Assembly (NCBI RefSeq): GCF_026278345.1
Contig: NZ_CP111085.1
Span: 3,427,501 to 3,491,500 of the forward strand
DNA length: 64,000 bases
Reading direction: 5' to 3'
DNA from: Tellurirhabdus rosea
Lineage (GTDB): Bacteria; Bacteroidota; Bacteroidia; Cytophagales; Spirosomataceae
The position numbers were made by a program, and so were the translations under genes. Positions 1 to 64,000 of the stretch are shown here, one piece after another. The notes beneath the pieces were generated by a model. The model did not search any database, was not told where the DNA came from, and saw only the letters and a list, made by a program, of their open reading frames with translations. Each line of letters starts with the position of its first letter. The stretch's first letter is position 1.

Positions 1-2538
1 ACGGACGTGACCGAAATGCCGCTCGACCCGCAGGAAATCGAAACGGTAACGGTCGTCAAGGACATTGTCGGAAAAACAATGCTGGGCCCCCGCGCCGCCG
101 ACGGGATTATTTACATCAAGACCAAACGCGGCCGCAAAAACGAACGCGTCCTGAACGTCAACGCCGAACAGGGCGTCAGCGTCGTGGACCGCTTCCCGGG
201 CTGGGCCTCGGGTGCCGAATACGCCCGCCTGAACAACGTGGCCCGCACCAACAGCGCCCTGCCGGCGCTCTACAGCGAATCGGCCATCGGGGAATACGCC
301 AAAAACGACCCGTACAACATGTACTACCCAAGCGTGGATTTCCGGCAGATGATGCTGAAAAACACGAAGGCGTTTCGGCGGTACAACCTGTCGTCGACGG
401 GCGGTAACGACGTGGTGCAGTACAGCGCCTACCTCGGTTACAACGGCGAAGGCGACATCTACAAGATGGGCGCGAAGTCGGATTACAACCGGCTCAATGT
501 CCGCTCCAACATCGACGTCAAGATCAACGACCTGATCAAGATCAAGTTCGACTTCTTCGGCGGGGTGAGCTTCCGGCGGTCGTCCAACTACGGATACAAC
601 TCCAACTTCACCAGCGACGACGGCAACACGAACACCGCCCTCGACCTGGTCGAGCTCAATACGGCCCTGAACGACATCACCAACACGCCGCCGATTGCCT
701 TCCCGGTCTACGCCGCTTTCGGCGACAATCCGGTGGCACCCTGGTACGCGGTCAGTTCCAACTCCAGCTTCCGCCAGAACCCGATCGGTAACCTGATGCA
801 CAACGGCTACTACACGGAAACCGGCCGGACGGGCGCGTCGAACATGACCTTCGAGTACGACATGAAGGAAATGGTGCCGGGCCTCAAATCGCGGACGTAC
901 GTAGGCTTCAACCTCTACAACAGCGTGCGCATCGGGAAGGCCGAAGACTACATTGCCTACATCGTGACGCCGGGCAAAACGGCCTCCGGTGCGGACACCA
1001 CCCGCCTGTCGAAGGTACACGACGGCGTAGACATGGCGGGGATGGCCAAGCTGCACGATTACTACACGCAGCGGTTTGTGGTCTACCAGAACCTGAGCTA
1101 CGAAAAAGCCTGGAACGGGCACGACCTGCAGGCCGGGGCCACCTACTACATTTCCAAAAATGCCCGCAACGGCATCGAGGAACCGCAGCGCCAGCAGAAC
1201 GGCATCTTCACGGGCCGCTACAGCTTCCGCGACCGCTACATGTTCCACGGCGTGCTGAACTACGCCGGGACGTCCGGCTTCGCCAAAGGCAAGCGCTATG
1301 CCCTGTTCCCGGCCGTGGGTCTGGGTTGGGTGCTGTCCGAAGAGCCGTTCATGCAGAAAATCAAAGGCATCGATTACCTGAAGCTGCGGGCAGAAGGCGG
1401 TGTGCTGGGCTTCGAAAGCTTCCTGACGCCGTTCCTGTATCTCGACCGCTGGGGCGTCAACACCAGCGGCTCGGCCTTCGGACCGTATTCGACCGGGCAG
1501 TGGTTCGGCAGCAACACGGACAACTCCGTTTACCGGACTACCCCGAGCCGCATCGGCAACCCGGACCTGACCTGGGAAACCCGCAAGGAGTTCAGCGTGG
1601 GTCTGGATGCGCTGGTGCTGAACCGCAAACTGTCGCTGGAACTGACCTACTTCAATAACCTCCGCGACGGCATTGTGTCGCAGCTGGCCAACACGGTGCC
1701 GTTCGTCGGCGGCATTTCGACCGCGCGGCCCTGGTACAACTACAACAAAGTCCGGTACTTCGGCGTCGAAACGGGCCTGCAATACAGCGACCAGATCGGC
1801 GCGCTGCGGTTCTCGGTAGGGGGGAATGCCGCCGTTCAGAGCAGCAAAATCCTGATGTGGGATGAACCGAAATACCGGTTCGAGTACCAGTCGCGCATTG
1901 GCCTGCCCATCGACGCCTTCTGGGGACAGACCTACGTCGGGAAATTTGCCAGCGATGCCGATACCCGCCAGGTGCCGCAGATTTACGACGAAGTGCTGAT
2001 GAAAGGTGACCTGAAATACCAGGACATGAACGGCGACGGCGTCGTGGACGACAACGACCAGAGCCGGATCGGCAACACCACGCCGCGTCTGACGTATGCC
2101 CTGAACCTGAGGGTCAGCTACCGGAATTTCGAACTGACCGGCCTCGGCACCGGCCGGGCGTTCTACGACATTCCGATGACCAACAAGTACTTCTGGAGCG
2201 GCTGGGGCGACAACAACTACTCGAATTTTGTGAAGAACAACATCGACGGCCAGTATCCGCGCCTGACGTATTACAAGGTGAACAACAACTTCATCAACTC
2301 CAGTTTCTGGCTGCGGGACGGTGGTTTCTTCAAAATTCAGAACGTCGAACTGGCTTACAACCTGCCCGTGGGCGCCGGCAACATCTTCGGCTCGCGGGGT
2401 GCCCGGCTGTTTGTCCGGGGCGCCAATCTGCTGACGATCTCGAAGATCAAGGATGTTGATCCGGAATCGATCAACTCCGGCGTGACGGTGTACCCCCTGT
2501 TCAAAACCTTCACCGGAGGCTTTAAACTTACTTTCTAG
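1..2538 (+). CDS. SusC/RagA-family TonB-dependent outer-membrane receptor (5' partial)
   Basis: This is the C-terminal part of a SusC-like receptor, which imports oligosaccharides or other large nutrients across the outer membrane using TonB energy. The frame is open from the window edge, so the signal peptide, carboxypeptidase-regulatory domain and most of the plug lie upstream. The first visible residues are the end of the plug, with the family's VVKD...AADGIIYIKTKRG pattern. The rest is a long barrel rich in aromatic and Asn residues. Near residue 680 it has the NGDGVVDDND acidic segment followed by RIGN that is common in SusC proteins, and it ends in a terminal Phe typical of outer-membrane barrels. 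It is 12 nt upstream of a SusD gene, in the same operon. The substrate cannot be told from this sequence. Confidence 0.95.
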   Translation, partial: TDVTEMPLDPQEIETVTVVKDIVGKTMLGPRAADGIIYIKTKRGRKNERVLNVNAEQGVSVVDRFPGWASGAEYARLNNVARTNSALPALYSESAIGEYAKNDPYNMYYPSVDFRQMMLKNTKAFRRYNLSSTGGNDVVQYSAYLGYNGEGDIYKMGAKSDYNRLNVRSNIDVKINDLIKIKFDFFGGVSFRRSSNYGYNSNFTSDDGNTNTALDLVELNTALNDITNTPPIAFPVYAAFGDNPVAPWYAVSSNSSFRQNPIGNLMHNGYYTETGRTGASNMTFEYDMKEMVPGLKSRTYVGFNLYNSVRIGKAEDYIAYIVTPGKTASGADTTRLSKVHDGVDMAGMAKLHDYYTQRFVVYQNLSYEKAWNGHDLQAGATYYISKNARNGIEEPQRQQNGIFTGRYSFRDRYMFHGVLNYAGTSGFAKGKRYALFPAVGLGWVLSEEPFMQKIKGIDYLKLRAEGGVLGFESFLTPFLYLDRWGVNTSGSAFGPYSTGQWFGSNTDNSVYRTTPSRIGNPDLTWETRKEFSVGLDALVLNRKLSLELTYFNNLRDGIVSQLANTVPFVGGISTARPWYNYNKVRYFGVETGLQYSDQIGALRFSVGGNAAVQSSKILMWDEPKYRFEYQSRIGLPIDAFWGQTYVGKFASDADTRQVPQIYDEVLMKGDLKYQDMNGDGVVDDNDQSRIGNTTPRLTYALNLRVSYRNFELTGLGTGRAFYDIPMTNKYFWSGWGDNNYSNFVKNNIDGQYPRLTYYKVNNNFINSSFWLRDGGFFKIQNVELAYNLPVGAGNIFGSRGARLFVRGANLLTISKIKDVDPESINSGVTVYPLFKTFTGGFKLTF

Positions 2539-2550
2539 CAGCGTATCGGT

Positions 2551-4353
2551 ATGAAATTCAGTTCAATATATTCCAAAAGCGTCGCTGTTCTGGCCCTTTC
2601 GGGCTTCCTGTTTGCTTCCTGCGTGGACTATCTGGACCCGTTCCCGAACGGCAACCGGACCACGGAGGATATCTGGAAATTTCAGGACATGGTGCAGGGG
2701 CTGGTCGGCCAGTGTTACGACAACATGCCCCGGAACTACAACGACAACGAAGGCGTCTACCTCGACGGCACGACGGACGACGTGGTCATTACCAGCACCA
2801 CCAACAGCATGACCCGCCTGGCCGTGGGTGCGCTGCCGACCAGCCAGGACCCGTTCCGGACGTACTGGGACCGGGATTACCGCTCGATCTACCTCGTCAA
2901 TCTGTTCCTGAAAGACCGGCGCGGTTACAACACCCGTTTTCTGGTGAACGAACACCTCGACAGTCTGGTGAAGAACCGCCTGCAGGGCGAAGCGTTCGCG
3001 CTGCGGGCCTGGTTCCAGTGGGACCTGCTGCAGAAATTCGGCGGCAAAGCAACGAACGGGCAACTGCTCGGCTTCCCGATTGTGCTCGACCCGATCGACA
3101 TCAAGACCGAGACCAACCTGGCCCGCAATACCTATGACGAATGCGTCCGGCAGATCATCGCCGACTGCGACTCGGCTTACAAATACCTGCCCATTGCGCA
3201 CCGCGATTTCCTTGTTCCGAACGTAAACGACCGTGTCTATGCCGGATCGCGCTACTGGGGCCGCTTCGACGGCATCACCACCCGGGCGCTGAAGGCAATG
3301 GTGTACCTGACCTGGGCCAGCCCGCGCTTCAATCCGTCGAACGACCTGACCCGCTGGGATCTGGCCGCCAAAAACGCGAAGGAAGTGATTGACTTCAAAA
3401 TGAAAGTGGACGCCGTCACCAATGGCTTCAACGCCACGCGGGCCGTCAACTGGTTTGATCCCAACCACCCGGGGATCGTCTTCTCGTCGCGGTACAACAA
3501 TGCTAACGACGCCATGGAGCGGATGTTCTACCCCGGCGGATTCCAGGGCACCGGCTCGGTCGGCGCGACGCAGGAACTCGTGGACGCCTTCCCGATGAAG
3601 AACGGCTACCCGATCACCGACCCGCGCAGCCTCTACGACCCGGCAAAACCGTACGAAAACCGCGATCCGCGTTTCTACGCAAACATCTTCCACAACGGAG
3701 CCAAAGCGGTGAAGATCAACACGACCACGACCATGTACACCTTCGAAAACTGGGCGAACGGCGGGAAGGATGCGGCCGGACCGGCGGTCAACAGCCGGAC
3801 GAATTACCACATCAAGAAAATGGTGTTCATGGGGCTGAACTGGGCCGATAACTCCATCAACCGCCAGCCGCACGCCAAGTATTTCATCCGCTGGGAGCAC
3901 ATGCTGCTGACGTTCGCCGAAGCCGCCAACCAGATGGATGGGCCGCTCAGCGCTCGTTACGGTATGTCGGCCAAAGACGCGATGGGGTATCTGCGCGCCC
4001 GCAACAACAGCGACGGCGGCCGGGGCTTTACGTCCGATCCTTACCTGACGGAAGTGGCCGCGGGAGGCAAAACGGTGTTCGACCAGTTTGTCAAAAATGA
4101 GCGGCGGATCGAGGTGTGCTTTGAAGGCATGCGCTTCTACGACCTGCGCCGCTGGTCAACCAACCTGACGGACCTCAACAAGCCGGTGCACATGGCCAAA
4201 ATCACCCGTAATCCGGACGGCACGTTTACGTACAAGATGGACGAAGTGGTCGAAACGCGCTCGTATAAATCCGCCTACCTGCCCATTCCGTACGACGAAA
4301 TGCTGCGGATGAGCAGACTGGTGCAAAACGAAGGCTGGGATACCTGGAAATAA
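2551..4353 (+). CDS. SusD/RagB-family nutrient-binding outer-membrane lipoprotein
   Basis: This is the surface lipoprotein partner of the upstream SusC receptor, forming the lid of the SusCD transporter. The 600-residue protein starts with a lipoprotein signal peptide ending in the lipobox FASC, so Cys24 would be lipidated. It then shows the RagB/SusD architecture. The C-terminal part carries the family pattern ending in an RRIEVCFEGMRFYDLRRW segment and a PIPYDEML segment close to the end. The start follows the susC stop by 12 nt and the next gene follows after 17 nt, so the three genes are almost certainly co-transcribed. No nearby glycosidase or sigma/anti-sigma pair is visible to suggest the substrate. 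Confidence 0.95.
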   Translation: MKFSSIYSKSVAVLALSGFLFASCVDYLDPFPNGNRTTEDIWKFQDMVQGLVGQCYDNMPRNYNDNEGVYLDGTTDDVVITSTTNSMTRLAVGALPTSQDPFRTYWDRDYRSIYLVNLFLKDRRGYNTRFLVNEHLDSLVKNRLQGEAFALRAWFQWDLLQKFGGKATNGQLLGFPIVLDPIDIKTETNLARNTYDECVRQIIADCDSAYKYLPIAHRDFLVPNVNDRVYAGSRYWGRFDGITTRALKAMVYLTWASPRFNPSNDLTRWDLAAKNAKEVIDFKMKVDAVTNGFNATRAVNWFDPNHPGIVFSSRYNNANDAMERMFYPGGFQGTGSVGATQELVDAFPMKNGYPITDPRSLYDPAKPYENRDPRFYANIFHNGAKAVKINTTTTMYTFENWANGGKDAAGPAVNSRTNYHIKKMVFMGLNWADNSINRQPHAKYFIRWEHMLLTFAEAANQMDGPLSARYGMSAKDAMGYLRARNNSDGGRGFTSDPYLTEVAAGGKTVFDQFVKNERRIEVCFEGMRFYDLRRWSTNLTDLNKPVHMAKITRNPDGTFTYKMDEVVETRSYKSAYLPIPYDEMLRMSRLVQNEGWDTWK

Positions 4354-4370
4354 TTGAAATTGAAGATGCT

Positions 4371-5336
4371 ATGAAAAAGATTCTATGCGTGTGTGCCTTG
4401 CTTTCGGCCCTGCTGTCGTCCTGCTACGAACCGTATATCAAGGATTTTGACTACACCTCGATTTACTTCATGTACCAGACCAACGTCCGGACGTTTGTGG
4501 TCGGCGAAGGCATGAAAATCGAAGTGGGGGCGGCCTTGGGCGGCATCCGGGAAAATACCCGCGACCGGGTCGTGAACTTTACGCTGGACCCCAAACTGGT
4601 GAACGCCGAGGCGCTGGCCGCCATGAAAACCGGGGCCGCCTACATCAAGGATGCGGTGCAGACGGTGGACACGCTCAAAGTGATTCCGTCGAATTACTTC
4701 ACCATTTCCGACAACGCAAAGATGGTCATCAAAGCCGGGAAACACTCGGGCTCGGTGGTCATCAAAGCGGATTCGGCCCGGTTCCTGCAGGACGCCGCGA
4801 CCCTCCGGCCGGTGTATGCACTGCCGTTCTACATCGTTTCGGCCGATGCCGATTCGCTCGTGCGGGCCAAGCGGTCCGCCGTGATTGCCCTCAAGTACGA
4901 GAACATGCTTTTCGGAAACTACTGGCATGGCGGCGTTACGACGGTGAAGGATGCGACGGGCAAGGTTGTCCGGACGGTGAATTATTTCACGACCATTCCC
5001 TCGCCGGAAGGCAAGGTGATGGCCCTGAAGACAATCGCGCCGAACGCTCTGGTGACCAACAAGATCAGCGACCAGACGGGTGCCATGAAACTGACGCTGC
5101 AAGGCAACAGCGTGATCGTCAGCCAGGCCCCCGGCTCGCGGGTAATCGTGGAACCCGATGGCGAAAGTGTTTTCAACCGGTCTAAGCTACTGCAAAACCG
5201 GAAAATCATCCTGAAGTACAAATACGCCAACGCCGACGGCACCACCTCCTTCGCCCAGGACACCCTCACCTTCCGCAACCGCATCCGCGACGGCGTGAAC
5301 GAGTGGCAGGACGAAAACCCGGCGAATTATCAGTAA
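4371..5336 (+). CDS. DUF1735-type surface lipoprotein of the SusCD operon
   Basis: This is a 321-residue predicted lipoprotein. Its signal peptide ends in LLSSC, giving lipidated Cys18. The N-terminal half resembles the DUF1735 domain seen in proteins encoded right after SusCD pairs (beta-rich, with an ISDNAKMVIKAG segment and a following SGSVVIKAD strand). The C-terminal half resembles the DUF4361-like domain of the same proteins. Such proteins usually act as accessory glycan-binding or surface proteins. The assignment rests on remembered family patterns plus operon position and was not searched. A strong hairpin terminator follows at 5389-5418. Confidence 0.75.
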   Translation: MKKILCVCALLSALLSSCYEPYIKDFDYTSIYFMYQTNVRTFVVGEGMKIEVGAALGGIRENTRDRVVNFTLDPKLVNAEALAAMKTGAAYIKDAVQTVDTLKVIPSNYFTISDNAKMVIKAGKHSGSVVIKADSARFLQDAATLRPVYALPFYIVSADADSLVRAKRSAVIALKYENMLFGNYWHGGVTTVKDATGKVVRTVNYFTTIPSPEGKVMALKTIAPNALVTNKISDQTGAMKLTLQGNSVIVSQAPGSRVIVEPDGESVFNRSKLLQNRKIILKYKYANADGTTSFAQDTLTFRNRIRDGVNEWQDENPANYQ

Positions 5337-5388
5337 TTGTTCTCGGGAAGCAGCCGTCGCGCCCGAAAGGCAAATGCTCATAAAAGTC

Positions 5389-5426
5389 AAGAGCCCATCT
5401 CAACCGAGATGGGCTCTTGCTGTTTT
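5389..5426. terminator. Terminator after the susCD operon
   Basis: A perfect 13-bp stem (5389-5401 with 5406-5418) closes a 4-nt AACC loop and is followed by a T-rich stretch at 5421-5426. It sits between the converging susCD operon and the minus-strand TonB receptor. It fits a Rho-independent terminator for the plus strand. Confidence 0.85.
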
Positions 5427-5447
5427 ACTCCAGAGGTCTATTGTCTC

Positions 5448-5495
5448 TTGTCTTTCCTCTTTTGTCTTTCCTCTTTTGTCTTTCCTCTTTTGTCT
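5448..5495. repeat. 14-bp tandem repeat (two 7-nt words), 3.4 copies
   Basis: The unit TTGTCTTTCCTCTT occurs three times head to tail, followed by a partial copy. Each unit is two 7-nt words, TTGTCTT and TCCTCTT. The array ends exactly at the stop codon of the minus-strand TonB receptor. It has the same 7-nt periodicity as the palindromic repeats elsewhere in the window, but it is not itself palindromic. Confidence 0.8.
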
Positions 5496-8400
5496 CAGAA
5501 ACTATACCTCGCTCCCAACTGGAACTGGTACGGGTTGCCCGACGGCGCTACCACCCCCGCCGTATTGACGCGGTAGTTGAACTGCCCGGTCGTCCGGTCG
5601 AAGTTCGGAACGGCCGGCGAGGTGGCCGTAGCCGGGATGCCGAGCGCATACAGCGCCTGCGAGCTCAGCGATTTGTTGACGCCCCACGACTTGTTGAGGA
5701 AGTTGGCGAAGTTGAAGCAGTCGGCCGAAATCTCCAGGCTGTGCTTTTTGTAGAACGTAAACCGCTTGCTGGCCCGGATGTCCCACACGCCGAAGAAGCC
5801 GTTGATGCCGCCATTCCGCTCGGCCATCCGGCCGTTGTACTTCGTGATGTAGTCCTTGATGCTCTGGCTGGCGTCCGGGTTGTTCAGAATCGCCTGCAAA
5901 CCCGCTTTCACATTAGCCGGTACATTCTCACCGTTGCGGTCGAAGATGTAGGCCAGATCGTTGGTGCCCACGAAGTCGGCGTTGGTGTTGGCACCCGACA
6001 GCAGCGAGTAGCGCGTCCCGCCGATGCCCGAATACCGAACGCCGACGCTGATGCCGTAGAACGTGGGCAGCGTGCCGAAGAACACAACTTTGTGACGGAA
6101 TTGGTTGTCCGAATACGTTACCCGGCTCAGGTCGCGCGGATCGTCTTTCACCGGCAGTACCAGCGTGGCCGTGTTGGCGACGTTGCCATTAAACGAAGTA
6201 TTGTCCCGGGTATCGTTCCAGGTGTAGCTGACCGTAATTTCGCCGTCGCGGAAGTACTGGTACGTGGCGTCGGCCACCACGGCGAAGTTATTGACCTTGC
6301 CCGTGCTGTTGAGTTCCAGAACGCGGCCCAGCTTGTTGCTGACGCGGCCCTGCAGCCAGTCGCCCGCGCCGTTGGCCGGCATGGTGTTCAGGGGCACGTA
6401 AACGCCCCGGTTCTCTTCGTTTGCCAGGCGGAAGTACGGGTTGGCCACCATGTTGCGGTCCACGTAGACGTAGTTGTTGCGGCCCAGCGTCATGAAACCG
6501 GCCACACCCACCCGGAATTTGTCCGTCAGGAAGCGGTTGTACGAGAGGTTCGCCTTGTACATGATGGGCACCTTCGCGTCCGGACCGTTCAGGTTGATGG
6601 TCGGCAGCTGGAACTGGGCCAGCGTCGGGATGCTCGCGTAATTGCTGCGGTACGCCCGGAAGTCAGGCGTCGGAATGTTCGGGGAGCGAACGTCCACCGT
6701 CGCCAGGTGCTTGCCGTCGAAGGTCAGGTTGTTGATAACCATGTAGTTGTTGATGTCGGACGCAAAAATCCCGGCTCCGAATCGGATGATGTCGCGGCGC
6801 TGGTCGTTCACGTCCCAGGTCAGCTGAATCCGCGGCTGGACCACAAACGACTTGATTTTGTTGTCGGTCCGGAGCTTCAACTCGTCGTACACCAGCTGGT
6901 TCAGCGGGGCCGACGGGTAACGCGCCAGGTCGAAGCGCAGACCGGCGGTCAGGTCGAGGCCGGTGGCGAGGCGGGTGCTCATCTGTCCGTAGGCCCCGGC
7001 GTTCAGGATGCCGCCTTTCACGGTCAGGTCGTCCACCAGCGGCACTTCGCGGTAGTAGCGGTAGGGCTGGAGCCGTTCAAAATTGTCGAGGGCCGAGGTG
7101 TTGCCCGATACGTTGTAATGAAAACGCCCGTTCACTTCGCTGCCGTAGATGGAAGAGGCGTGGGTGTACATCAGGTCCAGACCAAGCGTGTACTGCACCT
7201 TGTCGGTGTTGTAATACAGGTTATCCACCAGTTGCAGCACGTTGTTGCGGAAGCTTTCCTGCGCAAAACGGTGACCGCCCATCTGGATGTTGGTCGAGCG
7301 GGTGCCCCCGGCGACGGTGGAAACTACGTTCTCGACGATGGCACGCGGAATGTTGGCATCCGGCAGCTGGTCGCCGGGGCTGCTGTCCTGGAAGGTGTAC
7401 AGGTGCTGGAGCTTCAGTTCGTTCGTGACTTTCGGATTCAGAGAGGTCCGCAGCGTTGCCAGCAGGCTGTTGTCCATGTTGTAGTCATTGCCGTACGACT
7501 CGTAGATGTTGATCGCCGTATTGTCGGCCAGACCCAGTTTGTTGCGGTCGCTGGTGTAGTTGTTCCGGATCGTCAGCAGGTTTTTCGGGTTGATCTGCCA
7601 GTCGAGGCGGAGAAAGGCCGCGTCCGAACCGCGCACTTTGTCGAAGGAACCGTACTGCGGCGAGGCCGACGTCCCGTACTGGTTACGGGCGATGGACACA
7701 AAGCGGTCGAGGGTCGTCCGGGTGGTGTTGAAACGGTTTTCGTCGGTGGCCGACTGAATGTCGGCGATGATCAGCGGGCGCGAGTCCTGCTGGTGGTCCC
7801 AGACGGCAAAAAAGTGCAGCTTGTCCTTGATCAGCGGACCGCCCAGGGCGAAGCCGTACTGGTTGGTCGAGAACTTGTTTACGCGCTTGTTGCCCCGGAT
7901 GTCGTACGGGCTCGACAGCCAGTCGGCGCGGGTGTAGTTGAAGGCACTGCCGCTCAGCTGGTTGGTTCCGGCTTTGGTCACGGCGCTCACCGTACCGCCC
8001 CCGGCCCGGCCGAAGGTGACATCGTACTGGTTCGTGACGACCTTGAATTCGCGGACCGCTTCAATCGAAATGGAGTAGGGCGCACCGCTCCGGCTGGTCG
8101 TGGCCCCCGCCGAAGTCGGGTTTTTGGCGTTCATCCCGTCGATGGTGTAGTTCGTGGATGAACCGAGTTGGCCGGAGAGGTTGCCGCCGCGGCTCAGGGG
8201 CGACAGGTCCATCAGGGAGGTGAAATTCCGTCCGTTGACCGGCAGCGTGGCAATGGAGCGGGCCGAAATGGTCGTGGCCGCGCCGAAGTTCTCGACCTTG
8301 TTTTTGAGCCCCGAGGCCACCACCTGCACCACTTCCAGCGTCTGGTTGTCTTCTTGCATGGACAGGTTGACGCGCACGGCATCACCCTGGTTGAGGGCGT

Positions 8401-8686
8401 ACCCGGTCCGTTTCTGTTCGCCGAATCCGATGAACGTGACCTTTACGGTGTACGGCCCGCCGAGCGGCAGTTCCTTGAACAGATACTCGCCCTTGGCGTT
8501 GGTCACGGTCCCGGTCGTGAAGCCGGTCGATTCGTTGCGAACCTGAACCGTGGCGCCCGCCAGCGGCGACTTGTTCGTTTCGGTAATGACGCCCGCGATG
8601 GACGCCTGGGTAGTCTGGGCCAGCGTTTGGCTCGTCGCCAGACAACCCATTAGGATAATAAGAAGAGAGAATAGAGTGTTTCTCAT
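5495..8686 (-). CDS. Oar-like TonB-dependent receptor with carboxypeptidase regulatory domain
   Basis: This is an outer-membrane receptor of 1063 residues. A signal peptide of about 24 residues ends in LAQ. It is followed by a carboxypeptidase-regulatory-like domain (about 28-110, with the YLFKELPLGGPYTVKV pattern), a plug domain (about 125-235, with the TINRF-free, Oar-type NYTIDGMNAKNP and GGGTVSAVTKAGTN segments), and a long barrel ending in RYSF. The domain order and length match Oar-type receptors of Bacteroidota and Myxococcus, whose substrates are mostly unknown. It stands alone, with no partner lipoprotein next to it. The ATG start at 8686 gives a clean signal peptide. A weak TCACTTTG box at 8714-8721 could be its -7 element. 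Confidence 0.9.
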   Translation of the reverse strand: MRNTLFSLLIILMGCLATSQTLAQTTQASIAGVITETNKSPLAGATVQVRNESTGFTTGTVTNAKGEYLFKELPLGGPYTVKVTFIGFGEQKRTGYALNQGDAVRVNLSMQEDNQTLEVVQVVASGLKNKVENFGAATTISARSIATLPVNGRNFTSLMDLSPLSRGGNLSGQLGSSTNYTIDGMNAKNPTSAGATTSRSGAPYSISIEAVREFKVVTNQYDVTFGRAGGGTVSAVTKAGTNQLSGSAFNYTRADWLSSPYDIRGNKRVNKFSTNQYGFALGGPLIKDKLHFFAVWDHQQDSRPLIIADIQSATDENRFNTTRTTLDRFVSIARNQYGTSASPQYGSFDKVRGSDAAFLRLDWQINPKNLLTIRNNYTSDRNKLGLADNTAINIYESYGNDYNMDNSLLATLRTSLNPKVTNELKLQHLYTFQDSSPGDQLPDANIPRAIVENVVSTVAGGTRSTNIQMGGHRFAQESFRNNVLQLVDNLYYNTDKVQYTLGLDLMYTHASSIYGSEVNGRFHYNVSGNTSALDNFERLQPYRYYREVPLVDDLTVKGGILNAGAYGQMSTRLATGLDLTAGLRFDLARYPSAPLNQLVYDELKLRTDNKIKSFVVQPRIQLTWDVNDQRRDIIRFGAGIFASDINNYMVINNLTFDGKHLATVDVRSPNIPTPDFRAYRSNYASIPTLAQFQLPTINLNGPDAKVPIMYKANLSYNRFLTDKFRVGVAGFMTLGRNNYVYVDRNMVANPYFRLANEENRGVYVPLNTMPANGAGDWLQGRVSNKLGRVLELNSTGKVNNFAVVADATYQYFRDGEITVSYTWNDTRDNTSFNGNVANTATLVLPVKDDPRDLSRVTYSDNQFRHKVVFFGTLPTFYGISVGVRYSGIGGTRYSLLSGANTNADFVGTNDLAYIFDRNGENVPANVKAGLQAILNNPDASQSIKDYITKYNGRMAERNGGINGFFGVWDIRASKRFTFYKKHSLEISADCFNFANFLNKSWGVNKSLSSQALYALGIPATATSPAVPNFDRTTGQFNYRVNTAGVVAPSGNPYQFQLGARYSF

Positions 8687-8893
8687 GCAGCAAATTGGTA
8701 GGTTTTACTGCTGCAAAGTGACCAAATGAGTGTTAAGCGTGTGTGAACGGCAGGTGAACTGTCTGTTATGGTTTTGGAGGCTGCTTAAAGAAAAAGTAAT
8801 CTGAGAGTGCCTTAAGCGCATTTTTCGAACAAAAGTCATTCCGAACTAGTCTGTTTCGGAAGTATCTTACCGCCCGAATCTGAATCTAACCCC

Positions 8894-9616
8894 ATGACCT
8901 TTCGTACATTTCCCGATTATCTTTCCCTTTCCCGCCAAACGGCCTGCTGCATGGCGGATTTATTAAAACGAAAACCAGCCGCCCTTATCTGCGTCGCTTC
9001 CGGTGATACGCCGCTGGGTGCCTATTCCGAATTTGTAAAGCTGGCGCAGGCCGGAGAGGCCGATACCAGCCAGGTCACTTTCGTGGGGCTGGACGAGTGG
9101 ATGGGCATGGGCCCTGAAGACGAGGGAAGCTGTAGCTGGTATTTGCAGCGCGGCCTGTTCGACCCGCTGAAGCTCCGGCCGGAGCAGGTACAGCTGTTCA
9201 GCACCCAAACGGACGATCCGCAGGCCGAGTGCGACCGGATCAACCGGCTGGTGTCCTGCAACGGCGGTTTCGACCTGATTATCGTCGGCGTGGGCCTCAA
9301 CGGGCATATTGCCATGAATGAACCGGGTACTTCCTTCAAAAGCGAAGCGCACGTTTCCGACCTGCACGAAACGACGATTGCCGTCGGACAGAAATATTTC
9401 AACCGCCCGACGCCGCTCGAAAAAGGCCTGACTGTCGGCCTGCGGCACGTGGCCGAGGCCCGGGAAGCCCTCCTGCTGGTCAGCGGGGCCAAAAAGGCGG
9501 CCGTGCTCAAAACCGCGCTGAAAGGGCCGGTGACGGAGGAGTTCCCGGCCAGTCTGTTCCAGATTCTGCCAAACGGCAAGGTCTGGGCCGATGCCGAAGC
9601 GGCGGGGGGATTATAA
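8894..9616 (+). CDS. nagB: Glucosamine-6-phosphate deaminase-family enzyme
   Basis: This protein converts glucosamine 6-phosphate to fructose 6-phosphate and ammonia, feeding amino sugars into glycolysis. The 240 residues show the family signatures SGDTPLGAY (about 36-44, phosphate binding), GLDEW with the general-base Asp67, and GVGLNGHIAMNEPG (132-145). Compared with the E. coli enzyme, His138 and Glu143 match the catalytic pair. Asn136 replaces the Asp at position 141 of E. coli; I recall that Asn also occurs there in Gram-positive enzymes, so this need not abolish activity. It is slightly shorter than E. coli NagB, which has 266 residues. A 6-phosphogluconolactonase-like role is the alternative, but the LDEW and NGH motifs favour NagB. 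Confidence 0.85.
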   Translation: MTFRTFPDYLSLSRQTACCMADLLKRKPAALICVASGDTPLGAYSEFVKLAQAGEADTSQVTFVGLDEWMGMGPEDEGSCSWYLQRGLFDPLKLRPEQVQLFSTQTDDPQAECDRINRLVSCNGGFDLIIVGVGLNGHIAMNEPGTSFKSEAHVSDLHETTIAVGQKYFNRPTPLEKGLTVGLRHVAEAREALLLVSGAKKAAVLKTALKGPVTEEFPASLFQILPNGKVWADAEAAGGL

Positions 9617-9621
9617 CGGGT

Positions 9622-9743
9622 TGGTTCCCGCAGATTTACACGGATTTTGTACGCAGATCTCCGCAGATTTTTTTCAATAGTAATCTGTGTAAATCTGCGT
9701 ACAAAATCCGCGCAAATCTGCGAGAAACCAATCTGTGGGAACC
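9622..9743. repeat. Long inverted repeat between converging genes (9-13 nt word spacing)
   Basis: Arms of about 30 bp (9629-9658 and 9693-9722) pair with two mismatches that can be G-U in RNA. The words ATCTGYG and GATTTACACG recur at roughly 10-13 nt steps. Outer words (TTGGTTCCCGC and the complementary GTGGGAACC) extend the symmetry. It lies between the ends of the nagB-like gene and the alpha/beta hydrolase gene, and could form a very stable hairpin in either transcript. Confidence 0.85.
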
Positions 9744-9752
9744 CCAATCGCG

Positions 9753-10667
9753 TCACTTCACAAACTGCCTCACTTCGTTCACAAACCAGTCTCCGCCTTC
9801 CTGAAACGGGCAGTGACCGCCGTCATAAACGGCCACCCGGCTGTTGGGAAACCGAAAGGCTTTGTAATGCTCCGGCCCGACGGCAAAGTCCCGGGCACCC
9901 GTAACGACCAGCGTCGGCGCGGAGATTTTCGCCGTCAGCGGCGTGTAATCCTGCATGTATTCGGGGTTCCCCCAAACCTTTTGCCCGTATTCGAAATTAA
10001 ACTCCGGAAAACTCTGAAAGCTGACCGAGTCGCTTTTGGCCTTGGCCTCCGGCGTGGCGAACATGAGCTTGTACCAGACCCCTTTTTCGTTTAATTTTTC
10101 GCTGATAAGACCCATGCGCTGCAAGGCCGGAACCGCCGGGTCTTTCAGCGCCTTCGTGTCCTGGAGCTTTAATTCCCGGATGCCAAAATCAATCCAGCTT
10201 TCGGCGGAAGCGGTCAGGTTGAGCGTGCAGTTGACGTACACCAGCGACCGGATGCGGTCGGGATGGTAGGCGGCGTAATTCGTCAGCAGCAACCCGGCGA
10301 AGGAATGGCCCATGACGGTCCATTTCGCATGGCCCAGATAGCGCCGCAGTTCTTCCAGGTCTTTTTCCAGACGGGCAATCGAGTAATCGCCCGAAGGCGC
10401 GCTGCCCGAACGGCCGCTTCCCCGCAGGTCGATGTAGATCATCTGCATGAAATCCTCTACCCGGCGCCCGTCCGAAGCTTCGAAATAATGGCTCGTGGAG
10501 CCGGGGCCACCGTGCAGAAACAGACAGGGCTGGCCTTTCCCGGCAACCCGGACGTACAGCCGGGTACTGTCGGAGGTCGTGAAGAAAAACGAACCGTTAT
10601 CCGCCGCTTTCTGGGCGACGGCGGCCATTGCCAGCAGGCAGGCAACCAGGGTTAAGAGCAATCTCAT
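9753..10667 (-). CDS. Alpha/beta hydrolase, proline iminopeptidase-like, exported
   Basis: This is a 304-residue serine hydrolase with an N-terminal signal peptide ending in AVAQ (about residue 19). It shows the oxyanion motif HGGPGS (52-57), the DLRGSGRS segment (80-87) and the nucleophile elbow GHSFAG with Ser122. The catalytic Asp is in GARDFAVG and the His in GGHCPF near the C terminus. HGGPG followed by DxRGxGxS is the hallmark of the proline iminopeptidase (S33) group, though many members hydrolyse other substrates. The ATG at 10667 was preferred to one ten codons upstream because it starts the signal peptide directly. Periplasmic location is inferred. Confidence 0.85.
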   Translation of the reverse strand: MRLLLTLVACLLAMAAVAQKAADNGSFFFTTSDSTRLYVRVAGKGQPCLFLHGGPGSTSHYFEASDGRRVEDFMQMIYIDLRGSGRSGSAPSGDYSIARLEKDLEELRRYLGHAKWTVMGHSFAGLLLTNYAAYHPDRIRSLVYVNCTLNLTASAESWIDFGIRELKLQDTKALKDPAVPALQRMGLISEKLNEKGVWYKLMFATPEAKAKSDSVSFQSFPEFNFEYGQKVWGNPEYMQDYTPLTAKISAPTLVVTGARDFAVGPEHYKAFRFPNSRVAVYDGGHCPFQEGGDWFVNEVRQFVK

Positions 10668-10783
10668 GGCGTTCACCGAAGTTGTTGTTGGCAACAAAGT
10701 TCAGCAGACGCCGCCAGAGCCGCCCGAAAGAAAGGACGAAACCGCCGGATTCTTCACCCAATCCGCCCGGAGCGGCGACAAAG

Positions 10784-12700
10784 CTAGTTGATCTCGACCG
10801 TCACGACGGCCTTGCCCGTCGCCCGCCCGGACCCGCAGCCGCTTTTCATGCTGGTAATGGTGTACTCGGTGGTCGTCGTCGGGGCCAGTGTCAGAACGTA
10901 CGGGTTGAGGAACGTCCCGTTGATCTGCGTTCCGTCCGAGAGCGTGAACGAGTACGGCGGCATGCCGTTGCGGAACGCAATCCGGGCGCGGGTCGTCTGT
11001 CCGGGCCGGATGGTCGCTTCGCCGCCGAGGGTCGCCAGGCCCGCATTCGGAGCCAGCATTTTCACGGTTGTCTCCGAACCGATCACGGCCGGGCTGGTCG
11101 AAATGACCCGCACCCGCACGGTGCTGAGCGTATCCCGCAGCGAGGGCGGACTCAGCGTGGCTTTCAGCACGCCGTCGCGGTAGGTGGTGGCCATGCTGTG
11201 GAAAGTCCCGCTGGTGTCGGCCACCTGCACGATGTACTTGTTGCTGGCGTAGAAACGCCCTGTTGTGGTAAACGGAATGGTGAGTTCACTGCCGTAGCAG
11301 ACGGTCCGGGAGGCCAGATTGCCCGTGGCAATGCCCGACGGCGGCACGTTGACCCGCACGAAAGCCCGTCCGCTGAAGTCGCCCACGCCGCAGGCCCCGC
11401 CGGCCGAAGTGATGCCGTAGGCCGTCGAGTTCTGGGGCGTCACGCGGAGGGTGTGCGGCGTTTTGGTGATGCCGTTTTCGTAGGTCCCGTCCGTTAGCAG
11501 CACAAACCAGGGGCCGCCGCCGCCCAGGTCCAGTTTCAGCTCGGCGCTTTTTCCTTCGTCGATCCGGATGGAGTCGGGCCGGAGGGCGACCGTGGCCTGC
11601 TGGGCGATGGTCAGCGGGGCCGTTTCGCTGGTCAGCGTCGGGAAGGTCGACACCACGCGCAACTGGTAGCTTTTCTTCGGGTCGATGCCGTAGGGAAGCC
11701 GGGCCGTCAGCGGACTGCCTGCGCCGCCGCCGGAAATGTTGGTCCAGGCTCCGTCGGCCCCGGCCAGTTGTACGACGTAATTATTTCCGGCGTTGAATTT
11801 GCCCGTTGCGGTAAAGGCCACCTGAAACGGCGTCCCCGTGCAGACCTGCCAGCCGCCGGTCGGTGCTTTGAGGGTCAGGGTCGGCGTCGGATTTTCGTTC
11901 ACATTCACGATCACTTCCCCCGAAACCGCGCCGCTGCCGCAGGGACCGCTGACGGTCAGGACTTTGTACACGGTCGGCTGGTCGGGCGTGATGGTCAGTT
12001 CATAAGGCGTCTGCATGACGTTGGTCACTTTGGTGCCGTCGGAGAGCGCAAACGACCAGGGTCCCTGGCCGCTCAGGGCCACGCGCAGAGTGGCGGGCTG
12101 GCCGGGCACGATGGTCGTGGTGGTGCCGCCGTCCGGCAGTTCGATGCGGGCCGTCGGGGCGGGCAGGATGCGCAGCCGCCGCAGCGTCCCGTTCACGACC
12201 GGACTGGTGGACGACACGCGCAGGGCGTAGAAACTGCCCGCGGGCGTCTGCAACGGAATATGACCGGTCAGCAGGGCCGCGCCGGGGGCCGGACGGGCGG
12301 GTTCGGTCAGGTTGGTGACTTTGCCCGTTGGATCGACCAGTTGCAGTACGTACTGGTTGTCAGGGGCAAACCGGCCGGTGGTGCCAAACGGGACGGTGAC
12401 GGGCGAACCCGGACAAACAGCCAGCCCGTTGAGGTCGCCGGTCAGAATGTCGGGCGTATCCAGCAGATTGGAATCGGCACGGGCGGCCTGCCCTTCGTCG
12501 GCTTTAAAGGTGGTATCGCGCTTGAAAACGGCCCGGTACGCGCTGTCCTTGACGAAGCGGTCGATCAGCGTGTCGGTGCGGATGATGAGGGTGTCCGAAG
12601 CGACCGGCATCTTTTTCGGAGAAAGTCCAGCGCCGCGCGCCGCCATGAGCACAACGGTAAGGACGACCCAAACACTTCCTGAAAATGTAAACTTATTCAT
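10784..12700 (-). CDS. Secreted modular protein with three two-domain Ig-like repeats
   Basis: I do not recognise a named family. The 638-residue protein has an N-terminal hydrophobic signal segment. After a linker come three copies of a two-domain module. The first domain (about 96-178, 285-365 and 468-549) starts with VCxG and carries PFxTTGRF-like and YxVQLxD-like segments. The second (about 180-268, 366-451 and 551-637) carries PxSFxLSDGT, then TPYxLTxTP, then a CGxG pair before SGxAxVxVN. This resembles the Ig-like modules often seen in Bacteroidota surface proteins, but no type IX sorting domain is present, as the protein ends in VEIN. A TAACTTTG -7 box lies at 12752-12759. Confidence 0.75.
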   Translation of the reverse strand: MNKFTFSGSVWVVLTVVLMAARGAGLSPKKMPVASDTLIIRTDTLIDRFVKDSAYRAVFKRDTTFKADEGQAARADSNLLDTPDILTGDLNGLAVCPGSPVTVPFGTTGRFAPDNQYVLQLVDPTGKVTNLTEPARPAPGAALLTGHIPLQTPAGSFYALRVSSTSPVVNGTLRRLRILPAPTARIELPDGGTTTTIVPGQPATLRVALSGQGPWSFALSDGTKVTNVMQTPYELTITPDQPTVYKVLTVSGPCGSGAVSGEVIVNVNENPTPTLTLKAPTGGWQVCTGTPFQVAFTATGKFNAGNNYVVQLAGADGAWTNISGGGAGSPLTARLPYGIDPKKSYQLRVVSTFPTLTSETAPLTIAQQATVALRPDSIRIDEGKSAELKLDLGGGGPWFVLLTDGTYENGITKTPHTLRVTPQNSTAYGITSAGGACGVGDFSGRAFVRVNVPPSGIATGNLASRTVCYGSELTIPFTTTGRFYASNKYIVQVADTSGTFHSMATTYRDGVLKATLSPPSLRDTLSTVRVRVISTSPAVIGSETTVKMLAPNAGLATLGGEATIRPGQTTRARIAFRNGMPPYSFTLSDGTQINGTFLNPYVLTLAPTTTTEYTITSMKSGCGSGRATGKAVVTVEIN

Positions 12701-12751
12701 GTTGATAACGTTAAGCCTTTACGGTCCTGATTCCGGGCTGCCTACGTCCTG

Positions 12752-12759
12752 CAAAGTTA
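12752..12759 (-). promoter_or_regulatory. -7 promoter box for the Ig-like modular protein
   Basis: TAACTTTG read on the minus strand matches the Bacteroidota TAnnTTTG -7 consensus. It is about 52 nt upstream of the 12700 start codon. No clear -33 TTG is seen at the usual spacing, and the box sits just before the start of the diverging reductase gene. Confidence 0.5.
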
Positions 12760-12769
12760 CAAACCCCTG

Positions 12770-13867
12770 ATGAACGAGGAATTGATTCATCTTCATGTGT
12801 CGGAAATTCTTATCGAAACGTCCGGCACCCGCCACATTACGGCGAAAACCCTTGTCCTGCAACCCGTTGATAACCGCCCCGTGCGCTACCGGGCCGGTCA
12901 GTTTCTGACCTTCGTGCTGCACATATCGGGCCATGAAGTCCGGCGGTCGTATTCCCTCAGCTCCACACCGGGCGTCGATGCCGACCTGCGGATTACGATT
13001 AAACGGGTGGACAACGGGGAGGTTTCGCGCTACCTGCTCGACCATGTGCAGGTGGGCGACGTGCTGACCAGCCTGCCGCCGCTGGGCCGTTTTGTGCTGG
13101 AAACCAGCCCCGGCACGCCGCGCGACATTGTGCTGATGGGCGCCGGGAGCGGCATTACGCCGCTTTTCTCCATTCTAAAACAGGTGCTGCACGAAGAACC
13201 CGACAGCCGGGTAACGCTGCTGTACAGCAACACCAGTGAGCATTCGGTAGTGTTTCGGGACAGCCTCAATGCGCTCCGGCAACGCCATGCCGACCGCTTC
13301 CGGCTGATTCACCTGCTCAGCCAGCCGACGGGCGACGGGGGGCTGAACGGAGAGGTCCGCCGGGGGCGGCTGAACAACCTGCTGCTGGAACTGATGCTGC
13401 CCGGCCTGACGACTTTTGACCGGGCCGACGCCCGCTGGTACATCTGCGGCCCCGGCGACTACATGCGGATGGTGCAGTTCACGCTTCTTTTTTTAGGAAT
13501 AAAGCAGGAACAGATCCGCAAAGAAAATTTTACCGTGGACGTCGTCAGCGTCCCGGCCATCAGTCCGGAGCGGGCAAGGGACCACCGGATTGCGCTGACC
13601 TTCCGGGGGACCGAATACACACTGCAGGTGCCTGCCTATCAATCGATTCTGGAGGCGGCGCTGGGGCAGGGCATTCCGCTTCCGTACAGTTGCCGGGGCG
13701 GGCGGTGTTCGGCCTGCGCGGTGCGCTGCCGCCGCGGCCGGGTGGCCATGACCATCAACGACGTTTTGACTGAAAACGATTTGGCAAACGGGTGGGTTCT
13801 TACCTGCACCGGTTATCCCGAAAGCGACGACGTCCAGCTTTTTCTGGAAGAAATCCCTGATACATAA
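12770..13867 (+). CDS. FNR-type flavin reductase fused to a [2Fe-2S] ferredoxin domain (PaaE-like)
   Basis: This is an electron-transfer protein that passes electrons from NAD(P)H through FAD to a plant-type [2Fe-2S] cluster. Of its 365 residues, 1-110 form the FAD domain with RRSYSLSS (58-65). About 115-245 form the nucleotide-binding domain with GAGSGITP and CGPGDYMR (226-233). About 270-365 form the ferredoxin domain, with cluster ligands Cys308, Cys313, Cys316 and Cys346 (CxxxxCxxC...C). This domain order matches PaaE/HmpC-type reductases. No oxygenase partner is nearby, so its electron acceptor is unknown. The gene starts 69 bp from the diverging modular-protein gene. Confidence 0.9.
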   Translation: MNEELIHLHVSEILIETSGTRHITAKTLVLQPVDNRPVRYRAGQFLTFVLHISGHEVRRSYSLSSTPGVDADLRITIKRVDNGEVSRYLLDHVQVGDVLTSLPPLGRFVLETSPGTPRDIVLMGAGSGITPLFSILKQVLHEEPDSRVTLLYSNTSEHSVVFRDSLNALRQRHADRFRLIHLLSQPTGDGGLNGEVRRGRLNNLLLELMLPGLTTFDRADARWYICGPGDYMRMVQFTLLFLGIKQEQIRKENFTVDVVSVPAISPERARDHRIALTFRGTEYTLQVPAYQSILEAALGQGIPLPYSCRGGRCSACAVRCRRGRVAMTINDVLTENDLANGWVLTCTGYPESDDVQLFLEEIPDT

Positions 13868-13889
13868 GCGGCTGGCTGTTCACGACATC

Positions 13890-13919
13890 TTGATTCGCCT
13901 GATAGAATGTGTATTTTTG
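13890..13919 (+). promoter_or_regulatory. Promoter of the response regulator gene
   Basis: TTG at 13890-13892, a 19-nt spacer and TATTTTTG at 13912-13919 match the Bacteroidota -33/-7 promoter. The start codon at 13937 is 17 nt further on, giving a short leader. The promoter lies in the gap after the reductase gene, so the response regulator can be transcribed on its own. Confidence 0.7.
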
Positions 13920-13936
13920 CCGACTGCCCAAGTTAA

Positions 13937-14413
13937 ATGAACACTACTCAACGGACAAAAGCAACGCGTCGGAACTACCGACAGGCCAGTATCCTGGTTG
14001 TCGAGGACGATTCCGCCCAGTGGACCATCATTCGGATGGCCCTGCAACAGGTGATGCCTGAGGTTGGGCTGTTCTGGGCCGCCAGCGACCAGGAGGCGAT
14101 CCGGTATTTGGAAACGTGTTCTGACGACAAAACCGATTATCCCAAGCTGATTCTGCTGGACCTGTACCTCCCCAGACGCGAAGATGGCTGGCGGCTGCTG
14201 GGCTGGTTCAAAAACAAAGACGGGGCGCTGCACCGGATTCCGGTTGTGGTGCTGAGTAATTCCACCGACCAGGCCGACGTACGGGCCGCCTACGAGCAGG
14301 GCGTTACCTCTTTTCTCATCAAACCGCTCGATTACGACCACTGGCTGGACTACTTCCGGACCCTGAAACAATACTGGTGGGACACCGTCACCCTGCCCGA
14401 TTCGCGCTCCTGA
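13937..14413 (+). CDS. Single-domain response regulator (CheY/Rcp1-like receiver)
   Basis: This 158-residue protein consists of one phosphoacceptor receiver domain without an output domain. The acidic pocket is Glu23-Asp24-Asp25, the phosphorylated residue is Asp75 in LLDLYLP, the switch Ser/Thr is in LSNST (106-110), and the conserved Lys is Lys129 in IKP. The insertion between strand 3 and the following helix and the closing YFRTLKQYWW segment are typical of Rcp1-like regulators that work with phytochrome or PAS-type kinases. The PAS histidine kinase at 17451 is only 3 kb away and is a plausible but unproven partner. Confidence 0.92.
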   Translation: MNTTQRTKATRRNYRQASILVVEDDSAQWTIIRMALQQVMPEVGLFWAASDQEAIRYLETCSDDKTDYPKLILLDLYLPRREDGWRLLGWFKNKDGALHRIPVVVLSNSTDQADVRAAYEQGVTSFLIKPLDYDHWLDYFRTLKQYWWDTVTLPDSRS

Positions 14414-14452
14414 CCATTTTGCACTTGGATTCCCGGTGGTTCCTGACGAAAT

Positions 14453-14474
14453 TTAAGGGTTGTTTTCCCCTTAA
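14453..14474. other. Short inverted repeat upstream of the prolyl oligopeptidase gene
   Basis: TTAAGGG (14453-14459) and CCCTTAA (14468-14474) form a 7-bp inverted repeat with an 8-nt spacer, 12 nt before the start codon. It could be a weak terminator for the response regulator, a leader hairpin or an operator. No T-run follows, so a terminator is the less likely choice. Confidence 0.35.
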
Positions 14475-14486
14475 AACCATCAACGC

Positions 14487-16610
<2,124 letters not shown>

Positions 16611-16633
16611 TGACGGATCCCGGCTGGTGCAAC

Positions 16634-16670
16634 AAAAAGCCCGCTTCACAGAACGTGAAGCGGGCTTTTT
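16634..16670. terminator. Bidirectional terminator
   Basis: A perfect 16-bp stem (16634-16649 with 16655-16670) with a 5-nt loop is flanked by A-run and T-run arms, so it can act on both strands. It separates the converging prolyl oligopeptidase and small outer-membrane protein genes. Confidence 0.92.
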
Positions 16671-16686
16671 AAATTAAAGAGGAAGA

Positions 16687-17196
16687 TTAGAATTTGACTG
16701 TCAGACCGAGTTGGAGAGGAGCGACTCCGAAACCGGCTTCGGCAAAACCACCAATCTTTTCGCTGAAGAAATAGCGGGCACCTACGTGGCCACCCAGACC
16801 AACACCGCCGTACGAGTCCCGGAAGCCAATGTAGCTTTCGTTCCACGACCAGCCGCTGTAAATCAGGCCCAGACCACCATACAGGTCAACCTTGTCGTTA
16901 GCAATGCTCAAAATTTCGTTGAAGTGGTAAGAACCGCGGGCGCCGATGCTGTAGTATGCGCCGTAGCCGCTGTAACCACGGTAAGCGCCAATGCCACCAA
17001 CGGTCAGGTTAGGAATAACGCCAACTTCAAACGAGGCGCCTAGAGCAACGCTGCCCGAATAACCGATGCCACCCCAGCCGCCTAAACCGATACCTGCGTT
17101 AAGGAACTTGGTGCCCTTATCGACAGAAAGCTGTCCAAAAGACTGTACACTAATGAGTAAAAAGGCGGCAACGAGGAAGGAGAAAATCTTTTTCAT
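16687..17196 (-). CDS. Small outer-membrane beta-barrel protein
   Basis: This 169-residue protein has a signal peptide ending in SFGQ (about 22), followed by Gly- and Tyr-rich amphipathic strands with eight-stranded-barrel character (OmpA/OmpX-like size), ending in LTVKF with a terminal Phe. The function is unknown. The ATG at 17196 was chosen over one 13 codons upstream because the strong promoter at 17235-17266 would start the transcript near 17228, which excludes the longer form in practice. It is probably well expressed, given the near-consensus promoter. Confidence 0.8.
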   Translation of the reverse strand: MKKIFSFLVAAFLLISVQSFGQLSVDKGTKFLNAGIGLGGWGGIGYSGSVALGASFEVGVIPNLTVGGIGAYRGYSGYGAYYSIGARGSYHFNEILSIANDKVDLYGGLGLIYSGWSWNESYIGFRDSYGGVGLGGHVGARYFFSEKIGGFAEAGFGVAPLQLGLTVKF

Positions 17197-17234
17197 TTTC
17201 GTGGATTGTTTTGCTTTTGGTTGTTTGTGTGACA

Positions 17235-17266
17235 CAAAGGTAAAGGCAAAGAGAACCGGAATTCAA
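17235..17266 (-). promoter_or_regulatory. Promoter of the small outer-membrane protein gene
   Basis: Read on the minus strand, TTG (17264-17266), a 21-nt spacer and TACCTTTG (17235-17242) match the Bacteroidota promoter. The predicted start of transcription gives a leader of about 30 nt rich in A, as is usual for these bacteria. Confidence 0.75.
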
Positions 17267-17450
17267 GCGCAATGATACGGTACTTCCATGAAGGGTATAA
17301 AACCGTAGGTAGACCCGCATTTTTACGGGTTGAACTGTGCATAGGATGAATGTATGGAGATAAGTTGACAAAGTCAATAGGTGGTTACAGGCCAAAAAAG
17401 CAGTATTCTCCAGAAAGTTTGTAGATTAGGGCGTCCAATCCACATCCTTG

Positions 17451-18959
17451 ATGAACAGCGCATCAGAACAGTTTTTTCAGCGGATCGTCGACCACATGCC
17501 GGTTGGACTGGTATTGTTTCGGTGCATTCAGAATGCAGAAGGGCGTGTGGACGATTTTTCGTACCAGTTTGTCAATAAAACCTACGCCCGCCTGACCGGA
17601 CGTTCGGCGGGAGAGGTGTCGGGCCATCGGCTGTCGGAGGTGTTTCCGCTCGCCGTCGAGACGGGTTTTCTCGACCGCCTCGGGTACGTCTGGGAAACGG
17701 GCGAGCCGATGCAGTACGAAGAAGAACTGCACGAAGTGGAGGCAGGCCGCTGGATCATGGTCAACCTCTCCCGGCAGGACGAAGGCGTGCTGTTTACGTT
17801 TGAAGACATTACCCAAACCCGGTTTTTGCAGCATGAGGAGCGTCGCCGCCGCGAACAGCTGGAAGGTATTCTGGACGGCTGTCAGGCCGCGCTGATGCTG
17901 GCCGAAGCCCTCCGCGACGAGACGGGCCGCATCGTGGATTTCCGCAACCTCACCCAAAACGAGGCCAACCGCCAGCTGGCCGGAGGAATGAGCGGCGACC
18001 ACCACACCCAGACGCTGCTCGAAGTGCTGCCCGGACTGAAGGAAAGCGGCATTTTTGAACGCTACACGGAAGTGGTGGAAACCGGCGTTCCGACCCGCTT
18101 TGAACATGTATTCGACCAGAACGGTGAGAGCCGCTGTTACGACGTGTCGGTGGTGCGGCAGGGAGACGGGGTGGTGGTCTCGGTGATTGACGAGACGCCG
18201 CTGCGGCAGGCGCTGGTCCGTTCCCGGGAACTGGTGGCCGAACTGCGGGAGTCCAACCAGGCGCTGGAACAGTTTGCGTACGTGGCCTCGCATGACCTTC
18301 AGGAGCCGCTGCGCAAGATCCAGTCGTTCAGTACGCTGCTGCGCGAGCAATTCAGTCATTCATTGCCGGCCGATGCGGCGGACCTGCTGCGGCGCATGGA
18401 AGCCGCCGGCGGCCGGATGCAGACGCTGGTGCGGGGCCTGCTCTCTTATTCCCGCCTGACGACCGGCCAGCCCGCTTTCGAAATGGTTTCGCTGGCCAAG
18501 ATTCTGACCGAAATTCAGCAGGACCTTGAAATGATGGTCCGGGAGAAAAACGCCACCATCCAGCTCAGCCCGCTGCCGATTCTGAAAGGCAACCCGCTCC
18601 AACTCCGTCAGTTGTTTCAAAACCTTATCAGCAACGCCCTGAAATTCACCCCCAAGCATCTTAAGCCCATCGTAATCATCAAGGGCGAAATCATCGATAA
18701 AACGGCTGTTCCGATTGCGGCATCGGCCCACGCCAGCTGGGTGCGGGTCGAAGTCACCGACAACGGCATTGGCATTGATGAAAAACACTACAAGCGCATC
18801 TTTCAACTCTTCGAACGCCTCCACGGACGCAGCCAGTACGAAGGCACCGGCATCGGGCTGGCGATGTGCAAAAAAATCGCCGAACTCCACGGCGGCAGCA
18901 TCAGCGTCCGCAGCAAAGTCGGCGAGGGAACCACGTTCACCGTGTACCTGCCGGGGTAG
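17451..18959 (+). CDS. PAS-domain sensor histidine kinase
   Basis: This is a two-component sensor kinase with no transmembrane segment, so it is predicted to be cytoplasmic. The roughly 502 residues comprise a first PAS domain (about 5-125), a second PAS-like domain (about 140-255), a coiled linker and a HisKA domain with the phosphoacceptor in the SHDLQEPLRKIQSF motif (about 285). The HATPase domain has the N box NLISNALKFTP, a G1 box DNGIGID, then RLHGRSQYEGTGIGLA and GEGTTFTVYLP. This matches the bacteriophytochrome/light-type HisKA family that often pairs with Rcp1-like regulators, such as the one at 13937. ATG 17451 was chosen over the adjacent TTG at 17448. Confidence 0.92.
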   Translation: MNSASEQFFQRIVDHMPVGLVLFRCIQNAEGRVDDFSYQFVNKTYARLTGRSAGEVSGHRLSEVFPLAVETGFLDRLGYVWETGEPMQYEEELHEVEAGRWIMVNLSRQDEGVLFTFEDITQTRFLQHEERRRREQLEGILDGCQAALMLAEALRDETGRIVDFRNLTQNEANRQLAGGMSGDHHTQTLLEVLPGLKESGIFERYTEVVETGVPTRFEHVFDQNGESRCYDVSVVRQGDGVVVSVIDETPLRQALVRSRELVAELRESNQALEQFAYVASHDLQEPLRKIQSFSTLLREQFSHSLPADAADLLRRMEAAGGRMQTLVRGLLSYSRLTTGQPAFEMVSLAKILTEIQQDLEMMVREKNATIQLSPLPILKGNPLQLRQLFQNLISNALKFTPKHLKPIVIIKGEIIDKTAVPIAASAHASWVRVEVTDNGIGIDEKHYKRIFQLFERLHGRSQYEGTGIGLAMCKKIAELHGGSISVRSKVGEGTTFTVYLPG

Positions 18960-18965
18960 GGAACG

Positions 18966-19093
18966 ATTGAATGTTGAATTTTGAATGATTGATTGGCTTC
19001 GCCTCAATTTAAAGCTTGCGAAGCCATTCAACCATCCAGCCATTTAGCCATCCAGTTATTCAACATTCAATCATTCAAAATTCAATCATTCAC
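18966..19093. repeat. Heptad-word palindromic repeat between histidine kinase and copA
   Basis: The left arm holds consecutive 7-nt words TTGAATG, TTGAATT, TTGAATG and ATTGATT (18967-18994). The complementary words fill the right arm (about 19067-19093). Inside, GGCTTCGC (18995-19002) pairs with GCGAAGCC (19018-19025). The right edge runs into the copA stop codon. It could act as a terminator-like hairpin in both directions, but the 7-nt word structure sets it apart from ordinary terminators. Confidence 0.85.
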
Positions 19094-21333
19094 TCATACC
19101 TCAGCCTCAGGCTGTTCATCACCACCGACACGGAGCTTAGGGCCATGGCGGCTCCGGCGAGCATGGGGTTCAGCAGGAAGCCGTTGATTGGGTAAAGGAT
19201 TCCGGCGGCGAGCGGAATGCCGATGAGGTTGTAAATGAACGCCCAGAACAGGTTTTGCCGGATGGTCTGCACGGTGCGCCGGGACAGGTGCAGGGCTTTG
19301 GGGATGCTGCCGAGGTCGGAGGTAATGAGCGTCATTTTGGCCACGTCCATCGCAATGTCGGAGCCGCGGCCCATCGCGATGCTTACGTCCGCCAGCGCCA
19401 GCGCCTGGGAGTCGTTGATGCCGTCGCCGACCATAGCGACCACCTTGCCGCGCTGCTGCAGTTCTTTCACAAAATCCGCTTTGTCGGACGGCATAACTTC
19501 CGCCCGGAACTCCCGGATACCAACCGACTGCGCGACGGCTCCGGCGGTCTGCCGATTGTCGCCGGTCAGCATGAACACGTCGATGCCCCGGCTTTGCAGC
19601 GTTTCGATGGCGGCTTTCGACGTAGCTTTGACCGGGTCGGCAATGGCCATGACGGCCAGAATCTGCGTTGAATCCGCGAAATAAACGACCGTTTTGGCTT
19701 CGGCGCTCAGGCGGGCAGCCAGGCTCTCCAGCGCCGCATCCGGGCGGATGCCGTGTTCGTCCAGCAGGCGGCGGTTCCCGACGAGGTACGTCCGTCCGGC
19801 CTGCGTACCGATGACACCCCGGCCCGTCAGGCTTTCGAAACGGTCCATTACCAGACTTTCTGTTCCGGGCAGATAGGCGACCACGGCCGAGGCCAGCGGG
19901 TGCTCCGAGCGGGCTTCCAGCGCGTGCAGAATCCGCGTCAGCCGGGGCTGGTCGGCGTCGGCGGCGGTCCATTCAAAGTCCGTCACGCGGGGTTTGCCTT
20001 CGGTAATCGTGCCGGTTTTGTCCAGAATGACGGCGTTGACGCGGTAACCCAGTTCCAGACTTTCGGCATCCTTGATCAGAATATTGTGTTCGGCTCCTTT
20101 GCCGACGCCGACCATGATGGCCGTGGGCGTCGCCAGGCCGAGGGCGCAGGGGCAGGCAATGACCAGCACGGTCACCGACGCCAGCAGGGCGTGCGTGAGG
20201 GCATTGTCGCCGCCGAAAAGCATCCAGGCGGCAAAGGTCAGAAGAGCGATGCCGATAACGACCGGTACAAAAATCCCGGCAATTTTGTCCACCAGCTTCT
20301 GCACCGGCGCCTTGCTGCCCTGCGCTTCCTGCACCAGCCGGATAATCTGGGCCAGCACCGTATCGCCGCCGACTTTTTCGGCCACAAACCGGAAGCTGCC
20401 TTTCTGGTTGATCGTTCCGGCAAAGACCACCGCGCCCGCCGTTTTCTCCACCGGCACCGGCTCGCCCGAAACGGTGCTTTCGTCTACGTACGACGACCCT
20501 GATTCGACGCGGCCGTCTACCGGAATCCGCTCGCCGGGGCGCACCACCAGCAGCTGCCCGGTCCGGACCTGCGCCAGCGGAATCTCCGTTTCGGCCCCGT
20601 TTTCGACCACGCGCACCGTTTTGGGTTGCAGTCCCATCAGCTTCTTGAGGGCCGCCGACGTGTTCGACTTGGCCCGTTCTTCCAGCAAACGACCCAGCAG
20701 AATAAAGGCCACGACGACGGCGGCGGCTTCAAAATAAACGTGCGGATGCAGTCCCCGCCGGTGCCAGAACTCCGGAAAAGCCGTATTGAAGGTACTGAAC
20801 AGAAACGCAATGCCGGTCGAGAGGGCGACCAGCGTGTCCATATTGGCTTTGCCGTGCCGCACCTGCTTCCAGGCATTGGTGAAAAACGTCCCGCCCAGGC
20901 CAAAGACCACCGGGGCCGACAGCACGAGCATGAGCCAGTTGGCGTACGGCATGTCCATGAAGAACATCCCGATAACGACCACCGGCAGCGCCAGCAGACC
21001 CGCCCAGAGCGTCCGTTTTTTGAGCGCCTCGTAATGCCGCTGCTGGGCGGCCCGCTGGATTTCCTGCGGACTTTCGGCATCGGGTTCGGCGCTTTCGAGC
21101 ACCAGATCGTAGCCTGCCGAACGCACGGCCTGTTGTAGCCCTTCCGGCGTTACGGCTTTCGGGTTGTACTGGACCCAGGCGCTCTGGTTGGCATAGTTGA
21201 CCCCCGCGTCGCTCACGCCCGGCGTGCTTTTAAGCATCGACTCGACGCTCACCGCGCAGGCTGCGCAGGACATTTCCAGGACGGGAAAGGTCTTGCGGAC
21301 TTCGGTTGGCTGGGATATGGTTTTGGTACTCAT
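19090..21333 (-). CDS. copA: Copper-translocating P1B-type ATPase
   Basis: This integral inner-membrane pump uses ATP to export Cu(I). The roughly 747 residues have one heavy-metal-associated domain with the CAAC pair Cys23/Cys26, and about eight transmembrane helices. The metal-binding motif CPC lies near residue 395 in [16 protein letters not shown]. The phosphorylation motif is DKTGT (about 438), and further P-type motifs are SEHPLA, TGDN and GDGIND. One HMA domain and the CPC motif support copper rather than zinc or cadmium. The ATG at 21333 was chosen because the upstream extension has no domain and lies in the spacer. No CsoR, CueR or CopZ gene is adjacent, so its regulation is unknown. 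The stop codon falls at the edge of a palindromic repeat. Confidence 0.93.
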
Positions 21334-21454
21334 GGTTGTAAAAGAATAGCACTGCAGCGCGAATGGGTCCGCGCCAGAGCCAGTTGACCCCACAAAGGTC
21401 ATACGGATAACACCCAAAAGCGTTACAGAATTTCCGCCGGTATGTGCAGGATTT

Positions 21455-22954
21455 TTACCGGGAAGACGAAAGCTCCGTGGAGAGGCTCTGCCGCCGTTTG
21501 GCTTCCCGTTCGGCGAGTTTGCCCTGTTTGACCAGTTCGAGGGTGCGGTGCAGCAGATAATCGCGGCCCTGCAGGATGTCGTCCAGCGTCCGGTCGACCG
21601 TAAAATCCGGCTCTACGGTGAACCCGTTGGCGTTTTTCGGATTGACGGCGTGAATGAGTTTCTTGAGCGGAATCCGGACCCGGATGCCCGAATTCGGCAG
21701 GGTTACGTACTGAAACTGCCCGGCAAAATCGCCCCAGTAGGCCCCGCCCGACGGCTCGCCGACAAACGTACCCAGCCCGGCGTCCAGCGTCTTGGCGAGT
21801 ACCGACGTCGTGGCCGAGTATGACGCCCCGTTGACCAGAAAATACAGGTTGCCCCGGTAGGCCAGTTCCTGCTGCGGTTTGCGCTTGGGCGGCGCGGGCC
21901 GTTCGCGGAAGCCGCCGGAAGGGTCTTTTTTGTAAAAAACCGGAAACAGCATCCACGTGAACGGATTCCAGGCTTTCACGTAGGCCGAACGTCCGCCCCG
22001 CTTGATGACGCCGGGCTCCATGAGCTGAAAGGGCTGGGGCATCCAGTAACTTAGCAATCGTACGGCGTTCAGAACCGTGCCGCCGCCGTTGTTGCGCACG
22101 TCGATCACCAGATTCTGCACGTTCTGGTCCTTTATTTCGGTAAACGCCTTCCGGAGCTGCCGGTTGTAGCGCAGCCCAAACCAGTCGCGGGACGAATTGG
22201 AAAAGGTCTCGATGCGCAGCACGGCCGTTCCGGGCAGGCTGTCGATTTTTCGCACGGCCAGATTCGGCAGGGTACTTTTCATCTCGCTGCGGTACCGGCG
22301 GACGGCGTAGCGGTGTAACTGCCCCGACGTGAGGCACGACACGGTGGCGTCGCGGACGGTGGTGTCGCCGGGCGTCCGGCAGGTGAGCGTAACGTAGGTC
22401 TGCGGCCCGTACCACCAGAGGTAATATACCGGAAAATAAACCAGGCTGCGGGTGCGGGCCCCGGCCGTCAGGTCGCCGTCGTTGCCGCCCCGGTGGTAGC
22501 GTTGCAGGGTTTCGTGGATGGCGGCAAACGGCTCGCCGTTGAGGGCCAGAATCTCGGTGCCGCGGCGGAGGCTGGTGTCGGCAGACAAATTATGGGAAAT
22601 GTAATACCGGCTGCCCACCTGCCGCACCTCGAAAGGAAAGTAGCGGTACGGCCGGATGATGTAATCCCGCGCGTGCATGACCGCCAGGTGCCCGTCTTTC
22701 AAAGACGCAATCAGCGGGACCACCTGACGCTGAAAAAAGTCGTGGTACGAAACGGGCGGAGCCGCCTGGTTGACCAGCGAATCGTACAGCCGCTCGTAGT
22801 TGGCCTGGGGCGCATAATGACCGATGCCCGGATAGAGTCTGTCCAGTTTTCGTTTCAAAAACTTCATGTCCGCCCGGGCTTTTTCGGGGGTCAGCGGCTG
22901 CGCACCGACGGAAAGCCAGCCCAACAGGCAAAGCGCCCAAATCAGAAATTTCAT
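21455..22954 (-). CDS. S41-family (tail-specific protease-like) exported peptidase
   Basis: The protein has 499 residues with a signal peptide ending in VGAQ (about 19). An N-terminal helical part (about 20-110) is followed by a domain with a PDZ-like strand ([12 protein letters not shown], about 130-145). A C-terminal S41 core (about 230-460) holds [11 protein letters not shown] and NGASYSATT, the latter with the presumed nucleophilic Ser, then VGEPSGG. It resembles the many Bacteroidota S41 proteins of unknown substrate rather than CtpA itself. The ATG at 22954 begins the signal peptide. It is separated by 121 bp from copA and is not obviously in an operon with it. Confidence 0.85.
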
Positions 22955-23123
22955 TCCGGTATCAATTTCTAATTCAATATACATGTTTGGCAGCGGCTTT
23001 GCAACGAATAGGGGCGGTAGGTGTGTTACGTGTCAAAGCGGTGACAAGGCATTTGGCCGGAATACAACCCGTGAGAAACAAATAGTATTGAAAAAAGTTA
23101 GCAAAAGGATTACCCCCCAACCT

Positions 23124-25532
23124 ATGATGAAAGCCATTCTACTGATTTTCTGCAGCCTGCTGACGGGCATTCTGTCAGCGCGGGCGCAGGACAAACGGAC
23201 CGTCAGCGGCTACGTGAAAGACGCCGCCAACGGCGAGGGCCTGATCGGCGTTTCCGTTTACGGGAAAGAAGCCGCCACCGGTGCCGTAACCAACAATTAC
23301 GGATTCTACGCGATCACCGTGCCGCCCGGCACCTACAGCCTGATCTTCACCTTTGTCGGCTACCGGAAAGAAACCCGCACCGTCGATCTGACGATGCAGA
23401 ACGTGCGCCTGGACATGGAACTGCGCGAGGAAGGCCGCGACCTGCAGGAAGTGACCGTCTCGGCCCGGCGCGAGGACGACAATGTGAAAAGCATTGAAAT
23501 GAGCGTCAACAAGATCGAGATGAAGACCATCCAGCGCATTCCGGCGCTGCTCGGCGAAGTGGACGTGGTGCGGAGCATCCAGCTTCTGCCGGGCGTTTCG
23601 ACGGTGGGCGAGGGGGCTACGGGCTTCAACGTCCGCGGCGGGGCCATCGACCAGAATCTGGTGCTGCTCGACGAAGCGCCGGTCTACAATTCCTCGCACC
23701 TGTTCGGTTTTTTCTCGGTCTTCAATCCGGACGCGGTCAAGGATGTGAAACTGGTCAAGGGCGGCATTCCGTCGCTGTACGGCGGGCGGATCTCGTCGAT
23801 TCTGGATGTGCGGATGAAAGAAGGCAACGCCAAACGGCCGGAAGTGAACGGCGGCATCGGGGTCATTTTCAGCCGCCTGACCTACGAACGGCCCTTGTTC
23901 AAAGGCCGCGGGTCGTTCATCGTGGCGGGTCGCCGGTCCTACGCCGACGTGCTGGCCCGGCCGTTTCTGCGCGGCGACCTCAAAGGCACGCGCTTCTTTT
24001 TCTACGACTTTACGGCAAAAGCCAATTACCGGATCAACGACCGAAACACGGTTTTCCTGTCGGGCTACCTCGGCCGCGACGTGTTTGGAGCCGACTTTGG
24101 ATTTAACTGGGGAAACGCGACGACTTCCCTGCGCTGGAACCACGTGTTTTCGGACAAACTGTTTCTGAACACGACCGCCTTCTACAGCAATTACGATTAC
24201 CTGCTCGATTCGGACCTGCGCCGCACCGATACCCGGGATTATTTCCGCTGGAAATCCCGCATCAAGAACTACAGCGTCAAACCGGATTTTACGTATTTTC
24301 TGAAAAACAACACCCTGACCTTCGGCGGACAGGCGCTGCTCTACGAATTTGAACCCGGAACGGCCACGGCGGCGACGGGCGGCGTGGAGCGGTCGTTCGG
24401 ACTGGAACGCAAATATGCCCTGGAAAGCGCCCTTTACGTCGGCAACGAACAGCAGGTGTCGCGGCGGCTGCAGCTCCAGTACGGACTGCGGTATTCCTTT
24501 TACAACTACATCGGTTCGGGCGTGGCGTACACGTTTTTCACCAACGAAACGCCCGGCCAGCGCCGCGACGTGATTCCGGGCCTGACGCAGCGATACGGCC
24601 GGGGCGAGACAATCCAGACCTACGGAAACTGGGAGCCGCGTTTTTCGGCCAAACTGGACCTGGGAGCCCTGAGTTCCCTGAAACTGAGCTACAACCGGCT
24701 GGCGCAGTACATCCACCTGGTGTCCAATACCACCGCCTCGACCCCGCTCGACGTCTGGACGCCTTCGACCAACAACATCAAACCGCAGATTGCCGACCAG
24801 GTCGCGGGGGGATATTTCCGGAACTTCGGCCGGACCGGCACCGAGTATGAAGCGTCGGTAGAGGTGTATTACAAATGGCTGCAAAATCAGATTGATTACA
24901 TCGACGGGGCCGATCTGCTCCTGAATCCGCTGCTGGAAGGCGAACTGCTCAACGGCCGGGGCCGCGCCTACGGATCGGAGTTTTTCCTCAAAAAGAACAA
25001 AGGAACCCTCACGGGCTGGGTCAGCTACACGCTGGCCAGAACCGAACGACTCGTGGAAGGCATCAACAACGACCGCTGGTTTCCGACCCGCTTCGACCGG
25101 CGGCACGTCCTCAACCTCGTGGCCCTCTACGACCTCAACAAACGCTGGAGCTTCTCGGGTACGTTCTCGCTGTCGAGCGGCACGCCGGGCACTTTCCCGA
25201 CCAACGGCTACACTTTTCAGGGCTGGCTGGTGCCGCATAATGCCGAAAATGCCCGCAACAACTACCGGATTCCGCCCTACCACCGCCTCGACCTGTCGGC
25301 AACGCTGCAGGGGCGCAAACGGCCGGGCAAAAAGAAGGAAGACAACTGGGTTTTCTCGCTGTACAACGTCTACAACCGCCGCAATCCGTTCTCGGTCTTT
25401 TTCCAGCAGGCCGACGACCGCCGGACGGTCAACGTAAACGGCGAGCAGGTACAGATTCCGCAGGCGGAAGCCATCCGGTACTCCATCTTCGCCAGCGTGA
25501 TTCCGTCGGTGACGTATAATTTCAAGTTTTAA
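23124..25532 (+). CDS. TonB-dependent receptor with carboxypeptidase-regulatory domain (DUF4249-linked)
   Basis: This outer-membrane importer of about 803 residues has a signal peptide ending in ARAQ (about 20) and a carboxypeptidase-regulatory domain (about 24-110, with YSLIFTFVGYRKETR). The plug (about 115-240) carries the GFNVRGGAIDQNLVLLDEAPVYN segment in shortened TonB-receptor style, and a barrel ends in VTYNFKF with terminal Phe. The ATG at 23124 is directly followed by a second Met codon. A DUF4249 lipoprotein gene follows after 80 bp, the usual receptor/lipoprotein pairing of Cytophagales. TTTG at 23052 and TAGTATTG at 23083-23090 are weak promoter candidates with a long spacer. Confidence 0.9.
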   Translation: MMKAILLIFCSLLTGILSARAQDKRTVSGYVKDAANGEGLIGVSVYGKEAATGAVTNNYGFYAITVPPGTYSLIFTFVGYRKETRTVDLTMQNVRLDMELREEGRDLQEVTVSARREDDNVKSIEMSVNKIEMKTIQRIPALLGEVDVVRSIQLLPGVSTVGEGATGFNVRGGAIDQNLVLLDEAPVYNSSHLFGFFSVFNPDAVKDVKLVKGGIPSLYGGRISSILDVRMKEGNAKRPEVNGGIGVIFSRLTYERPLFKGRGSFIVAGRRSYADVLARPFLRGDLKGTRFFFYDFTAKANYRINDRNTVFLSGYLGRDVFGADFGFNWGNATTSLRWNHVFSDKLFLNTTAFYSNYDYLLDSDLRRTDTRDYFRWKSRIKNYSVKPDFTYFLKNNTLTFGGQALLYEFEPGTATAATGGVERSFGLERKYALESALYVGNEQQVSRRLQLQYGLRYSFYNYIGSGVAYTFFTNETPGQRRDVIPGLTQRYGRGETIQTYGNWEPRFSAKLDLGALSSLKLSYNRLAQYIHLVSNTTASTPLDVWTPSTNNIKPQIADQVAGGYFRNFGRTGTEYEASVEVYYKWLQNQIDYIDGADLLLNPLLEGELLNGRGRAYGSEFFLKKNKGTLTGWVSYTLARTERLVEGINNDRWFPTRFDRRHVLNLVALYDLNKRWSFSGTFSLSSGTPGTFPTNGYTFQGWLVPHNAENARNNYRIPPYHRLDLSATLQGRKRPGKKKEDNWVFSLYNVYNRRNPFSVFFQQADDRRTVNVNGEQVQIPQAEAIRYSIFASVIPSVTYNFKF

Positions 25533-25612
25533 CCATCGTATCGCGGAAGAAAGACGGGTGAAGCGTTTTTCACAACGGCCCTTCGCGCCGCGAGACTGCC
25601 TATTTTTCAGAC

Positions 25613-26509
25613 ATGAGAAGCCTCAACATATTCCTCCTTTTTCTCCTTGTTGCGCTCACGGCCTGCGAGGAAAAAATTGACATCAGCCTCGACGAAGGCC
25701 CGTCCCAACTCGCCGTAGACGGCTGGGTGACCAACCAGCGCGGCCCGCAGACCATCCGCCTGACCCGGACGGCCGGCTACTTCAACGCCGGATTGCCGCC
25801 TGCCGCCACCGGGGCCACCGTGACCGTCACCGACGACCGGGGCAAGGTCTACGCCTTCACCGACGGCAAGAACGACGGCAATTACGTCTGGACCCCGACA
25901 AAAACGGATTCCGTTTTCGGGCAGGTCGGGCGGACCTATACGCTGAACATTGCCTTTTCCGGCGAAACCTACCGGGCCGTGTCGGCCATGCGCCCCGTTC
26001 CGGCCGTCGATTCGGTGACTTTTGTGAAACAGAAACTGACGCCGGTGTCTTCAGAAGAAGGCTATCTGGCCGAATTTTACGCGACTGATCTTCCGAACTC
26101 GCCGGATTTCTACTGGATCAGGGCGTACCAGAACGGCAAGCGCCTCGACCGGACCATAGACGTGTCGGTTTCCTTCAACGGCGCTTTTACCGTCAACGGG
26201 GCTGACACGGACGGGCTGCTCTTCATCCGGCCCATACGTCAGGCCATCAATCCCGAGAAACTGTACCAGGAATCCGATTCGGTGCGGGTAGAGGTGCTGT
26301 CCATCACGGCCGATGCGTTCAACTTTTTCCAACAGCTGAGCACCCAGATCAACAACGGCGGCCTGTTTGCTTCGCCGCCCGCCAACGTGCCGACCAACGT
26401 GCTGAACACCCGGACGGCGGGCCCCAAAGCGGTCGGTTTCTTCGGCGTTTCGGCTGTGGGCAGCAAAACCGTTAAGGTCGATAAGGCTACGATTCGGCCG
26501 AAGTCCTGA
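25613..26509 (+). CDS. DUF4249-family lipoprotein, partner of the upstream receptor
   Basis: This is a 298-residue lipoprotein with a lipobox ALTAC (Cys18), then the DUF4249 pattern: an LAVDGWVTNQRGPQTIRLTRT segment near the start followed by TGATVTVTDDRGKVY. Proteins of this family are encoded next to TonB receptors and probably sit on the outer membrane as accessory binding proteins, but none has a clear function that I can cite. It is 80 bp downstream of the receptor and on the same strand. A 14-bp hairpin follows at 26517-26549. Confidence 0.85.
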   Translation: MRSLNIFLLFLLVALTACEEKIDISLDEGPSQLAVDGWVTNQRGPQTIRLTRTAGYFNAGLPPAATGATVTVTDDRGKVYAFTDGKNDGNYVWTPTKTDSVFGQVGRTYTLNIAFSGETYRAVSAMRPVPAVDSVTFVKQKLTPVSSEEGYLAEFYATDLPNSPDFYWIRAYQNGKRLDRTIDVSVSFNGAFTVNGADTDGLLFIRPIRQAINPEKLYQESDSVRVEVLSITADAFNFFQQLSTQINNGGLFASPPANVPTNVLNTRTAGPKAVGFFGVSAVGSKTVKVDKATIRPKS

Positions 26510-26516
26510 GTTTGTC

Positions 26517-26549
26517 CCGTTCGGCCGCAATTGGCTTGCGGCCGAACGG
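26517..26549. terminator. GC-rich hairpin between converging genes
   Basis: A perfect 14-bp stem (26517-26530 with 26536-26549) with loop TTGGC lies between the DUF4249 gene and the minus-strand barrel gene. No strong T-run follows on either strand, so it may be a processing or stabilising hairpin rather than a classic terminator. Confidence 0.65.
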
Positions 26550-26584
26550 TCTCATCCGGGTACGGCAGGCACGGCCGTCCTGCT

Positions 26585-28636
26585 TCAAAACCGCCACCGC
26601 AACTGCACTTTCACCTCCGTCTTGTGCGGCTTGCTGATTTCGTCCAGGTCCGAGCCGATGGAATCGGCCTGCCGGGCGTCGGTGCGGGCCCAGCGCAGCC
26701 AGAGGTCGGCGTGGCGGTTGAGGGTATACTGCACCAGCAGGTAATGCCGCCAGCCCCGGTTGTAGTAGGCCGGAATGGAAAAAGCGTACAGCACGTCGCG
26801 TTCGTAGAGGTACTGGCGGCTGTCCCAGTCGTCGGTGCGGAACCACGCCAGTCGTCCGCTGAGCGAAAGCCGCCCAAAATCGGCCGTGGCATCCTGCGCA
26901 ACGACCAGTCCCTGGCTGCCCGGCTGCCCCCGATACCGAAAACCGCCGCCCTGAACCCGCGTCCGGACCGACAGAATCCGGGTTGGGTTGTATTCCGCAT
27001 TCAGCACCAGACTGTTCCGGCGCGTGCGGACCACCTGCACCGGTTTAGTGCCGGGCAGATTCTTTTCCTTGAATTCCTGCCGGAAAATAGCGTTCAGGGT
27101 CCATTTTTTGGTCGGGGTCCAGGTCGTTTGCAGGAGATAATCCCGGCCGCCTGAGGGCTTATCGACCAGATACCGCAGCCACGGGAAGCGAAACTGGTCG
27201 AGGTAGGCTCCTACGGTCAGGCGGCGGTAGACCACGTACCGGGCACCGGCATAAAGTCCCGTTTCGTTGATGGTGCGCGACCCTTCGGAGAAGCCGTTGG
27301 CGTAAAAACTGTGAAAATTCCGGTCGAAATGCCGGTAGAGGAGCGTGGCATCCAGCCGTTTGGTAAGGCTGGCAATGGCTCCGCTGACGACGCCCAGTCC
27401 ACCGCTGCCGGTTCGGGAGCCGCTGCTGTAGGCCAGTTCGCCGAAAAAATTGACGTTGCGCCAGACGTAGGAGCCGTGCAGTCCGGCCAGCCGGTTTTGT
27501 TTTCCCGAAAATTCAAACTGATTATAAGCCGCGTTCCGGCGCTGGAGGGCCTTGTCGAAGGTCGTTTGCAGAAAGGTGGCGCCCAGTTGAAAGCGATCCG
27601 TCTGATACTGGAGGTGCGCCCCCACATTCTGTTCGCGCAGACTCGCCCGGTCGTCCAGTTCGGAAGCGGTGCGGTGCAGTCCGGAAGTTTGCAGTGAACT
27701 GACGGTCGGTTCCTCGCCCGCCACGATGTTGGCATCCCGGCGATTGCGGGCGGCCAGCAGGGTCAGATGGAGCTTTTTGGTCAGTTCGTAGGTGGCCGTA
27801 ATGCCGCGCAGGTAGCCGTATTCGGTTACCGACGCGTAAGGCCGGGCTCCCAGCGTCGGGCGGCGCACCCCGGCGACAGGCTCCGACCCTTTTCCGAGAA
27901 AAAATCCCGCCGACAGCACCAGCCCCTGACCCGCCTGCACCTGAAAATCGCCCACCGTGATGTTTTTCCAGCGGCCCCGGTTCTGGACCTGCGCGTGGAA
28001 CGACAGAAAATTGACGCCGTAATAGTACCGCCCCGGCTGCCAGCGGAAGGGCTCGCCGGGATCCTGTTCGGCCGTCAGACCGAAACTGAACCGGCGCGGG
28101 CGGCTGTAGCGATACCGCAGGAACCATTGCGGCGGGTCGCCCAGATAGCGGCGGGGCAGGTTGCCTTTGGTGTCCGGTTCGGCGGGCGAAAAGCCTTTCT
28201 GTTGCTCCAGCACCCGCTCCATCCGCAGGGTCAGGTAGTGGTCCGTGGGATTGCGGAGGGAGCGGACGCGGCTGTCTACCGTCACAAAAGGCAGCAGGCG
28301 GCGCACCGTCGGCAGGTCGAAGTCGGGAAGGACCTGTAGTTCGTAGACGGAGAGAAACGGGCCTAATTCCTGCCGATAGGCGAAGAAATGGTTAAGCTGC
28401 TTCTCCGTGAGGAGGTTCGTTGCCGCCAGCTCTTCACGCGTGACGGCGTTGAGGTCCAGCGGATTGGCGTACAGTTGAAACAGGTTGTCGAAAACGACCT
28501 GCACGTCCACGCCCTCGGTCTGCACCGGCACGAGTTCCTGGATGAAGCGGTTGAGATCGGCCTCCCGCTGGCGAACCGGCTGAGCGGTCGCCACGACGGG
28601 CCATACGAGAATCGAAAAAAGGAAGAAACGAAACAC
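26585..28636 (-). CDS. Helix-hairpin-helix protein with predicted outer-membrane barrel
   Basis: This 683-residue protein has a signal peptide ending in ATAQ (about 19) and an N-terminal soluble region (about 25-115) with ComEA-like helix-hairpin-helix motifs. The segments DLNAVTREELAATNLLTEKQ and the following LSVYELQVLPDFDLPTV are built like DNA-binding HhH repeats. The remaining 560 residues are alternating aromatic strands ending in LRWRF with terminal Phe, as in an outer-membrane barrel. An HhH domain facing the periplasm below a barrel suggests a role in DNA uptake or DNA binding at the outer membrane, but this is inference. The start is GTG at 28636. Two palindromic elements lie just upstream. 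Confidence 0.75.
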   Translation of the reverse strand: MFRFFLFSILVWPVVATAQPVRQREADLNRFIQELVPVQTEGVDVQVVFDNLFQLYANPLDLNAVTREELAATNLLTEKQLNHFFAYRQELGPFLSVYELQVLPDFDLPTVRRLLPFVTVDSRVRSLRNPTDHYLTLRMERVLEQQKGFSPAEPDTKGNLPRRYLGDPPQWFLRYRYSRPRRFSFGLTAEQDPGEPFRWQPGRYYYGVNFLSFHAQVQNRGRWKNITVGDFQVQAGQGLVLSAGFFLGKGSEPVAGVRRPTLGARPYASVTEYGYLRGITATYELTKKLHLTLLAARNRRDANIVAGEEPTVSSLQTSGLHRTASELDDRASLREQNVGAHLQYQTDRFQLGATFLQTTFDKALQRRNAAYNQFEFSGKQNRLAGLHGSYVWRNVNFFGELAYSSGSRTGSGGLGVVSGAIASLTKRLDATLLYRHFDRNFHSFYANGFSEGSRTINETGLYAGARYVVYRRLTVGAYLDQFRFPWLRYLVDKPSGGRDYLLQTTWTPTKKWTLNAIFRQEFKEKNLPGTKPVQVVRTRRNSLVLNAEYNPTRILSVRTRVQGGGFRYRGQPGSQGLVVAQDATADFGRLSLSGRLAWFRTDDWDSRQYLYERDVLYAFSIPAYYNRGWRHYLLVQYTLNRHADLWLRWARTDARQADSIGSDLDEISKPHKTEVKVQLRWRF

Positions 28637-28638
28637 AG

Positions 28639-28667
28639 GTCTAACGGATGGGGGATATCCGTTAGAC
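28639..28667. promoter_or_regulatory. 11-bp inverted repeat immediately upstream of the HhH-barrel gene
   Basis: Perfect 11-bp arms (28639-28649 and 28657-28667) with a 7-nt spacer start 3 bp upstream of the GTG codon on the minus strand. In mRNA this would form a hairpin next to the ribosome binding region; as DNA it could be a repressor site. Confidence 0.5.
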
Positions 28668-28698
28668 GAATGAATTTACGGGAAGCAACCGCAGCGGA

Positions 28699-28714
28699 CT
28701 GCAAAATTTTGCAG
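28699..28714. promoter_or_regulatory. 16-bp perfect palindrome
   Basis: CTGCAAAATTTTGCAG is a perfect 16-bp palindrome in the 95-bp gap between the 409-residue gene and the HhH-barrel gene. With no loop it cannot make an RNA hairpin, so a DNA-binding dimer site is the simplest reading. No regulator gene is adjacent. Confidence 0.45.
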
Positions 28715-28731
28715 CGCTGCCCCACCGGCCC

Positions 28732-29961
28732 TTAAACGGCAAACCGCCGCCGCAGAATCTCGATCAGGGCCGCCACTTCGTCGCTGCTCATATCCCACAT
28801 GTACTGGGCGGCGTAGCGGTACGAAATCAGGTCGCGGGCCTGTTCGTATGTGGAAGCCCGGTCCAGTTCTTCGATGGCCTGGTTGTACGAACCGGCGTTG
28901 CCGTTGAACAACTGGTTGATGAACATAAACTTCTGGTTCAGCGAAATGCTTTTGGACAGGCTCTCGATAGGCGCGCGGTAGAATTTTTCGCCAATCGTCG
29001 GCGGGGCGTCGGTCCGGGGCGGCTCGGGCGATTCGGCCACCGTCGAGGGAACGTGAAAATCGTGGCGGGTTTCCAGACCAGTGGCTGGTCCGGCGCCGAA
29101 CGACGGGGCCGAAGGCTCTTCGGCGTGGCCGTTCTCAATAAAATGAACCGAACCGTTGGTGACCGGCGCTGCGGGAGCGGGCGGCGTGAGCGGGGCAGGC
29201 TCCGGTTCCAGCGCGGGAGTCGGCGTCGGGCGGGCTTCGGCTTCCGGCGCGGCCGGCGTGTCGAGGTCCAGTTCGAAAAAGGAACGGCTGGCCGGGTTGG
29301 CGGGCTGCTGCGGCGTGTGCGGATCGTACGGAACCTTGCGCAGCAGAATGGCCGGATCGAGCGGGGCTTTTTCGGAAAACAGCGCGATGTACTTATCCGG
29401 CTTTTCCAGTTCGCGGCCACGCTGCGTCAGGATTTCATCCAGCAGGTTCAGGGCGTGGTTGACGTAAATAAACTCTTTGCCTTTCATCCGCTCTTCCAGT
29501 ACCTGCGGCACGAACTTATTGATTTGGGTGTAGCGCGTCAGTTGTTTGGCGGCTTCGGCCGAAAACTGAAAATCGGGCTGGTTGCGCAGGGCTTCGTCGA
29601 AGTAATGATGCGGGTCAAAAAGCAGCGTCAGGGTGCGCTTGACAGCTTCGGCCAGCAGGGGTTCCAGATGCTCCCGGCGAACCGAGATATGCTGGGAAAC
29701 GGTATTCATGAACGCCTGAAGCGCATGCCGGACCTCAGGGTTTTCAAAGTCGAAATAAGGACTGCGGAATTTCTCGGCGTCGGCTTTCCATTTGTCGTAT
29801 AAAGCGCTGACAACAAACAGATTGACCTGCCCGATTGGGGATAGCCGCAGCAGTTCAGCACCTGAAATGATCGTGTGATTGGCAAAGAAGTCCCCGGCCA
29901 GACGACGGGCGTATGTCTTGCTGTATTCGGTCAGAGAAGATGTGTTGAATTTGGTCGACAT
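28732..29961 (-). CDS. Conserved-looking protein of unknown function with Pro/Ala-rich linker
   Basis: I do not recognise a named family. The 409 residues have no signal peptide or membrane segment, so a cytoplasmic location is predicted. An N-terminal helical domain (about 1-215) is joined by a long Pro/Ala/Glu-rich linker (about 225-315) to a C-terminal helical domain (about 325-409) that begins PIESLSKSISLNQKFMFINQ. This C-terminal pattern resembles hypothetical proteins I have seen in other Bacteroidota. The gene diverges from thymidine kinase. An inverted repeat lies 7-29 bp upstream of its start. Good codon use and the clear domain/linker/domain layout support a real gene. Confidence 0.7.
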   Translation of the reverse strand: MSTKFNTSSLTEYSKTYARRLAGDFFANHTIISGAELLRLSPIGQVNLFVVSALYDKWKADAEKFRSPYFDFENPEVRHALQAFMNTVSQHISVRREHLEPLLAEAVKRTLTLLFDPHHYFDEALRNQPDFQFSAEAAKQLTRYTQINKFVPQVLEERMKGKEFIYVNHALNLLDEILTQRGRELEKPDKYIALFSEKAPLDPAILLRKVPYDPHTPQQPANPASRSFFELDLDTPAAPEAEARPTPTPALEPEPAPLTPPAPAAPVTNGSVHFIENGHAEEPSAPSFGAGPATGLETRHDFHVPSTVAESPEPPRTDAPPTIGEKFYRAPIESLSKSISLNQKFMFINQLFNGNAGSYNQAIEELDRASTYEQARDLISYRYAAQYMWDMSSDEVAALIEILRRRFAV

Positions 29962-29967
29962 GTCAAA

Positions 29968-29990
29968 ATATCTTTGCTTTGTAAAGATAT
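29968..29990. promoter_or_regulatory. Inverted repeat in the divergent promoter region of the 409-aa gene and tdk
   Basis: ATATCTTT (29968-29975) and AAAGATAT (29983-29990) form perfect 8-bp arms with a 7-nt spacer. The plus strand reads TATCTTTG at 29969-29976, an exact -7 consensus that could serve thymidine kinase with a 140-nt leader. The repeat is close enough to the minus start codon to control that gene too. Confidence 0.45.
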
Positions 29991-30119
29991 AGTTTTCGCG
30001 GCGAATCCTGTCGGAGGGGTCTAAATTTATCCGGCAGGCCCAGTTTTTGTCAATAACAACAAAAATGCCAGCGTGCGCTAATCTCAGCCTAGTTTTCGAG
30101 TAAAGAACGACACCAGCGT

Positions 30120-30746
30120 ATGTTTATTGAACCAAGCCGTCGGCCGGAACCGCCTCACCTGCGGACCGGGTGGATAGAAGTGATTTGTGGATCGATGTTC
30201 TCGGGCAAAACCGAAGAGCTGATCCGACGGCTCAACCGCGCCCTCATCGCCCGTCTGTCGGTGCGGATTTTCAAACCGGCCGTCGATACCCGTTACCACG
30301 AAAAGCACATTGTTTCGCACAACGCCAACACGGTCGAATCCATACCCGTCCGCTCGGCGCACGAGATTCTGGAGCTGGCCGGCGATTGTGAGGTTGTGGG
30401 CATCGACGAGGCTCAGTTTTTTGGCGATAAAGAAATTGTGGAGGTCTGCAACCGGCTCGCCAACGAGGGCAAACGGGTCATTCTGGCCGGGCTGGATATG
30501 GATTTTGAAGGAAATCCGTTTGGCTGCATGCCGCAGCTGATGGCGATTGCCGAATACGTAACCAAAGTCCACGCCATCTGCGTGGTCTGCGGCGATATTG
30601 CCAGCTATTCCTACCGACTTGTGCCCTCCCGGGAAAAGGTTCTGCTTGGCGAAACCGACAGTTACGAAGCCCGCTGCCGCAACTGCTTTCAGCTCGGCGA
30701 ACGGGCCGGGAAACGGGAGTGGGTGTACGAAAAGCAGCCTGAGTAA
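30120..30746 (+). CDS. tdk: Thymidine kinase, type II
   Basis: This cytosolic enzyme phosphorylates thymidine to dTMP with ATP in nucleotide salvage. The 208 residues have the P-loop GSMFSGKT (24-31), the DEAQ motif (96-99) with catalytic Glu97, the lasso region with [11 protein letters not shown], and zinc ligands Cys154, Cys157, Cys186 and Cys189. Length and motifs match bacterial type II enzymes. A terminator follows at 30763-30800, and the gene diverges from the unknown 409-residue protein. Confidence 0.97.
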
Positions 30747-30762
30747 AAGTCCTGGCTTCGAT

Positions 30763-30800
30763 AAAAAAGCCCCGCACCCGTTCTCGGATGCGGGGCTTTT
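30763..30800. terminator. Bidirectional terminator between tdk and uvrA
   Basis: A GC-rich stem with one mismatch (arms about 30763-30780 and 30785-30800), flanked by an A-run on the left and a T-run on the right, lies between two converging genes. It can end both transcripts. Confidence 0.88.
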
Positions 30801-30828
30801 GACACTTGCGCCAAAGGCCGCAGAGACA

Positions 30829-33795
30829 TTAGAGTTTTCCTTTCAGAAAATCCGCCGTGTAATTTTCGCCTTCCGGCAGCTGCACCATTTCCTCCGGTGT
30901 GCCTTCGAACGTCACGTAGCCGCCCGCTTCACCGCCTTCCGGGCCGAGGTCGATGATGTGGTCGGCGGACTTGATGACTTCCGTGTTGTGTTCAATGATG
31001 ATGACCGAATCGCCCTGATCGACCAGCGCGTTGATGGCTTTCAGGAGCTTCCGAATGTCGTGGAAGTGCAGACCCGTCGTCGGTTCGTCGAAGATAAAGA
31101 GCGTTTTTCCTTTGTTGGGATTGCCTTTGCCGAGAAACGACGCCAGCTTGACCCGCTGCGCTTCCCCGCCCGAAAGCGTGTTGGACGACTGTCCCAGCGT
31201 GATGTAGCCGAGACCCACTTCCTGAAGCGGCAGCAGCTTTTCCACCATTTTGGGGTCGGCTTTCCTGAAAAACTCAATTGCTTCGTCGACGGTCATGTCC
31301 AGAATGTCGGAGACGTTTTTGCCTTCCAGCGCCACCTCCAGCACTTCTTGCTTGAAGCGCTTGCCGTTACAGCCCTCGCACTTCAGGTAGATGTCGGCCA
31401 TAAACTGCATCTCCACCTTCACCTCGCCTTCGCCCTGGCAGATTTCGCAGCGCCCGCCGTCCACGTTAAACGAAAAGTGCGACGGTTTGTAACCCCGCGC
31501 TTTGGAAACCGGCTGTTCGGACATCACCTGCCGCAGGTAGTCGTACGCCTTGATGTACGTCACCGGATTGGAGCGGCTCGACTTGCCGATGGGGTTCTGG
31601 TCGATCATCTCCACCGAAGCGACGCGGTCGAGCGAGCCGCCGAGGCTGTCGTGCTTACCCGCCTCTTCGGCTCCGCCGCCTTTGAGCCGCGACAGGGCCG
31701 GAAACAGCACTTTCCGGATGAGCGTCGATTTGCCCGAACCCGACACGCCCGTGACCACCGTCAGGGTATTGAGCGGAAAACGTACGCTGACGTCTTTCAG
31801 GTTGTTTTCCCGGGCGCCGTTGACGTCGATCCACTGCGTGGCGCGCCGCCGGAACCGGGGCACAGGCACCGTTTCCTTGCCGGTCAGGAAGTCAATCGTG
31901 TACGAATGCAGCCCCGACTCCAGGCCATTACTTTTATCTTTTAACTCTTCACTTTTAATTGCCTCCCAGGTTCCCTGAAAAACGAGCTTTCCGCCGCCGG
32001 CTCCGGCCTCGGGGCCGATGTCGATAAGCTGGTCGGCGGCCCGCATCACTTCTTCCTCGTGTTCGACAACGATGACCGTGTTACCCATGTCGCGCAGGGA
32101 TTCGAGCACGCTGACGAGGCGCTGGGTGTCGCGCGGGTGCAGGCCGATGCTGGGTTCGTCCAGAATGTACATCGAGCCGACCAGCGCCGAGCCGAGGGAG
32201 GTCGCCAGCTTAATGCGCTGGTATTCACCGCCGGACAGCGTATTTGTCAGGCGGTTCAGCGTCAGGTAGCCGAGGCCGACGCGTTCCATGTATTCCAGGC
32301 GGTTGCGGATTTCGACCAGAATGCGCTTGGCAACCTGCTGCTGGTGTTCGGGCAGTTCGAGCGCCCGGAAGAAAGCCGCTGTCTGACTAATCGGCATCAG
32401 AACCAGATCGGTAATCGAGTAGCCGTGTGACGGGCCACCGTTCGACGGACCGCCGTGTGACGGGCCACCAGCAATTTTGACGTAACTGGCATCGACGCGA
32501 AGGCGTGAGCCGCGGCATTCCGGACAGGTCGTTTTGCCCCGGTAACGCGACAGCATGACCCGGTACTGCACCTTGAAGGTCTGGCTTTCGACAAAATCGA
32601 AAAATGCGTTCAGGCCGCTGAAATACTGATTTCCGGTCCAGAGGACGTCTTTTTCGGCCTGCGTCAGGTCTTTATACGGTCGGTGAATGGGGAAGTCGAA
32701 GCGGATGCCGTTTTTCAGGAGCGGCTTCAGAAACTCCTCGCTCATTTTCTCGCTCCGCCAGGGGGCGATGGCGCCTTCGAACACCGACAGGTTTTTGTCC
32801 GGAAAAACCAGATCCGGGTCGATGCCCAGTACCTTGCCGAACCCATCGCAGCGGCGGCAGGCTCCGTACGGGTTGTTGAAGGTGAACAGATTCACGCTTG
32901 GCTCCTCAAAGACCAGCCCATCCATTTCGAATTTATCCGAAAATGTCCGCGATTCGCCCGGGTTGTCGCCCCGGCCCACGATGTCCACCCGGCAGATACC
33001 GTCGCCTTCGTTGAAGGCCGTCTGGACCGAATCCGAGAAGCGGTACTGGTTATCTTCTTCCGGCTTGCCGTCATCGCCAAACTGCACTGTTCCCCGGTCG
33101 ATCAGGATTTCGAGGGAAGAAGCAGAGGAAAGGGACGCCAGGAGCGAGTCGTCTTCCAGCAAATCCTCGATCTGCAGGACCTGCTGACCCGCCGGACCGC
33201 CGTCGGCCACAATGCGGGTGTAGCCTTTCTGAAGCAGGATTTTCAGTTCATAGGCCAGCGTGCGCCCTTCGTGAATGGTCAGCGGCGCCATGACCATGAC
33301 GCGCTGCCCGTCGGGGAAGGAATAGAGATAATCGACCACGTCCGTGACCGTGTCCCGTTTCACTTCGCGGCCCGAAATGGGGGAGTAGGTCGTGCCGGCG
33401 CGAGCGAAAAGGAGTTTGAGGTAATCGTAAATTTCCGTGGAGGTGCCCACCGTGGAGCGCGGGTTGCGCGTGGTGACCTTTTGCTCAATGGCGATAGCCG
33501 GGGAGACGCCCTTGATGAAGTCAACTTCGGGCTTCTCCATCCGCCCCAGAAATTGCCGGGCGTAGCTGCTGAGGCTTTCGACGTACATCCGCTGCCCTTC
33601 GGCAAACAGCGTATCGAAGGCCAGCGACGACTTCCCGGAACCTGACAGGCCCGTTATAACCACTAATTTATTGCGGGGAATGGCAACATCCAGGTTTTTC
33701 AGGTTGTGAACCCGGGCGCCTTTAATGACGATAAACTGCTTCGGGTCAAGGCGCTCGATGTCGGTCTGCACCGACGGACTAACCGATATATTCAT
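30829..33795 (-). CDS. uvrA: Excinuclease ABC subunit A
   Basis: UvrA is the damage-recognition ATPase of nucleotide excision repair and works with UvrB. The 988 residues have two ABC modules: the first P-loop in GLSGSGKSS (about 49) and the second in GVSGSGKST (about 690), signature motifs LSGGE, and the zinc CxxC sites CRRCDG, CPECRG, CEICQG and CEGCNG. It is longer than the usual 940-950 residues. Two low-complexity insertions account for part of this: three GGPS[HN] units at about 443-458 and a Lys/Glu-rich stretch at about 613-622 encoded by 7-nt repeat words. Neither disrupts an ATPase motif, so the protein should still work. Confidence 0.96.
31931..31958. repeat. Four heptad words inside uvrA
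   Basis: The plus strand reads CTTTTAT, CTTTTAA, CTCTTCA and CTTTTAA head to tail inside the coding sequence. They encode a charged stretch (around [11 protein letters not shown]) between conserved parts of UvrA. The AT-rich words contrast sharply with the GC-rich surrounding gene and match the style of the intergenic heptad repeats. Confidence 0.7.
32423..32467. repeat. Three 15-bp tandem units inside uvrA
   Basis: Three 15-bp units lie head to tail; the outer two are identical and the middle one differs at a few positions. They encode [10 protein letters not shown] and GGPSH in frame. Each gain or loss of a unit would add or remove five residues without changing the reading frame. Confidence 0.85.
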
Positions 33796-33992
33796 TCTGT
33801 AAATTTAGCAAACCGTATCTCAAGGCTAACGGTTTTTAGGACTTTATGGTTTCTTTAGGCTTAATTACTTGTATCGCGGAGTGAAGCGGAGGAAAGCGAA
33901 GCCGGGCGTACCCTTTTCTGGCTGGAACGCACGAGAGGCTACGGCTGTTTCCCCGTTCTGCCCCTCGCTGCGACTCTTTTTTCGACACCCAG

Positions 33993-34622
33993 ATGGATTT
34001 TTACGAAGAGGATATTTACAAACTCCTGCTGGCGCTGCTGCTCGGAGGAGCTATCGGAGCGGAACGGGAGTACCGGAGTAAGTCCGCCGGTTTACGGACG
34101 ATGATCATGATCTGCGTGGGTTCGACACTGTTCACGCTGGTGTCGCACCGGCTGAGTCCCGACCACGACCGCATTGCTGCCAACATCGTCAACGGCATTG
34201 GTTTTCTGGGGGCGGGCATCATTTTCCGAGAAGACAGCCGGGTGAAAGGGCTCACTACGGCCGCAACGGTCTGGGCCGTATCGGCCATCGGCATGGCTAT
34301 TGGCGGCGGTTTTTTCGACATTGCGCTGGTTGGGTTTGGGCTCATCATCGGGTCCCTGCTGATGCTTTCCCGGCTGTCGGTTCGTATTTCGCAGTTCCGG
34401 CAAACCCGTGAATACCGCATCACGACGCCTTTCAAGAACAAGACGCTGAATTATTACGACAAGCTGTTTGAAGAGTGCGGGCTGACGGCGCAGCGCGGCC
34501 CGCAGCTACGGCTCGGCAGCCAGATCATCGGTCGCTGGAAGGTGGAGGGGCCGGAAAAGGCGCATGAAAAATGCATCAAGAAGCTGCTCAACGACCCGGA
34601 CGTGAAGGAATTCGAGTTCTAA
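33993..34622 (+). CDS. MgtC/SapB-family membrane protein
   Basis: This inner-membrane protein has 209 residues. The N-terminal half (about 8-130) holds four or five hydrophobic helices with the family motifs LLGGAIGAEREYRSKSAGLRT, then NGIGFLGAGIIFRE and GLTTAATVW. The C-terminal half is a soluble domain. MgtC proteins help cells cope with low magnesium or acid and interact with ATP synthase in Salmonella; many relatives have unknown roles. The 197-bp gap upstream is not obviously a riboswitch. Confidence 0.9.
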   Translation: MDFYEEDIYKLLLALLLGGAIGAEREYRSKSAGLRTMIMICVGSTLFTLVSHRLSPDHDRIAANIVNGIGFLGAGIIFREDSRVKGLTTAATVWAVSAIGMAIGGGFFDIALVGFGLIIGSLLMLSRLSVRISQFRQTREYRITTPFKNKTLNYYDKLFEECGLTAQRGPQLRLGSQIIGRWKVEGPEKAHEKCIKKLLNDPDVKEFEF

Positions 34623-34626
34623 CCCC

Positions 34627-34660
34627 TGTCAGGGTTTGCGACCGCTGACAGGGTTGCAAC
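34627..34660. repeat. Inverted repeat after the MgtC gene
   Basis: CCTGTCAGGG-type sequence shortly after the mgtC stop is repeated in inverted form as CTGACAGGG around a GGTTTGCGACC centre. The palindrome is not followed by a T-run. The word CTGTCAGGGTTT is one I associate with dispersed palindromes in this group of bacteria, though that is from memory. Confidence 0.55.
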
Positions 34661-34725
34661 GCTTTAGACCAAAACCGGGTCCCGTTCGTTATGTATAAGC
34701 ATTCTTTTTCCTGTAAACTTGCATC

Positions 34726-35355
34726 ATGAAATTCATACAGAAAAGCCTGTTTTTATTGCTGTTTCTGAGCAGCGGCTTGGCCTTCGGGCAGATTACGGAA
34801 GACCCCGAGGACCGGCGCAATCCCGGTAAAGAACCCAACCGCGCCACTACACCGGAAGGCGACCCGCTGCCGTTCAGCCAGCGACTGCGTTTTGGCGGCG
34901 GCATCAGCGGATTGTCCATTGGCAATCCCTTCAGCATTGGACTTTCGCCCGTTCTTGCCTACCAGGCTTCGGAGCGGGCCGTGCTGGGGGTTGGTATTAA
35001 TTACATCTACACCCGTTTCAGGGTAGTGGATGCCTCAACCAACCAACGCATCAATTTAACGGCGAATCAGTACGGCGGGCGGGTATTTGGTCTCTATGAG
35101 ATCATTCCCAGTGTTATCCAGAACCTGTACGCACATGGCGAACTGGAGACGAATAGCCTGCAGGATACCTACAAAGGTCTTGGAGTGCCCATTACGAGAA
35201 CCTGGGTGAGTGCTCCCCTGGTTGGTCTTACCTATTCGCAGCGGATCGGCCGTCTGGCGGGTATCAACCTGTCAGCGCTGTACAACCTGAATTACAACGC
35301 CAATACCCTGCAAGCCTACAGCAGCCCGTGGGTGTTTCGGATTTCGTTCTTCTAA
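34726..35355 (+). CDS. Predicted outer-membrane beta-barrel protein, function unknown
   Basis: This 209-residue protein has a signal peptide ending in AFGQ (about 21), then a charged, Pro-rich segment with acidic and basic residues (about 22-48). Amphipathic strands follow, beginning RLRFGGGISGLSIGNPFSIG, and the protein ends in VFRISFF with terminal Phe, as expected for a small outer-membrane barrel. I do not recognise a named family. A near-match -7 box TAAACTTG ends only a few bases before the start codon, so the transcript may have almost no leader, or another promoter is used. A heptad palindrome follows at 35361-35437. Confidence 0.75.
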   Translation: MKFIQKSLFLLLFLSSGLAFGQITEDPEDRRNPGKEPNRATTPEGDPLPFSQRLRFGGGISGLSIGNPFSIGLSPVLAYQASERAVLGVGINYIYTRFRVVDASTNQRINLTANQYGGRVFGLYEIIPSVIQNLYAHGELETNSLQDTYKGLGVPITRTWVSAPLVGLTYSQRIGRLAGINLSALYNLNYNANTLQAYSSPWVFRISFF

Positions 35356-35360
35356 CGAAG

Positions 35361-35437
35361 AATGAATAATGAACAATGAAGGCTCCGCCTATTCGTCCAA
35401 TTGGATTGAGGCGGAGCCTTCATTATTCATTACTCAT
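35361..35437. repeat. Heptad-word palindrome overlapping the stop codon of the GMC oxidoreductase gene
   Basis: Words AATGAAT, AATGAAC and AATGAAG (35361-35381) lead into GGCTCCGCCT. The complementary AGGCGGAGCC and ATTCATT words follow (35409-35437). The inner 16 bp pair perfectly (35375-35390 with 35409-35424). The right arm contains the TAA stop (35423-35425) and encodes the last residues of the minus-strand oxidoreductase. Confidence 0.88.
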
Positions 35438-37069
35438 CACCTCCCTCGCTTTCTGCCGAACGCCCATCACCAGATCCGCTCCTTTTTCGCCGATCATAAT
35501 TGCCGCCGCGTTGGTATTGCCCGAAACGATGGTGGGCATGATGGACGCGTCGATGACGCGCAGCCCTTCGAGTCCGCGGACCCGCAGCTTGGCATCCACC
35601 ACGGCCATTTCGTCGTTCCCCATTTTGCAGGTGCCGACCGGGTGGTACACCGTTTCAACCTGCCTGAGGATGTGCGCCAGAATCGCCTCGTCGGAACTGC
35701 GGTCGGGCGGAGTGATCGTGCGCTCGCGGTACGGGCCAAAAGCGTCGGTCTCCATGATTTCCAGGGCAATTTTCATTCCTTTTAACAGCAGATTCCGGTC
35801 TGCTTCGGCCGACAGGAAGTTGGGCTGAATCACCGGCACATCAATCGGGTTGGCCGACCGCAGTCGCACGTAGCCGCGGCTTTGTGGCTTCAGCAGCGTC
35901 GGCAGAATGGTGAAGCCGTCCGTGCGCGGAAACGTATTGATGTCGTACAGATCGCCTTTGTAATCGTCGCCGATATGCGTCGGGGCGAAGTGAAGCTGCA
36001 GGTCCGGACGGTCTTTGGTTTCGTCGGTCCGGATAAAGGCGTTGGCTTCGAGCGGGCTGATGGTGGCCGGTCCCTGGCGGGTGGCAAAATACTGCAGCAG
36101 CGTCTGGAACTGGTACAGCGGCCTGAGGTAATGGTTGGTGCCATACAGGCCGCTGGTGAGGGCACTGGCTCCGGTGAAGAGGTGATCCTGAAGATTTTGC
36201 CCCACGCCCGGCAGCTCGTGCAGCGTTTCGATTCCGAACGGCCGCAGCATTTCGGCGGGCCCAATCCCCGACAGCATCAGAATCTGCGGGGAGTTGAACG
36301 AGCCGGCCGACAGAATGACCTCCCGGCGGGCGTAAATTTTCTCCGTCACATTCCGGCTGGTGATGACTTCCACGCCCGTGGCCCGGCCGTTTTCGAGCAG
36401 GACGCGGCGGGTATAGACTTTCGTGCGGACGGTCAGGTTCGGACGATTCAGGATGGGTTTCAGAAATGCCGTGGCGGTGCTTTCCCGGCGGCCGTTGCGG
36501 ATTGTGAACTGAAAGAAACCCGCTCCTTCCTGCCGGATGCCGTTAAAATCGTTGGTTTCGCGAATGCCGATGGCTTTGCAGCCGTTAACGAATGCACCCG
36601 CCAGGGGAGTCCGGAAGCGGGTGGCAAAAGTCACGTTCATGGGGCCGTCCGTGCCGTGGTAGCGCGGATCGAGCTGGTCGATCTGTTCGTTGTGCTCCGA
36701 ACGCAGGAAGTACGGAAGCACGTCCTGATAACCCCAGCCTTCGTTTCCCAGCGCCGCCCAATCGTCGTAGTCGAGGGCGTTGCCGCGGACGTAGGCCATG
36801 GCGTTGGTCGAACTGCTTCCGCCGAGCGTTTTGCCGCGGGGCAGGTACAGCATCCGTCCATCGACATGCGCCTGGGGTTCCGTCCAGTAGCCCCAGTCCA
36901 CGGAGGTGCGGTTGAGTTTGGTGTAGGCGGCAGGAATGTGAATTTCCGGTTTGGTATCCGGGCCGCCTGCCTCCAGCAGCAGCACCGAAACACCGGGGTC
37001 CGCCGTCAGCCGGTGCGCCAGAACGCAGCCAGCCGAACCGGCCCCGACGAGGATGTAATCATATTTCAT
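35423..37069 (-). CDS. GMC-family FAD oxidoreductase (choline/alcohol dehydrogenase type)
   Basis: This 548-residue flavoprotein oxidises an alcohol substrate. It has the N-terminal FAD-binding GAGSAG (8-13) and GMC signature 1 around PRGKTLGGSSSTNAM. Signature 2 is in the segment beginning ILSAGSFNSPQILMLSG. The catalytic His is in YHPVGTCKMG and the Asn/His partner region is in VSGNTNAAAIMIGEK. The sequence resembles choline dehydrogenase and related aliphatic-alcohol dehydrogenases, but the substrate cannot be fixed; betaine genes are not nearby. The last residues and stop codon fall inside a palindromic repeat. Confidence 0.92.
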   Translation of the reverse strand: MKYDYILVGAGSAGCVLAHRLTADPGVSVLLLEAGGPDTKPEIHIPAAYTKLNRTSVDWGYWTEPQAHVDGRMLYLPRGKTLGGSSSTNAMAYVRGNALDYDDWAALGNEGWGYQDVLPYFLRSEHNEQIDQLDPRYHGTDGPMNVTFATRFRTPLAGAFVNGCKAIGIRETNDFNGIRQEGAGFFQFTIRNGRRESTATAFLKPILNRPNLTVRTKVYTRRVLLENGRATGVEVITSRNVTEKIYARREVILSAGSFNSPQILMLSGIGPAEMLRPFGIETLHELPGVGQNLQDHLFTGASALTSGLYGTNHYLRPLYQFQTLLQYFATRQGPATISPLEANAFIRTDETKDRPDLQLHFAPTHIGDDYKGDLYDINTFPRTDGFTILPTLLKPQSRGYVRLRSANPIDVPVIQPNFLSAEADRNLLLKGMKIALEIMETDAFGPYRERTITPPDRSSDEAILAHILRQVETVYHPVGTCKMGNDEMAVVDAKLRVRGLEGLRVIDASIMPTIVSGNTNAAAIMIGEKGADLVMGVRQKAREVMSNE

Positions 37070-37207
37070 GGGTCAGGTTTAGGAAAGTCAGCCTGTGAAG
37101 ATACAATTTTTTCAGGATAGATTACAAGATGTCAGGCGTTTAAGACGGCGAAAGTCCGGTCAGTCGGTTTTCAGAACCGGTCTTCGGAACGGGGTGTTTT
37201 TGAACGC

Positions 37208-38035
37208 ATGGGTCAGATTGAAACGATAGCAACCGGTCTGCGCCTCCCGGAAGGTCCAGCCTTTACCGCCGACGGCACGCTCTGGTGTGTTGAACAGGAA
37301 GGCGAAAGTTTGTTTTTTCTGAAGCCCGATGGCGAGAGCGGCCGGGTCTCGGTGGGCGCGGGCAGCCGCCCGAACGGGCTTTATGTGGACAGCCTGGACC
37401 GGCTCTGGTTCTGCGACTCGGGCCTGAACGCCATCCGCTGTCTGAATTATTCGGCCGGGGCCACTCTGGACATGAAGCCGGAAATCATCATCGACCAGGT
37501 GGACGGCAAGCCGCTGAACATGCCCAACGACCTCATCCGCGACAGCGCCGGCAACCTGATTTTCTCCTGTCCGGGACCTTCGGGCGACGAGGCTACGCCC
37601 ACCGGGTACGTCTGCGTCTGTACGCCCGTGGGGGAGGTTTTTAAGATTACCGAGGGCCTGTTTTACCCCAACGGGCTGGCCCTGCTGCCCGACGGCAACA
37701 CGCTCCTGATTGCCGAAACGCACCGCAAACGCATCTGGTACGGGTACTGGGACCCGAACGCCGACGAACCGGCCTGGGAGAACCCCGACATCTGGGTCAA
37801 GACGGGCGAACCCGGCCACGGCCCCGACGGCATGACCATCGGACCGGACGGGAATCTCTACGTCGCCGTGTATGGAGCGGCCTGCGTGAAAGTGTACGAC
37901 CAGCAAGGCAAACACCTGCGCGACATCAGCCTGCCCGGCGAGTGCCCAACCAACGTAGCCTGCGACCCGACCGGCCGGCGGGGCATCGTCATTACCGAAG
38001 GAGAACGGGGGGAGTTATTGCAGATAAACCCGTAG
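37208..38035 (+). CDS. SMP-30/gluconolactonase-like beta-propeller protein
   Basis: This 275-residue, six-bladed-propeller protein has SMP-30 family features: LPEGPAFTADGTLW near the start, then a GSRPNGLYVDSLDRLWFCDSG segment split around residue 60-80. NMPNDLIRDSAGNLIFSC carries a metal-binding Asn/Asp, and the FYPNGLALLPDG and HGPDGMTIGPDGNLYVA segments follow. Such proteins are Ca/Zn-dependent lactonases, often for sugar acids. There is no signal peptide, so it is cytosolic. It diverges from the GMC oxidoreductase gene, so the two could act in one oxidation pathway (alcohol or sugar to lactone to acid), but that is inference. Its stop codon is inside a hairpin. Confidence 0.88.
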   Translation: MGQIETIATGLRLPEGPAFTADGTLWCVEQEGESLFFLKPDGESGRVSVGAGSRPNGLYVDSLDRLWFCDSGLNAIRCLNYSAGATLDMKPEIIIDQVDGKPLNMPNDLIRDSAGNLIFSCPGPSGDEATPTGYVCVCTPVGEVFKITEGLFYPNGLALLPDGNTLLIAETHRKRIWYGYWDPNADEPAWENPDIWVKTGEPGHGPDGMTIGPDGNLYVAVYGAACVKVYDQQGKHLRDISLPGECPTNVACDPTGRRGIVITEGERGELLQINP

Positions 38036-38060
38036 AGACACAGATTTCTGCGTCTCTACG
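38031..38060. repeat. GTAGAGAC palindrome covering the stop of the SMP-30-like gene
   Basis: CGTAGAGAC and GTCTCTACG form 13-bp arms with one A-C mismatch and loop ATTT. The stop codon TAG (38033-38035) is part of the left arm. I recall GTAGAGACGC palindromes as widespread in Bacteroidota and cyanobacteria, so this may be a member of a dispersed family. It lies between two converging genes and could act as a terminator. Confidence 0.8.
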
Positions 38061-38068
38061 GCGTCAAA

Positions 38069-38809
38069 TTATTTCAGAACGTTCCAATTCATTACTCCCC
38101 ACTTGGTCAGGCGGTAAAACAAGGAAACCTTCAGCACGCCCAGCCCGTAAATGGAACTGCGTTTGAAATTGATCGAGGACGCCTCTTCAAAATATTTCGT
38201 TGGGCAGGTAACCTCCGCGATGTCGAAGCCCTTGTAGAAAATCTGGGCGATCATCTCGTTGTCGAAGATGAAGTCGTCGGAGTTGTGCGAGAAGTCCAGG
38301 CTGCGCAGCACCCCGGCCGAAAAAGCCCGGTAGCCCGTATGGTATTCCGACAGCTTCTGATTCATCAGAATGTTCTGCGTCAGCGTCAGGAAGCGATTAG
38401 CGACGTATTTGTACATCGGCATACCGCCTTTCAGGGCTCCTTTGCCCAGAATCCGCGAGCCGAAGACAACGGGGTACAGGTCGTTGCCGATGATGCTGAC
38501 CATCGCCACGATCAGCTTCGGGGTGTATTGGTAATCCGGGTGAAGCATCACCACAATATCGGCGCCCAGTTCGAGGGCCTTTTGATAACAGGACTTCTGA
38601 TTGCCGCCGTAACCGCGATTTTTTTCGTGCCGGATCACGTGCCGGATGCCCAGCCGCCGCGCCTCTTCCACCGTATTATCCGGGCTGGCGTCGTCTACCA
38701 GAATGACTTCGTCCACAATATCAAAAGGTATCTCCCGGTAGGTACGTTCCAGCGTCAGCGCTGCCCGGTAAGCAGGCAGAACGACCGCTACTCTTTTCTG
38801 GTTATACAT
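38069..38809 (-). CDS. Family 2 glycosyltransferase (polyprenyl-phosphate sugar transferase-like)
   Basis: This protein of about 246 residues has a GT-A fold. The start VAVVLPAYRAA is followed by the nucleotide-binding VDDASPDNT, the glycine-rich RGYGGNQKSC, then LHPDYQY in place of a classic DxD, and EYHTGYRAFS. This is the pattern of DPM1/ArnC-like enzymes that load sugars onto polyprenyl phosphate, although no transmembrane domain follows here. The ATG at 38809 gives the canonical GT2 N terminus. A perfect TACTTTTG -7 box lies at 38815-38822, only five bases before the start codon. Confidence 0.88.
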   Translation of the reverse strand: MYNQKRVAVVLPAYRAALTLERTYREIPFDIVDEVILVDDASPDNTVEEARRLGIRHVIRHEKNRGYGGNQKSCYQKALELGADIVVMLHPDYQYTPKLIVAMVSIIGNDLYPVVFGSRILGKGALKGGMPMYKYVANRFLTLTQNILMNQKLSEYHTGYRAFSAGVLRSLDFSHNSDDFIFDNEMIAQIFYKGFDIAEVTCPTKYFEEASSINFKRSSIYGLGVLKVSLFYRLTKWGVMNWNVLK

Positions 38810-38814
38810 ACGGG

Positions 38815-38822
38815 CAAAAGTA
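38815..38822 (-). promoter_or_regulatory. -7 promoter box abutting the glycosyltransferase start codon
   Basis: TACTTTTG on the minus strand exactly fits TAnnTTTG and ends five bases before the ATG at 38809. A transcript starting at the usual distance would begin at or next to the start codon. No good -33 element is visible. Confidence 0.45.
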
Positions 38823-38894
38823 CGGAATCCGGGGGAACGAATGAAAAGCAATGCAATCAACTGCCGATTTAGTGCGATATTGCGCCTTTGTACC

Positions 38895-39009
38895 CACGGT
38901 ATCCACGGACCGTCCGTGAGGAGCTGTGCCCTTATCAACTATTTAGCAAGTACCGCAGACTTCGGTCGGTGGATACATAACCATCACAGGCCAAAGCCTG
39001 TGGATACAT
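38895..39009 (+). other. Structured leader upstream of terC
   Basis: The 5' region contains several potential hairpins: CACGGA/TCCGTG around 38900, a GAC-TTCG-GTC tetraloop stem near 38960-38970, and a perfect CACAGGC-CAAA-GCCTGTG stem at 38985-39002. GGATACATA occurs twice, flanking the last hairpin, ending just before the start codon. TerC/Alx genes are often under manganese or pH-responsive RNA control. I could not match the yybP-ykoY consensus. Confidence 0.35.
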
Positions 39010-39012
39010 ACT

Positions 39013-40092
39013 ATGTTTAGCAACGAAGTAATATTTTTTGCGGGCTTTTCGCTGTTTGTGCTGGTCGTGATGGCCCTCGACCTGGGCTTGCTCACCAAGC
39101 AGAAAAGCCATGTGGTCAGCTTCAAGGAAGCCGGGATCTGGAGCGCTATCTGGGTGGCGCTGTCCATCGCTTTTTATTTTTTCATTAAGAATTACGGCTA
39201 CCTCATCCACGGAATCACCGACATGGCACGGCTGGAGGAGGTCCGGGCGCGGTATGCCGACCATGTGCCGCTGGTGGCGGGAAATTTTGAGGAAAGCCTG
39301 CGCCTGTTCCAGAACAACATGTCGCTGGAGTACATCACGGGTTATCTGGTCGAGTACTCCCTGTCGGCGGACAATATTTTCGTGTTCATCATGATTTTCG
39401 CCTCCTTCGGCGTTCGTGAGCGGTTCTACAAGAAAATCCTCGTCTGGGGTATTCTGGGAGCCATCGTTCTGCGCTTCATTTTCATCTTCGTCGGCTCGGC
39501 CCTGCTGCAGCGCTTCGACTGGATCATCTACATCTTCGGCGCGTTCCTGGTGTATACCGGCATGAAGCTGTTCTTCGAAAAAGAAGGCGACGATAAGATT
39601 GAGCCTAAGAACCACCCCGTCGTGAAGTTTACGGCCAAGTACCTGAACGTGTACCGCCGCAACGTGATCGACCACTTCTTTGTCCGCCGCAAAACCGACA
39701 ACAAGCTCTTCGTGACGCCGTTGTTCATCGTGGTTATCGTGGTGGCTTTTACGGACCTGGTGTTCGCCGTAGACTCCATTCCGGCCATTTTCTCGATCAC
39801 CAAAGACCCGTACATCGTCTTTTTTTCGAACGTTTTTGCCATCATGGGGCTGCGGTCGATGTTCTTCTTCCTGTCGAGCATCATGAGCAAATTCCGCTTC
39901 CTGAAGGTCGGTCTGGCCGTGCTGCTGACGTTCATCGGTCTGAAAATGGTGCTGCACGCGCCGCTGGAAGAGTGGGGCTTCAAGACCGTTTACTCGTTAT
40001 ACGTCATCCTGACCATCCTCGGCACTGCCATTCTGGCGTCGTGGCTGATTCCGGAGAAAAAAGAGCCGGAGCCGGAGATGTCCGAACTTTGA
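39013..40092 (+). CDS. TerC/Alx-family membrane protein
   Basis: This is a 359-residue polytopic inner-membrane protein with about nine hydrophobic helices. TerC motifs are visible: MALDLGLL near the start, EYSLSADNIFVFIMIF in the middle and AFTDLVFAVDSIPAIFSITKDPYIVF later, with the conserved acidic residues proposed to bind metal. The family is linked to manganese or calcium efflux and to metalation of secreted proteins. The first part contains an extra loop of about 45 residues (about 60-105). A structured leader precedes the gene and a palindromic repeat follows it. Confidence 0.92.
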   Translation: MFSNEVIFFAGFSLFVLVVMALDLGLLTKQKSHVVSFKEAGIWSAIWVALSIAFYFFIKNYGYLIHGITDMARLEEVRARYADHVPLVAGNFEESLRLFQNNMSLEYITGYLVEYSLSADNIFVFIMIFASFGVRERFYKKILVWGILGAIVLRFIFIFVGSALLQRFDWIIYIFGAFLVYTGMKLFFEKEGDDKIEPKNHPVVKFTAKYLNVYRRNVIDHFFVRRKTDNKLFVTPLFIVVIVVAFTDLVFAVDSIPAIFSITKDPYIVFFSNVFAIMGLRSMFFFLSSIMSKFRFLKVGLAVLLTFIGLKMVLHAPLEEWGFKTVYSLYVILTILGTAILASWLIPEKKEPEPEMSEL

Positions 40093-40127
40093 TTTGCCCT
40101 TTCCGGACCGCACCGGAGGACCATCTG

Positions 40128-40207
40128 GATTACACAGATTTTTATGATTAACTATGAAGTCTCAAAAAGACAATCGTGGTCAATTCATAAATCTGTGTAA
40201 TCTGTGG
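40128..40207. repeat. Inverted repeat overlapping the start codon of the SF1 helicase gene
   Basis: GGATTACACAGATTTTTATGA (about 40128-40148) pairs with the complementary word set at 40185-40205, with a two-base bulge. The repeated word is AATCTGTGTAATCTGTGG, similar to the repeat at 9622-9743. The right arm contains the GTG start codon used for the helicase (40204-40206). A stop codon in the same frame sits at 40198-40200. Confidence 0.75.
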
Positions 40208-43200
40208 TTCAGAAACCTATTCTCAAAGCTTACGCCCGCCGCCTGACTAACCTGAGCAGCCGCAACCGTTCCCTGTTGCTGACCAGCTTGCCCGCCGAAC
40301 AGTTTCTGGACCTGCACGAAACAGATTACCGGCTCAACCAGCCTTCCTTCGACATTATCCGCCAGCTGATCGGCCGTAAGGCGACCGTTCCGGTCTGCGA
40401 AGTGCTGGACCCGCGCGACGGCAAGGCCAACGACGCCAGCCGCCGCCTGCGCCGCATCGCCCGGACGGCCCAATTTATTGAAGAAGAGCGCGGGGCGCAG
40501 GACCTCTACGTCGGGTATCCGTTCGTGCGGGGAAAATTTGCCGACGGAACGCCCGTCCACGGTCCGCTGCTGCTATTTCCGGTGCAGCTCATTCAGGAAG
40601 CCGGCCGCTGGCTGCTGCGCCGACGCGCCGACGAGCCGGTGACGCTCAACCGCAGTTTTTTGCTGGCCTACGCCCATTTCAGCAGCCTTTCCGCGCCCGA
40701 AGACTTACTGGAAGAGCCGCTCGACGATTACGAACGCGACGCTACGGCTTTCCGCACCCAACTGTACGAACGGCTGAAAAACAGCCCGCTTCGCCTCGAT
40801 TTCAACCCCGACCTTTTCGCCGACCGTCTCCAGCCTTTTCAGGCGCTTAAAAAAGCCGATTTGGAACAGCTGGAAAAAAACGGCGAACTGAAACTCTACC
40901 CCGAAGCCGTCCTCGGTATTCTCCCTCAGGCCGGTTCCTACCTCGTCCGCGACTACGAAGCGTTGGAAAAGGAAGAAGGGGAAGAAAGGGAGGAAGGAGG
41001 AACGGAAGCGGCTCTTTTCCCCTTTCCTCCTTCCTCCCTTTCCTCCCCCTCCTTCAAAGAAGAACACCTCCACACACCGCTGCCGCTGGATGCTTCGCAG
41101 GAGGCGGCCCTGCGGCGCGTACGGGCCGGGGAGTCGCTGGTGGTGCAGGGCCCGCCGGGAACGGGCAAGTCGCAGCTGATCGCCAACCTGATGGCGGATT
41201 TTGCGGCCCAGGGCAAACGGGTGCTGCTGGTCTGCCAGAAACGGGTGGCGCTGGATGTCGTTTACGAACGGCTCCGGCAGGTCGGTATGGCGCCGTTTAC
41301 GGCCCTGATTCACGATTTCAAAAACGACCGCCGGATGCTGTACGAGCAACTGGCCGACCAGATCGAACGCGTCGAAGACTACCGGAAGCAGAATCAGGGC
41401 CTCGACGCCGTGCTGCTCGAACGGACGTTTACCCAGACCGCCCGGCAGATCGACCAGACCCTCGGTGAGCTGCAGGCCTTCAAGGACGCCCTGTTTGACG
41501 AAAGCCTGTGCGGCGTATCGGCCAAAGAGCTGTATCTGAGCAGCAACCCCTCCGCGCCGACCATCGCCCTGAACGACCTCTACCGGCAGTTTCCCCTGAA
41601 CGAAACCGGAACGTTCCTGCAGAAGCTGGAAAACTACGAGGCGTACCACCAGCGACTGGCGGCGCCGCATCCCTGGCAGAAACGGATTTCGTTCGCCCGG
41701 TTTGGCCTGGGGGATCAGGCCGCCATCCGGCAGGTGATCGACGAGGTGGTGGACCTGTCGGGCCGACTGGCGGAAGAAACGCTGATGCAGTTCCAGACGC
41801 CGCTTTCCTGGCAGAAAGCCACCCAGCTGGCCTACGACCGGCCCGCCCTGGAACGCATCATGGCCCAGACTGCCGAGCCGCTTTTCTGCGAGATTCTGCT
41901 GCGTTTTGCCCGGCGGAAAGTGCTGCCCGAGGCCGAAAACCGCCTGAAACGCCTGCTGGTGGATGTCGCCGAAGCTTTCGAGGCCGACCCGCAGTCGGTG
42001 CCGGTGCCGTTTGCCGACATTCCGGAGACGCTGGCCGTTCTGCGCGCCGGGGTGCAGGCCCGCGAACGGATGCTGGGCTGGCTGTTTTTTGGCGGGAAAA
42101 AACGAGTGACCGAACTGGCCGCCCGCTGCGGTTACCCGACCGACGCCACCAGCCTGAACCGCCTTATTCTGCAGCTCGACCGCCAGCAGGGCCTCCTGCG
42201 TCAGGTCGAAGCGGCCACCACGCAGCTGCAACTGCCTTCCATGCTGACGGACGATGCCGTGCGGATGAAAGAAGCCGCCGACCGGCTGTATACGGCTTTC
42301 TGGGGCGCTTCGGAAGCCTGGCAACTGCTCGAAACCCGCTTTGATTTTTTGCTGCCCTGGTTGCAGAGCCGAACCGGTGGGCCGTCTTCGTGGCGCGGAC
42401 TTCAGGAACTAACCGGCTGGCTCTTGACCGTGCAGACCCGTACCGAGGCCTGGTACCGGCTGCTCACGCCCGCGCAGCTCGACGCCCTGTTGCGCCAGCC
42501 GGAAAGCATGGCCGCCGTGCTTCGGGAATCACTGGAGGCCGATTTTGACCTGCTCGTCGAGGCGGACCGGCTGCACGAAAGCCTGACCGTAGCCGAACGA
42601 ACCGTGCTCGAACGCCTGATTACCCGTTCGGTCGGGGATTGGCCCGCCGTTTTTCAGAACTCCCTGCGGCTGGCCTGGCTGGCGTATCTGGAAGAGCAGC
42701 GGCCGGAACTGCGGAGCGTGTCGTCCCTGCGGATGCAGCAGCTGGAAAAGGCTTTGCAGGAAAATGTGGTGCAGAAACAGGCGCTGAGCCAGCAGATTCT
42801 GGGCATCCGGCTGCGCGAACAGATCTACCGGGATTTGGAATACAACCGCCTGAACAACCTTGTGACGTACCGCGACCTGGGGCACCAGGTAACCAAAAAA
42901 CGGGCCGTCTGGCCGGTACGGAAGCTGCTGGAACAGTTCTCGGACGAAATTTTTCAGCTCGTTCCCTGCTGGCTTTCCTCGCCGGAATCGGTGTCGGCCA
43001 TTTTTCCGCTGCGGCGGCACCTGTTCGACGTGGTGGTGTTCGACGAAGCCTCGCAGTGTTCGGCTGAATACGGCATTCCGGCACTCTGGCGGGCCAGCCG
43101 GGTGGTGGTGACGGGCGACACGAAGCAACTGCCGCCTACCGACCTTTACCGCGTCCGCTTCGAACCGGAGCCGGACGAGGATACACCGCCCGAACTGGAG

Positions 43201-44142
43201 GCCGAATCCCTGCTGGTGCTGGCCGCCCGCTCGTTTGCCCAGACGACCCTGCGCGGGCATTACCGCAGCCGCTCGCCGGAACTGATTGACTTTTCGAACC
43301 GGCAGTTCTATAAAAACCGCCTGCAGCTCCTCCCGGACTTCAACCACCTGGCCCGCCGCCAGCCCGCCATTTCTTACCGGAATGTGGGCGGCCTCTGGCA
43401 GCAGCAGACCAACGAAATGGAAGCCCGGGCGGTGGTGGACCTCATCCGGCAGCTTCAGACCGAAGAACCGGCCTTTTCGGTGGGCGTGGTGACGTTCAAT
43501 TTCCCGCAGCAGCAGCTCATTCTGGACCTGCTGGAAGGAGAGGCTCTGCCGCTGCCGGGGACGACGGTCGAAGGGCTTTTTGTCAAAAACATCGAAAACG
43601 TGCAGGGCGACGAGCGGGACATCATCATTTTCTCGGTGGGTTACGCGCCCGACGAGCGGGGCCGGATTGCCGCCCAGTTCGGGACGCTGAATCTGGCGGG
43701 CGGCGAAAATCGCCTGAACGTAGCCGTGACCCGCGCCCGCGAACGGATTTATGTCATCACGAGCGTACAGCCCGCGCAGTTGCCCGTCGAGCAGACGCTG
43801 AACGAAGGTCCAAAACTGCTTCGCGCGTATCTGGAATACGCCCTGACCGTGTCGGAAGGCCGTTATCGGCCGCAGCCCCACACGCCCGAACGCCTGCCGA
43901 CGGGTCGCCTGCTGAAAGATTATCTGAAAACGGAAGACGCCACGCTGACCGAAGAACTGCCCTTTGCCGATTTGACCCGAAAAAGCCAGCATGCGTATTC
44001 TGAACTGGTCCTGACCGACGATGCCCTTTATTTTGAAAGCACCGTGAAAGAAGCCCACGCCTACCTGCCGCTGTCGCTGCAAACGAAAAACTGGCCTTTC
44101 CGGCGAGTGTTCAGCCGGGTGTACTGGCAGAAACGGACCTGA
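40204..44142 (+). CDS. Large superfamily 1 helicase, DUF4011-like, Upf1/Dna2 type
   Basis: This is a 1312-residue ATP-dependent nucleic-acid helicase. The N-terminal region (about 5-240) resembles DUF4011, with the start LKAYARRLTNLSSRNRSLLL. Motif I is GPPGTGKS (316-323), motif II is DEAS in VVVFDEASQC (about 946), motif III is GDTKQLPP, and motif VI is NVAVTRARE. A roughly 550-residue helical insertion separates motif I from motif II. The C terminus keeps a WPFRRVFSRVYWQKR end like that of Vsr/MTES-type nuclease tails, but I see no intact nuclease motif. Residues about 255-285 are a Glu/Ser/Pro-rich insert encoded by an inverted repeat. DUF4011 helicases occur in phage-defence loci, but none is seen here. 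The GTG start is the only in-frame choice close to the conserved N terminus. Confidence 0.85.
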   Translation: MVQKPILKAYARRLTNLSSRNRSLLLTSLPAEQFLDLHETDYRLNQPSFDIIRQLIGRKATVPVCEVLDPRDGKANDASRRLRRIARTAQFIEEERGAQDLYVGYPFVRGKFADGTPVHGPLLLFPVQLIQEAGRWLLRRRADEPVTLNRSFLLAYAHFSSLSAPEDLLEEPLDDYERDATAFRTQLYERLKNSPLRLDFNPDLFADRLQPFQALKKADLEQLEKNGELKLYPEAVLGILPQAGSYLVRDYEALEKEEGEEREEGGTEAALFPFPPSSLSSPSFKEEHLHTPLPLDASQEAALRRVRAGESLVVQGPPGTGKSQLIANLMADFAAQGKRVLLVCQKRVALDVVYERLRQVGMAPFTALIHDFKNDRRMLYEQLADQIERVEDYRKQNQGLDAVLLERTFTQTARQIDQTLGELQAFKDALFDESLCGVSAKELYLSSNPSAPTIALNDLYRQFPLNETGTFLQKLENYEAYHQRLAAPHPWQKRISFARFGLGDQAAIRQVIDEVVDLSGRLAEETLMQFQTPLSWQKATQLAYDRPALERIMAQTAEPLFCEILLRFARRKVLPEAENRLKRLLVDVAEAFEADPQSVPVPFADIPETLAVLRAGVQARERMLGWLFFGGKKRVTELAARCGYPTDATSLNRLILQLDRQQGLLRQVEAATTQLQLPSMLTDDAVRMKEAADRLYTAFWGASEAWQLLETRFDFLLPWLQSRTGGPSSWRGLQELTGWLLTVQTRTEAWYRLLTPAQLDALLRQPESMAAVLRESLEADFDLLVEADRLHESLTVAERTVLERLITRSVGDWPAVFQNSLRLAWLAYLEEQRPELRSVSSLRMQQLEKALQENVVQKQALSQQILGIRLREQIYRDLEYNRLNNLVTYRDLGHQVTKKRAVWPVRKLLEQFSDEIFQLVPCWLSSPESVSAIFPLRRHLFDVVVFDEASQCSAEYGIPALWRASRVVVTGDTKQLPPTDLYRVRFEPEPDEDTPPELEAESLLVLAARSFAQTTLRGHYRSRSPELIDFSNRQFYKNRLQLLPDFNHLARRQPAISYRNVGGLWQQQTNEMEARAVVDLIRQLQTEEPAFSVGVVTFNFPQQQLILDLLEGEALPLPGTTVEGLFVKNIENVQGDERDIIIFSVGYAPDERGRIAAQFGTLNLAGGENRLNVAVTRARERIYVITSVQPAQLPVEQTLNEGPKLLRAYLEYALTVSEGRYRPQPHTPERLPTGRLLKDYLKTEDATLTEELPFADLTRKSQHAYSELVLTDDALYFESTVKEAHAYLPLSLQTKNWPFRRVFSRVYWQKRT
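40971..41056. repeat. Purine/pyrimidine inverted repeat inside the helicase coding sequence
   Basis: A purine-rich left arm with 7-nt words (GGAAGAA, GGGGAAG, AAAGGGA, GGAAGGA) is followed by a short spacer and a pyrimidine-rich right arm. The central 18 bp pair perfectly (40984-41001 with 41025-41042); outer parts pair imperfectly. The insert stays in frame and codes for a low-complexity stretch. Confidence 0.85.
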
Positions 44143-44145
44143 AGG

Positions 44146-46824
44146 TTACCGGATGACGTAAACCGTGCCCTGTCGCGTAAACGACTCCTCCCGGGTGTCC
44201 TGCTGCTGCCAGATGTTCAGCCGGTAGGAGTAGGCCCCCGGTGGAACGGGCTCGTTGCGGTAGGTGCCGTCCCAGAACTTGTCGGCCACTGCCGCCGGGT
44301 CGGTGCCTTCCAGGGCGAAAATAACGCCGCCCCAGCGGTTGTAGACTTTCAGTTCGAACCGGGTCATGAACTGGCCTTTGAGGGCAAAACGGTCGTTGAT
44401 GCCGTCGCCGTTGGGCGTAAAGGCGTCGGGCAGCGAGAACCGGGCAGAACAGGTTTCGGTCACGGTCAGGGTTTCGCCCGAAAAACATTGCCCGTCCGAC
44501 ACCCGAACGCTGTAACTGCCGGGTTTGCTGACCATCAGCTGCTGCTGCGTGCCGAGCACGCGGGGAACGCCCACTTCCCGCCATTCGTATATCCAGTTGT
44601 TGCCCCGCCCGGCGTCGAGAAACACCACCGAACCGGCCGTAAAACAGGCGCTGTAGGCTTTCTGCGCCAGTTGCAGCGGCGGCCCCGAGCGAATGAACAC
44701 CTCGACCTGCGCCGCCGGACTGACGCAGGTGCCCGAAACGGTCTGGGTGACGTAGTAGCGAAGCGGCTGCGGCGGCGTACCCGAAAGGACGGGCTGGAAG
44801 CTGGTTCCGCTGCCTACCTGAGTGGTCTGGTTCGGGTCGGCGTACCATTTCAGGCTGCTCCCGCTCGCCAGCAGGGTAGGCAGCGGGTCGCCCTGGCAAA
44901 CGGTCGCGCTGGAACCCGAAACGAGCGTCGGGGCGGGCGGCGGCGGATTGAGCGTGACGGTCACCTGGTCTTTGCTTTCGCAGCCGGTAGCGGTACTGCG
45001 GGCCACGACGAGGTAGGTGCCGCTGCGCCGGGCCGTAATGTCGGCTCCCGAAACGGTTGAATTGTCGGGCTGAATCCAGGAGAAGCTGTCCCAGGCCGGG
45101 GCCGGGGCCGCCCGGAGCGTGATGCTTTCGCGGCAGGCGGTCTGGGGCGGCAGGTTGAGTTTGTAATCCGCCGGGCGGTTGAAATCGACTTCCAGACTGG
45201 TTTCGACAAAGCAGGTCGCGTCCGTAGCGGAGGTGATTTTAAGCTTGTAAACGGTCTTTCCGTTCGGGCCGGTCACGTGGAGGGTATCCTGGGTGGCTCG
45301 TGGGCCGCTGATGCCCGGTCCGGCCCATTCGACCTTGTTGGTGCCGGCGTTGGCGGCCAGAATGAAAGCGCCGCACCCTTTGGGCTGCTTGGTCGGAGCG
45401 GAAGGAAGGGAAGTCGCCGTTACGGTAAAGGGCGGGGATTTGGCCATTTGGTTGCGGCAGGGTTCGTCTTCCGTCACCTCGACCTCGTACGTTCCGGGGC
45501 CGGTGGCGGCGATGGCTGGCTGGGTAGCGCCGTTCATGGCCGTGCCGTTTTTGTACCACTGGTATTTGAAGCGGGTCGCGGCGGATTTGGTAACTTCGGC
45601 GCGCAGCTGGTCATTGCCGCAGCCGGCCCCCGGTGTGTTCCGAATGGTGGCTTCGGGTTTATTGGCGGATTGGGGTACTGGGAGCAGGTCAACGATGTTG
45701 GGCAGGCCGAGGAGGCTGGTTTTCCCACCAAGACTGAGTCCATTAAGCGTAAATCCACATCCGCTTCCGGCAACATTGGGATTGTTAATGACGCTCAGGT
45801 GGTCGCTGTTCAACCGGGCCATATATATTTTTCGGTCGGGACCTATCTGTAAGTCTCCATAGGCAATTGTAGTTGTGTTGTTAGTAGATAAGATTGTTGC
45901 GCTAAATGTCGAACTGTTCAAATCTATTTGAAAGAGATTATGAGGTGCTTCGAAGGCTGAACTGGCATATAAAAGATTGCTGTTGGGCGAGAAACATAAG
46001 CCGTAAATATTGGGTCTGCCATTAATAACAACTTTAGGATTAGAAAGCTTGCCCGTAGTATTATCAAAGTCAAAAAGCTCTACAAAACCGGGATTGGAAA
46101 CAGCTACAGCGATTTTGCGGCCATCTGGTGAGGCTTTCATTGCCCCGATATTACCTCGGTTAGGCGTTAGGGGATGTACAGAACCGACAGAAGAAACTAC
46201 AGGTGTACTACTCACACCGCTGGCGTTAACAAGAAAAGCTAGAAATTTATTAGTGCCTGCCTCATGAGCAATAACCCAGTAAGACTTACGGTCTGCATGA
46301 GGAACGGCGGTCTGTTTTTCTGTAGTGGGTGTATGGAGCTGATTGTTTTTTTCTTTGACATCGCCAAAGCCATTATTTAAGCACAGATCAATAGTAGAAT
46401 ATACTAGACCACCCTGCCCTTCGTAGTACGCTGAGAATATATAATAAATATTGCGGTCGGCTGGATTAGGAACGATTAAAGCGCTTTGAGTAGAGGAGTC
46501 ATGCCCTTTAAGGTTTGCATCATTAGGCATTCTTTTGTTTTTACCATCAGTCTGTATTTCCCGACTCCAAATTTGTGATCCATGTGTGTAGAAAAGTATG
46601 CGACCGCTTTCGTCACATATGGCCGCGCACCCTTCAGACTGGCGCATGTTTCCATTGCTGATCGGAACAGGCGCTCCACTATTGAAATCCAAACCCGCAA
46701 AGTTTCCGAAATACCAAACGTTTGCCCGTCTGCCAACCTGTGGTGTGTACTGCGCCGCGCTGAAAAAAGGCAATAGTATCCCCACAAGGACCAGCCAGGT
46801 GAGTACGTACCTTTTGCATGCCAT
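44146..46824 (-). CDS. Secreted surface protein with type B type-IX-secretion sorting domain
   Basis: This 892-residue protein is exported through the Sec system (signal peptide to SAAQ, about 25) and then probably the type IX system. An N-terminal half (about 25-430) looks like a beta-propeller: FSAYYEGQGGLVYSTIDL, then SPDGRKIAVAVSNPG and GPDRKIYMARL. It is followed by several Ig/PKD-like domains (about 440-800). The last 90 residues match the gliding-motility-associated C-terminal domain: LPDAFTPNGDGINDRFALKG, then VYNRWGGVIF, WDGTY and PPGAYSYRLNI. The ATG at 46824 starts the signal peptide; longer starts add no domain. A -7 box TACATTTG lies at 46969-46976 with a hairpin between it and the start. 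Confidence 0.9.
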   Translation of the reverse strand: MACKRYVLTWLVLVGILLPFFSAAQYTPQVGRRANVWYFGNFAGLDFNSGAPVPISNGNMRQSEGCAAICDESGRILFYTHGSQIWSREIQTDGKNKRMPNDANLKGHDSSTQSALIVPNPADRNIYYIFSAYYEGQGGLVYSTIDLCLNNGFGDVKEKNNQLHTPTTEKQTAVPHADRKSYWVIAHEAGTNKFLAFLVNASGVSSTPVVSSVGSVHPLTPNRGNIGAMKASPDGRKIAVAVSNPGFVELFDFDNTTGKLSNPKVVINGRPNIYGLCFSPNSNLLYASSAFEAPHNLFQIDLNSSTFSATILSTNNTTTIAYGDLQIGPDRKIYMARLNSDHLSVINNPNVAGSGCGFTLNGLSLGGKTSLLGLPNIVDLLPVPQSANKPEATIRNTPGAGCGNDQLRAEVTKSAATRFKYQWYKNGTAMNGATQPAIAATGPGTYEVEVTEDEPCRNQMAKSPPFTVTATSLPSAPTKQPKGCGAFILAANAGTNKVEWAGPGISGPRATQDTLHVTGPNGKTVYKLKITSATDATCFVETSLEVDFNRPADYKLNLPPQTACRESITLRAAPAPAWDSFSWIQPDNSTVSGADITARRSGTYLVVARSTATGCESKDQVTVTLNPPPPAPTLVSGSSATVCQGDPLPTLLASGSSLKWYADPNQTTQVGSGTSFQPVLSGTPPQPLRYYVTQTVSGTCVSPAAQVEVFIRSGPPLQLAQKAYSACFTAGSVVFLDAGRGNNWIYEWREVGVPRVLGTQQQLMVSKPGSYSVRVSDGQCFSGETLTVTETCSARFSLPDAFTPNGDGINDRFALKGQFMTRFELKVYNRWGGVIFALEGTDPAAVADKFWDGTYRNEPVPPGAYSYRLNIWQQQDTREESFTRQGTVYVIR

Positions 46825-46924
46825 GTTGTTACCGGTGTGTAGAATGTGTTTCCTAAAAGCCTTTAAATGTAGGATGGAAAGCGGTGAAATACCTAAACCG
46901 GTAACGAAAAAGTGCAGAAAAACA

Positions 46925-46955
46925 TAAAGCCCGTCCACAAAGTGGGCGGGCTTTA
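46925..46955. terminator. Terminator-like hairpin between rluB-like gene and the type IX cargo gene
   Basis: TAAAGCCCGTCCAC (46925-46938) pairs with GTGGGCGGGCTTTA (46942-46955), with one G-T pair and a 3-nt loop. On the minus strand it is followed by ATGTTTTT, so it could end transcripts from the pseudouridine synthase gene. It also falls in the leader of the cargo gene if the 46969 promoter is used. Confidence 0.7.
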
Positions 46956-47188
46956 CCGTTCATTTACTCAAATGTAGCTATCCCTTTACACACCATTAAG
47001 TGTATGGAACAAAGTAAATGAGAAAATATTTCAGAAAAAACAACTAAGTCAAAATACTTACTTAAATTTTAAGTACTTTTCTGTAAGACTCTGTAAATCA
47101 CGGGCTTGTTATTCCAAAAACATTGAAAAATTAATTTTTATTTAATTCTTCCGTCCCCGGTTTTAGCCCCGGAATTACTTACGTGCTT
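46956..47188. other. AT-rich intergenic stretch without a visible gene
   Basis: Together with the leader up to 46825 this is the longest gene-free gap in the window (about 360 bp). The stretch 46960-47150 is very AT-rich compared with its surroundings. It contains a TACATTTG -7 box (minus strand, 46969-46976). I see no ORF with a start and conserved composition. A small RNA or an extended promoter region is possible. Confidence 0.4.
46969..46976 (-). promoter_or_regulatory. -7 promoter box upstream of the type IX cargo gene
   Basis: TACATTTG on the minus strand fits TAnnTTTG. No TTG is seen at the preferred 19-21 nt spacing. Transcription from here would produce a leader of about 140 nt that contains the 46925-46955 hairpin. 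Confidence 0.4.
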
Positions 47189-49114
47189 TTACAGCAGAAA
47201 TTTCAGTCTAATTACTTCCTTTTCGGTAAGGTAGCGCCAGTTGCCCCGGGGCAGGTCCTTTTTGTTGAGACTGGCGTAAACCGTACGGTCCAGTTTCGTG
47301 ACCTCGTACCCGAAATGTTCAAAAATCCGGCGGACAATCCGGTTACGGCCGCTGTGGATTTCGATACCGATCACCTGCGCGTCCGGCGTGACAATGCTCA
47401 GGTCGTCCGGCTTGATAAAACCGTCTTCCAGTTCAATGCCCTCCTGAATCTGCTCGAAATGCTCCGTCGTCATCGGCTTGTCGATTTCCACCTGGTACAC
47501 TTTCCGGATATTGTTCGACGGATGCGTCAGCTTTTCGGCCAGTTCGCCGTCGTTGGTCAGCAGCAGCAGGCCGGTGGTGTTGCGGTCGAGGCGACCGACG
47601 GGGTATATCCGGTACGGCGTGGCGTCTTTCACCAGTTCCATAACGGTATGGCGCTCCTGCGGGTCGTCCGTTGTCGTGATGTAATCCTTCGGCTTGTTGA
47701 GCAGAACGTACATCATTTTCTCGGGGTTCAGCACCCGGTTGCCGTACTTGACGGTATCTTCCGGACGGACTTTGTAGCCCATTTCCGTAATCACCGTGCC
47801 GTTCACCTTGATCTCGCCGTTGGCGATCAGCACGTCGGCGTCGCGGCGGGAACAGATGCCCGAGTTGGCGATGTATCGGTTCAGGCGGATGGTGCCGTCG
47901 TTGCTGCGTTCGGCCCGTTCCAGTTCGCGCTGTTTCTTCTCCGGAACGCGTTCCTTCATGCGGTCGATGTCGTAGTTCGGCGCTTTCGGGCCGCCCGGCC
48001 GGCTGCGGTCTCCGTCTTCACGACGGGCACGCGGCTTGTCGAAGCGGGAGCCTTCATTCCGGTCGTCGCGCTGGAACGGGCGGCGTGCGCCTTCGTTGCG
48101 GTCGCCATACGGACGGCGTTCGCCCCGGCCGGTTCCTTCGCTGCGGCGCTCGCCATACGGGCGGCGTTCGCTGTCGTCGCGCCGGTTGAAACGGCGATCG
48201 TCGTCGGAACGGTCAGTGGGTTTGCGCTCCGGATCGTCGTTCCAGCGGAAGCTTTTGCGTTCGGGATCTTTCCAGGCCGGTTCGTCGCGGCGCTGGCGGT
48301 CGTTGCCGCGTGAGAAACCGGATTCGCGGCGTTCGCCGAAGGGGCGGCGTTCACCGCGGGCATTGTCGTCGCGGCGCTCACCGAACGGACGGCGCTCTCC
48401 GCGGGCATTATCATCCCGGCGCTCGCCGAACGGACGGCGGGGCTTATCGAAGCCCGGCTTGTCGAAGCCCGAACGTTCGTTGCGGTCGCCTGACTCGCGA
48501 CGTTCGCCAAACGGGCGGCCCGGCTTATCGAAGCCCGGCTTGTCGTTGCGGTCTGAATCGCGGCGTTCGTTGAAACGGCGCTCGCCGCCGAAACGGTTGC
48601 CGGCCTCATCGTCCCGGCGATTGAAGCGGTTGCCGCCTTCTTTGCGGTCGCCGCCGAAACGGGGGCGGTCACCGCGTTCTTCGAAGCGGCGTTCGCCACC
48701 AAAGCGATTTTCGCCGCTCCGGCGTTCTCCGAAACCACCCCGATCTCTGTCATTTCCGCGTGAGAAATCGGATTCACGGCGTTCGCCGAAGGGGCGGCGT
48801 TCACCGCGGGCATTGTCGTCGCGGCGCTCACCGAACGGACGGCGCTCTCCGCGGGCATTATCATCCCGGCGCTCACCGAAGGGACGGCGGGGCTTATCGA
48901 AGCCCGGCTTGTCGAAGCCCGGGCGCTCGTTGCGGTCGCCTGACTCGCGGCGGGGCCGTTCGTCCCGGTCAAAGCTGCGTTCCCGGCGTTCGGGCTGGCC
49001 CTCGCTCCGGTTGCGGTTTACATTGTCGTAAAAAGGACGTCTTTCGTCGTTTGAACGGTTGGAATCGGACCTGCCCTCGCGGCGGTCCTGGTCGTCTTTA
49101 TTGAATTTAGCCAT
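47189..49114 (-). CDS. Pseudouridine synthase (RluB/RsuA family) with a long Arg/Gly-rich extension
   Basis: The C-terminal 240 residues form an rRNA pseudouridine synthase: an S4 RNA-binding domain (about 405-465, IRLNRYIANSGICSRRDADVLI) and the catalytic domain with GRLDRNT, catalytic Asp510 and RKVYQVEID. The first 400 residues are low-complexity, built from repeats such as RRPFGERRD, DNARGERRPFG and KPGFDKP. RluB/RluF-like proteins of Bacteroidota often carry such extensions, but this one is especially long and its coding DNA shows a recent duplication. The basic repeats probably bind RNA or ribosomes. The ATG at 49114 opens the extension, and a TAACTTTG box lies at 49197-49204. Confidence 0.9.
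   Translation of the reverse strand: MAKFNKDDQDRREGRSDSNRSNDERRPFYDNVNRNRSEGQPERRERSFDRDERPRRESGDRNERPGFDKPGFDKPRRPFGERRDDNARGERRPFGERRDDNARGERRPFGERRESDFSRGNDRDRGGFGERRSGENRFGGERRFEERGDRPRFGGDRKEGGNRFNRRDDEAGNRFGGERRFNERRDSDRNDKPGFDKPGRPFGERRESGDRNERSGFDKPGFDKPRRPFGERRDDNARGERRPFGERRDDNARGERRPFGERRESGFSRGNDRQRRDEPAWKDPERKSFRWNDDPERKPTDRSDDDRRFNRRDDSERRPYGERRSEGTGRGERRPYGDRNEGARRPFQRDDRNEGSRFDKPRARREDGDRSRPGGPKAPNYDIDRMKERVPEKKQRELERAERSNDGTIRLNRYIANSGICSRRDADVLIANGEIKVNGTVITEMGYKVRPEDTVKYGNRVLNPEKMMYVLLNKPKDYITTTDDPQERHTVMELVKDATPYRIYPVGRLDRNTTGLLLLTNDGELAEKLTHPSNNIRKVYQVEIDKPMTTEHFEQIQEGIELEDGFIKPDDLSIVTPDAQVIGIEIHSGRNRIVRRIFEHFGYEVTKLDRTVYASLNKKDLPRGNWRYLTEKEVIRLKFLL
48306..48498. repeat. 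First copy of a segmental duplication inside the pseudouridine synthase gene
   Basis: This stretch of about 190 bp matches 48756-48948 almost base for base, exactly 450 bp apart, with only about ten differences by eye. It encodes the RRPFGERRDDNARGE-type repeats. The offset is a multiple of three, so the frame is preserved. Confidence 0.8.
48756..48948. repeat. Second copy of the segmental duplication
   Basis: Near-identical partner of 48306-48498. It lies in the 5' part of the gene (minus strand) and repeats the same run of codons. Recombination between the two would delete or add 150 codons in frame. Confidence 0.8.
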
Positions 49115-49196
49115 GAAGTTGCAGTATCGCTACTGTACTATTACGATTTCCTATTGATAATCAGTTGCTTTATGATCAGCCTTTTGAAGTGGGCTG

Positions 49197-49204
49197 CAAA
49201 GTTA
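49197..49204 (-). promoter_or_regulatory. -7 promoter box of the pseudouridine synthase gene
   Basis: TAACTTTG on the minus strand fits TAnnTTTG and sits about 82 nt upstream of the start. CAAA on the plus strand at 49221-49224 could be a -33 TTTG, but the spacing of 16 nt is short. Confidence 0.45.
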
Positions 49205-49292
49205 GCTTATTTTCAGACAACAAATAATTTGCCGTTTACGATTTACTTTTAACGATTAAATTTTGCTCAAATTTGTCCCAAACGAAAATTCC

Positions 49293-51293
49293 ATGACCAC
49301 AGCCTCCACAACCCTTACTCCACTCTGGAAACCTGACCGTAAATTCATTGAGCAATCCAACCTCAAACGATATACAGACTGGCTTTTTGTCAAGAAAGGA
49401 CTTTATTTTCGGGACTATCAAGACCTCTGGGACTGGTCGACGACGGACCTCGAAGATTTCTGGGAAAGCATCTGGCAATTCTTCGACGTGCAGGGAAAAG
49501 GGGATTACGACGAGGTCATCAGCCGCCCCAAAACCGGCTTCATCGGGACGCGCTGGTTTGCGGGTACGCACCTGAATTACGCCGAACATGTTTTTCGCAA
49601 TAAAACCTACGACCGTCCGGCCATTCTCTTCCAGTCCGAGCAGCACCCGCTGACGGAGCTTTCGTGGGCGGAGCTCGAACGGCAGGTGGCCGTGGTATCG
49701 ACCTGGCTGCGCGAAAACGGCATCCGGCCCGGCGACCGGGTGGTGGGCGTGCTGCCCAACATTCCGCAGGCCGTAGTGGCGTTTCTGGCGGCCAATGCGG
49801 TGGGGGCCGTGTGGTCGAGCTGTTCGCCGGACTTCGGGACGCCGAGCATCATCGACCGTTTTCAGCAGATCGAACCCAAAATCCTGTTTGCCGCCGACGG
49901 CTATACGTACAACGGCAAGCCCATCGACAAAACCGCGACCATCCGCGAACTCCGCGAGGAACTGCCGACGCTCCGGCAGGTGGTATGGATTCCGTACCTG
50001 GACCGCGACAGCCGCCTCGAAAACTCCGTTCCCTGGGACGCCATGCTCACCCTGCCCGATGCCGAACTCGAATTTGAGGCCGTCCCGTTCGATCATCCGA
50101 TCTGGGTGCTGTATTCGTCGGGGACGACGGGCAAGCCGAAGGCCATCACGCATAGCGTGGGCGGCTGCCTGCTCGAACACCTGAAGGCGCTGGCGCTGCA
50201 CCAGGACGTCAAGCCCGGCGAGCGCTATTTCTGGTATTCGACCACGGGCTGGATGATGTGGAATTATTCCGTGGCTTCGCTGCTGCTGGGGTCCACGCTG
50301 GTGCTCTACGACGGAGCGGCCGCCGCGCCAAACCTCAACGTGCTCTGGGAACTGGCCCGAAAAGCCAAAGTGGCCCATTTCGGCGGCGGCGCGGCGTATT
50401 ACCTGGCCTGCATGCGGGCGGACATTTCACCGGCTTCGCTTTCCCTGCCGCACCTGCGAACGATCGGTTCTACCGGCTCGCCGCTGCCGCCGGAAGGGTT
50501 CCGCTGGATTTACCAGCAGGTCAAAAGCGACGTCTGGCTGATTTCGTTCAGCGGCGGGACCGACGTGTGCAGCGGGTTCGTGGGCGGCTGCCCTTCGCTG
50601 CCCGTGTACGAAGGCGAAATCCAGTGTCGGCTGCTGGGCTGTAAACTGGAGGCTTTCGGCGAAGACGGTAAGCCCGTCCGGAACGAACTGGGCGAGATGG
50701 TCATCCTGCAGCCCATGCCTTCGATGCCGATTTATTTCTGGAACGACCGGGACAACGAACGGTACCGTAGCAGCTATTTCGAGCACTTTCCGGGCATCTG
50801 GCGGCATGGAGACTGGATCAGGATTACGCCCCGCGGCGGGGTCGTCATTTACGGCCGTTCGGACGCCACGCTGAACCGCGACGGGGTCCGGATCGGGACG
50901 AGCGAGATTTACAGCGCCGTGGAAAGTGTACCCGAAGTGGCCGATAGTCTGGTCATTTGTCTGGAACAGGAAGGCGGACGCTATTTCATGCCCCTTTTTG
51001 TGGTGCTGAAAGAGGAAGGTGGGGAACCCTCGCAACTGAATGAGGAAATAACGCAACGTATACGTCACGAACTGCGTTCTCAATACAGTCCGCGCCATGT
51101 CCCGGACGCTATTTATCAGGTTTCCGAAATTCCGTACACCATCAGCGGAAAAAAAGTCGAAGCGCCGGTGAAAAAGCTCTTAATGGGCGTTTTGCCCGAA
51201 ATAGCCGCGAGTCGCGACACCCTGAAGAACCCGTCGGCCTGGGATGCCTTCGTCGAACTGGCCCCCACGCTGGCCGGTGGCGCAAAGATGTAA
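49293..51293 (+). CDS. Acetoacetyl-CoA synthetase
   Basis: This ANL-superfamily enzyme activates acetoacetate to acetoacetyl-CoA with ATP. The 666 residues have the N-terminal acetoacetyl-CoA synthetase extension (WKPDRKFIEQSNLKRYTDWL at the start). The AMP-binding motif is VLYSSGTTGKPKAI, further ANL motifs are GWMMWNY and ISFSGGTDVCSGFVGG, and YGRSDATLNRDGVRIGTSEI is the core hinge region. The GKK motif near the end (SGKKVEAPVKK) carries the catalytic Lys. Length and the SGGTD segment distinguish it from acetyl-CoA synthetase. ATG 49293 is preferred over the upstream TTG at 49263. The gene diverges from the pseudouridine synthase gene. Confidence 0.93.
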   Translation: MTTASTTLTPLWKPDRKFIEQSNLKRYTDWLFVKKGLYFRDYQDLWDWSTTDLEDFWESIWQFFDVQGKGDYDEVISRPKTGFIGTRWFAGTHLNYAEHVFRNKTYDRPAILFQSEQHPLTELSWAELERQVAVVSTWLRENGIRPGDRVVGVLPNIPQAVVAFLAANAVGAVWSSCSPDFGTPSIIDRFQQIEPKILFAADGYTYNGKPIDKTATIRELREELPTLRQVVWIPYLDRDSRLENSVPWDAMLTLPDAELEFEAVPFDHPIWVLYSSGTTGKPKAITHSVGGCLLEHLKALALHQDVKPGERYFWYSTTGWMMWNYSVASLLLGSTLVLYDGAAAAPNLNVLWELARKAKVAHFGGGAAYYLACMRADISPASLSLPHLRTIGSTGSPLPPEGFRWIYQQVKSDVWLISFSGGTDVCSGFVGGCPSLPVYEGEIQCRLLGCKLEAFGEDGKPVRNELGEMVILQPMPSMPIYFWNDRDNERYRSSYFEHFPGIWRHGDWIRITPRGGVVIYGRSDATLNRDGVRIGTSEIYSAVESVPEVADSLVICLEQEGGRYFMPLFVVLKEEGGEPSQLNEEITQRIRHELRSQYSPRHVPDAIYQVSEIPYTISGKKVEAPVKKLLMGVLPEIAASRDTLKNPSAWDAFVELAPTLAGGAKM

Positions 51294-51324
51294 CCGTCTG
51301 AGGGATTGCGGCAAACAATTTGAA

Positions 51325-51417
51325 ATTAGAGTTTAGAGTCTATAGTTTAAAGTTCATCGTTTCTCCGCCTCCTCAGGAATTTGCGAAGCAACTCTAAACA
51401 ATAAACTATAAACTCTG
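51325..51417. repeat. Heptad-word repeat between the acetoacetyl-CoA synthetase and CtpA genes
   Basis: The left arm has five consecutive words: GTTTAGA, GTCTATA, GTTTAAA, GTTCATC and GTTTCTC (51331-51365). The right arm has complementary AACTCTA/AACTATA words (51390-51417). A CTCCGCC / GCGAAG core lies between. Pairing is imperfect. Both neighbours are on the plus strand, so the repeat lies in a 3'/5' junction of co-oriented genes. Confidence 0.75.
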
Positions 51418-51464
51418 GATTAGTTATAGCTACCTGTTTGACGCTTTAAGCACACACCAAAAGT

Positions 51465-53186
51465 ATGAGCGAGATGAGAGAGGAGGGACCCGCACCACAC
51501 ACGCCCGGGCGGGGCGACGAGGGGATTCGGAATGACAGAACGATGGTCCGGCTGCCGATGCTGCTCGGGCTTACGATGGCCGCCGGCATGCTGGTAGGCG
51601 CTACGTTTTTTAGCGGACCCAAAAGCCTGGGGAATATCGGGCGGGGCTATTCAAAATACAAAGAAGTACTCCAACTGATCGAAAACAACTACGTTGATAC
51701 CGTTAACACGGAAGAACTGGTGGATTATTCTATCCAGAAAATGCTCGAAAAGCTCGACCCGCACACGTCCTACATGAATCCGGACGAGGCTACCGCCGCC
51801 CGGACGCAGCTGGAAGGGGGATTCGACGGCATCGGGATTGAATACAACATCTACAAAGACACCGTTTATGTCGTGACGCCTCTGGCCGGAGGACCGTCCG
51901 AGGCGGCGGGCCTGCAAAGTGGCGACAAACTCATCAAAGTGGACGATGCCGAACTGACGGGCAGCAAGCTCGACAACGGGCTGGTATTCCAGAAACTGCG
52001 CGGTCGCCGGGGAACGCCGGTGAAACTGATGGTGCTGCGGAAAGGCGAGAAAAAACCGCTGACCTTCACCGTGACCCGCGACCGGATTCCGACCTATTCG
52101 GTGGATGCCGCCTACATGATCGACGACAAAACGGGCTACATCAAGGTAAACCGCTTCTCGGAAACGACCTACGACGAATTCAAGAACGCGCTGGCGAATC
52201 TGAAGCAACAGGGCATGGCGCAGCTGATGCTGGACCTGCGCAACAACCCCGGCGGCTACATGGACCGCGCCACGAGCATGGCCGACGAATTTCTGTCGGG
52301 CGACAAACTGCTGGTGTATACCGACGGCAAGGACAACCGCTACGACCGCCAGGTGAAAGCCCGCATTGCCGGACAGTTTGAGGATGGCCCGCTGGTCGTT
52401 CTGCTGGACGAAGGCAGCGCCTCGGCCTCGGAAATTGTGGCCGGTGCGCTGCAGGACCACGACCGCGCCCTGATTGTCGGACGGCGTTCGTTTGGCAAGG
52501 GACTGGTGCAGATGCCCGTCATGCTGACCGACGGTTCGGAACTGCGGCTGACTATTTCCCGGTACTTCACGCCCAGCGGCCGAAGCATCCAGAAGCCGTA
52601 TACCCTCGGCAAAGGCAACGACGAATACGAGCATGAGCTGGACGCCCGGGCCAAGAACGGCGAATTCTTCATTGCCGACAGCATCAAGAACGATCCGAAA
52701 TACAAGTTTACGACCTCCGGCGGCCGGACGGTCTACGGCGCGGGCGGCATTACGCCGGACGTGTTTGTGCCCCGCGACACGCTGTACATGACGGATTATC
52801 TGGCCAAGCTCTACGGCAAAAACATCATCCGGGAGATGGCGCTGGAATACGCCAACGAAAACCGCAAACGCCTTGAAAAAGAAGGATTCGCCGATTTCCG
52901 GAAGACGTTCACGGTGACCGAGCCGATGATGCAGCGAATGGTGGATGACGCCAAAAGCCAGGGCGTCAAGTTCAACGAGAAGGAATTCAACCGCTCGAAG
53001 GACTACATCCGGACGCAGCTGAAAGCGTACATTGCCCAGTACGTCTGGAAGCGCGGCAGCAAAGACGGCCTGAACAACGAGTTCTTCCAGGTCATGTATG
53101 AATCCGACAACACGTACCGCAAAGCCCTGACGCTCTTCGACCGGGCGCGCCTGCTGGAGCGGGGAAATTATACGGTGAAGAAGTAG
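51465..53186 (+). CDS. Carboxy-terminal processing peptidase (CtpA/Prc, S41A)
   Basis: This 573-residue periplasmic protease is anchored by one N-terminal transmembrane segment (about 28-50). A PDZ domain (about 112-200, GIGIEYNIYKDTVYVVTPL) is followed by the S41 core with LDLRNNPGGYM, GSASASEIVAGAL and SFGKG. The catalytic pair is predicted to be Ser320 and Lys345, spaced 25 residues apart as in E. coli Prc. The C-terminal domain (about 420-573) is a helical extension typical of Bacteroidota CtpA. Substrates probably include periplasmic and C-terminally tagged proteins. The stop is directly followed by a 42-bp perfect inverted repeat. Confidence 0.94.
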   Translation: MSEMREEGPAPHTPGRGDEGIRNDRTMVRLPMLLGLTMAAGMLVGATFFSGPKSLGNIGRGYSKYKEVLQLIENNYVDTVNTEELVDYSIQKMLEKLDPHTSYMNPDEATAARTQLEGGFDGIGIEYNIYKDTVYVVTPLAGGPSEAAGLQSGDKLIKVDDAELTGSKLDNGLVFQKLRGRRGTPVKLMVLRKGEKKPLTFTVTRDRIPTYSVDAAYMIDDKTGYIKVNRFSETTYDEFKNALANLKQQGMAQLMLDLRNNPGGYMDRATSMADEFLSGDKLLVYTDGKDNRYDRQVKARIAGQFEDGPLVVLLDEGSASASEIVAGALQDHDRALIVGRRSFGKGLVQMPVMLTDGSELRLTISRYFTPSGRSIQKPYTLGKGNDEYEHELDARAKNGEFFIADSIKNDPKYKFTTSGGRTVYGAGGITPDVFVPRDTLYMTDYLAKLYGKNIIREMALEYANENRKRLEKEGFADFRKTFTVTEPMMQRMVDDAKSQGVKFNEKEFNRSKDYIRTQLKAYIAQYVWKRGSKDGLNNEFFQVMYESDNTYRKALTLFDRARLLERGNYTVKK

Positions 53187-53287
53187 TCTGAACTGTGATT
53201 GACGCTGATTTAACGGATTGATATGATTGGCTACGCCTAAATAGAAATCATATCAATCCGTTAAATCAGCGTCAATCACAGTTCAGA
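53187..53287. repeat. 42-bp perfect inverted repeat between converging genes
   Basis: The left arm 53187-53228 and right arm 53246-53287 are exact reverse complements over 42 bp. The loop is 17 nt and begins GGCTACGCC. In the left arm GATT recurs at 53197, 53207, 53216 and 53225. The left arm starts right after the ctpA stop codon, and the right arm codes for the last three residues and the stop of the minus-strand gene. Confidence 0.95.
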
Positions 53288-53725
53288 TTTTTTACGAAAT
53301 ACATACGCCACTCCCAGCCGGGAATACAGCACTCCGGAACTAAAGCCGCTTGACACCGAAGGCGAAATCTCGAACGCCGCCTGAAGCTGCGGAAGGGCCG
53401 TCAGCGGCGCTACCCGGACGCCGAACTGCCACGAATAGCCCTGCAGAAAATCGCCCCCCTGCGCCGCGTCGATGGCGCTGAACCGCACACCCGGCCCGGT
53501 GTAAAACTGATAATTCTCCGTTTTTTTGAGATTAATGAGCGGGGCCAGCGTCGTATTTAGCTGGCCGAAAAGCGTATTGGTCTGAAACCGGGCGTCGAGC
53601 CAGAGCGTCCGGTTGGGATTGGTGCTGACGGTGAAGAGGTCCGCCCAGGGGTAGTACGCGACCGAAGCCTGCCCAAACGCAGGAAGTCCCAGCGGCAGCA
53701 GCCCCAGCAAAAGCCATTTTTTCAT
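53276..53725 (-). CDS. Predicted outer-membrane protein of unknown function
   Basis: This 149-residue protein has a signal peptide ending in AFGQ (about 19) and amphipathic strands (LFGQLNTTLAPLINLK, then YQFYTGPGVRFSAID). Its natural barrel end RLGVAYVFRKK is followed by SEL. The last three residues and the TGA stop are encoded by the arm of the 53187-53287 inverted repeat, so the reading frame was probably ended by the repeat. Before the repeat the protein may have ended a residue or two earlier or later. I do not recognise a named family. Confidence 0.7.
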   Translation of the reverse strand: MKKWLLLGLLPLGLPAFGQASVAYYPWADLFTVSTNPNRTLWLDARFQTNTLFGQLNTTLAPLINLKKTENYQFYTGPGVRFSAIDAAQGGDFLQGYSWQFGVRVAPLTALPQLQAAFEISPSVSSGFSSGVLYSRLGVAYVFRKKSEL

Positions 53726-53886
53726 CCTGCAAAAGACGCAAAAATCGGGGACTCTTTTCGTATTCCCCCGTCCGGGAGCCCACTACCGGGGCCGAAACGC
53801 CGGAAATACTTCGATTTGAGACAATAAGGATGCGTTAATGTTTTCACAATTAACAGTTCAGTAACAAGAATATAAGGGCTGGAATT

Positions 53887-53894
53887 TACCTTTG
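53887..53894 (+). promoter_or_regulatory. -7 promoter box of the secreted nuclease gene
   Basis: TACCTTTG matches TAnnTTTG. It ends 27 nt before the ATG at 53922, which leaves a short leader. No clear -33 is seen at 19-21 nt upstream. Confidence 0.55.
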
Positions 53895-53921
53895 TAGGCT
53901 TTTTACGTTAAACCTATCCGC

Positions 53922-56900
53922 ATGCTAAAATCACTTTTACGAACATCACTTTTACGACTGACGGCCCTGCTGGCTCCCCTGGCTCTGGCGCCGGAGCTGT
54001 ACGGGCAAACGTCGATTTCTTCCTTCAACGTCCCGGTTACCCAGACATTCAATGCCCTGCCGGCCAGCGGCACGCTGACGTTCGGGCAGAACAGTACCAT
54101 TCCGGGTGTCTACGGCGAACGATCGGGCAACGGCTCCGTCATCACCGCCAACACCGGCTCCAGCAACGCGGGCGGGCTCTACAGCTACGGCACGGGCACC
54201 GATACCGACCGGGCGCTGGGCTCCGTGGGTTCGAGCAACGCCGCCGCGGGTAACTTCACGTACGGCGTTCGGCTGAAAAACAACACCGGCGCTACCGTTA
54301 CGTCGCTGCAGATCAGCTACGCGGGCGAGCAATGGCGCAACAGCGCCGCGGCCGCCCAGACGGTAGATTTTTCCTACCGCATCGCCGACGAGGTGACCAG
54401 CACGGTGCCGGGCAGCGGCACGGCAACACCCGGTGGCTTTACGGCCGTTGACGAACTGGACTTCGTCAGCCCCGTAACGGGCGGGTCGGCCGGGGCCATC
54501 AACGGGAACGATGCCGCCAACCGCGCAATCAAAACGTACACGCTGACGAACCTGACGCTGAATCCCGGTCAGGAAATCATGCTGCGCTGGTACGACCCTG
54601 ACCACGCGGGTGCCGACCACGGTCTGTCCATCGACGACGTGACGGTAACGGCCATCGGCAACGTGGTTTCGCCCACGCTGGCGGCCAATCCGGCGGCGCT
54701 GACGGGCTTTTCGACTAACGCAGGAACCCCCTCGACTCCGCAGTCGTACACGCTGACGGGCAGTAACCTCAGTGGTTCGGTGAGCGTAACGGCCCCGGCG
54801 GGCGTGCAGGTGAGCACCGACAACAGCAGTTACGGCACTACCCTCAGCGTGCCGACCACCGACGGCAGCGTGTCGCAGGTGGTGTGGGTCCGGCTGGCGG
54901 GAACCACGGCCGAGACAATCAGCGGCAGCATCACCAACGTCTTCAACGGGACGCTGACGGCTACCGTGACCATCAGCGGCGTCGTGAACGACCCGAACGT
55001 CATCACCCCGATTGCTGAGGCGCGCACGCGGCCCAACGGCACCTCGATTACGTCCCTGCCGGGCGGAAAAATTGCCGGGCGGGTTACGGCCAGCAACCAG
55101 TTCGGCAGCACGGCCTACATTCAGGACGGTACGGCCGGGATCGCCGTGTTCAACGCTACGTTTGCCGGACAGGTGCAGATTGGCGATTCGGTTCAGATTA
55201 CGGGCGGAACGCTGAGCGAGTTCAACCAGAGCAAGCAGGTCAGCGAGGCGGTGACGTTCACGCGCATCGGAAACGTGGGTCCGCTGGCGCCCAAAGTGGT
55301 GACGATTGCTGATCTGCCCGCTTACGAAAGCCGGCTGGTAGCGATTGAAGCCGCCGTGATTCGTCCCAACACTCCGGTCGATGCCGCCAACCCGGTGTTT
55401 GTGCTGACACCCGACGCCAATTTCCGCCTCGAAAGCAACGGTGCCGCGACGGCCCTGCGCGTGAACCGCTTCACCAACATTCCGGGCAATACGAACCCGG
55501 CGGGTCCGGCGACGCTGACGGGCATTGCGGGCCGTTTCAACGCAACGTATCAGCTGCTGCCGCGTTTTACGCAGGATATTCCGGGTTCGGTGCCTTACGT
55601 CCCCGGCGGTGGTGAGATCGACCGCGCCCGGACGCTGGACGTGGTTGCCTGGAACATCGAATGGCTGGGCAATACCGGCAACGGCCCCGGCGACGAGGAC
55701 CGGCAGTTCAGCAACGCCGTGCAGGTGCTCAACAACCTGCAGGCCGACGTGGTGGTGCTGGAAGAAATCTCGTCCGCGGCGGCCATCAACCGGCTCGTGG
55801 CGGCCCTGCCGGGCTACAGCGGCAACTGCTCGCCGTTCGTTTCGAACAACCCCGGCCACGAAGTTCCCGCCGACCCCACAACGCCGACCACCGTGCCCGA
55901 CGACGCCCAGCGCGTGTGCATTCTTTACAAAACCGAACTGGCTACAATCGTGTCGCAGCGCCCGCTGCTCGAAAAAGCCGCTCCGTTGCCCAACTATCCG
56001 GCCGGGGTGGATAACTTCTGGGCTTCAGGCCGGTATCCGTACCTGTGGTCGCTGGACGTGAAGGTGGCCAATACGACCCGCCGCGTGAACTTCATCGGCA
56101 TTCACGCCAAAGCCAATACGGCCCCGCTTCAGGGCAGCTACGACCGCCGCAAGTACGACGTGCAGGTGCTGTATGACTCGCTGCAGGCCCAGTTCCCGAA
56201 CGAGCTGCTGGTGCTGGCCGGTGACTTCAACGACGACCTCGACCGCACGGTAGCGAACGTCAGCGCGACGGAATCAACCTACAAGCCCTTCGTGGACGAT
56301 GCCGCCAGCTTCACGTCCCTGACCCGGACGCTGAGCGACAACGGCTTCCGTTCGTTCCTGGCCCAGGAAAACATGATTGACCATATTGTTGTGTCGAATG
56401 AGCTGACTCCGGCCTACGTGGCGGGTTCGGCGGGTGTCGGTACGCCGTACACGTTCATTTCGGATTATTCGAACACGACTTCCGACCACATCCCGGTCGT
56501 GGCCCGTTTCGATCTTCAGGCCCTGATTCCGCCACTGGCCGTATCGGCTTCGGCTACGCCGACGAGCGCTATTTGCCCGGATGAATCGGCGCAGCTAATC
56601 GCTTCGGTAACCAGCGGCTCCCCGGCTTATCAGTACACCTGGACCGGACCGGGTACGATCTCGAACCCGGGCAGCGCCACGGCTACCGTATCGGGTCTGC
56701 CGACCGGCACGCACACGTTCACGGTAACCGTAAAGGATGCCGATAACCAGACGAACACCGCTACCGCCACGGTAACGGTGGCCCCCGTAGCCGATGCGCC
56801 GAACTACGCCACCATTGGCGGGCAGCTCTACGCCGCTAACCAGACAAGCCTGACGGTGCCGCAATACAGCGGCGAGGTGGCCTTTGCGGCCAGCAACTGC

Positions 56901-57602
56901 GCGGGCCAGCTCTCGTGGACGGGCCCGAAGGGCCAGACGGGGACCGGAAACATCGTGGTGCCGACCTCCGAAACGGGTACGGTCGTTTATACGGGCATTT
57001 GTACGCTTGGCAACTGCGCCAGCGCCCCGACCAGCGTGACGGTAACGGTGCAGGCCCAGCCGCTGAAGCTGGTGGCTCCGCTCTATAACTGCGCGACCGG
57101 CCAGCTCACCATCCGGACGACGGGCGGCAACGGCAATCCGCTTCAATACATGATTCCGGCCGTTACGACCGGCTGGACGGACGCGGCGACGCAGGTCATC
57201 GACGCTAAGAACCGTGGAAAGGACTTGAAAATCAATGTGCGCCAGCGGGCGGCCAACGGCCAGGGCTACGATGGGGTCGGCATTGTTTTTAATACCAACG
57301 TAGTCTGCGGCAGCTCGGCCCGCCTGGCCTCGGCGGAAGCGGACGTGAAACTGTCGGTGACGGTTGTCGGGAACCCGGTGACGGGCGAATCGGTGCAGGT
57401 AGAAGTGCGCGGAGCGACCGGCCAGCCCCTACGCCTGTTGCTGACAGACGTGCAGGGCAAACCCGTCAGCGTCCAGGAGGTAGAGCGGGCGGAAGCGGTG
57501 GAACGCCGCACGCTGCCGGTAGCCAGCCAGTCCGCGGGTCTGCTGCTGCTTCGCGTCAGCACCCCGACAGAAACCCGAGTGGTGAAACTTCTGAAGCGAT
57601 AA
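53922..57602 (+). CDS. Secreted endonuclease/exonuclease/phosphatase-family protein with type IX sorting domain
   Basis: This 1226-residue exported protein has a signal peptide ending in YGQ (about 29). An N-terminal beta domain (about 30-245) is followed by a BACON/Ig-like domain (about 250-355) and an OB-fold-like domain (about 365-560, GRVTASNQFGSTAYIQDGTAGI). The EEP nuclease domain (about 570-860) holds VVAWNIEWLG, VVVLEEIS, AGDFNDDL and TSDHIPV with the catalytic His. PKD-like domains (about 870-1080) follow. The final 80 residues look like a type A type-IX-secretion sorting domain (VVGNPVTGESVQVEVRG, then TDVQGKPV). It probably degrades extracellular nucleic acids or phosphoesters. A strong terminator overlaps its stop. 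Confidence 0.88.
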   Translation: MLKSLLRTSLLRLTALLAPLALAPELYGQTSISSFNVPVTQTFNALPASGTLTFGQNSTIPGVYGERSGNGSVITANTGSSNAGGLYSYGTGTDTDRALGSVGSSNAAAGNFTYGVRLKNNTGATVTSLQISYAGEQWRNSAAAAQTVDFSYRIADEVTSTVPGSGTATPGGFTAVDELDFVSPVTGGSAGAINGNDAANRAIKTYTLTNLTLNPGQEIMLRWYDPDHAGADHGLSIDDVTVTAIGNVVSPTLAANPAALTGFSTNAGTPSTPQSYTLTGSNLSGSVSVTAPAGVQVSTDNSSYGTTLSVPTTDGSVSQVVWVRLAGTTAETISGSITNVFNGTLTATVTISGVVNDPNVITPIAEARTRPNGTSITSLPGGKIAGRVTASNQFGSTAYIQDGTAGIAVFNATFAGQVQIGDSVQITGGTLSEFNQSKQVSEAVTFTRIGNVGPLAPKVVTIADLPAYESRLVAIEAAVIRPNTPVDAANPVFVLTPDANFRLESNGAATALRVNRFTNIPGNTNPAGPATLTGIAGRFNATYQLLPRFTQDIPGSVPYVPGGGEIDRARTLDVVAWNIEWLGNTGNGPGDEDRQFSNAVQVLNNLQADVVVLEEISSAAAINRLVAALPGYSGNCSPFVSNNPGHEVPADPTTPTTVPDDAQRVCILYKTELATIVSQRPLLEKAAPLPNYPAGVDNFWASGRYPYLWSLDVKVANTTRRVNFIGIHAKANTAPLQGSYDRRKYDVQVLYDSLQAQFPNELLVLAGDFNDDLDRTVANVSATESTYKPFVDDAASFTSLTRTLSDNGFRSFLAQENMIDHIVVSNELTPAYVAGSAGVGTPYTFISDYSNTTSDHIPVVARFDLQALIPPLAVSASATPTSAICPDESAQLIASVTSGSPAYQYTWTGPGTISNPGSATATVSGLPTGTHTFTVTVKDADNQTNTATATVTVAPVADAPNYATIGGQLYAANQTSLTVPQYSGEVAFAASNCAGQLSWTGPKGQTGTGNIVVPTSETGTVVYTGICTLGNCASAPTSVTVTVQAQPLKLVAPLYNCATGQLTIRTTGGNGNPLQYMIPAVTTGWTDAATQVIDAKNRGKDLKINVRQRAANGQGYDGVGIVFNTNVVCGSSARLASAEADVKLSVTVVGNPVTGESVQVEVRGATGQPLRLLLTDVQGKPVSVQEVERAEAVERRTLPVASQSAGLLLLRVSTPTETRVVKLLKR

Positions 57603-57636
57603 AAAAAGCCGGCTGAGTCACTCAGCCGGCTTTTTT
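57602..57636. terminator. Bidirectional terminator between nuclease and ffh genes
   Basis: A perfect 16-bp stem (57602-57617 with 57621-57636) closes a 3-nt TCA loop and has an A-run and a T-run at its ends. It overlaps the last base of the nuclease stop codon. Confidence 0.93.
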
Positions 57637-57639
57637 AGG

Positions 57640-57703
57640 GTTTAAGGTTTATAGTTGCTTCGCCTCAATGGGAATAAAGGGGCGGAGCAACTATAAACCT
57701 TAA
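57640..57703. repeat. Heptad-word palindrome next to the terminator
   Basis: GTTTAAG, GTTTATA and GTTGCTT (57640-57660) lead into CGCC, and GGCGGAGCAACTATAAACC follows at 57681-57699. The 23-bp arms (57642-57664 with 57681-57703) pair except for one G-T. It follows a standard terminator, so its role is probably not simply termination. Confidence 0.88.
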
Positions 57704-57717
57704 ACTATAAACCTTTT

Positions 57718-59037
57718 TTACCGCATCATCTTATTCAACTTGCCGGATGCCTGCATCTGGTTCATTTTCTTCATCATCTTCCGCATTTCGTCGAACTGTT
57801 TCAGGAGGTTGTTGACCTGCTGGATGGTCGTGCCGCTGCCGTTGGCGATGCGTTTTTTGCGGCTGCCGTCGATAATGTCGGGCCGTTCGCGCTCTTTCGG
57901 GGTCATGGAGCCGATGATGGCTTCGATGGGCGTGAAGGAGTTGTTATCAATGTCGAGGTCTTTGATCATCTTGCCCATGCCCGGAATCATGCCGAGCAGG
58001 TCTTTGATGTTCCCCATTTTCTTGATCTGCTGCAACTGCGCCTGAAAGTCGTTGAAATCGAACTTGTTCTGGCGCATTTTGGCGCTGATGCGCTTGGCTT
58101 CGTCTTCGTCGAAAGCCTGCTGGGCGCGCTCCACGAGGGAGATTACGTCGCCCATGCCCAGAATCCGGCTGGCCATCCGCTCGGGGTGGAAGATGTCGAG
58201 GGCTTCCATTTTCTCGCCCGTCGAGATGAACTTGATGGGCTTCTGCACCACCGACCGGATCGAAAGGGCCGCTCCGCCGCGGGCGTCACCGTCGAGCTTG
58301 GTCAGCACCACCCCGTCGAAGTTCAGGCGCTCGTTGAACGTCCGGGCCGTGTTGACGGCATCCTGACCCGTCATCGAGTCCACGACGAACAAGGTTTCGG
58401 AGGGATTCAGCGCTTTTTTGAGGTTTTCCACCTCCTGCATCATCACCTCATCCACGGCCAGACGACCGGCGGTATCGACGATGACCACCTTTTTGCCGGT
58501 CTTGCGGGCATGTTCCAGGGCGTGCTGCGCAATCTCCACGGCGTTTTTGTTTTCCGGTTCGGCGTACACTTCCACACCCACCTGTTCGCCCAGCACTTTC
58601 AACTGGTCGATAGCGGCGGGGCGGTAGATGTCGCAGGCGGTCAGCAGCACGTTGCGCCCCTGCTTTTTGAGGTACGCGGCCAGCTTGCCCGAGAACGTGG
58701 TTTTCCCCGATCCCTGCAGACCGGCGATGAGGATAACGGCGGGCTCGCCTTTGACGTTGATGTTCTGGGCTTCGCCGCCCATCAGATCGGTCAGTTCTTC
58801 CTGTACGATCTTGACAAACAGCTGCCCCGGTTCCACGGAGATGAGTACTTTCCGGTCGAGGGCTTTTTCCTTGACGCGGTCAGTTACTTCCTTGGCTACC
58901 TTATAGTTGACGTCGGCGTCGGTCAGCGCCCGGCGAACTTCCTTCACCGTGGCGGCGACGTTGATTTCCGTAATACGGCCCTGCCCCTTGAGGGTCTTGA
59001 AGGCCTGGTTTAATTTATCCTGAAGACTTTCAAACAT
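57718..59037 (-). CDS. ffh: Signal recognition particle protein Ffh
   Basis: Ffh is the GTPase that, with 4.5S RNA, brings nascent membrane proteins to FtsY. The 439 residues comprise an N domain (about 1-85), a G domain with GLQGSGKTT (about 107), DTAGRL and TKLDGDARGG, and an M domain (about 300-439) with Met-rich segments ending KKMNQMQASGKLNKMM. The length is normal. The gene is divergent from cvfB, and the predicted -7 box at 59213 implies a long leader containing a heptad palindrome. Confidence 0.97.
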   Translation of the reverse strand: MFESLQDKLNQAFKTLKGQGRITEINVAATVKEVRRALTDADVNYKVAKEVTDRVKEKALDRKVLISVEPGQLFVKIVQEELTDLMGGEAQNINVKGEPAVILIAGLQGSGKTTFSGKLAAYLKKQGRNVLLTACDIYRPAAIDQLKVLGEQVGVEVYAEPENKNAVEIAQHALEHARKTGKKVVIVDTAGRLAVDEVMMQEVENLKKALNPSETLFVVDSMTGQDAVNTARTFNERLNFDGVVLTKLDGDARGGAALSIRSVVQKPIKFISTGEKMEALDIFHPERMASRILGMGDVISLVERAQQAFDEDEAKRISAKMRQNKFDFNDFQAQLQQIKKMGNIKDLLGMIPGMGKMIKDLDIDNNSFTPIEAIIGSMTPKERERPDIIDGSRKKRIANGSGTTIQQVNNLLKQFDEMRKMMKKMNQMQASGKLNKMMR

Positions 59038-59073
59038 GTGTCTGTAGTGTTACTATGCAACCGGACATTTGAC

Positions 59074-59210
59074 GGTTTGTAGTTTAGGGTTTAAAGTTTA
59101 TAGTTTATGGTTTATAGTTTGGTGTACCAACGGTCGCCTCCGCAACCTGTCCATGAGTACAGCAACCATAAACTGTAAACCCTGACCTCTAAACTCTAAA
59201 CTCTTTAAGG
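59074..59210. repeat. Heptad-word palindrome in the divergent ffh/cvfB region
   Basis: Seven consecutive 7-nt words start with GTTT (59075-59123), for example GTTTAGG, GTTTAAA, GTTTATA and GTTTATG. Complementary TAAACNN words fill 59164-59210. Arms pair imperfectly, with the best 10 bp around GTTTATGGTT. The core contains GTCGCCTCCGC. It lies between two gene starts, so it cannot be a terminator for either gene, and is probably in the ffh leader. Confidence 0.82.
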
Positions 59211-59212
59211 AG

Positions 59213-59220
59213 CAAAGTTA
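59213..59220 (-). promoter_or_regulatory. -7 promoter box for ffh
   Basis: TAACTTTG on the minus strand fits TAnnTTTG. A start near 59206 would give ffh a leader of about 170 nt that includes the heptad palindrome. No clear -33 element is visible. Confidence 0.5.
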
Positions 59221-59238
59221 GTGATTTTTAACGGGAGG

Positions 59239-59269
59239 TTGAAAAACGTGACCGACTGGTTTACCTTTG
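59239..59269 (+). promoter_or_regulatory. Promoter of the cvfB-like gene
   Basis: TTG (59239-59241), a 20-nt spacer and TACCTTTG (59262-59269) match the Bacteroidota promoter very well. The start codon at 59304 follows 34 nt after the -7 box. The palindrome GCCGGAATTCCGGC lies between. Confidence 0.75.
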
Positions 59270-59283
59270 ACCCACAAACCAAC

Positions 59284-59297
59284 GCCGGAATTCCGGC
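59284..59297. promoter_or_regulatory. 14-bp perfect palindrome in the cvfB leader
   Basis: GCCGGAATTCCGGC is a perfect palindrome ending 6 nt upstream of the cvfB start codon, within the predicted leader. It could be an operator or a loopless self-pairing site that hides the ribosome binding region in dimeric mRNA. Chance occurrence in GC-rich DNA cannot be excluded. Confidence 0.45.
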
Positions 59298-59303
59298 TTT
59301 TGC

Positions 59304-60146
59304 ATGATTCAACAGGGGAAATTCAATACGCTGGTTGCGGTGCGCTTTACGAGCGTCGGGGCTTTCCTGGCCGAAAGCGAGGAAGATGAGTACGAAGACG
59401 CCATTCTGCTGCCCAACAAATACGTTCCGGACGACCTGCGGGAGGGCGACGAGATTTCGGTTTTTATTTACACCGACTCCGAAGACCGCCTCGTTGCTAC
59501 GACCCGGACGCCCAAAATCCAGCGCAATGAGTTTGCCTATCTGCAGTGTGTGGCCGTTTCGTCGGTGGGCGCGTTTCTGGACTGGGGACTCGAAAAAGAC
59601 CTCTTTGTGCCGTTCCGCGAGCAGAACAAGCGCATGGAAGTAGGTCGCCGCTACGTCGTTTTTCTGTATCTGGACCACGAAACCGACCGGCTCGTGGCCT
59701 CGGCCAAGATCAACCACTTTCTGGAAAACGAGGCGTTCGGGCTGGAAGAGGGCCAGGAGGTCGATCTGCTGGTCTACGAGCCTACCGATCTGGGTTTCAA
59801 CGCCATCGTGAACAACCGCTACCGGGGCCTGCTGTACGGGAACGAACTTTTCCGCCGCCTTTATCCCGGCGACCGGTTGCAGGGCTATATCAAACGCATC
59901 CGGGAAGACAACCGCGTGGACCTGACCCTCCAAAAACCGGGTTTTGGCAACATCGAAGCGGGTGCACAGCAGATTCTGGACAGCCTGAAGGCCCGCGGCG
60001 GTTTCCTGCCTCTGACCGACGACAGCGATCCGGAGGAAATTTACGACACATTGAAAATGAGCAAGAAAACCTTCAAACGGGCCGTCGGGACGCTCTACCG
60101 GCAGCAGCGGATTACGATTGAATCGGGCGGGATTCGCCTGGCGTGA
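59304..60146 (+). CDS. cvfB: CvfB-like S1-domain RNA-binding protein
   Basis: This is a cytosolic RNA-binding protein of 280 residues. Three S1-like OB-fold domains lie at about 5-70, 75-140 and 145-215 (GAFLDWGLEKDLFVPFREQ marks the second), followed by a C-terminal winged helix (about 225-280, SKKTFKRAVGTLYRQQRI). Proteins of this family affect virulence-factor expression in Staphylococcus; in Bacteroidota the role is unstudied as far as I know. The gene is divergent from ffh, with its own strong promoter at 59239-59269. Confidence 0.88.
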   Translation: MIQQGKFNTLVAVRFTSVGAFLAESEEDEYEDAILLPNKYVPDDLREGDEISVFIYTDSEDRLVATTRTPKIQRNEFAYLQCVAVSSVGAFLDWGLEKDLFVPFREQNKRMEVGRRYVVFLYLDHETDRLVASAKINHFLENEAFGLEEGQEVDLLVYEPTDLGFNAIVNNRYRGLLYGNELFRRLYPGDRLQGYIKRIREDNRVDLTLQKPGFGNIEAGAQQILDSLKARGGFLPLTDDSDPEEIYDTLKMSKKTFKRAVGTLYRQQRITIESGGIRLA

Positions 60147-60158
60147 GCCGTATAGAAC

Positions 60159-60202
60159 GCTCGCAGCGTTCGTCCGGAAACTCCGAAATGAACGCTGCGA
60201 GC
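60159..60202. repeat. Inverted repeat after cvfB
   Basis: GCTCGCAGCGTTC (60159-60171) and GAACGCTGCGAGC (60190-60202) form perfect 13-bp arms with an 18-nt loop that itself contains TCCGGAAACTCCGA. It lies 12 nt after the cvfB stop and before the end of the converging amidohydrolase gene. There is no T-run. Confidence 0.8.
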
Positions 60203-60215
60203 CGCTTTACAGACT

Positions 60216-61885
60216 TTATTTTCCTTTCGACTCTTTTTCTTTCAGCAAAGCCGTTTTCTGGTCGTCCCGCAACGTGGGATATTTGATGCCCAGTTGCTCC
60301 AGATACGTTTTGTACTTCGCCGGGTCGTAATAATACTTCTTCAGTTCGGGTTTGAATTTCGCCATGATTTCCCGGTTCAGATACACCGCCGGGGCTTCTT
60401 TGGGCGAAATGAGCGGCGTGTACTTGATGTCTTTGGTCTGCTCGTTTTTGTAATAGTCCCAGGCGGCCGTAATCAGCTCCGGTTTGGTCAGCAGGTCGAG
60501 CAGGGTCATGGCTTCGGCTTTGGCGCCCGCCACGATGCCTTTGTGCGCAATGGGCGTCGCCATCGAAATGGCGTTCGACCAGTGGTGACCGGGCAGGTCC
60601 GGAATGTTGGACGGGTACCGCAGCACGATGGTGGGCAGCGACCACGAAATGTCGGCAATATCGTCCGAGCCGGCGTTGGAGTTCAGCGTTTGTCCGCCCA
60701 TCATCATCGGCGCGGCCGAGGCGGGCAGTCCGATGGTGTCCAGTCTGGAGGCCAGCCCTTTGACGTTGATGGCCTGTAGCTCCATCTGCGTGGCTTTCGC
60801 CAGTAGCTGGTCTTCTTCGGAACAGGTTGGCAGGCCCACCTTGCGGATGTTCTGGTACATGGCCTCGGCGATGGGTTTGTTAAAGTGCCCCGGCCAGGCC
60901 GAACCCAGAATTTCGTAGGAGAACTTCGTATCGGTCATCATCGACGCGCCTTCGGCGATTTTGACCCCGATGTCGAACAGGCGCTTGATCTTCGGGTACG
61001 AGCGTTCGCGGAAATAGTACCAGACCGCCGCTTTGGAAGGCACGACGTTGGGCTGGTCGCCGCCGTCGGGAATGACGTAGTGGGACCGCTGCGTGGTTTC
61101 GAGGTGTTCGCGGCGGAAGTTCCAGCCGACGTTCATCAGTTCGACCGCATCCAGGGCACTGCGTCCGCGCCACGGAGCGCCCGCCGCGTGGGCCGCCGCG
61201 CCTTCAAACGTGAATTTGACCGACACCAGCCCGTTGTTACCCGCATCGCCCCACGACACGCCGAGGTTGTTGCCGACGTGGGTGAAAATACAGGCGTCCA
61301 CGTCTTTGAAATAACCGTCGCGGACGTAGAACGCCTTCGCGCCAACGAGTTCTTCGGCCACGCCGGGCCACAGCATCAGCGTACCGGGCAGTTTTTCGCG
61401 TTCCATGAGGGCCTTCACGGCGAGTGCCGAAATGATGTTCAGCGCCTGCCCGGAGTTGTGGCCTTCGCCGTGGCCGGGAGCGCCTTCGACGAGCGGGTCG
61501 TGGTAAGCCACGCCGGGTTTCTGGTTCGCTTTCGGGATGCAGTCAACGTCCGAGCCGATGGCGATGACGGGTTTGCCGCTGCCCCAGGTGGCGATCCAGG
61601 CCGTGGGCATGTTGGCGATGCCTTTCTGGACTTTGAAGCCTTCTTTTCCAGTAAACTGGTCAGGTATTTGAACGATTCTTCCTCCTGAAAGCCCAATTCG
61701 GAGAAGCTGAACAGCATATCGTTGATTTGTTGCCCGAGGTCTTTGCGCTTTTCAACCTCGGCGATGGCCTCGGATTTGAGTTTGTCGAGACGACTGTCGC
61801 CCGCTTTTCCTTTGCGGGGCTGAGCAGAAAGGAGGGCCGAACAATAAATACACAGGAACAGGACAAGCGTAGTCTTTTTAACCAT
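60216..61885 (-). pseudogene. M20-family amidohydrolase (AbgB-like), split by a one-base frameshift
   Basis: The gene reads as an exported M20 peptidase/amidohydrolase of about 556 residues, but in two frames. The first part (61885 to about 61645) encodes a signal peptide ending in LLSAQ and the DMLFSFSELGFQEEESFKYL helix. The second (about 61645 to 60216) continues directly with EGFKVQKG and then the catalytic core: GSDVDCIP, GHNSGQ, PGVAEELVGAKAF and the metal ligand His near GHHWSNAIS. The junction is the run GGAAAAG on the minus strand, where one A appears to be missing. A -1 ribosomal shift there would restore the whole protein; otherwise it is a pseudogene or an assembly error. The enzyme family hydrolyses p-aminobenzoyl-glutamate or similar amides. 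Confidence 0.8.
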
Positions 61886-62003
61886 AAAGACAGAAGAATT
61901 AATAAGAGTAAGGTTGTATTTACTTATTAAATATAAAGAAAAATGCCGCTTTGGCCGTACGGGCTAAAAATTAAGATTCATTTCCCTGTATTCCCATTAT
62001 TGC

Positions 62004-62011
62004 TACCTTTG
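62004..62011 (+). promoter_or_regulatory. -7 promoter box of icd
   Basis: TACCTTTG matches TAnnTTTG, 43 nt upstream of the icd start codon. The stretch upstream is AT-rich, but no TTG is seen at the best spacing. Confidence 0.55.
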
Positions 62012-62054
62012 CGCCTGATTTTCTGTATACGTTTCACCTGTTTATAGTTAGCTA

Positions 62055-63266
62055 ATGGAAAAAATTAAAGTAGCTAATCCCGTTGTTGAACTGGATGGCG
62101 ACGAAATGACCAGAATCATCTGGAAGTTCATTAAGGATAAGCTGATTCTTCCCTACATCGACGTTGACATTAAATACTACGACCTCGGCATCGAATACCG
62201 CGACGAAACCAACGACCAGGTAACGATCGACGCGGCCAACGCCATCAAGCAGTACGGTGTCGGGATCAAATGCGCCACCATCACGCCCGATGAAGCCCGC
62301 GTGAAGGAATTCAATCTGAAGCAGATGTGGAAGTCGCCCAACGGCACCATCCGGAACATTCTGGACGGTACGGTGTTCCGCGAGCCCATCGTGATGGAAA
62401 ACGTACCGCGTCTGGTGACCAACTGGTCGGCCCCGATCATCGTGGGTCGTCACGCCTTTGGTGACCAGTACCGCGCGACGGATTTCGTCGTACCGGGTGC
62501 CGGTAAGCTGACGATGAAGTTCGAAGGCGAAGACGGAACCGTGATGGATTTTGAAGTTTTCAACTTCAAGAGCGGCGGCGTAGCCATGGGCATGTACAAC
62601 GTGGACGAATCGATCCGCGGCTTTGCCAAGGCTTGTTTCAACATGGCGAAACAGAAAAACTGGCCGCTGTACCTCTCGACCAAAAACACGATCCTGAAGA
62701 AGTACGACGGTCGTTTTAAAGATATTTTCGAAGAAGTGAGCGCCGACTTCCCGGAAGTTCACTACGAACACCGCCTGATCGACGACATGGTGGCCTCGGC
62801 CCTGAAATGGGAAGGCAACTTCGTGTGGGCGTGTAAGAACTACGACGGCGACGTGCAGTCGGACACCGTCGCGCAGGGCTTCGGTTCGCTGGGCCTGATG
62901 ACGTCGGTACTGGTTACGCCGGACGGTCAGACGATGGAAGCGGAAGCTGCTCACGGTACCGTGACGCGCCACTACCGCGAGCACCAGAAAGGCAACCCGA
63001 CCTCGACCAACCCGATCGCCTCGATCTTCGCCTGGACGCGCGGTCTGGCTTTCCGGGGCAAACTGGACGGCAACCAGCCGCTGATCGACTTCTGCAACGC
63101 GCTGGAGCAGGTGTGTATCGAAACCGTCGAAAGCGGCAAGATGACCAAGGACCTGGCCGTGTCGGTATTCCCGGCGGGAACGAAACTGGTCGCCGGTGAG
63201 CACTACCTCAACACCCAGGACTTCCTGGAGGCGCTCGACCAGAATCTGAAAGCGAAGCTTTCCTAA
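62055..63266 (+). CDS. icd: NADP-dependent isocitrate dehydrogenase
   Basis: This TCA-cycle enzyme converts isocitrate to 2-oxoglutarate with NADP. The 403 residues match the type II (eukaryote-like) homodimeric form: [20 protein letters not shown] at the N terminus, [20 protein letters not shown] for substrate binding, then [24 protein letters not shown] with the metal-binding Asp residues. [21 protein letters not shown] holds the coenzyme-selecting Arg/His region. The stop codon is part of a 21-bp perfect hairpin. Confidence 0.96.
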
Positions 63267-63307
63267 TAAGGAATGCCATATCTCGCAGATATGGCATTCC
63301 TTATTAG
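63263..63307. terminator. 21-bp perfect hairpin covering the icd stop codon
   Basis: Arms 63263-63283 and 63287-63307 are exact reverse complements with a 3-nt CGC loop. The icd stop TAA (63264-63266) is in the left arm. No T-run follows, so it may stabilise the transcript or belong to the palindromic repeat class rather than being a classic terminator. Confidence 0.7.
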
Positions 63308-63403
63308 GGTAGAGGAGAGCCGCTCTCAATTTGGGGGCGGCTTTTTCCAACCTTTTTAGTCCGGTTGGTGTCTATGTACCAGAATCTTTCGTTTTTTTAG
63401 CGT

Positions 63404-63760
63404 ATGAAACTGACACTATCCACTCTGGCCCTGTCGCTGCTGCTGACGGCCTGCGAAGACGCCAATACCGACGGCGTAGCCCTGAGCGACGCCTGTCCCG
63501 ATTACGATGAATGGCAGAAGGCCGCCGACCTGCGGGCCGTGCCGGGAACCGTCGTGAACGAAGCCGATACGTCCAAAACAAGCACCTGGGTTTATATCCA
63601 AACCTCGGACAAGAAACGGTATTTCGCCTGCAACCTGCCCACTTCGCTCCAGAAGACGGGAACCAGCGTGATCTTCAACGCCACGGAATTTGCGCCCCCG
63701 CCGAATATTCGGCTGGCCGGAATCCCCATCAAACTGACGCATCTGGAAGTGACGAAATAG
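63404..63760 (+). CDS. Small lipoprotein of unknown function
   Basis: This 118-residue protein has a lipobox LLTAC (Cys17) after a short signal peptide. The mature part is acidic at first (EDANTDGVALSDACPDYDE) and then has a compact beta-rich domain with WVYIQTSDKKRYFACNLP and IPIKLTHLEV, including one Cys pair. I do not recognise a named family. The terminator at 63788-63813 separates it from msrA. Confidence 0.65.
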   Translation: MKLTLSTLALSLLLTACEDANTDGVALSDACPDYDEWQKAADLRAVPGTVVNEADTSKTSTWVYIQTSDKKRYFACNLPTSLQKTGTSVIFNATEFAPPPNIRLAGIPIKLTHLEVTK

Positions 63761-63787
63761 GAGGGGCTTCTGTGGAGAATGGAATAA

Positions 63788-63813
63788 AAAAGCCCCGATC
63801 AACCGGGGCTTTT
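63788..63813. terminator. Terminator between the lipoprotein gene and msrA
   Basis: AAAAGCCCCG (63788-63797) pairs with CGGGGCTTTT (63804-63813) across a 6-nt loop, with A and T runs at the ends. It serves the converging lipoprotein and msrA genes. Confidence 0.88.
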
Positions 63814-63816
63814 CTG

Positions 63817-64000
63817 TTAATTCTGGGCGACTTCCTTCTTCAATTTCTCCTTAAACACCTTCTTGAACTTGTCCAGCTTCGGGGCAATCACGAACGAGCA
63901 GTACGCCTGATCGGGGTTGTTGGCGAAGTAATTCTGGTGGTAGTCCTCGGCCGCGTAAAACGTGCTTTTCGGGCTGATTTCCGTCACGATCGGCAGGTTG
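63817..64000 (-). CDS. msrA: Peptide-methionine (S)-S-oxide reductase, C-terminal part (3' partial gene at the window edge)
   Basis: The minus strand translates to 61 residues ending in EVAQN before a TAA at 63817-63819. The visible sequence [16 protein letters not shown] followed by [16 protein letters not shown] is the conserved C-terminal block of MsrA, which reduces methionine-S-sulfoxide in proteins. The catalytic GCFWC N-terminal part lies beyond the window. Confidence 0.88.

Follow-up and report, generated by a model that had tools for sequence, protein, structure and literature searches.

The window analysed here is a stretch of 64,000 nucleotides from Tellurirhabdus rosea, whose genome is a single contig of 5,582,807 bases (5.58 Mb). 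The host is a relative of Larkinella: the Ffh protein encoded in the window shares 93% identity with Larkinella arboricola Ffh, and its relatives among the best 80 matches come from Larkinella, Spirosoma, Fibrisoma, Rudanella, Dyadobacter, Runella, Emticicia and others. A second genome of the host genus (G148) is 93% identical to the host in Ffh, 86% in YajC and 73% in DNA over the aligned parts. The palindrome under study lies beside ffh, and the features of relevance in the window are as follows.

57718–59037, minus strand: ffh (SRP54 GTPase; Pfam PF00448, PF02978, PF02881).
59075–59204, minus strand: palindrome of GTTTADR words (the site under study), in the inferred ffh 5′ UTR; identified from tandem and inverted repeats and folding.
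59213–59220, minus strand: TAACTTTG, putative −7 promoter element of ffh (Bacteroidota type); the palindrome lies downstream of it.
59304–60146, plus strand: CvfB-like S1/winged-helix gene, divergent from ffh (Pfam PF13509, PF17783).
57634–57711, unstranded: palindrome of GTTTADR words with tip GCTTCGCC...GGCGGAGC, between ffh and the convergent gene at 53922–57602; periodicity z 2.3.
51326–51416, unstranded: palindrome of GTTTADR/GTTYA words, arms 76% complementary.
35362–35437, unstranded: palindrome of AATGAAN words with tip GGCTCCGCC...GGCGGAGCC, convergent genes on either side.
18961–19093, unstranded: palindrome of TTGAATN words (left arm) and 8-nt words (right arm) with tip GGCTTCGCC...GCGAAGCC; periodicity z 2.2.
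9625–9726, unstranded: palindrome of 10-nt words of CGCAGATTTA type, the same design with another dictionary; lag 10 z 4.7.
53187–53287, unstranded: perfect palindrome with 42-nt arms resembling 10-nt words (CGCTGATTTAA type); lag 9 z 2.0, not significant, membership uncertain.

A preliminary description of this DNA had proposed inverted word arrays at five of these sites, and all five are present as tandem repeats (TRF) and as inverted repeats (repeat search). Arm complementarity is 90% at 57634–57711, 93% at 35362–35437, 76% at 51335–51416, 79% at 59075–59201 and 95% at 18961–19085 (as two overlapping pieces). When folded as RNA, each array beats 200 of 200 dinucleotide shuffles, with z between −4.7 and −12.3 (59070–59210 on the minus strand, −5.7; 57634, −12.3; 35358, −9.4; 51325, −4.7; 18966, −8.4). 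At a lag of 7 nt, 62 positions in the window have at least 20 of 28 matches, part of them contributed by a non-palindromic array at 5433–5496; lag 14 gives 55, and lags 3–6 and 8–13 give 0–1. Fixed 7-nt arms had been described at 18966–19093, which is correct for the left arm but not for the right, where the words are 8 nt long. A GCTNCGC/GCGNAGC tip can be clearly recognized at 18996, 35382 and 57657 but is degenerate at 51362 and unclear at 59074–59210. The palindromes at 9625–9726 and 53187–53287 are further sites that the preliminary description did not contain.

Other repeats also occur in the window. An intergenic 14-nt tandem array at 5436–5495 (TCTTTTGTCTTTCC, 3.7 copies) has no inverted partner among the repeats listed. 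A perfect hairpin with 22-nt arms and a 3-nt loop, not built from words, is located at 63262–63308. Two 45-nt tandem arrays (48324–48471 and 48777–48922), each followed by a 15-nt array, lie inside a called minus-strand gene at 47189–49114.

The Bacteroidota −7 promoter motif is TAnnTTTG. The palindrome at 59075–59204 is located between a box that resembles this motif (59213–59220) and the start of ffh, and would therefore be part of the ffh leader. It had been placed between two gene starts, and ffh and the CvfB-like gene are indeed divergent, but it lies downstream of the promoter-like box of ffh, in the inferred 5′ UTR. The box, AAAAATCACTAACTTTG, is kept in G148, where the rest of the leader is unrelated to that of the host, and is nearly kept in Larkinella. 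The ffh leader of seven Larkinella species out of eight contains a palindrome whose 10-nt words resemble CTCTGATTAC or CTCCGCTTAA (assigned by eye; five reach a hairpin score of 18), and in the eighth, L. soli, it contains no palindrome. Across an alignment of the seven species 90.9% of cells are paired, and 13 of 40 pairs have changed on both sides, giving 27 such cells compared with 11.8 ± 2.8 after shuffling. A palindrome of 7-nt words is also present in the ffh leader of a Cytophagales MAG (L059). As the words differ among species, it is the position and architecture that recur at this leader. At the site behind ffh (57640), no word palindrome is found in the eight Larkinella species or in G148, and Rudanella (L042) has a palindrome of 8-nt words behind ffh. 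The prospect, raised beforehand, that sister strains have unrelated and non-periodic sequence at such sites is thus contradicted at 59074, with its periodic palindromes in seven Larkinella, and agrees with what is seen at 57640.

The wider occurrence of these structures was assessed in 464 kb of host DNA, comprising the window and 20 evenly spaced 20-kb stretches, with 371 genes and 87% coding DNA according to our own uncurated codon-usage calls. An ungapped hairpin scan (score of at least 18) was combined with palindrome-preserving shuffles for periodicity (z of at least 3). Periodic arms, of 4/8, 7, 10 or 14 nt, are found in 34 of 61 long hairpins, which by extrapolation corresponds to ∼400 per host genome. 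The best-lag z is at least 3 in 36 of the 61; by lag, this value is reached in 11 hairpins at 4 nt, 18 at 7, 12 at 8, four at 10, seven at 12, three at 13 and 15 at 14, and in none of the 61 at lags 5, 6, 9 or 11. The 34 periodic palindromes are used for the statistics below. Only the 35361 array among the five described initially belongs to them; the arrays at 51325 and 59074 fall under the hairpin score of 18, and those at 18966 and 57640 under the periodicity z of 3. A different survey, of another set of 20 stretches, found periodic palindromes in four of the nine that had been picked for earlier matches and in one of the remaining 11.

Periodicity was also examined over the intergenic DNA of the host. 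A 7-nt periodic window occurs in 37 of 283 intergenic pieces of at least 40 bp compared with one in a single block shuffle, which excludes the possibility that 7-nt periodicity is no higher than in shuffled sequence, and hairpins number 30 per 200 kb compared with 0, again in a single block shuffle. Autocorrelation over all intergenic DNA is raised at lags 4 (z 5.5), 7 (6.8), 8 (5.8), 14 (3.4) and 21 (4.7); there is no excess at lag 10 (z −3.1), which means that the host has few 10-nt words. The 13-mer AGTTTATAGTTTA has 16+16 host matches and triple GTTTADR words have 86+85, with 0 for the reversed control in each case and 0 GTTTADR triples in G148. Any match to these triples is found in 14 of 148 genomes of the order, counting the host; a genome from another family (G061) has 112+98. 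Triples of AGTTAWG type (36+21 in the host) are found in eight of 118 genomes across the phylum, again counting the host. The host dictionaries include GTTTADR, TTGAATN, AATGAAN, AGTTADG, AAGTCGT and GTTGAAN, with TGAN/TGAATGAC, TGAGTGAT and CGCAGATTTT as further examples. The words are thus drawn from genome-wide dictionaries and are not locus-specific, as had been thought. Nor is a 7-nt period the sole design, since 4/8, 9 and 10 nt also occur, but the idea of one design at many junctions extends well beyond the original five loci.

Several other ideas about these sequences were tried and abandoned. The host arm periods (4/8, 7, 10, 12, 13 and 14, never 5, 6, 9 or 11) suggested a rule by which arms would supply stop codons in all frames, which is refuted as a rule by the existence of 9-nt dictionaries in L. 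rosea, L. knui and L. humicola. Carriage by a virus was rejected (one 22-mer had no exact match in viral_contigs), as was carriage by a plasmid (57630–57720 had no match in plasmids). A search of Rfam 15 with 12 sources (102,039 bases) gave 0 matches above the gathering score.

All 34 periodic palindromes are intergenic and 0 are in coding DNA, with 25 at tandem, seven at convergent and two at divergent junctions; the 263 background junctions of at least 60 bp comprise 164 tandem, 40 convergent and 59 divergent. Every one of the 39 ends that face a stop codon lies within −23 to +26 nt of it (median 4), and the 29 ends that face a start codon lie 1–349 nt from it (median 34), with a TAnnTTTG box between palindrome and start in three of the 29. 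Non-periodic hairpins are likewise close to stop codons (median 8 nt).

Many hairpins of different dictionaries have in common a tip of the form GCTYCGC – ∼14 nt – GCGRAGC. The core proposed in the preliminary description, GGCTNCGCC, is found in some dictionaries and lineages but is not general. Thirty such loops, selected from at least 705 candidate cores for at least nine of 14 matching outer arm bases (675 were dropped), are more alike than loops after shuffling (mean pairwise score 4.65 compared with 4.29 ± 0.05; 100 shuffles, either orientation allowed). The sequence GCGNAGC forms very stable DNA mini-hairpins. A role for it as a single-strand DNA mini-hairpin signal was considered and set aside as not general, the tips of the humicola group being of GGCTGRCGCA/TGCGTCAGCC type.

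Within the arms, conserved and free word positions can be distinguished. Mismatch between arms across 27 GTTTADR loci is 21% at D and 25% at R compared with 3–8% in GTTTA, and across 59 seven-nt loci it is 2.9% at invariant phases vs 14.2% at variable ones, with some bias since a single arm served to assign the phases. The match between words at the same depth of the two arms is 0.648, compared with 0.573 ± 0.026 when permuted (26 loci), and the best of 2000 arm permutations (0.667) is above the observed value. Adjacent words are identical in 12 of 164 cases, with ∼25 expected. Dictionaries and tips vary, and no fixed consensus sequence was found among the copies. Most arms are A+T-rich, and G-rich units capable of forming quadruplexes were not encountered: GTTTADR, AGTTAWG and TTGAATG contain no G-tracts beyond the GGG of some copies (by eye).

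Turnover of the palindromes can be followed in three Larkinella species, L. sp. C7, L. punicea and L. humicola, which are 93.0–93.6% identical pairwise over 100 kb and contain 14, 14 and 22 periodic palindromes per 300 kb, respectively, a few of these being other elements. Many of the same junctions are occupied in more than one of the three. Of the 31 junctions followed, a number could not be mapped in one or two of the species, and at least six contain other palindromes (136907, 144616, 163607, 192099, 252934 and 267096). Loops are inverted at seven of 20 orientable junctions, the 20 including 136907 and 267096. The inversion is clear at five (96622, 167419 in the ffh leader, 174592, 235627 and 294659) and less clear at 195553 and 16766; at 96622 in C7, 13 of 13 loop bases fit an inversion. 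Changes in the arms are often mirrored: this applies to 44 of 85 left-arm differences (0.52, compared with 0.09 expected and 0.07–0.21 in shifted controls), in rows that are non-independent (28 pairs from fewer junctions), come from hairpins found by their own pairing and are unpolarised in direction. Watson–Crick pairing is kept in 42 of the 44. Gaps of at least 4 nt are multiples of 7 in 26 of 75 cases, with ∼11 expected, and not in 49, counted over 39 non-independent pairs at 13 junctions that include some with swapped words. Examples of whole-word indels are 14 nt at 34402, 28 at 235780, 21+7+28 at 239304 and 21 at 269750. The excess of whole-word indels, together with loops that are flipped between sister species, bears out the earlier proposal of slippage plus inversion.

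At some junctions the words themselves have been exchanged. C7 has words at 235627 that are unlike those of L. humicola and L. punicea between similar flanks; at 251234 the words of L. humicola and L. punicea differ and C7 has words common to each; and at 294659 the words of L. humicola differ (by eye). At 239304 L. punicea carries another palindromic element. The two stop codons at junction 298844 are separated by 97 nt in C7, 12 nt in L. humicola and 9 nt in L. punicea; in the outgroup L. terrae the distance is 230 nt and the words are similar, which makes losses in L. humicola and L. punicea and a single gain in C7 equally possible. L. punicea retains just an outer fragment at 46593, which looks like loss by deletion. 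A further palindromic element, containing CCCCTAAATCCCCTAAAGG, is present or absent at single junctions in L. punicea and L. humicola (252934 and 267096) in a MITE-like manner.

Occupancy has also been compared in further species. When 100 kb was compared in four species, with 55 of 84 L. humicola junctions placed in all four, 10 of 13 occupied junctions were occupied in at least two species, some of the blanks being below threshold; this becomes nine of 11 when two junctions with another palindromic element are excluded. The spacer upstream of yajC contains a GTTTADR palindrome in the host and is 17 nt long in G148. Downstream of yajC, a heptad palindrome is present in seven Larkinella (six reach a score of 14, and L. 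arboricola, with 13-nt arms, was recognized by eye) and absent at this position in L. soli. In G148, the 200 kb that surround yajC and ffh, a non-random sample, contain a single periodic hairpin, and a sample of 40 kb contains 0. By coordinates, the junction of this lone palindrome is also occupied in the host, with other words.

The nearest published kin found are REPs and the heptamers of Xanthomonas and Nostoc. The latter have, in common with the present arrays, 7-nt units with conserved and free positions that are dispersed between genes. Their words (GGGANTN and GGGGAYT) are G-rich and have been studied as quadruplexes; in Xanthomonas they also form inverted pairs and mostly keep their gene context, and over-representation of heptamers in bacteria has been noted with no established function, according to the available part of that account (PMC4692102). 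In the host and its relatives the dictionaries are AT-rich and numerous, with word lengths of 7, 8, 9 and 10 nt; most of the arrays pair as hairpins and several have a GC tip. The coexistence of many such dictionaries and word lengths, the common GC tip and, at orthologous junctions, changed dictionaries, inverted loops and mirrored changes in the arms go beyond what the available part of the account describes. The likeness to REP/REPIN elements is in being small, high-copy palindromes mainly at tandem and convergent junctions, near the 3′ end of the upstream gene, that at times provide stop codons (PMC3733652, PMC3116915, excerpts). Unlike these, the copies have no fixed sequence, arms are word arrays with a span of ∼60–250 bp, and no RAYT gene flanked by word palindromes was found among four examined.

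Other comparisons are more distant. BrickBuilt of Porphyromonas gingivalis is also an intergenic element of the Bacteroidota with tandem units inside an inverted-repeat element; as described in the excerpt available, it has 19 copies in one strain, each a single array of 23-nt units with leader and tail, as opposed to two inverted word arms (PMC4596501). The TAACTGA repeats of Beggiatoaceae, Cyanobacteria and some Bacteroidetes are dispersed and mostly intergenic heptamer arrays, but in the accessible portion of the source they are directly repeated, most of those in the main genome lie shortly before start codons, and one of 170 is inverted (PMC4679880). With regard to process, template switching in inverted repeats is reported to homogenize arms and invert spacers, and the present palindromes resemble repeats edited in this way in arm homogenization, spacer inversion and multi-base compensatory change (PMC8604942 and PMC8794818, in part). 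The small inversions associated with palindromes in the trnH-psbA spacer of chloroplasts are comparable (PMC2903610, in part). Going by the same partial sources, template-switch editing is a mutation process that involves no dispersed family, and the spacer inversions in yeast are of 2–5 bp. Among the top matches of the open-licence literature, the present combination is not described.

Taken together, the sequence comparisons point to REP-like, dispersed stem-loops with word-built arms that are rewritten locally by slippage and template switching, a reading to which we assign a probability of about 0.58. The stem-loops are non-coding, are mostly located just behind stop codons and would be transcribed as long hairpins at mRNA 3′ ends, with the ffh copy as a 5′-UTR hairpin; the transcribed hairpin may be tolerated or be useful as an mRNA-end structure. 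Slippage in whole words would alter the length of the array at each junction, and template switching between the arms during replication would copy one arm onto the other and flip the loop. Mirrored change and spacer inversion are reported effects of template switching, and whole-word indels are those of slippage, so that the local evolution would be explained. The signature of template switching, arm homogenization and spacer inversion between relatives, is found here, and we infer template switching as the agent; mirrored change would also be expected from selection for pairing, which may act as well. Because the arms often carry different words at variable positions (mismatch 21–25%; 0.648 vs 0.573 as above), homogenization is incomplete, a point against this reading. 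Since the dictionaries are genome-wide, movement of elements or words between loci would also be needed. Slippage and template switching alone leave unexplained the dictionaries common to dozens of loci, the dictionary changes and the avoidance of identical neighbours, which calls in addition for some copying between loci, or for selection acting on the words. The scarcity of identical neighbours counts against slippage alone, as plain slippage would not give it; the dictionary changes, which follow obviously from neither process, and the 49 gaps that are not multiples of 7 count against the main reading. Nor did the comparisons reveal a common element end, a target duplication or a linked transposase; by eye, the two short-spacer sites show no clear duplication.

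Different models have to be weighed against this one. That the arrays are chance products or low-complexity, AT-rich spacers, as the predominance of A+T-rich arms might suggest, has practically no probability, because shuffling (one shuffle each) removes both the hairpins and the 7-nt windows and the reversed patterns have 0 matches in the host. Strong hairpins directly past stop codons would be expected if the palindromes were nothing but intrinsic transcription terminators. At least six T in the 10 nt past the stem are found at four of 39 periodic ends, though this test is weak because non-periodic hairpins, some of which are surely terminators, also reach just six of 39; in addition, the ffh copy sits in the inferred 5′ UTR and the yajC copy lies between genes that are 17 nt apart in G148, probably in one operon. 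A terminator-only function is therefore very unlikely, in agreement with the original view that termination alone cannot explain the site at 59074–59210. It is possible, though unlikely, that the words are recognition units of a DNA- or RNA-binding protein, with the dictionary following the protein and the hairpins kept by selection. This model accommodates the conserved and free word positions kept in both arms, the avoidance of identity by neighbouring words, the co-occupancy of junctions among the four species, and the compensatory changes in the ffh leader and between sisters; against it, several unrelated dictionaries occur in one genome, dictionaries differ at one junction between 93%-identical species, and the closest sister, G148, is almost free of word palindromes.

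Classical REP or MITE elements, mobilized by a transposase of the Y1 (RAYT) type or of another kind and with the periodic arms as decoration, would account for dispersal, for the common GC-rich tip with its similar loops, for the REP-like placement (PMC3733652, in part) and for the short spacers at yajC in G148 and at the C7 298844 junction in L. humicola and L. punicea. Word-poor G148 lacks genes for Y1_Tnp, of which there are two in G000 and one to seven in each of eight Larkinella genomes. This presence and absence makes Y1/RAYT a tempting mover, but it is unsupported by the flanks of four Y1 genes (L131, L132, L171 and L176), which have other palindromes, one of them weak, and no word palindrome. 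The same junctions are moreover re-used with different words, and outer ends common to the copies were not noticed; we regard transposition of this kind as unlikely. It is quite unlikely, in our assessment, that a trans-acting system, either an enzyme or templated copying, writes or rewrites the junction palindromes with a lineage-specific dictionary, the site being inherited and its text replaced, in which case loops may also flip to and fro within populations and act as a switch. Telomerase-like extension of both ends of a break, which fits common dictionaries with unlike arms, is disfavoured because arm changes are mirrored.

Other palindromes were seen in the course of these comparisons. 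GC-rich palindromes with a TCGC-TACG-CGA-like core occur at L131:2144–2304 and L113:7265–7486; those of L131 adjoin a Y1 transposase gene with in-frame stops and resemble a classical RAYT–REP pair. Imperfect tandem repeats, GTTCAAACGGATTCATCGGTG-like, are located behind a host Y1 transposase gene (L132, ∼1930–2180).

By extrapolation, this lineage offers hundreds of replicate loci at which ∼93%-identical species can be compared to count events of slippage, arm copying and loop inversion. Two questions become testable in this way: how the hairpins originate and their pairing is maintained, and how a dictionary spreads through a genome. As the sites abut gene ends and the ffh leader, their rewriting may alter mRNA stability or expression.
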